From assembly GCA_002414505.1 (NCBI GenBank), contig DHZF01000049.1, positions 1-21,708 on the forward strand: a DNA stretch of 21,708 nt, given 5' to 3'. The stretch's first letter is position 1, and each line of letters opens with the position of its first letter. The notes beneath the pieces are model-generated. The model had not been told where the DNA came from. It ran no database searches and saw only the letters and a program-made list of their open reading frames with translations. This document shows positions 1 to 21,708 of this stretch, piece after piece. Source of the DNA: Hyphomonas sp. UBA5111 (GTDB taxonomy: Bacteria > Pseudomonadota > Alphaproteobacteria > Caulobacterales > Hyphomonadaceae). The position numbers and the translations under genes were made by a program.

Positions 1-906
1 AAGGTCCGCGCCGAATACGACATCCCAGCGAATGCCTGGTATTTCGAGGACAACCGGAATGGGGCCATGCCCTTCGCCGTCCTGTCGGAGATTGCGCTGC
101 AGCCGTGTGGCTGGCTCGCCAGCCATTGCGGCTTTGCCTTGTCCGGCAATCTGAAATTCCGGAATCTCGAAGGCGATGGTGTCCTGCATCGCGAGCTTCG
201 CCCGGGCGATGGGACGATGGTCGTTGAAAGCGAGCTGACGGCCTTCTCCCGTGTCGGGCCGATGACCATTGTGACCTTCAGCGTTGTGGTCACGCTAGCC
301 TCTGGCGAACCGGTGCTGGACCTGACAACCCAGTTCGGCTTTTTCCCAGCTGCCGCGCTCGTGCGTCAGGCCGGCCTGTCAGCCAAGCCACATTTCTCCG
401 CTGCGTTCGACCTGCCGGGCGAAAAAGTGAAGACGCGCCAGATTGAAAAGCGCCTTCCACGCGGCAAGATGCGCATGCTGGACACAGTCGACTATTTCAA
501 CCCGACCGGCGGAGAGGCCGGGCTCGGCCTGATCCGGGGCCGCCAAGCAGTCGATCCGAATGCGTGGTACTTCAAGGCGCACTTCTATCAGGACCCGGTC
601 CAGCCGGGGTCGCTCGGCCTTGATGCGCTCGCGCAATTGCTGGCGCGCGCCATTCTGCTCAAGGGGCTGGATGAGGGCATGAGCGACCCGCACTTTGAAA
701 CCATTGCGACCGGCGCGCCGTTCAAATGGAGCTATCGCGGACAGGTGACGCCGGACAAGAAAGAAGTCGTTACCGTGATGGAGATTGTTTCCATGGAGGA
801 ACGCGACAAGGGCTGGTTGGTCACTGCGCGGGGCAGCCTGTGGCGGGATGGGTTGCGGGTTTACGAAGTCGGACCATACAGCCTCGCCCTTGTTGATCGC
901 GGCTAA
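1..906 (+). CDS. C-terminal part of a PfaC-like polyunsaturated fatty acid/polyketide synthase (tandem FabA-like dehydratase domains), 5' truncated by the window
   Basis: The frame is open from base 1, so the ATG at 67 is internal and the gene begins outside the window. The visible 301 residues hold two hot-dog dehydratase units. The first carries the PfaC-type stretch MPFAVLSEIALQPCGWL (bases 67-117) followed by FRNLEGDG. The second has the FabA-type active-site segment HFYQDPVQPGSLGLDAL, with the catalytic-type His at bases 580-582. In PfaC-type synthases such domains dehydrate and isomerise 3-hydroxyacyl-ACP intermediates during polyunsaturated chain synthesis. The adjacent phosphopantetheinyl transferase supports a carrier-protein-dependent synthase. 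The product cannot be fixed from this fragment: long-chain PUFA, a related polyketide or a glycolipid acyl chain are all possible. The stop codon overlaps the stop of the opposite-strand PPTase gene by 4 bases. Confidence 0.85.
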   Translation, partial: KVRAEYDIPANAWYFEDNRNGAMPFAVLSEIALQPCGWLASHCGFALSGNLKFRNLEGDGVLHRELRPGDGTMVVESELTAFSRVGPMTIVTFSVVVTLASGEPVLDLTTQFGFFPAAALVRQAGLSAKPHFSAAFDLPGEKVKTRQIEKRLPRGKMRMLDTVDYFNPTGGEAGLGLIRGRQAVDPNAWYFKAHFYQDPVQPGSLGLDALAQLLARAILLKGLDEGMSDPHFETIATGAPFKWSYRGQVTPDKKEVVTVMEIVSMEERDKGWLVTARGSLWRDGLRVYEVGPYSLALVDRG

Positions 907-1577
907 CCGGTCTCGAGCGCAAGGCCGACCATGATTTCCCCATGAAGGGACCAAGAGATCGTGAAGGCGTGGCCTGCAGCCTGAACCTCTGCGTGGACCG
1001 TTTCGCCCAAAATGAAATCCTCTGGCAGGCCGATGCGAGGCGCGCCCATCCGGAAGCCCTGTCCGGCGGCTTTCATGATGGCCTCCTTGGCCGTCCAGAT
1101 ACGGTAGAAGGGAAGGAGGGCGACGCCGTCTTCAAGCTGGGTCAGCAAACGTGATTCCGATGGGGCGCAGACCATCGATACCATCTGGTGCCAATCGATG
1201 GCACGGACTCGCTCTATGTCTATCCCGATGGCGGCCTCATGGGAGAGCGCAAAGGCGGACCAGCCTTCCGTGCGGGATATGGAGAGGCACATGTCCGGAT
1301 CAAAGGAAAGAAAAGGAGCGCCCAAGGCATCATGTTCGATGATGATCTCCGCCGATTGGCGTTCGAGATGGTCGGAAAGCCCGGCGCGGACTGCTCGGAA
1401 AGACCGCTCAAGATTCGTGCGTTTGGCGGGATGGACCAGCTTTTCGAGGCGCGCCTGCTCTGCACCCGTCAGGGGCGAAGGCGGCTGCGGCGCAAACGAA
1501 TGGTCCAGCACCCAGGCCGACAGGTCAGGCCACAATTGCGCCCCGGATTGGGGTAAAGGGAAGGGGAGCTGGGTCAT
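903..1577 (-). CDS. 4'-phosphopantetheinyl transferase, Sfp/PfaE-like
   Basis: This 224-residue cytosolic enzyme would move the phosphopantetheine arm of coenzyme A onto a serine of acyl carrier domains. The diagnostic signatures of the Sfp superfamily are present: GIDIE at residues 118-122 (Mg-binding Asp120 and Glu122) and WTAKEA at 161-166, whose Glu is the third metal ligand. The N-terminal half has the usual Sfp-like region ending in SISRTEGWSAFAL. Length is normal for the family. It is tail to tail with the PUFA/polyketide synthase gene, which suggests that synthase as its substrate; the pairing resembles pfaE with pfaABCD elsewhere. No clear Shine-Dalgarno sequence precedes the ATG at 1577. 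It could also serve other carrier proteins in the cell. Confidence 0.88.
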   Translation of the reverse strand: MTQLPFPLPQSGAQLWPDLSAWVLDHSFAPQPPSPLTGAEQARLEKLVHPAKRTNLERSFRAVRAGLSDHLERQSAEIIIEHDALGAPFLSFDPDMCLSISRTEGWSAFALSHEAAIGIDIERVRAIDWHQMVSMVCAPSESRLLTQLEDGVALLPFYRIWTAKEAIMKAAGQGFRMGAPRIGLPEDFILGETVHAEVQAAGHAFTISWSLHGEIMVGLALETG

Positions 1578-1720
1578 GTGAGATGGGCTGCAATAGATAT
1601 GCCGGTTAGGCGTGAAGCGGAGAGAGGGTTTACCCCTCTGCAGCCAAGAATATGCATAAGCCGCGCATTTCCGCTAGAAGGCGGTCTGAACCAGCTCAGT
1701 ATGAGGATCCCGCGCCGAAT
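1578..1720. promoter_or_regulatory. Divergent intergenic region between the PPTase gene and dusA
   Basis: These 143 bases separate two divergent start codons and must hold both promoters, but I see no convincing -35/-10 pair. A small inverted repeat, AGAGGG (1623-1628) and CCCTCT (1634-1639), has a 5-base loop. If dusA started at the upstream in-frame ATG at 1652, part of this region would be coding, but that extension does not look like the DusA family. Confidence 0.35.
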
Positions 1721-2698
1721 ATGTCTTCCAGCCTGTCATATACATTTTCCATTGCCCCCATGATGGACTGGACCGACCGGCATTGCCGCATGTTCCATCG
1801 GAGCCTGTCGAAACATGCGCTGCTCTGGTCGGAAATGGTGACCGCTGATGCCGTCATTCATGGCGACCGTGAGCGCCTGATTGGTTATTCCGACGCCGAG
1901 CATCCCATCGTGTTGCAACTCGGCGGCAACGAGCCGGCAAAGCTCGCCGAAGCGGCCGCCATTGCCGAGCAGTTCGGCTATGACGAGGTGAATATCAATT
2001 GCGGCTGTCCGTCCGACCGGGTCCAGTCCGGCGCCTTCGGGGCCTGCCTGATGGCGCGGCCGGAGGAGGTCGCAGCGTGCGTCAGCGCCATGCGGGCGCG
2101 GGTGTCGATCCCTGTCACGGTAAAGTGCCGAATCGCCATTGATGATCTGCCAGCGGAAGAAACCTTGTTCGGCTTTGTCGAAAAAGTCAGCGCGGCAGGA
2201 TGCGAGGTCTTCACCGTCCATGCCCGCAAGGCCTGGCTGAAAGGGCTGAGCCCGAAGGAAAACCGGGATATCCCGCCGCTTGATTATGCCCTCGTCGAGC
2301 GTCTCAAGGCGGCGCGGCCTGACCTGACCATCATCCTGAATGGCGGGATCACTACAATCGACCAATGCCGCGAGCATCTGGATGTCTTCGACGGTGTCAT
2401 GCTCGGCCGGGCCGCCTATCAATCGCCCGCCTTGCTGGGAGAGGTGGACGCGGCCCTGTTCGGCAAGGGCGAACCGGTTTCGCCGCAAGCCGCCATTGAG
2501 GTTTACCGTCCCTACATGGCTGCGCGTCTGGCCGAAGGGGTGGGCCTGCACGCCATGACCCGCCACATGCTGGGCCTGTTCAATGGCCAGCCGGGTGCGC
2601 GGCGATGGCGCCGGACGCTGTCGGAAAAGGCCGTGCGCAAGGGCGCCGGTCTCGAAGTGCTCGATGAAGCTTTGAGCGCTGTCCTGCTCGACGCTTGA
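1721..2698 (+). CDS. dusA: tRNA-dihydrouridine synthase A
   Basis: This FMN-dependent enzyme reduces uridine to dihydrouridine in the D-loop of tRNA. The TIM-barrel signatures are clear: IAPMMDWTDRH near the N-terminus (residues 11-21), the catalytic segment NINCGCPSDRV (91-101, catalytic Cys probably Cys96), FTVHARKAWLKGLSPKENR for tRNA/substrate contacts, and NGGI plus GVMLGRAAY for FMN phosphate binding. These fit DusA rather than DusB or DusC. The ATG at 1721 gives 325 residues, near the family norm; an in-frame ATG at 1652 would add 23 residues of arginine-rich, family-unlike sequence. GAGGA at 1703-1707 is a possible but distant ribosome binding site. Confidence 0.93.
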   Translation: MSSSLSYTFSIAPMMDWTDRHCRMFHRSLSKHALLWSEMVTADAVIHGDRERLIGYSDAEHPIVLQLGGNEPAKLAEAAAIAEQFGYDEVNINCGCPSDRVQSGAFGACLMARPEEVAACVSAMRARVSIPVTVKCRIAIDDLPAEETLFGFVEKVSAAGCEVFTVHARKAWLKGLSPKENRDIPPLDYALVERLKAARPDLTIILNGGITTIDQCREHLDVFDGVMLGRAAYQSPALLGEVDAALFGKGEPVSPQAAIEVYRPYMAARLAEGVGLHAMTRHMLGLFNGQPGARRWRRTLSEKAVRKGAGLEVLDEALSAVLLDA

Positions 2699-2728
2699 GG
2701 TAAAGAGGTTTTAACTTTTCGGAATTTC

Positions 2729-2743
2729 GTTCTTTATTTGTTC
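2729..2743 (+). promoter_or_regulatory. LexA (SOS) box upstream of comM, GTTC-N7-GTTC
   Basis: The 15 bases GTTCTTTATTTGTTC match exactly the direct-repeat LexA operator of Alphaproteobacteria, GTTC-N7-GTTC. The box lies 45 bases upstream of the comM ATG in an AT-rich patch between dusA and comM. comM is a known member of alphaproteobacterial LexA regulons. A second box of the same form precedes recN in this window. Confidence 0.8.
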
Positions 2744-2788
2744 GTGGCAATCTGTTAACCATTTGCTCCATGCCGACTGGGGTTGGAG

Positions 2789-4357
2789 ATGGTTTGCAGG
2801 GTTACGACATTTGCCTTTGAAGGCGTAGACGCCCAGCCGGTGGACGTGCAGGTCCAGATGGCGGGCGGCCAACCGGCCTTTCATATTGTGGGCCTTCCGG
2901 ACAAGGCGGTCGGCGAAAGCCGGGAGCGGGTGAGGGCCGCCTTTGCCTCGCTCGGCCTCGCCTTGCCCCCCAAACGCGTCATCGTGAACCTCGCGCCCGC
3001 TGATCTGCCTAAGGAGGGCAGCCATTACGATCTCGCCATCGCGCTCGCCATCCTCGCCATGATGGGGGTGGTTCCCGCCGACCAGCTGGAATCCTACGCC
3101 GCCATCGGGGAATTGTCGCTCGACGGCGCGCTGGGCGAAACGCTCGGCGTCCTGCCAGCTGCGATGGCAGCAGAAGCGATGGATCTGCAACTCATCTGCC
3201 CACAGATTTGCGGTGCCGAAGCAGCCTGGGCCGGGGGCAGCGTAATCGGCGCCACGGGTCTGATTGCCCTGATCAATCATTTCACAGGGCGCAGCGTGAT
3301 CAGCCCTCCCCGGCCGGGCGAATTGGCAACGCCGCCGGCAGGCCCGGACCTGCGTGATGTGAAAGGGCAGGAAGGGGCCAAGCGCGCGCTGGAAATCGCG
3401 GCCGCCGGGGGTCATAATCTCCTCTTCTGCGGGCCGCCGGGATCGGGCAAGTCCATGCTGGCCCAGCGACTGGCGGGCATCCTGCCACCGCTGTCTGCCC
3501 GTGAATTGCTGGAAGTGTCGCAAATCCAGTCGATTGCGGGCTTGCTGGAACGCGGGCGCCTGTCGCGGCGACGGCCGTTTCGCGCGCCGCATCATTCGGC
3601 CTCGATGGCCGCCCTCGTCGGCGGAGGCATCAAGGCGAAGCCGGGGGAGGTGTCCCTCGCGCATCACGGTGTCCTGTTCCTGGATGAATTGCCGGAGTTT
3701 CCGGCGACGGTACTCGACAGTTTGCGACAGCCTCTCGAAGCCGGGGAAGCTGTCGTGGCACGCGCCAACCGGCATGTCCGGTATCCCGCGCGTTTCCAGC
3801 TGATCGCCGCGATGAATCCCTGCCGCTGTGGGGGTGGTCCGGGCGCAGCTGCCTGCCGGCGCGGGCCCCGCTGTGCCCAGCAATACCAGGCGCGGCTTTC
3901 CGGGCCCTTCCTTGACCGGATCGACCTCTATTATGACACGCCTCCGGTGACGGCTGTCGACCTTGCTCTGCCGCCGCCATCGGAGGGGTCTGCCGAAGTG
4001 CGGGACCGGGTGGCTCGCGCGCGGGATATCCAGACCGAACGGCTCTCTCATCTGGCCAGTGACACCTGCCGATCCGTCAATGCCGACACGCCTCTGCCGG
4101 AACTGGAAAAATCTGCGGCGCCCGATGAGGCGGGTGCGGCGCTGCTGGCCGACGCGGCCGCACGGCTGCAATTGACGGCGCGAGGCTACAGCCGCGTCCT
4201 CAAAGTCGCGCGGACGATTGCCGATCTTGAGGGCTGCGATGGTGTGCGGCGACTCCATATCGCCGAAGCGCTCTCCTATCGGCATCGCCCGCCCGGTATG
4301 GCCAAACCGGCTATTTCGCAGCCGCAGGGGGCGGCCTCTGGGGGCCTGGTCGGTTAA
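2789..4357 (+). CDS. comM: YifB/ComM-family Mg-chelatase-like AAA+ ATPase
   Basis: The 522-residue protein begins with the ChlI-like domain typical of ComM (VTTFAFEGVDAQPVDVQVQ, then IVGLPDKAVGESRERVRAA). The AAA+ core has Walker A GPPGSGKS (about residues 215-222) and a Walker B-like LFLDELPEF. A Cys-rich stretch, NPCRCGG followed by further cysteines, and a C-terminal Mg-chelatase domain complete it. ComM is a hexameric helicase promoting branch migration during integration of incoming single-stranded DNA. I chose the ATG at 2789 because family members start MVxRVTT; an in-frame TTG at 2783 would add two residues. GGGG at 2779-2782 is the likely ribosome binding site. The upstream LexA box predicts DNA-damage induction. 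The histidine kinase gene follows after 37 bases. Confidence 0.93.
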   Translation: MVCRVTTFAFEGVDAQPVDVQVQMAGGQPAFHIVGLPDKAVGESRERVRAAFASLGLALPPKRVIVNLAPADLPKEGSHYDLAIALAILAMMGVVPADQLESYAAIGELSLDGALGETLGVLPAAMAAEAMDLQLICPQICGAEAAWAGGSVIGATGLIALINHFTGRSVISPPRPGELATPPAGPDLRDVKGQEGAKRALEIAAAGGHNLLFCGPPGSGKSMLAQRLAGILPPLSARELLEVSQIQSIAGLLERGRLSRRRPFRAPHHSASMAALVGGGIKAKPGEVSLAHHGVLFLDELPEFPATVLDSLRQPLEAGEAVVARANRHVRYPARFQLIAAMNPCRCGGGPGAAACRRGPRCAQQYQARLSGPFLDRIDLYYDTPPVTAVDLALPPPSEGSAEVRDRVARARDIQTERLSHLASDTCRSVNADTPLPELEKSAAPDEAGAALLADAAARLQLTARGYSRVLKVARTIADLEGCDGVRRLHIAEALSYRHRPPGMAKPAISQPQGAASGGLVG

Positions 4358-4394
4358 ATGAATGATAAAGGCTTTGCGATAGGGCTGGCATCCT

Positions 4395-5876
4395 ATGACG
4401 GATGCACCCAAGCCCCCCGCCAAGCCGGAAGACACCTTCCTCGCGACGGCCAGCCACGAAATCCGGACGCCGCTCAACGGCATTCTCGGGACCGTTTCCC
4501 TGTTGCTGGAGACCGAGCTTGCTCCAGCCCAGCGCGAATATGCCGAAGCTATCCGGATGAGCGGTGCCCGCCTTCTGGATCTGCTCAACAATGTGCTGGA
4601 TTATGCCCGGCTGGATGCCTCGGCGGTGGAACTGGAGGTCGAGAATTTCTGCCCGGTCCGGCTTGGCCGTGAAGTGATCGAACTGCTCAGTCCGCGCGCG
4701 CATGCAGCCGGGCTCGATCTGGCTGTCCGGGCCCAACCCCTGCCGATGCCGACCTATTCCGGCGATGCAGGCCGTATTCGTCAGATCCTGTTCAATCTGG
4801 TGGGGAACGCGCTCAAATTCACCCGGCAGGGCTCGGTCCTGCTGGACATCATTGACCGGCAGGAGGGGCTGGAATTCCGGGTCATCGATACGGGGCCGGG
4901 TATTGCCGAATCCGACCGGGCCCAGCTGTTTCGCGCCTTTACCCAATCGGCCACGCAAGATGCGTACAAGGATGGCGGCGTCGGGCTCGGCCTCGCCATC
5001 GTCAAGCGCCTGACGGAACTCCTCGGTGGGTGGGTGGATATTGACGGCGCCCCGGGCGTGGGCACTGCCTTTACTGTCTTCCTGCCCTTGCCGCGTGCCG
5101 ACATGCCCTCGACTCATGATCTGCCCAATCTGGATATGACTGTGGGGCTGGTTGGGCTTCCGGGTGCCACCGCGCTCGCGGCCGCCTCGGCCCTGTGCGG
5201 ATCAAAGGCCACGCCTTACATGATCGATCCGGTTTCGGGCCGGGTCCCCGCCCATGTCGATGTCCTGTTGATCGGGGCAGATCTGCGCGAGAAGCTGGTC
5301 AGGGAATTTGCGCGCCAGCGTCCCACCCTGGTCGTGCTGCGTCCTGAAGACCGGGGCGCAATTGAGCGTTTCCGGAGCCTCGGATGTGCCGGATGGCTGG
5401 TGCGTCCCCTCCGGGCGTCCTCGATTGCGGAACGCGTCTTTGTCATCCAGTCCGGCGAACAGGCGATTGATGAGCCCGTGCAACAGACCGGGGCAGGGCA
5501 TGTGCTGATTGCCGATGATAATCCGGTAAACGCATTGATCGCACGCCGCGCCTTGGAATCGGCTGGTTTTAGCGTCACTGTGGCTTCCACCGGAAGCGAG
5601 GCCGTGGAGACTGCAACGCAAATGAACTTTGCCCTCATCCTTATGGATCTGCGCATGCCCGTGATGGATGGCTTTGAAGCCATGCGGCGCATTCGGGAAA
5701 CCGGGTCCACCGTGCCCATGATCGCCATCTCGGCAGAAATGAATTCCAGTATCGAACGTCAGGCCCGCGCGGCCGGCGCGAGCAGCGTCGCGGCCAAGCC
5801 TCTCGATGCTGAAGCCCTTCGCAGCCTGGCGTTGCACTGGACGAGTGAGCCGACCCGGCACGAAGGCGCTGCATGA
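4395..5876 (+). CDS. Soluble hybrid sensor histidine kinase with pseudoreceiver-like and receiver domains
   Basis: The 493-residue protein starts almost directly with the HisKA dimerisation domain: the phosphoacceptor is His21 in SHEIRTPLNG. The ATPase domain follows, with N-box NLVGNALKF (134-142), G1 DTGPG (165-169) and G2 GGVGLGL (194-200). Residues about 247-350 look receiver-like in length and hydrophobic pattern but lack an obvious phosphoacceptor motif. The C-terminal receiver (369-482) has the acidic pair DD, Asp418 in LMDLRMPVMDG, and conserved Lys468. There is no transmembrane segment and no N-terminal PAS or GAF domain, so any input must come from a partner or the middle domain. 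The stop overlaps the start of the AmpG-like gene (ATGA, 5873-5876), implying translational coupling. The output partner is not visible here. Confidence 0.88.
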   Translation: MTDAPKPPAKPEDTFLATASHEIRTPLNGILGTVSLLLETELAPAQREYAEAIRMSGARLLDLLNNVLDYARLDASAVELEVENFCPVRLGREVIELLSPRAHAAGLDLAVRAQPLPMPTYSGDAGRIRQILFNLVGNALKFTRQGSVLLDIIDRQEGLEFRVIDTGPGIAESDRAQLFRAFTQSATQDAYKDGGVGLGLAIVKRLTELLGGWVDIDGAPGVGTAFTVFLPLPRADMPSTHDLPNLDMTVGLVGLPGATALAAASALCGSKATPYMIDPVSGRVPAHVDVLLIGADLREKLVREFARQRPTLVVLRPEDRGAIERFRSLGCAGWLVRPLRASSIAERVFVIQSGEQAIDEPVQQTGAGHVLIADDNPVNALIARRALESAGFSVTVASTGSEAVETATQMNFALILMDLRMPVMDGFEAMRRIRETGSTVPMIAISAEMNSSIERQARAAGASSVAAKPLDAEALRSLALHWTSEPTRHEGAA

Positions 5877-7597
5877 GCGATACGTCGGCGCCAACGCCTC
5901 CCGCGGTGCGTGAGCCTTCACGCGCCGTCCGCGCGCTGAAGGCGCTGAAGGACCGCCGCATGGCGGCGATGCTGATCCTGTCCTTCGCGGCCAGCATTCC
6001 CTATGGCGCTGTCGTTGGCGTCCTCTCTGCTTGGCTGACACAGGAAGGCATCGATACGGACACGATCGGCGTGCTCGCCCTCGTATCTCTCGGCTATTCC
6101 TTCAAATATCTCTGGGCCCCGATGTTTGGTCGCGCCCGGAACGTGCCCTTCCTGCGTATTGGCGGGCGCCGGTCATGGCTGGTCGTCTGTCAGTCGGTGA
6201 TCGCCTTGCTCCTGATTGTGCTGGCTTTCAGCAATCCGCCCCAGAATATCGGCCTGGTGGCACTGATCTGTTTCGTCATCACAATCATTGGTCCGACACA
6301 TGATCTGATCCTTGATGCCTGGCGGATCGAAGTGGCCCGGTCTGAAGAAGACAAGGACCTCATGTCCGCCCTCTATCAGTTCGGCTACAAATCCGGCGGA
6401 TTCATCTCCGGCTTCCTGGCCCTGCTGGTCGCCGCGCGTGTCGGATGGACCGTGTCCTATGTGATGATGTCGGTGTTCATCGCCTTGACGGTGCTCGGCA
6501 GTTTGCTGGCGCCGGAACCGGAATCTTCTTCCCGCCCCGATACGAGCCGGATGAGTTTCCTGCCCTCCCTTCGCCGCAGGGTGACCTTGCCGGCCGTGGC
6601 CGTCGTTGCGGCCAGCTGGCTGGTTGGCTTCACCCTGATCGGGACGTTTGTCGTGCGTAAACTGGCGCTGGGCGCGGATATTTCCTCGCGCGTGTTCGTC
6701 TCTGAACAGGGACCGATCATTGTCCTGCTCACAGTCGTGCTGCCTGCAGTGGTCGCCGCCTTGCTCGTCTTCACGCAAAAGGCGGTTGCCACCGAGGCGC
6801 CGCTCCTGATCGCCGGGCAAGGCCGGGGCGACAAGCTGTTGGCAACGCTATTCCGGGCGATCTTCGATCCGTTGATGGAGCTGATTTCCCGGCTCGGCTG
6901 GTGGACGATCCTCGTCCTCGCGCTGGCGCTGACCTACCGGTTCACGGATGCAGTCTGGGGCTCGTTTGCCTATCCCTTCTACCTGCGCGCCGACCTCGAT
7001 GCGCTCGGGCACACGCTGGACGATGTGGCCATTGCCTCGAAATTCTTCGGCGTCGTTGCCACCATTCTCGGCTCGCTGATCGGTGCGACGCTGATTGCGG
7101 TGCTGGGTCGGATGCCAGTCTTCTTTGTCGGCGGGATCGTCGCAGCGGCGACCAATCTGCTCTATGCGGACCTCGCTGCCGGCTCCGCGACCGTGGACGC
7201 CTTCCTCGCTTTCACCCATCTCGACGCGCCCCTGATTACGTTTGCCGACTGGGCGGCAAAACTTCAGCCGGAGGAGGTAGCGCTCGCCTCCGACCAGGGC
7301 CAGCGCATGGCGCGCCTGATGGTGACGATCTTCGCGGAAAACATTGCGGGCGGCTTCGCGCTCGTGGCGATGACAGCTTATCTCACCTCCGTGGTCAATC
7401 CGCGCTTTGCGGCCGTGCAATATGCGCTGCTTGCCTCGCTCACCATGCTGATCGGCACGCTGGGGCGTCCCTGGCTCGGCGAGATGATCGAGCAGAACGG
7501 GTTCTACGATGTCTTCATCATCACCTTCTGGCTCGGGGGTGTCGCCGTGGCGCTCAGTGCCATAGAGTGGGCGCGTCAGGCCTATCTCAAGCGATAG
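5873..7597 (+). CDS. AmpG-family muropeptide permease (MFS transporter)
   Basis: This 574-residue integral membrane protein has a major-facilitator fold with roughly twelve or more hydrophobic segments. Its N-terminal half reads like AmpG: GVLSAWLTQEGIDTDTIG, then SFKYLWAPMFGR, a GGRRSW turn, and THDLILDAWRIE, matching the family's SQDIxIDAxR segment. AmpG proteins import GlcNAc-anhydroMurNAc peptides released from the cell wall, for recycling and for induction of beta-lactamase in some bacteria. The protein is somewhat longer than E. coli AmpG, with an extra cytoplasmic or periplasmic stretch in the second half (about residues 430-475). It is translationally coupled to the upstream kinase gene. 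Substrate is inferred from family only; related importers exist. Confidence 0.82.
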   Translation: MSDTSAPTPPAVREPSRAVRALKALKDRRMAAMLILSFAASIPYGAVVGVLSAWLTQEGIDTDTIGVLALVSLGYSFKYLWAPMFGRARNVPFLRIGGRRSWLVVCQSVIALLLIVLAFSNPPQNIGLVALICFVITIIGPTHDLILDAWRIEVARSEEDKDLMSALYQFGYKSGGFISGFLALLVAARVGWTVSYVMMSVFIALTVLGSLLAPEPESSSRPDTSRMSFLPSLRRRVTLPAVAVVAASWLVGFTLIGTFVVRKLALGADISSRVFVSEQGPIIVLLTVVLPAVVAALLVFTQKAVATEAPLLIAGQGRGDKLLATLFRAIFDPLMELISRLGWWTILVLALALTYRFTDAVWGSFAYPFYLRADLDALGHTLDDVAIASKFFGVVATILGSLIGATLIAVLGRMPVFFVGGIVAAATNLLYADLAAGSATVDAFLAFTHLDAPLITFADWAAKLQPEEVALASDQGQRMARLMVTIFAENIAGGFALVAMTAYLTSVVNPRFAAVQYALLASLTMLIGTLGRPWLGEMIEQNGFYDVFIITFWLGGVAVALSAIEWARQAYLKR

Positions 7598-7601
7598 GTG
7601 A

Positions 7602-7622
7602 GGGGCCCGGCTTGTCGGCCCC
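7602..7622 (+). other. Intercistronic hairpin downstream of the AmpG-like gene
   Basis: GGGGCC (7602-7607) and GGCCCC (7617-7622) form a 6-bp GC stem with a 9-base loop. No T-run follows, so it is not a convincing intrinsic terminator. It could stabilise the upstream message or partly separate expression of the lipoprotein gene. Confidence 0.4.
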
Positions 7623-7641
7623 AAAGTCCGGAGGAATATTC

Positions 7642-8112
7642 ATGCGTTTAGTCCTGATTGCGCTCGTCCTGCCTTTCGCTCTTGCGGCTTGCGCGACCTC
7701 CCCATCCGCTCCAGCCGGCGTAACGGCCGGGATGGAAACGAACGAGGCCGCAGCGATTACGGCGATGCTGGAGGCTCAGGATGAAGCATGGAATCGCGGG
7801 GACATTCCGGCCTTCATGGACGGCTACTGGAAATCCCCGGACCTTCGTTTCGCGTCCGGCGGAAACATCGCGCGCGGCTGGGACGCGACGCTGCAACGGT
7901 ATGAAACACGCTACGACACGCCCGCTAAGATGGGCACACTTGTGACGTCCGATTATGAGATCGATATCCTGTCGTCCGACGCCGCCATTGCGCATGGCCG
8001 CTGGATGCTGGAGATCGAAGGCGACAACCCGTCCGGGCTCTATACGCTGGTCCTCCGCAAGATCGAGGGCGACTGGGTGATTGTTTCCGATACGACCACG
8101 TCTGCCGACTAG
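7642..8112 (+). CDS. Small NTF2-like (DUF4440/SnoaL-type) lipoprotein
   Basis: The 156-residue product has a lipoprotein signal: a short hydrophobic segment ending in LAAC with Cys17 as the lipidation site. The mature part resembles DUF4440/SnoaL-like cone-fold proteins: a helix with MLEAQDEAWNRGDIPAFMDGYW, then alternating strands ending in YTLVLRKIEGDWVIVSDTTT. Such proteins bind small molecules or act as accessory domains; no specific reaction can be assigned. The ATG at 7642 is decided by a strong ribosome binding site, GGAGGA at 7630-7635, 6 bases upstream. The reading frame is open further upstream, but that part is only the shadow of the permease gene. It is probably anchored in the inner or outer membrane facing the periplasm. 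Confidence 0.85.
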   Translation: MRLVLIALVLPFALAACATSPSAPAGVTAGMETNEAAAITAMLEAQDEAWNRGDIPAFMDGYWKSPDLRFASGGNIARGWDATLQRYETRYDTPAKMGTLVTSDYEIDILSSDAAIAHGRWMLEIEGDNPSGLYTLVLRKIEGDWVIVSDTTTSAD

Positions 8113-8218
8113 CGGGCCGCACGGGTCCCGGCCAGAGCCACGACATGTCTTGGCAGCTGGTGCGGTTGCGGGCAAAACGCCGTATGGCCTCACGACCGAA
8201 GGGGACCCGGCTCAGACC

Positions 8219-9100
8219 ATGAAACGCGCAACACTCGACATCAACACCCACAATTCTTCGCTTGAGGGCATGATCGAACGGCCATGGTTCCGGCACCTGG
8301 TGATCACGCTGATCATCGTGAATGCGGTGATCCTCGGCGTGCTGACCTATCGGGAAACCCTGCCGCCAAGCCTCGTCCTGTCCCTGGACGCCATCGATCA
8401 GGCAATCACATACGTCTTTGCAATCGAAATCCTTCTGAAACTGTTCGTGTACCGGCTGCAATTCTTCCGGGGTGGTTGGAACTGGTTCGATTTCATTGTG
8501 ATCGGCGTGTCCCTTATTCCGGGCAGTCAGGCGTTCGGCGTGCTTCGCGCGCTCCGCGTCCTGCGGGTTCTCCGGCTCCTGCATATCGTGCCGATGATGC
8601 GCCGGATCACCGAGGCGCTGATGAAGGCGTTGCCAGGCATGGGCGCGATCTTCGCGGTGCTGGCGTTGATCACCTATGTCGCCGCCGTCATGGCGACGAA
8701 CATGTATGGCAATACCGAGAATGAGGAGGTCGCCGAACTGTTCGGCGATTTGCCACGCTCGGCCTATTCCCTGTTCCAGGTCATGACGATGGATGGCTGG
8801 CGGTTCGAAGTCGTCCAGAAAGTCATTGATGACGGCAATCCCTATGCCTGGATGTTCTTCCTGATTTTCATCTTCATCGCCAGCTTTGCCATCCTGAACC
8901 TCTTCATCGCATTGATCGTGGATTCCCTCGCCGCCGAACAACAGGCGATCATCGAAGAGGGGCTCGACGAACTCGAAGAGGAACTGGAAGACGAGTTGAT
9001 GACGGCCGAGAAGGGCCGGGCAGCGGTCCTGACAGCCATCCAGGACATGCGGTCGGAGATTGCGGCCTTGCGCGCGGCGGTCGAAGCGAGGCCCAAATAG
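8219..9100 (+). CDS. Single-domain voltage-gated cation channel of the NaChBac (NavBac) family with unusual filter
   Basis: This 293-residue protein has six transmembrane segments (S1 about 26-43, S2 61-79, S3 88-101, S4 105-123, S5 141-162, S6 208-234). S4 carries Arg110, 113, 116 and 119 at every third position, a classical voltage sensor; Glu70 and Asp91 are likely countercharges. Asn227 in ILNLFIAL is typical of S6. The pore helix FQVM leads into filter TMDGWRF (190-196) where sodium-selective NavBac channels have TLESW. An acidic neck (240-262) and a C-terminal coiled coil (263-291) suit the tetrameric assembly of this family. I chose the ATG at 8219; the frame is open to 8081 but that overlaps the lipoprotein gene. 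AAGGGG at 8199-8204 is a distant ribosome binding site, so the start is less certain than the identity. Confidence 0.9.
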   Translation: MKRATLDINTHNSSLEGMIERPWFRHLVITLIIVNAVILGVLTYRETLPPSLVLSLDAIDQAITYVFAIEILLKLFVYRLQFFRGGWNWFDFIVIGVSLIPGSQAFGVLRALRVLRVLRLLHIVPMMRRITEALMKALPGMGAIFAVLALITYVAAVMATNMYGNTENEEVAELFGDLPRSAYSLFQVMTMDGWRFEVVQKVIDDGNPYAWMFFLIFIFIASFAILNLFIALIVDSLAAEQQAIIEEGLDELEEELEDELMTAEKGRAAVLTAIQDMRSEIAALRAAVEARPK

Positions 9101-9103
9101 AAT

Positions 9104-9128
9104 GGCCTGCCCTGTACGCGGGCAGGCC
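9104..9128. terminator. Hairpin terminator between convergent channel and fasciclin genes
   Basis: GGCCTGCCC (9104-9112) and GGGCAGGCC (9120-9128) form a perfect 9-bp stem with a 7-base loop. TTGTGT follows on the plus strand, and a moderately T-rich stretch follows on the minus strand. It lies 3 bases after the channel stop and 29 bases before the end of the convergent fasciclin gene, so it could work in both directions. Confidence 0.72.
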
Positions 9129-9157
9129 TTGTGTATCAATGCGCTATGGGGGTGCTC

Positions 9158-9703
9158 TTAGCCTTTGGGCAAAAGGACCTGATCGATCACATGGATGACG
9201 CCGTTCGAGGCCATGATGTCGGCTTTCACAACCGTTGCTCCATTCACTGTCACACCGTCGGTGCCATCAATTACGACTTCGCCATTCAGGGTGCTTGCGC
9301 TGAGTGTTTTTCCGGCAAGCTTATCGGAGGTCACCTTGCTGCCTTCAATGACATGAAGTTTGAGAATGTCAGCGAGTTTATGCTTGTTTTCCGGCATCAG
9401 CAGCGACTCTACTGTGCCATCTGGGAGGGCATCAAATGCCGCATCGGTTGGCGCGAACACCGTGAGCGGGCCTTCGCCTTTCAAGGCGTCGACCAGGTCA
9501 GCGGCGGTCGCGGCGGCCAACAGCGTATCGAATTGGCCAGCTTCGGCGGCGGTCTCGACGATATCCATCTTGGACCACTCGCCTTTGACGAGTTCAGCCT
9601 CGACATAACTAGCGGTGCGATCCTTGGAATACTGACAGGTCTCTGCGAGTGCCGGGGCGGACAGGAAGGCGAAAGTAGCAGTAAGGGTGAGAAGACGCTT
9701 CAT
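9158..9703 (-). CDS. Secreted fasciclin (FAS1) domain protein
   Basis: The 181-residue product starts with a Sec signal peptide (MKRLLTLTATFAFLSAPALA, cleavage likely after Ala20). One FAS1 domain spans about residues 46-179, with both family boxes: TVFAPTDAAFDALP (H1, 81-94) and NGVIHVIDQVLLP (H2, 167-179). FAS1 proteins are extracellular or periplasmic adhesion or ligand-binding proteins; the bacterial role is usually undefined. I chose the ATG at 9703 because the signal peptide begins there; the frame stays open to 9838 but that extension would bury the signal. No strong ribosome binding site is visible. The divergent intergenic region carries an 18-bp palindrome that may be an operator. 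Confidence 0.9.
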   Translation of the reverse strand: MKRLLTLTATFAFLSAPALAETCQYSKDRTASYVEAELVKGEWSKMDIVETAAEAGQFDTLLAAATAADLVDALKGEGPLTVFAPTDAAFDALPDGTVESLLMPENKHKLADILKLHVIEGSKVTSDKLAGKTLSASTLNGEVVIDGTDGVTVNGATVVKADIMASNGVIHVIDQVLLPKG

Positions 9704-9804
9704 GGGTAGGGTGTCCCAATTCAGAAATTTGTCGATGGAACCATATCCGCCGACGTCCCTCTGTACGGGCCACGGGCCAAGAGGATCAGAATCTAAAAAA
9801 GAAT

Positions 9805-9822
9805 TCACAATTGCAATTGTGA
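9805..9822. promoter_or_regulatory. Perfect 18-bp palindrome, possible operator
   Basis: TCACAATTGCAATTGTGA is a perfect inverted repeat with no spacer. It sits in the 190-base divergent region between the fasciclin gene and the TerB-DnaJ gene. The ACAATT...AATTGT core resembles operators of MarR/OhrR-type regulators, but no such regulator is encoded in this window. Function is inferred from symmetry and position only. Confidence 0.5.
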
Positions 9823-9893
9823 GCAGGACTTCACGCATCTGTCAGCATGCCGCGCTCCCAAAATCCGCAAAATAGGGTATAGAATTTCCGCGA

Positions 9894-10604
9894 ATGTCTT
9901 TGTGGACCCGAGTTCTTGAGGGCGGCCGACGCTTGTTCGACCCTGATACCTCTGACGGCATGCTTGCCGACGGAGAGGATTTTGCGTGCGCGCCGGATCC
10001 AAATGACGTTGGCTTTACGGCAGCCGTTGTGGGATTGGGCGCGAAGCTCGCCGTGGCCGATGGCACCGTGTCAGATCAGGAGATCATGGTGTTTTCCCGC
10101 GTTTTCCGGGCCGCGCCGGAAGATGCCGACAGTGTTCGTCGCGTGTTCAATATCGCCCGCCAGACCGTGCGCGGCTATGAAGGCTATGCTCGCAAGATCG
10201 GTCGGAAATACCGTGACCGCCCTTGCTTGCTGGAAGGCGTACTGGACGGCCTGTTCCAGATTGCAGGCGCCGATGGCGTCGTGACTATGGATGAGATGGA
10301 CTATCTGCGCACAGTCTCAGAGGCGTTCGGTTTTGACGAGCGGACATTCCGCCGGATAAAGGCCAGTCATCTGGGGCCGGATAGTGACGATCCCTATCAC
10401 ATTCTGGGTGTGGCACATGATGCGGAGTTTTCAGACATTCGCGCGGCCTATCGCCAATTGATGGCGGACAATCATCCCGACCGGGTGGTGCAGATGGGCG
10501 CCCCCCGCGAATTCGAGGATGCGGCCCATGCCAAGGCGGCGTCGATCACGGCGGCCTATGCGCAGATCCGCACCGAACGGGGCCTGCTGATCCGGGCCGA
10601 TTGA
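9894..10604 (+). CDS. TerB-like and DnaJ-domain protein (DjlA-like, no membrane anchor)
   Basis: The 236-residue protein has a TerB/DjlA-type central helical domain (about residues 40-158), with the repeated acidic pattern VADGTVSDQE and GADGVVTMDE. A C-terminal J domain follows (167-233) with the essential HPD motif at 194-196. J domains stimulate the ATPase of DnaK-type Hsp70 chaperones, so this is probably a specialised co-chaperone. E. coli DjlA has an N-terminal membrane segment; this protein does not. ATG at 9894 fits the usual N-terminus of the group. A -10-like TATAGA lies only about 15 bases upstream, so the leader may be very short; no good ribosome binding site is visible. The client is unknown. 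Confidence 0.85.
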   Translation: MSLWTRVLEGGRRLFDPDTSDGMLADGEDFACAPDPNDVGFTAAVVGLGAKLAVADGTVSDQEIMVFSRVFRAAPEDADSVRRVFNIARQTVRGYEGYARKIGRKYRDRPCLLEGVLDGLFQIAGADGVVTMDEMDYLRTVSEAFGFDERTFRRIKASHLGPDSDDPYHILGVAHDAEFSDIRAAYRQLMADNHPDRVVQMGAPREFEDAAHAKAASITAAYAQIRTERGLLIRAD

Positions 10605-10645
10605 GGCAATTGCGTGATTTCACATGGTATCCGCATTGCATTCCA

Positions 10646-10674
10646 TTGACGGGGCGCAAAGCTGACGCCATGTT
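10646..10674 (+). promoter_or_regulatory. Candidate promoter for the small membrane protein gene
   Basis: TTGACG at 10646-10651 is a near-consensus -35 element. A 17-base spacer leads to CATGTT (10669-10674), a poor -10 match. The region lies just upstream of the gene starting at 10696. Support is weak beyond the -35 hexamer. Confidence 0.3.
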
Positions 10675-10695
10675 TGCTGTGTAATCGAGAGAGTC

Positions 10696-10974
10696 ATGAC
10701 CCAAGCAGCTTCCAGTTCCGGCCGTTTCAACATCGCAGACGCGCTTTCGAGCGCCCTCAGCCTTGTGGCGCAGCTGTGCATCGGGCTGCTTCTTGTCCTG
10801 TTCGCCAGCCTTCTTGCCGTGATGACGGCCATTGCAGGCGTGTTGCTGGCCTCGGCGGCCCTGTTCATGCGCTATGCAGGTCGCAAGGGCCCGCGCACTG
10901 CCGCACGCGAGCCTGGCGATGAGCCGCTCACCCTGGATGCGCGCCGTACGCCACGTGGCTGGACCGTCGAATAG
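10696..10974 (+). CDS. Small hypothetical membrane protein
   Basis: I do not recognise a family for this 92-residue protein. It has a polar N-terminus, one long or two short hydrophobic helices (about residues 19-58), and a basic, proline- and arginine-containing tail (RKGPRTAAREPGDEP). It is probably an inner-membrane protein with the charged tail in the cytoplasm. GAGAGAG a few bases upstream of the ATG is a plausible ribosome binding site, and codon use resembles its neighbours. It stands alone between the TerB-DnaJ gene (91-base gap) and the BlaI operon (221-base gap). Confidence 0.65.
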   Translation: MTQAASSSGRFNIADALSSALSLVAQLCIGLLLVLFASLLAVMTAIAGVLLASAALFMRYAGRKGPRTAAREPGDEPLTLDARRTPRGWTVE

Positions 10975-11009
10975 GCCCACTTGACCGGACGGGAAACGGC
11001 TGCGGACCC

Positions 11010-11053
11010 TGTCCATAAATGTGTCCGTAACCTGTCCATAAAGTATCCATAAA
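11010..11053. repeat. Four tandem ~11-bp repeats TGTCCATAAA-like, helically phased
   Basis: Copies start at 11010 (TGTCCATAAATG), 11022 (TGTCCGTAACC), 11033 (TGTCCATAAAG) and 11044 (TATCCATAAAT), with spacing 12, 11 and 11 bases, about one DNA turn each. CCTGTCCATAAA occurs twice exactly (11008-11019 and 11031-11042). The array lies about 145-185 bases upstream of the blaI-like start codon and just after the small membrane protein gene. It may be a cooperative binding site; the protein is unknown. Confidence 0.6.
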
Positions 11054-11073
11054 TCGCGGGAAAAGTCCGGAGG

Positions 11074-11094
11074 GAGTCCGTTGTTTTCGGACTC
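11074..11094. other. Inverted repeat with T-rich loop
   Basis: GAGTCCG (11074-11080) and CGGACTC (11088-11094) make a 7-bp stem with loop TTGTTTT. No T-run follows on either strand within a few bases, so a terminator for the upstream small gene is possible but not typical. Confidence 0.4.
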
Positions 11095-11139
11095 TCGAGC
11101 CGTTTTGCGGACCTGGAAATTCGCAGAGCAAGGTTTCAT

Positions 11140-11166
11140 TTGACATGAAGGCGCCACATTTGTAGT
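11140..11166 (+). promoter_or_regulatory. Promoter and possible BlaI-type operator of the repressor-protease operon
   Basis: A consensus -35 TTGACA lies at 11140-11145; a weak -10 (TGTAGT at 11161-11166) follows. Between and overlapping them is the small dyad ACATTTGT (11156-11163), followed by AGT, reminiscent of the ACA/TGT half sites bound by BlaI/MecI repressors. Position, 30 bases upstream of the blaI-like start, suits autorepression. The dyad is short and the assignment is inferred. Confidence 0.45.
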
Positions 11167-11195
11167 GGGTGGGTGACCAACTTAGCGAGATTGCC

Positions 11196-11579
11196 ATGTC
11201 CCAACCCAATCCCTCCGAACTCGCCGTGCTGAAACATTTCTGGTCTGCCGGCCCGCAAAGCGCGCGGGAAGTGCATGAGGCCATCGGCCCGGCGCAAGGC
11301 TGGAAGTCCTCCACCACGCGCACCGTCATTGCGCGCATGGAAGAGAAGGGGTGGGTCACGCGGGCCGATGTGCATGGCATGGCGGTCTTTACCGCCGCGC
11401 TTGACCGGACCGCAACGCTTGGCGGCCTTGTCCGGCATCTTGCCCGACAGGTGCTGGACATGGACGGGCCCTTGCCTGCCGCGCTGTTTGCCGAGAGCCC
11501 GCACCTGTCGGACGCTGAACTCGACGAGCTTGATGCCATCATCAATGCCGCCGCCAGCGATACGGAGGACAAGGCATGA
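11196..11579 (+). CDS. BlaI/MecI/CopY-family transcriptional repressor
   Basis: The 127-residue protein has the family's winged helix-turn-helix (about residues 5-65): LAVLKHFWSAGPQSAREVHEAI, then SSTTRTVIARMEEKGWV. The C-terminal dimerisation part ends in LSDAELDELDAII, as in BlaI. In BlaI/BlaR1 systems the repressor blocks its own operon and a resistance gene until a membrane M56 protease triggers its cleavage. Here the next gene, overlapping by ATGA at 11576-11579, encodes such a protease, so the pair is almost certainly functional. The ATG at 11196 is chosen; an in-frame GTG at 11169 would add nine residues across the promoter. No beta-lactamase gene is adjacent, so the target genes lie elsewhere or are the operon itself. 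Confidence 0.9.
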   Translation: MSQPNPSELAVLKHFWSAGPQSAREVHEAIGPAQGWKSSTTRTVIARMEEKGWVTRADVHGMAVFTAALDRTATLGGLVRHLARQVLDMDGPLPAALFAESPHLSDAELDELDAIINAAASDTEDKA

Positions 11580-13042
11580 GCCTGCTCGGACTGGTTTGCC
11601 TCGCCCTCGTCTGGAGCGCCGCGCTCTGGCTGCTCGCCACCGGGCTCTGCGCGCTCAAGCCCTCGCCCAAGATGGCGCAGGCAATCTGGCGCGGCGCCGC
11701 GGCGCTCATGTTCGCCCCATTCCTCGCGTCTGCCTTCATGCCGGGCTTCAGTCAGGTCGCCGGACAGGCACTGCCGGATATGCCCATGATGGAAGTGCTC
11801 AGGGTTCAGACGGAGGCTGACTTTGTCGAAGCGGCCCAACCTTCCTTCCGTATACCTCCAATCGAGACGATGATCCTGTGGGGGCTGGTGGCGGGGTGGA
11901 GCGTGCGTGTGCTCTGCTGGGGTATGGGGCAGGCGCGGCTACAGCGGCTGAAGCAGACATCCCGCCCGGTTGTGCGTCCGGTCCGCCATTGGGCCGATGC
12001 CATCGGGTTGCGGCGCGTTCCGGACGTGCGTGTCATCCCGCACGGCGCGCCCTTTCTGGCGGGCATCCTGCGTCCGGTAATATTCATTCCGGCGGCGCTG
12101 ATCTCGAAACAGCACACACCCCAGATCATCGTGCACGAACTGGTTCACCTGAAGCGGGGAGACCTGCTGACCCGGCCCTTCGACCGTATGGTCGCGGACC
12201 TCTTCTGGTTCTCGCTTTTCGCCTGGGCTATCCGCGAACGGCTCGACTATTGGCGCGAAGCCATTGTCGATGAAGAGACGGCGGACCTGACAGGGGATCG
12301 GATCGCCTATGCCCGGGCCCTGACCCAGGTCGCGCGACATGCCCGGCCTGCGCTCATCCTGCCGGTTGCAGCATTCACCCTAAAGAAGGAAGGAACCCTG
12401 AAAATGCGCCTGACCCAATTGCTGAGTGAAACCCCGCACCGGCCGAAGCGCCTTGGCCTTGCCGTGGTCGCTGCGCTCGCGCTCGCCACGCCGCTCGCCC
12501 TTGCGCAGGGATCCCTGATCCGTGGCGCAGCCATTCTGCCTGTCGATGCAATTACCTACAGCCATCCCGTGCTCGACAAGGCCAAACTGACCAGCGCGTT
12601 TGGCCTGCGCAAGCATCCCGTCTCGGGTGAGGCGAAAGAGCATAAAGGCGTGGATCTCGCCGAGGAAGAAGGCAAGCCGGTCTATGCGCCAGCGGAGGCC
12701 ACCGTGACCCGCGCGGAAATGACCCGCGGCTATGGCAATCTCGTTGAAATTTCTGCGGGTAATACGGTGCTGCGCTTCGGCCAGTTGAAAGACATCAAGG
12801 TGTCTGCGGGGCAATCCGTATCTGCCGGAACGGTTATTGGCGCGCTCGGCCAGTCCGGTCAGGCGACGGGACCGCACTTGCACCTGGAGGTCTGGCGCGA
12901 CGGCGCGGCTATTGATCCGATGGAGGAGCCGGGGCTTGTCCTGGCCGACTCGCTGTTCATCACTTCAAGCTCCGGTGCCAAAGTCCCGGAAGCGCCAGTT
13001 GCGCCTAAGCCTCCATCGGCGCCGACCGCGCCGCAGCCCTAA
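11576..13042 (+). CDS. BlaR1-like M56 membrane metalloprotease fused to an M23 (LytM) peptidase domain
   Basis: This 488-residue protein has hydrophobic segments near 4-23, 41-56, 97-117, 205-220 and 293-311. The M56 zinc protease core carries HELVH (His187, Glu188, His191), with the acidic DEE at 232-234 as likely third ligand. BlaR1 and MecR1 end in a penicillin-binding sensor domain; here residues about 327-450 are instead an M23 peptidase: FGLRKHPVSG, zinc ligands His356 and Asp360 in HKGVD, and His434/His436 in GPHLHLEVW. At the position of the usual YxH catalytic histidine the sequence reads FGQL (Gln403). A proline/alanine-rich tail closes the protein. Inferred role: the outer domain binds peptidoglycan or its fragments, and the inner protease inactivates the coupled BlaI. 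It might alternatively be a cell-wall hydrolase with a regulatory protease. Confidence 0.88.
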   Translation: MSLLGLVCLALVWSAALWLLATGLCALKPSPKMAQAIWRGAAALMFAPFLASAFMPGFSQVAGQALPDMPMMEVLRVQTEADFVEAAQPSFRIPPIETMILWGLVAGWSVRVLCWGMGQARLQRLKQTSRPVVRPVRHWADAIGLRRVPDVRVIPHGAPFLAGILRPVIFIPAALISKQHTPQIIVHELVHLKRGDLLTRPFDRMVADLFWFSLFAWAIRERLDYWREAIVDEETADLTGDRIAYARALTQVARHARPALILPVAAFTLKKEGTLKMRLTQLLSETPHRPKRLGLAVVAALALATPLALAQGSLIRGAAILPVDAITYSHPVLDKAKLTSAFGLRKHPVSGEAKEHKGVDLAEEEGKPVYAPAEATVTRAEMTRGYGNLVEISAGNTVLRFGQLKDIKVSAGQSVSAGTVIGALGQSGQATGPHLHLEVWRDGAAIDPMEEPGLVLADSLFITSSSGAKVPEAPVAPKPPSAPTAPQP

Positions 13043-13066
13043 ATCGTTCTGGAACCTTCCGGACCG

Positions 13067-13105
13067 GTGGCGCGTCTAGTTGCGATAGGCAGCAGGACGC
13101 GCCAC
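13067..13105. other. 10-bp perfect inverted repeat between genes
   Basis: GTGGCGCGTC (13067-13076) and GACGCGCCAC (13096-13105) pair perfectly across a 19-base loop. It follows the protease stop by 24 bases and precedes the next ribosome binding site by 5. There is no T-run, so it may be a rho-dependent end structure, an RNA-stabilising hairpin, or a regulator site. Confidence 0.5.
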
Positions 13106-13124
13106 AGGGCAGGAGGCTTTAGTC

Positions 13125-13628
13125 ATGGCATCACCCAAGCCGGTTGGGAAAGCCACACCGATGGTCGGCGGTGTGCTGACATTCATCCTGTTTGGCATTC
13201 ACCGCCTGTTTGTGGGTCAGATATATTCCCGCTCTGAAGCCATGAGTCTCGTCAAGGCCTTGTCCGACTCCTCCCTCTATTTCGGCGCAGCCATTGCCAG
13301 CGCGTCTGCCACCATCCTGGCCCTGATGCTCACCATGTTGGGGATGATGCATAATAGCAGTGCCGATATCGGCATCTGGCTGTTCAAGCGCGTGCGCATG
13401 ATTGCCTGGTTTGCCACGATCAGCCTGTGCAGCGCCGTCGCCTTGCTGACTTTCTCGTCCATCCCGATCGGGGAATTCGAAGACATCCCGACGAATTGGT
13501 ATGTGCTGTCCTACTACGCCATTGCCACGCTGATGGCTGTGCTGGCTGGCTTGCTGGTGACGAGCATCCTGCTGATTCTTGGCGCGGTGCGGTATCTGGT
13601 GAACCGGCTGGCGCCTGAAGTCGAGTAG
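13125..13628 (+). CDS. Hypothetical integral membrane protein
   Basis: I do not recognise this 167-residue protein. It has probable membrane segments at about residues 13-31 (weak), 50-73, 92-112 and 127-155, with short charged links (FKRVRM, GEFEDIP) and a basic turn near the C-terminus. There are no cysteine or histidine clusters and no enzymatic motif. The start is well supported: AGGAGG at 13111-13116 lies 8 bases before the ATG. It is separated from the protease gene by 82 bases containing an inverted repeat, so it may or may not share the operon. Its stop lies 5 bases from the end of the convergent prs gene. Confidence 0.72.
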   Translation: MASPKPVGKATPMVGGVLTFILFGIHRLFVGQIYSRSEAMSLVKALSDSSLYFGAAIASASATILALMLTMLGMMHNSSADIGIWLFKRVRMIAWFATISLCSAVALLTFSSIPIGEFEDIPTNWYVLSYYAIATLMAVLAGLLVTSILLILGAVRYLVNRLAPEVE

Positions 13629-13633
13629 TCGGT

Positions 13634-14569
<936 letters not shown>

Positions 14570-14657
14570 GTTGGAGCGCCCGTGCTGCCCGATTGGTGTC
14601 GCTTTTGTAACATAGGGCAGCGAGTCGCAACCTGACTCTTCGGACTTTTTCAGAAAA

Positions 14658-15485
14658 TTACAGCGCAAGCATGATGACTGAGGCATTTCGGCCATAGTCG
14701 GGCTCGCCCCGATGATTGCGCCGCCGGTTGGAAAAATAGGCATCCTCCAGCGCGCAGGTGTCCAGTCCCGTGTCGTGAATGCTGTGCACGCCCAGCCGGT
14801 CCAGCCGCTGCCGGCAATAGCCGGGCAGGTCGAAATGGAGGCGGTCGCCGTCGCCCGGAATGAACAAGGCCGCGCTTTCGGGAGACTCGGACAGGAACGT
14901 ATCGCGGAATTCCGGACCGACCTCATAGCTCGCCTGCTGGATGGTCGGGCCAATGGCGACGCGAATCCGGTCTGTCCGGGCGCCCAGCTCCAGCATGGCT
15001 GCCACTGTCGTATCCATCACGCCGCCAATCGCGCCTTTCCAGCCGGCATGGGCTGCGCCGATCACGCCCGCCTCGGCGTCGGCGAACAAGAGGGGCGTGC
15101 AGTCCGCCGTCAGGATGCAGAGGGCAAGGCCTGGTGTCGTCGTGACCATTGCGTCCGCTTCCGGGCGAACGGTCCAGGGCTCGGTGACGTGCATCACATC
15201 GGCCGAATGGATCTGGTAGCAGGAGAGCAGGGCGCGCGCCGACAGGGCCGCGCGGATGCGCTCGCGGTTCGTGGCGACGGCGTCGGGGGAATCTCCCGAG
15301 CCTTCGCCGGCATTCAGGCTGGCATAGAGCCCGCCCGACACGCCCCCGCGCCGCCCGAAGAATCCATGCCGGATGCCATTCAGGCCGGAAAGAGTGTCAC
15401 TTGTTTCATAGGGCGGCATGTCGGTCATGCCATAGGCGTGGGTCGCTGCGACGCGCCTGTCAAGCGCGCCGCAGGGCCAGGTCAC
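14658..15485 (-). CDS. pgeF: Peptidoglycan editing factor PgeF (YfiH/laccase-domain family)
   Basis: The family corrects peptidoglycan precursors carrying L-Ser in place of L-Ala by removing the wrong amino acid from UDP-MurNAc; it was earlier called a multicopper polyphenol oxidase. Conserved segments are [26 protein letters not shown] (His93), LTADCTPLL (Cys129) and AAHAGWKG (His146), which supply the Cys/His active centre. The start is uncertain. GTG at 15485 overlaps the amt stop in a GTGA coupling, with GGAGAG 12 bases upstream, and gives 275 residues. ATG at 15428 gives 256 residues and a more family-like N-terminus but has no ribosome binding site. The amt-pgeF pairing is unusual as far as I know. 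Confidence 0.9.
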
Positions 15486-16768
15486 ATATGATACGCCGTC
15501 TCTCCATGTGTCGCCGAGTCGAGGCCATTCTCCTCGTCTTCGGGCGAGACCCGCAGCGGAATGACCAGTTTGATCGCGAACAGGATGGCGGCCGTCACGA
15601 TGGCCGAGTAAAGGGCGACCACGACCACACCCAGCAGCTGAGCGCCAAATTGCGCCCCAACGGACATCTCAAGTCCCGGAGCGAGCGGGCCTGTGGCGGC
15701 CAGGAACGGGATCAGCAGACTGCCGAGCATGCCGCCCACGCCGTGGACCGCGAACACGTCGAGACTGTCATCGACCTTCAGGCGCTGGCGGATCAGGCCG
15801 ACAGCGGCGTAGCAGACGCCCGAGGCCAGGATGCCGATGATGATCGCGCCAACCGGGCCGACCGAGCCTGCAGCCGGGGTAATGGTTGCGAGGCCCGCCA
15901 CCATGCCTGTGGCGATGCCGACCAGGGTGGGTTTGCGAAAGCTGACCCATTCGATCAGCATCCAGACCAGCGACGCCGTGGCGGCCGAGATGTGGGTGAC
16001 CAGCATGGCCTGCGCCGCGGTTTCATTGGCGCCGAGGGCGGACCCGGCATTGAAGCCGAACCAGCCGACCCAGAGCATGGCCGCGCCAAGCAGGACGAAT
16101 CCGGGGCTGTGCGGGGGGCGCATGTCTTTCGGAAAATGACTGCGACGCCCCAGCATCAGGGCGAAGACCAACGCAGAAATCCCGGCGGTCGTGTGCACGA
16201 CGATGCCGCCGGCGAAGTCGATCACGCCCTTGTCGGCCAGCCAGCCGCCGCCCCAGACCCAATGGGCCACGGGCGCATAACAGAGGAGCAGCCAGAGAGC
16301 GGAAAAGATCAGCACGGCGGCAAAGTTCACACGCTCGACGAACGCGCCCACGATCAGCGCCGGAGTGATGATCGCGAAAGTCATCTGGAACATGAAGAAC
16401 AGGGGTTCCGGAATGGTCTGACCGTCCAGCGGCGCGCCTGTGACGCCTGCCATCATGCTTTTTGCAAAGCCGCCCAGATAGCCGCTTTCGCCCGGCCCGA
16501 ACGCGATGGAATAGCCGCACATGAGCCAGACCAGGCTGATCAGGCAGGCAATGGCAAAGCAGTGCATGAACACCGACAACAAATTCTTTGCCTGCACGAG
16601 ACCGCCATAGAACAGGGCCAGTCCCGGAAGGGTCATGAACAGGACCAGCGCCGTCGAGGCGAGGATCCAGGCCGTGTCCCCTGTGTCGGCATGGGCGGGC
16701 AGGGCAATGGCCCCGATTGCGGCCACAAGCAGGCCTGCGCGTGTAGCGCCTTGTATTGATGTCAGCAT
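15482..16768 (-). CDS. amt: Ammonium transporter (Amt/MEP/Rh family)
   Basis: The 428-residue protein has a signal peptide (about residues 1-27, ending in PAHA) and the 11-helix Amt fold. Family marks are FYGGLVQAKN (53-62), Asp184 in DFAGGIVVH, and the pore twin histidines His192 and His342 (VHTTAG and VHGVGG), plus GWFGFNAGSALGAN. It conducts ammonium or ammonia across the inner membrane. The start is fixed by GGGGAG at 16773-16778 on the complementary strand, four bases before the ATG. Amt genes usually sit beside glnK, which encodes the PII protein that plugs the channel; no glnK is present here. It lies 46 bases after the cyclophilin gene and overlaps pgeF by 4 bases. Confidence 0.95.
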   Translation of the reverse strand: MLTSIQGATRAGLLVAAIGAIALPAHADTGDTAWILASTALVLFMTLPGLALFYGGLVQAKNLLSVFMHCFAIACLISLVWLMCGYSIAFGPGESGYLGGFAKSMMAGVTGAPLDGQTIPEPLFFMFQMTFAIITPALIVGAFVERVNFAAVLIFSALWLLLCYAPVAHWVWGGGWLADKGVIDFAGGIVVHTTAGISALVFALMLGRRSHFPKDMRPPHSPGFVLLGAAMLWVGWFGFNAGSALGANETAAQAMLVTHISAATASLVWMLIEWVSFRKPTLVGIATGMVAGLATITPAAGSVGPVGAIIIGILASGVCYAAVGLIRQRLKVDDSLDVFAVHGVGGMLGSLLIPFLAATGPLAPGLEMSVGAQFGAQLLGVVVVALYSAIVTAAILFAIKLVIPLRVSPEDEENGLDSATHGETAYHM

Positions 16769-16796
16769 TTCACTCCCCGTTTTTCTTTGTGTTTGG

Positions 16797-16814
16797 CGAA
16801 CCCCGCCGGGTTCG
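16797..16814 (-). other. Hairpin between the cyclophilin-type gene and amt
   Basis: CGAACCC (16797-16803) and GGGTTCG (16808-16814) form a 7-bp stem with a 4-base loop, immediately after the cyclophilin stop codon on the minus strand. It is not followed by a T-run in the direction of transcription, so attenuation or message processing is more likely than full termination. Confidence 0.45.
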
Positions 16815-17756
16815 TCAATCAGCCGGCAGCGCTCTCGCAGGGACAGGGAGGGTGCAGATATCCACCCGTTTCGGCGGCGTCACGACAAAGGCGTCATAGA
16901 TGCCGTAGTCGCGTTTGGAGGTTTTCAGATCTTCCCATTCTGCGCCGGGCGTTGCCATGATTTCCCAGCGCGGACGCAGGTCTTCGGGCATGTCGGCCGC
17001 GAGCCCGATGGACAGAATCTCATTGGCGGAGAGGGCCTGTGCACGCGCCGCAAAGGCCTGTTCGGATGTGTCCGGATCGGTGAAGGCGGCAATCTCATCC
17101 TCCCCCGCCGGCTCTACGCGTTCCAGCCGGTTGATATGGGCCATGCCCGAAATGACCCGGCCGAAGATCGTATAGTTGCGGTCGAGATAACGGCGCTGGC
17201 CAATCGGAATGAAGAATTCGGTCGAGCCGGAATCCGGCGGCGCATTCCGCGCCATGCCAAGCGCACCGGGACAATGCAGCAACCATTCCTGCTCACCCTC
17301 ACGGCCAACAGCAAAGCCGTCCCGGTGCCCGACCTGGCTTGCGAACAGGTCCTTGTTTCCAAGCGGGGCAAAGCCCTCGGCGCCAAGGGCGCGTTCGGTC
17401 TCCAAAGGCAAGTCGGCCCAGCCTTCCAGCCTGTGCTCGAATTCCAGCCCGGCCTGGGCGACATGGCCATCGATCACGCGGTAGAAATATTCGCCATTGT
17501 AGAGATTGGCCCGTATCGCCTCGCGAAACTGCGCCACATGTTCAGGCGCAGCCTCCGGCGCGAGTTCGATGACGACGTCCCCCGTCATGGTTTTCAGGAT
17601 AACAAGATTTTCGGCTCCCACCTCGCGCCACGGCGCGTCCGGGGCGGGGGCGTCGACCGCCGCGAACTCCGGAGCCGGGTCGGGACGGGGCTGTGTCTGG
17701 CAAGCTCCCAACAGGGACGCGCCAAATACAACTGTCATGAGAGATATCCGCACCAT
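16815..17756 (-). CDS. Cyclophilin-type peptidyl-prolyl isomerase lipoprotein
   Basis: The 313-residue product has a lipoprotein signal with lipobox LGAC (Cys19) and a proline-rich linker, so it is probably membrane-anchored in the periplasm. The cyclophilin domain covers about residues 51-215: FYRVIDGHVAQAG supplies the catalytic-type Arg93 and Gln101, and STEFFIPIGQRRYLDRNYTIFGRVISGM is the family's second signature. It would speed cis-trans isomerisation of proline bonds during folding of envelope proteins. A C-terminal extension of about 100 residues, with no recognised motif, distinguishes it from minimal cyclophilins. GGAAGGA seven bases upstream supports the ATG at 17756. It is divergent from prmA, 45 bases away, and may lead a cyclophilin-amt-pgeF transcript. 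Confidence 0.9.
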   Translation of the reverse strand: MVRISLMTVVFGASLLGACQTQPRPDPAPEFAAVDAPAPDAPWREVGAENLVILKTMTGDVVIELAPEAAPEHVAQFREAIRANLYNGEYFYRVIDGHVAQAGLEFEHRLEGWADLPLETERALGAEGFAPLGNKDLFASQVGHRDGFAVGREGEQEWLLHCPGALGMARNAPPDSGSTEFFIPIGQRRYLDRNYTIFGRVISGMAHINRLERVEPAGEDEIAAFTDPDTSEQAFAARAQALSANEILSIGLAADMPEDLRPRWEIMATPGAEWEDLKTSKRDYGIYDAFVVTPPKRVDICTLPVPARALPAD

Positions 17757-17801
17757 CTTTGTGTCCTTCCCAAGAAATCATCCGCCTGCTAAGCGCCGCT
17801 T

Positions 17802-18659
17802 ATGTATCAGATAAGTGCAAAGGGCGCGCGGACGCCAATCGAATTGGCGTGGGATGCGCTGGCCTGGGCCGATCCGTCGCCTGCGGGCGCGGTCGATGCC
17901 AAGGAAGACAGCCGGACGAGCTGGCGGCTCGATGCTTTTGCCGAAACGCTGGAAGACGCCGAAGCGTGCGTCGCGATCATCGAAGAAGCCGCGCCGGACC
18001 TCGTGGCGCGGATCGAACAGGTGATCGAACGGGACTGGGTGACGCTGTCACTGGAAGGCCTGCCGCCGGTCAAGGCCGGGCCGTTCATCGTGGCCGGCAG
18101 CCATGCCCTGGCGCGCCAGTCACCGGGGAAGATTTCCGTACTGATCGAAGCGGGCCCTGCCTTCGGCACGGGCCATCATGGCACGACGCTGGGCTGCCTT
18201 CTGGCGCTGGACGAGGTGCGCCGCCGCCGGTCCATCGGCAAGGTGCTCGACCTCGGGACCGGCTCCGGCGTGCTGGCGATTGCCGCCCTGAAAGCGGGCG
18301 CGTCGTCCGCGATTGGCACGGATATCGATCTCGACAGCGTGCTGGTGGCGAACGAGAACGCCCGGAAGAACCATGTCAGTGGCTTTACCGCCCTGCATGT
18401 CACGGGCGCCAACACGCCGCGCATTCGTCAGGGCGGGCCGTATGACACCGTCTTTGCGAATATCCTGATGCGACCCCTGATCGGGCTCGCACCGGATATT
18501 GCATCTCTCACGGCACCGGGCGGCACAATCATCCTGTCAGGATTGTTGCACCATCAGGCGCCGCCAGTCCGGAATGCGTTTGCCTCCCGGGGGCTCGATT
18601 TCCAGACACGTATCCGCGAAGACGGCTGGTCAACGCTGGTGTTCCGGAAACCGGGCTAA
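17802..18659 (+). CDS. prmA: Ribosomal protein L11 methyltransferase
   Basis: PrmA trimethylates ribosomal protein L11 using S-adenosylmethionine. The 285-residue protein has the N-terminal substrate-recognition domain and the class I methyltransferase domain, with the PrmA signature PAFGTGHHGTT (119-129), SAM-binding motif LDLGTGSGVLAIAA (149-162), acidic motif II GTDID (172-176) and FANILMRPL (motif IV). Length is normal. The start at 17802 lacks a clear ribosome binding site; an inverted repeat CTTAT/ATAAG surrounds the start codon. Only 45 bases separate it from the divergent cyclophilin gene, so both promoters must be compressed there. It ends 11 bases from the convergent small gene. Confidence 0.93.
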   Translation: MYQISAKGARTPIELAWDALAWADPSPAGAVDAKEDSRTSWRLDAFAETLEDAEACVAIIEEAAPDLVARIEQVIERDWVTLSLEGLPPVKAGPFIVAGSHALARQSPGKISVLIEAGPAFGTGHHGTTLGCLLALDEVRRRRSIGKVLDLGTGSGVLAIAALKAGASSAIGTDIDLDSVLVANENARKNHVSGFTALHVTGANTPRIRQGGPYDTVFANILMRPLIGLAPDIASLTAPGGTIILSGLLHHQAPPVRNAFASRGLDFQTRIREDGWSTLVFRKPG

Positions 18660-18670
18660 GCCCTGCAGGA

Positions 18671-18853
18671 TCAGTAAGCGGCGCGGCGAGCCCAACGGGC
18701 GGAGCGACGGGCCAGGATCTGCGGGCGCTGGCTTTCGGCGCTCTGCAGGGCGTTGACGAAGGCAGGCTCAGCCATCTCATTGACCATCAGCGACCGGGTC
18801 TGGCCGGAAAGGATTGCCATCTCTGGCGTGGCGATTGTGTTTTGACGTCTCAT
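18671..18853 (-). CDS. Small hypothetical basic protein (60 residues)
   Basis: I do not recognise this gene. The 60-residue product is soluble, with a central part (MAILSGQTRSLMVNEMAEPAF) that may be helical and an arginine-rich C-terminus (ARRSARWARRAAY). It has no signal or membrane segment. A good ribosome binding site, AGAGGGA, lies six bases upstream of the ATG at 18853, and the frame could extend upstream to 18928 without such a site. A 17-bp palindrome stands 20 bases upstream of the ATG. A basic tail suits binding to nucleic acid or an acidic partner, but this is only a suggestion. It might also be a chance frame, although the ribosome binding site argues against that. Confidence 0.6.
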   Translation of the reverse strand: MRRQNTIATPEMAILSGQTRSLMVNEMAEPAFVNALQSAESQRPQILARRSARWARRAAY

Positions 18854-18872
18854 AGTGCGTCCCTCTTTTTGT

Positions 18873-18895
18873 ATTGTGCGGCGCACAATTTTTTG
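18873..18895. promoter_or_regulatory. 17-bp palindrome followed by a T-run: operator or terminator
   Basis: ATTGTGCG-G-CGCACAAT (18873-18889) is perfectly symmetric. On the plus strand it is followed by TTTTTG, so it could end plus-strand transcripts coming from prmA. On the minus strand it lies in the leader or promoter of the 60-residue gene and could bind a regulator. The sequence alone does not decide. Confidence 0.5.
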
Positions 18896-18949
18896 TGTGG
18901 GCGCTATGTAACGGATAACTCTAAACAAAAAAGCATAGAAAAGCGAAAA

Positions 18950-18977
18950 TTAGCATGAATAAATGCATAGCTACAAT
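18950..18977 (+). promoter_or_regulatory. Candidate promoter of the aminopeptidase P gene
   Basis: TTAGCA (18950-18955) and TACAAT (18972-18977), 16 bases apart, lie in a markedly AT-rich patch of this GC-rich window, 46 bases upstream of the start codon. The -10 element is good, the -35 only fair. Confidence 0.4.
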
Positions 18978-19023
18978 GCGGCTTTCTATGGTCAAAACAC
19001 CGCTTTCGCTCTAAGTAAGGGGT

Positions 19024-20835
19024 ATGAGACAGACATTTGATATCAAGGGCGGTCCGCAGGACGGACGCGCCCATTTGCCCCTCGTTCGCGAACAGCTTGT
19101 CGCGCAGGGCATCGACGGCCTTTATGTTCCGCATGATGACGAATATCAGAACGAATACCTGCCGGACGCCAATGAGCGCCTGGCCTGGGTGAGCGGGTTT
19201 ACCGGCTCGTTCGGCTCGGCGTTCGTCTTCACCGACCGCGCGGTGATCTTTGCTGATGGCCGCTACACGCTGCAGGTCGCCGACCAGACCGATCCGGACC
19301 TCTGGGAAGTGCAGGCTGTACCTGAGCCCGGCCCGTTCGGCTGGCTCAAATCACAGGACATGACCGGCAAGCGCATCGGCTATGACCCGAAACTGATGAG
19401 CCCGAACGATGTCGCGGCCATGGGCACGGCGGCCAAGGCGGCCGGCGCTGAACTGGTCGCCGTCACGAACAACCCCATCGACCTCGCCTGGGCCGACCGG
19501 CCAGACCAGCCCGCTGCGCTGGTCGTGCCGCATGAGGTAAAATTTGCAGGCGTCGCGCATGACGAAAAGCGTGTGCAGATCGGCCAGGACCTGAAAGCTG
19601 AAAAGCTCGACGCAGCTGTGATCACGTCGCCGGCGTCCATCGCCTGGGCGTTCAACATTCGCGGCGGCGATGTCAGCTGCACGCCGCTGCCGCTTGGCCG
19701 CGCGATCCTGTTTGCCGACGGCTCTGCTGACCTTTTCCTTGATGAAGTCAAAGTGTCCGACGCGCTGCGCCAGCATCTTGGCAACAGCGTCACGCTGCGC
19801 CCGCTGGCCGACCTCGAAAAAGGCCTCGCCGACCTGAAGGGCAAGACCGTCAGCGTGGATCCGGATGTGGCCTCGGCCTGGTTCTTCGACCAGCTCGAAC
19901 AGGCGGGCGCGACGCCCGTGCGCCAGCGCGACCCGGTTGCGCTGCCCAAGGCCTGCAAGAATGAGGCGGAACTCGCCGGCTCTGCCGCCGCACATATTCG
20001 CGACGGCGTGGCCCTGACCCGCTTCCTGCACTGGCTTGATACGGACGCGCAGAGCGGCGAGATCACCGAGATCGACGCCGCCATCAAGCTGGAGGAATTC
20101 CGCGAAGACCTCGGCGGGCTGAACGATCTGTCCTTCCCGACCATTTCCGGCGCCGGGCCGAATGGGGCGCTTCCGCATTACCGCGTCTCGACGGCCTCGA
20201 ACCGCAAGCTGGAGCGCGGCAGCCTCTATCTCGTCGACAGTGGCGGCCAGTATCTTGATGGCACGACAGATGTGACGCGGACGGTGCCGATCGGTGATCC
20301 GAGTGCGGACATGCGCCGTCACTACACGCTGGTGCTGAAGGGACATATTTCTCTGGCCATGGTCCGCTTCCCGAAAGGAACAACCGGCACGCATCTCGAC
20401 GTGCTGGCGCGGCATGCGCTCTGGCAGGCCGGGCTCGACTACCAGCACGGCACGGGCCACGGTGTGGGCGTCTATCTGGGCGTCCATGAAGGGCCGCAGC
20501 GCATTGCCAAGGCGTGGAACTCGGTGCCGCTGGAGACCGGCATGATCGTCTCGAACGAGCCGGGCTATTACCGCGCCGGCCAGTACGGCATCCGGATCGA
20601 GAACCTGCAATATGTCACGCCGCCGGCGGCCATCGAGGGCGGCGAACTCGACATGTACGGCTTTGAATGCCTGACCTTTGCGCCCCTGGCGCGGGATTTG
20701 ATTGATCTGGCCCATCTGACCAAGGACGAGCGGGACTGGGTCGATGCCTATCACGTGCAAGTCTACGAATTGCTGGCCGACCGTCTGGACGGGCCGGTGA
20801 AGGACTGGTTGCGCGCGGCCTGCATGCCGCTTTAG
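19024..20835 (+). CDS. Xaa-Pro aminopeptidase (M24B, aminopeptidase P type)
   Basis: The enzyme removes the N-terminal residue from peptides with proline in second place. The 603-residue protein has the three-domain layout of the long aminopeptidase P group: two creatinase-like N-terminal domains (about 15-310) and the C-terminal pita-bread domain. All five metal ligands are present: Asp405 (LVDSGG), Asp416 (TTDVTRT), His479 (HGTGHGVG), Glu512 (NEPGYY) and Glu526 (RIENL). There is no signal peptide, so it acts in the cytosol. The N-terminus MRQTFD...LRxxL-like matches the family, fixing the ATG at 19024, although AAGGGG lies unusually close (one base before). It appears to be a single-gene unit between the small gene and recN. 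Confidence 0.94.
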   Translation: MRQTFDIKGGPQDGRAHLPLVREQLVAQGIDGLYVPHDDEYQNEYLPDANERLAWVSGFTGSFGSAFVFTDRAVIFADGRYTLQVADQTDPDLWEVQAVPEPGPFGWLKSQDMTGKRIGYDPKLMSPNDVAAMGTAAKAAGAELVAVTNNPIDLAWADRPDQPAALVVPHEVKFAGVAHDEKRVQIGQDLKAEKLDAAVITSPASIAWAFNIRGGDVSCTPLPLGRAILFADGSADLFLDEVKVSDALRQHLGNSVTLRPLADLEKGLADLKGKTVSVDPDVASAWFFDQLEQAGATPVRQRDPVALPKACKNEAELAGSAAAHIRDGVALTRFLHWLDTDAQSGEITEIDAAIKLEEFREDLGGLNDLSFPTISGAGPNGALPHYRVSTASNRKLERGSLYLVDSGGQYLDGTTDVTRTVPIGDPSADMRRHYTLVLKGHISLAMVRFPKGTTGTHLDVLARHALWQAGLDYQHGTGHGVGVYLGVHEGPQRIAKAWNSVPLETGMIVSNEPGYYRAGQYGIRIENLQYVTPPAAIEGGELDMYGFECLTFAPLARDLIDLAHLTKDERDWVDAYHVQVYELLADRLDGPVKDWLRAACMPL

Positions 20836-20857
20836 GCGGTCTGTGAAAATCGGGCTT

Positions 20858-20872
20858 GTTCCGGTTTTGTTC
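20858..20872 (+). promoter_or_regulatory. LexA (SOS) box upstream of recN, GTTC-N7-GTTC
   Basis: GTTCCGGTTTTGTTC is an exact match to the alphaproteobacterial LexA direct repeat. It lies 41 bases before the recN start, in the 78-base gap after the aminopeptidase gene. recN is a classical SOS gene, so site and gene support each other. Confidence 0.85.
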
Positions 20873-20881
20873 TAATGATAA

Positions 20882-20918
20882 ATCATGGCCAGTAGACTCT
20901 TTGGAGACTGGCCATGAT
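20882..20918 (+). promoter_or_regulatory. Strong hairpin enclosing the recN ribosome binding site and start codon
   Basis: ATCATGGCCAGT (20882-20893) and ACTGGCCATGAT (20907-20918) form a perfect 12-bp stem with a 13-base loop. GGAG (20903-20906) lies in the loop and the recN ATG (20914-20916) in the 3' arm. In the mRNA this would hinder initiation unless opened. An ATG at 20885 in the 5' arm opens a 10-codon frame whose TGA overlaps the recN ATG (ATGA). Confidence 0.6.
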
Positions 20919-21708
20919 CCTTTCATTGTCGATACGTGATTTCGTCCTGATTGACCGCCTGGACATCGAACCGGGCGCCGGGTTTACGGCGCTGACCGGG
21001 GAGACCGGGGCGGGCAAGTCCATCATCCTTGATGCCCTGTCGCTTGCGATGGGGCATGGGTCCGACCGCGCGATGATCCGGGCGGGGCAGGACCAGTCGA
21101 GCGTGGCGGTCGAGTTTTCGCCGCCGGTCCGCCATCCGGTCTGGGCTGCGCTGGCCGAGGCCGGCATTGATGCGTCGCCCGACGAGACATTGACCATGAA
21201 GCGGGTCATCCGCCGCAGCGGGCCCGCGCGCGCCTTCCTGAATGACCAACCGGTCAGCGCCGCGCTCCTGTCGGAGATTGGCGACCTTCTGGTCGAGATT
21301 CACGGCCAGCACGCGGCCTCTACCCTGATGAAGCCCTCGTCTCACCGGCGCTTGCTCGACCAGTTTGCGGGCAATGAAAAACTGTTGGAAATGTGCGCGA
21401 TCACCCATGCCGCCATGGCGGAGGCCAGCGCGCGGCGTCAGGAATTGGAAGACGCGCACGCCGAAGCCATCGAGCATCGCGACTGGCTGGCCGAAGCCGT
21501 CTCGGAGCTCTCCAGTCTCAACCCACAGGAAGGCGAAGCCGCAATCCTGACAGAGCGCCGGACCCTGTTGATGCAGTCCGAACGCGTGACCGAAGCCGTA
21601 CGCGAAGCCGAAAATGTACTGGAGAAATCCGGCGTGGAAGATGCCCTGTCCAAGGCGGCGCGGGCCACTGAGCGCATCTGCCGCCTGCCGGGATTTGAAT
21701 CCTCTCAG
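20914..21708 (+). CDS. recN: DNA repair protein RecN, 3' truncated by the window
   Basis: The first 265 codons are present and the frame is still open at the window edge. RecN is an SMC-like ATPase that acts in double-strand break repair. The N-terminus MILSLSIRDFVLIDRLDIEP and Walker A GETGAGKS (residues 29-36) are typical, as are FLNDQPVS and the RecN signature EIHGQHA. The following heptad-like, glutamate- and alanine-rich region (from about residue 165) is the start of the coiled coil. The signature motif and Walker B lie beyond the edge. GGAG seven bases upstream supports the ATG at 20914. A LexA box and a start-codon hairpin precede it, so control is expected at both transcription and translation. 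Confidence 0.95.
   Translation, partial: MILSLSIRDFVLIDRLDIEPGAGFTALTGETGAGKSIILDALSLAMGHGSDRAMIRAGQDQSSVAVEFSPPVRHPVWAALAEAGIDASPDETLTMKRVIRRSGPARAFLNDQPVSAALLSEIGDLLVEIHGQHAASTLMKPSSHRRLLDQFAGNEKLLEMCAITHAAMAEASARRQELEDAHAEAIEHRDWLAEAVSELSSLNPQEGEAAILTERRTLLMQSERVTEAVREAENVLEKSGVEDALSKAARATERICRLPGFESSQ

Follow-up and report, generated by a model that had tools for sequence, protein, structure and literature searches.

In a 21,708-nucleotide stretch of DNA from Hyphomonas sp. UBA5111 (contig DHZF01000049.1; hereafter the window), which we take to come from a marine bacterium, we identified a BlaI-family repressor gene coupled to a gene for an M56 transmembrane metalloprotease that ends in an M23 peptidase domain, with glutamine at the position of a catalytic histidine. 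The reading to which we give just over an even chance is that this protein is a receptor of the BlaR1 type whose M23 sensor is disabled, forming a one-component transmembrane switch like BlaI-BlaR1. Staphylococci detect penicillin by such a repressor-protease switch, and BlaR1, a textbook membrane protease-receptor, is known as a drug sensor. The lost cutting residue suggests that the switch in the window feels cell-wall pieces rather than the drug, with peptidoglycan peptides probably being the ligand of the M23 sensor.

The gene pair is clearly present. The blaI gene (start ATG at 11196, with an alternative GTG at 11169 that would add 9 aa) overlaps the start of the M56-M23 gene as ATGA, and its product matches the Pfam domain Penicillinase_R at 71.1 bits (cut-off 22.6). 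The 488-aa partner matches both Peptidase_M56 (62.2 bits, cut-off 31) and Peptidase_M23 (93.9 bits, cut-off 28.7), and its motifs HELVH, HKGVD and HLH start at residues 187, 356 and 434, respectively (Table 1). A protein search in which 7999 candidates were scored yielded 752 relatives, and among the best 120 of these 752, full-length M56-M23 proteins are numerous and come from several sources, ruling out chance, a misjoined frame or an artefact. An initial annotation, made by reading the window, had noted the overlapping genes and the combination of an M56 core with an M23 domain, and both are confirmed here. It had also supposed that such fusions might already exist as automatic annotations, which is the case under the database name 'M23/M56 family metallopeptidase'. 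M56 is listed among the rare partners of M23 in an excerpt of PMC9662197, and searches of an open-access library showed no description of M56-M23 function, operon, operator or active-site loss.

Table 1. Features of the blaI/M56-M23 locus (positions in the window).
Feature	Position	Strand	Basis
TTGACA, likely -35 of blaI promoter	11140..11145	+	direct reading
Candidate BlaI-type operator CGCCACATTTGTAGTG	11152..11167	.	one mismatch to CRYTACANNTGTARYG
blaI, BlaI-family repressor, 127 aa	11196..11579	+	Pfam Penicillinase_R
Codons Leu97-Phe98, predicted cleavage site	11484..11489	+	equivalent to Asn101-Phe102 of BlaI/MecI, gap-free MecI alignment
M56-M23 transmembrane metalloprotease/receptor, 488 aa	11576..13042	+	ORF reading, Pfam, homologues
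M56 protease domain, residues 28-281	11657..12418	+	Pfam; profile match to BlaR1 8exp
Predicted periplasmic loop TM2-TM3, residues 58-96, BlaR1 EL1 counterpart	11747..11863	+	hydropathy, charges
HELVH zinc motif of M56 (H187, E188, H191)	12134..12148	+	row conservation
E228xxxD232, counterpart of BlaR1 E242xxxD	12257..12271	+	row conservation, BlaR1 alignment
TM4, residues 293-311, predicted to exit to periplasm	12452..12508	+	hydropathy, charges
M23 domain, residues 355-448	12638..12919	+	Pfam
HKGVD, zinc ligands H356 and D360	12641..12655	+	kept in 58/58 readable family fusions
Gln403 (RFGQL) replacing catalytic His (LytM His260)	12782..12784	+	alignment comparison
HLH: H434 (LytM His291), zinc ligand H436	12875..12883	+	kept in 58/58 readable family fusions
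C-terminal tail, proline-rich at its end	12962..13039	+	~430 bp shorter than in locus L133

The M23 domain carries the zinc-ligand motifs HxxxD and HxH of active M23 enzymes and lacks their second catalytic histidine. The initial annotation was correct in reporting HKGVD and HLH but overlooked Gln403, which stands where that histidine would be. None of the 58 readable family fusions has His at the equivalent position (53 carry Gln, 4 Ser and 1 Arg), nor does any of the 108 database homologues in which that position is filled (113 aligned; 101 Gln); the two sets overlap. In contrast, the same scan gave 68 M23 ORFs lacking M56, and His is present in 68/68; this control favours normal enzymes because one of the two scan patterns is a canonical M23 motif. 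His is also found in all 5 that were read of the 6 other M23 proteins of this genome. The glutamine may reflect a single change in the ancestor of one clade, in which case the 58 family fusions are not independent. Among M56-M23 fusions outside the family, 11 of 13 keep His, and with it the full catalytic set, so the disabled site is not general for this architecture. Decay of the M23 domain is ruled out by the invariance of the zinc ligands in 58/58 fusions together with dN/dS values of 0.08-0.32 in 7 chosen pairs, several with saturated dS.

That the M23 domain has lost the second catalytic His but not its zinc ligands favours the role of a sensor rather than an enzyme. In LytM, Ala in place of either His260 or His291 abolishes activity, with the same outcome in relatives, and LytM variants mutated at Tyr204 retain peptidoglycan binding although their activity is low or absent (excerpt of PMC4594094, where Gln was untried). 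These substitutions bear directly on the alternative of a membrane-tethered enzyme, in which M23 would cut peptidoglycan with Gln in place and BlaI-M56 would set the amount of hydrolase, making M23 the output and not the input. Such an enzyme would fit the retention of His434 and the zinc ligands, the full catalytic set of most outside fusions, and an exact Hyphomonas operator that serves this operon only; nevertheless, given the LytM results, the complete absence of His from the family against its presence throughout the control, and a separate His-bearing M23 gene beside the fusion in four loci, we consider it unlikely. Decidedly unlikely, in our view, is a docking domain like EnvC, NlpD and DipM, through which M23 would bind an amidase or lytic transglycosylase and the switch would track the condition of the division machinery. 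Regulation of autolysins is a role of inactive LytM domains, DipM in Caulobacter being an example (excerpt of PMC10336132), and the M23 domain here has likewise lost its catalytic His; however, the metal site of DipM is degenerate (same excerpt), and degenerate folds are defined as those without catalytic motifs and/or zinc (excerpt of PMC9662197), whereas H356, D360 and H436 are all kept in the family.

The M56 half closely follows BlaR1 in its key residues. Its profile (320 positions) aligns with BlaR1 8exp over positions 6-304 (E 0.0022), and in this alignment, read by eye, BlaR1 H201, H205, D210, E242, D246, Y261 and R294, whose catalytic or second-shell roles are given in an excerpt of PMC9834060, correspond to H187, H191, D196, E228, D232, Y245 and R278. 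Residues H187, E188, D196, E228, D232, Y245 and R278 are present in 52/52 rows of alignment A1, and H191 in 51/52; the M56 part thus has the BlaR1-type HExxH with a downstream ExxxD. Hydropathy and loop charges fit an N-out, C-out protein with four predicted transmembrane helices, the protease inside and the sensor outside, a fifth hydropathy peak (153-171) falling within the protease. Together with the near full-length BlaR1 profile match, they agree in predicting a periplasmic M23 domain, as the initial annotation had assumed. The EL1-like loop showed the lowest identity among the three regions compared in 7/7 pairs.

Other features of BlaR1 are missing. No Phe of M56-M23 aligns with the BlaR1 autocleavage site Phe284 in the profile alignment, which counts against the switch reading, and the protein reaches 25.9 bits with the NCBIfam model blaR1_generic, whose cut-off is 400. 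The BlaR1 sensor resembles a class D beta-lactamase with slow turnover (excerpts of PMC9834060 and PMC7593790); we found no such penicillin-binding C-terminal sensor in M56-M23, whose C-terminal domain is Peptidase_M23. That the system might be an ordinary beta-lactam sensor, with M23 in place of the penicillin-binding domain, is extremely improbable: the chassis is the same as that of BlaR1, but the protein has neither a penicillin-binding nor a beta-lactamase domain, and of nine genes taken from near distal operator sites for a Pfam comparison, none is a beta-lactamase or PBP.

Across genomes, blaI lies directly upstream of the M56 gene in 62/62 intact family loci and directly upstream of 13/13 M56-M23 fusions outside the family, and the constant adjacency expected from the initial annotation was therefore found throughout. 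A single origin of all fusions is unsupported, the M56 tree showing 5 label changes for the family and 5 for the other fusions, counted as gains or losses forced by starred branches; the tree is built on few columns, and some of its branches are long. A mobile cassette is also unsupported, because the collection has no plasmid record with 80% coverage of the protein and gene cluster c1 is a constant neighbour in Hyphomonas, lying no more than 3 genes downstream in 21/21 loci with enough flank; it is similarly placed in loci L019-L023. Read from sequence alone, cluster c1 is a PRPP-synthetase-like gene. Three loci with M56 beside BlaI have no M23 match (L147, L205 and L224, Pfam agreeing for L205), and in L147 the M56 protein carries TonB_C. 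These loci count against the switch reading and point to a secondary role for M23, with sensing in the EL1-like loop, the membrane part or TonB_C and with an interchangeable C-terminal domain. This very unlikely alternative would also fit the presence of TonB_C in only 12/20 readable Hyphomonas fusions, the window protein not among them (counted with a home-made profile; Pfam confirms TonB_C in L133), but sits poorly with the low M23 dN/dS and the invariant zinc ligands.

Turning to the repressor, a gap-free alignment pairs BlaI residues 7-117 with MecI 11-121 (E 0.0013), which places the cleavage site known from BlaI (excerpt of PMC9834060) at the predicted position Leu97-Phe98. The P1' Phe is kept in 62/62 family repressors and, with the adjacency described above, indicates a paired BlaI with a predicted cleavable site across the family.

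A likely operator 5' of blaI, absent from the initial annotation, differs by one mismatch from CRYTACANNTGTARYG, a pattern that, with up to 2 mismatches allowed, occurs twice in the window compared to 0.13 expected, and each of the 22 Hyphomonas loci inspected has TTGAC ahead of the operator. TACA/TGTA-type operators are described for BlaI/MecI systems, and for the related CopY the TACAnnTGTA motif by itself predicts poorly (both from an excerpt of PMC7253601). Of the 22 Hyphomonas loci, 21 have a perfect TACAnnTGTA at the operator position, the window being the exception, and such a motif occurs near blaI in 52/62 family loci; the 10/62 without one, window included, count against the switch reading. 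The exact 16-mer is found once in each of 21 Hyphomonas genomes and in 0/19 non-carriers, and, where present, only at the blaI/M56-M23 operon. At exact match, a broad Hyphomonas regulon was not found, 42 genomes showing no distal site, and this too counts against the switch reading. A reversed-pattern control gave 36 exact matches in Hyphomonas versus 21 for the real pattern, which are meaningful nonetheless because of their shared orthologous position: 20/21 lie at one orthologous place, and the remaining one is at a contig end with the blaI start. With one mismatch allowed, 14 genomes yielded 0-6 sites each, own promoter included, versus 14-24 for the control.

In a related genus, the operator is found at the blaI operon and also before a TonB-dependent receptor gene, a possible wider target. 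The real pattern gave 54 sites in 24 genomes of this genus versus 80 for the control. The distal sites thus show no numerical excess, and the argument for them depends on how they recur in front of orthologous genes. Assignment of the receptor-gene sites to a paralogous BlaI was mostly rejected, the operator of the paralog being of the GACCACAnnTGTAGTC type; still, paralog-like flanks on 4/20 receptor-gene sites, and paralog-like sites at the two Hyphomonas orthologues of the receptor gene examined, mean that assignment to the M23-linked BlaI is not firm.

In four loci from four related genomes, an M23 gene with intact His lies directly downstream of the fusion. This amounts to only 4/40 family loci outside Hyphomonas and 0/22 within it, with no such gene in the window, a distribution that counts against the switch reading. 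The paired M23 genes branch inside the fused M23 clade, nested at 99/97, and a His-bearing M23 gene also lies directly downstream in one unrelated genome (L027).

From the domains, catalytic residues, topology signal, BlaI linkage, operator-like site, cleavage Phe, His replacement and relatives' paired M23 genes, all properties of the sequences, we infer a switch based on ligand binding without hydrolysis, signalling, cleavage and regulation. At rest, BlaI would occupy the operator at the blaI promoter and keep its own operon low, while M56-M23 would sit in the inner membrane with the protease toward the cytoplasm and M23 in the periplasm. The M23 domain could still coordinate zinc and would probably accommodate a stem peptide or crosslink of peptidoglycan, which, lacking the second catalytic His, it should bind and not cut. 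Occupancy would move TM4 and the EL1-like loop and thereby activate M56, which would cut BlaI at Leu97-Phe98 and derepress the operon. In some relatives, a predicted-secreted M23 enzyme with its catalytic residues intact, a lipoprotein or a TonB-dependent receptor might also be made; in the window, derepression is indicated for the receptor operon and perhaps for the next gene, 82 nt downstream. The cell-wall-sensing interpretation of the initial annotation is thus partly supported, with the periplasmic M23, the BlaI linkage and the sensor role favoured and with both the direct sensing of wall peptides and a broad cell-wall-stress output staying conditional. A more specific proposal, tentative and somewhat unlikely as a whole, is that a disabled-enzyme receptor for peptidoglycan peptides controls, through BlaI proteolysis, a wall-salvage or envelope-repair set whose make-up varies between lineages: in some a live M23 endopeptidase that is secreted, in others a TonB-dependent receptor, and elsewhere nothing beyond the receptor operon. 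Considered together with BlaR1 and beta-lactamase, this proposal would mean that the arrangement of a disabled enzyme as sensor and a live relative as output has arisen more than once on the same M56-BlaI chassis.

If the switch reading is correct, sensors on the M56-BlaI chassis would be interchangeable, and the chassis could serve for direct reading of the cell wall. This bears on how such Gram-negatives notice periplasmic peptidoglycan damage or outside peptidoglycan and makes the question testable, the His/Gln or His/Ser pairs within one operon in L190-L193 offering a natural experimental comparison.

With the BlaI-BlaR1 and MecI-MecR1 systems of Staphylococcus and Bacillus licheniformis, the locus shares a BlaI-family repressor, an M56 HExxH...ExxxD core with matching residues, the predicted transmembrane plan and the BlaI cleavage Phe; its candidate operator, one mismatch away from the pattern, would be of the TACA/TGTA type. 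It differs in having an M23 peptidase-type domain where BlaR1 has a penicillin-binding sensor, in placing the repressor gene first (the order in S. aureus is blaR1-blaI), and in the lack of a beta-lactamase or PBP target among the nine genes tested. The LytM, lysostaphin and MepM endopeptidases belong to the same fold family and share the HxxxD and HxH motifs, whereas here the His260 equivalent is Gln and the domain is fused to M56. The degenerate LytM factors EnvC, NlpD and DipM likewise have an M23 fold that is not expected to cut, but here the second His alone is lost. Finally, the pairing of the fusion with a His-bearing M23 gene in four genomes recalls that of BlaR1 with its induced beta-lactamase.

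The operon under study joins a BlaI-type repressor gene to an M56-M23 gene, which encodes a BlaR1-type protease with a C-terminal M23 domain; the two genes overlap at an ATGA. A protein search with the M56-M23 product scored 7999 candidates and returned 752 relatives, of which 120 were itemized. The matches listed came chiefly from Hyphomonas, with a few from Henriciella, and the architecture is already known under automatic database names, among them "M23/M56 family metallopeptidase". In one review (PMC9662197), M56 figures among the rare partners of M23, with a role in peptidoglycan cleavage not shown. No published account of an M56-M23 system stood among the titles and abstract openings listed from an open-access library. 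Many of the relatives are ~636 aa long and end in a TonB_C domain; the window protein ends in a proline-rich tail, where its DNA is ~430 bp shorter than that of a close relative, L133, whose fusion carries TonB_C.

Features of the operon and of other loci discussed (L, fetched loci; G, genomes searched)
Feature	Sequence	Coordinates	Strand	Content
blaI	window	11196-11579		Penicillinase_R (Pfam, over cut-off)
M56-M23 gene	window	11576-13042		488 aa; Peptidase_M56 and Peptidase_M23 (Pfam, both over cut-off)
Membrane protein gene	window	13125-13628		167 aa; no Pfam match
M23 remnant	L148 (G022)	9153-9653	-	Gln at the Gln403 place; no adjoining M56 or BlaI
Double M23 match	L203	4007-6157		partial M23 match ahead of a full M23 domain
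TonB-dependent receptor gene	L276	1-1464	-	divergent from ddl
ddl	L276	1651-2556	+	D-Ala-D-Ala ligase (Pfam)
Third BlaI gene and neighbors	L016 (window's genome)	556-5363	-	BlaI gene, then M48/M56-like membrane protease (Pfam), then TonB-dependent-receptor-like gene (own reading)

The gene for the 167-aa membrane protein follows the window's receptor gene after 82 nt, and its relatives hold the same position in L133, L140 and L141 among the loci compared. Four other Hyphomonas loci (L128, L134, L138, L147) have a lipoprotein-like gene of 99-103 aa that shares 4 nt with the end of the M56 receptor gene. Elsewhere in the family, the members inspected of the L203 group (L202, L203, L204, L224, L205) have long Pro/Ala/Glu-rich linkers, and the M23 match is absent in L205 and L224.

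From the 585 related loci of a scan of named genomes we took the best 80; together with the window and two further contigs, these gave 23 ORFs with both domains, the window's included, and each of the 23 is preceded by a same-strand BlaI gene that overlaps it or ends at most 50 nt before it, some seemingly long overlaps being over-extended start calls. BlaI also lies directly upstream in 62 of the 62 intact M56 loci read in the family Hyphomonadaceae (window, L127-L147, L186-L225). M56-M23 is present in 21 of 42 Hyphomonas genomes, some of which are incomplete: the copy in G012 is split at a contig end, G008 has M56 and TonB_C without an M23 match, and G031 shows only the operator and the blaI start, at a contig end. 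The M23 remnant in G022 is a sign of system loss. At E 1e-40, 65 of 105 family genomes matched, and a sample of 289 genomes of the class Alphaproteobacteria gave matches only in the window's own genome and one other of the genus. Duganella, Massilia and Janthinobacterium have BlaI-M56-M23 operons of their own (L028, L030, L032, L036, L053, L068, L092), with His at the position of LytM His260 and GCGACAnnTGTCGC-like promoter palindromes.

The protease part resembles that of BlaR1. A profile built from 15 M56 parts of the family matched residues 7-318 of S. aureus BlaR1 (E 0.0022, weak and nearly full length), and in this alignment, read by eye, BlaR1 H201, H205, D210, E242, D246, Y261 and R294, residues with roles described in PMC9834060, stand opposite window H187, H191, D196, E228, D232, Y245 and R278. 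All are kept in the 52 rows of our M56 alignment except H191 (51/52). The same source gives BlaR1 an N-out, C-out topology built of four TM helices plus a re-entrant loop. In the window receptor, hydropathy peaks at 3-21, 37-55, 96-114 and 293-311, with an extra peak within the protease (153-171); basic residues outnumber acidic ones 2 to 0 in the TM1-TM2 loop and 27 to 16 in the protease part, and acidic ones outnumber basic 5 to 2 in loop 58-96 and, by a small margin (19 to 16), in the C-terminal part. These peaks and charges together place the M23 domain, by prediction, in the periplasm. BlaI is reported to be cut by BlaR1 at Asn101-Phe102; since residues 7-117 of the window BlaI align with MecI free of gaps, the predicted cleavage site is Leu97-Phe98. 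Phe occupies the Phe98 place in 62/62 family repressors and 10/13 outside the family.

According to PMC4594094, His260 and His291 activate water in LytM, Ala at either His reportedly kills LytM, lysostaphin, LasA and ALE-1, and LytM mutants at Tyr204 retain peptidoglycan binding despite weak or absent activity. In the window protein the counterpart of His260 is Gln403; His takes this place in all four displayed structure alignments (of 37 matches). Among 113 aligned homologues the position is occupied in 108, by Gln (101), Ser (3), Lys (2), Val (1) or Glu (1) and never by His, with H356 and D360 kept in 108/108 and H434 in 106/108; 58 readable family fusions in genome loci, a set that excludes the cut-off L146 fusion, overlaps the first and like it consists of members related by descent, gave 53 Gln, 4 Ser, 1 Arg and no His, with H356, D360, H434 and H436 in all 58. 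His stands at this place in all 68 M56-free M23 ORFs of the named-genome scan, a control biased to normal enzymes by the canonical M23 motif serving as one of two scan patterns, and in 5/5 other M23 proteins read in the window's genome, of six (L013 left out). Thirteen fusions outside the family have 11 His, one Cys and one Gln, and His loss is therefore no general rule for M56-M23.

Four family loci (L190-L193) encode, ~70-115 nt 3' of the fusion on the same strand, a 169-183-aa M23 protein whose start resembles a signal peptide and which has the His260 counterpart (4/4). In an M23 tree of few columns with a midpoint root, these enzymes form one group (100/99) within a group of 34 (99/97) whose other members are the G022 remnant and the M23 domains of fusions; their nesting thus makes them close kin of the sensor domain. 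In an unrelated genome (L027) such a gene directly follows a fusion that has itself retained His. In L053, the sister of the fused domain (99/82) is an M23 gene lying 2 kb downstream. The paired gene was not found in any of 22 Hyphomonas loci.

These 22 loci share TTGAC followed by a TACAnnTGTA palindrome, a candidate BlaI-type operator, 40-53 nt 5' of the blaI ATG; it is perfect in 21, the window having one mismatch. Across the family, 52 of 62 loci have a perfect site near the blaI start and 10 lack a perfect one, and 39 of the 40 TACAnnTGTA sites in 367 kb around L186-L225 lie by a blaI start. The 16-mer CRYTACANNTGTARYG occurs as a single copy in 21/42 Hyphomonas genomes, in the blaI promoter of 20 carriers and at the contig end with the cut-off blaI start in G031; it occurs in 0/19 genus genomes without the system, and neither the window's genome nor G026, both carriers, has it in exact form. 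Because the exact site is confined to blaI promoters, the operon looks, from its sequence, private and self-regulated in Hyphomonas.

In the related genus g3, distal TACAnnTGTA sites show no numerical excess and recur 5' of a TonB-dependent receptor gene. A perfect site precedes this gene in 20/20 carriers having it in g3 and g6 (L311-L330; 18 + 2), over a background outside blaI promoters of ~0.001 per 420 nt (fetched loci; single site); second copies L334 and L335 lack it. The gene is present in 20/24 carriers searched versus 0/5 non-carriers (p 0.001; p = 0.013 with a weak partial match in G072 counted), and lies beside ddl in L276 and a relative of D-Ala-D-Ala ligase in four further loci. 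A paralogous BlaI-M56 pair (L331, L332, L292-L299, L015) has another operator type, GACCACAnnTGTAGTC. Since 4/20 receptor-gene sites have paralog-like flanks and the orthologue in two Hyphomonas genomes examined has a paralog-like (GACCACAnnTGTAGTC-type) site, this target seems to have moved between the two BlaI repressors. In the window's genome, L016 carries a third BlaI gene.

The chassis, the BlaI linkage and the replaced His are established at the sequence level; for binding, ligand, signal and cleavage we infer, as the best reading, a receptor that binds peptidoglycan peptide uncut and derepresses the operon through BlaI cleavage. The M23 domain would hold the peptide, its occupancy would switch on the M56 protease, and the active protease would cut BlaI, raising operon expression. 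As a peptidoglycan dipeptide is reported to bind BlaI/MecI directly (PMC3305447), a second input to the switch, via BlaI itself, is possible. The window protein shares the chassis of BlaR1/MecR1 but carries M23 in place of their sensor, and we therefore class the M56-M23 system as a variant of the BlaR1 kind. A parallel to the putative M23 sensor with its paired M23 gene comes from BlaR1, whose sensor is described as class D beta-lactamase-like with slow drug release (PMC7593790).
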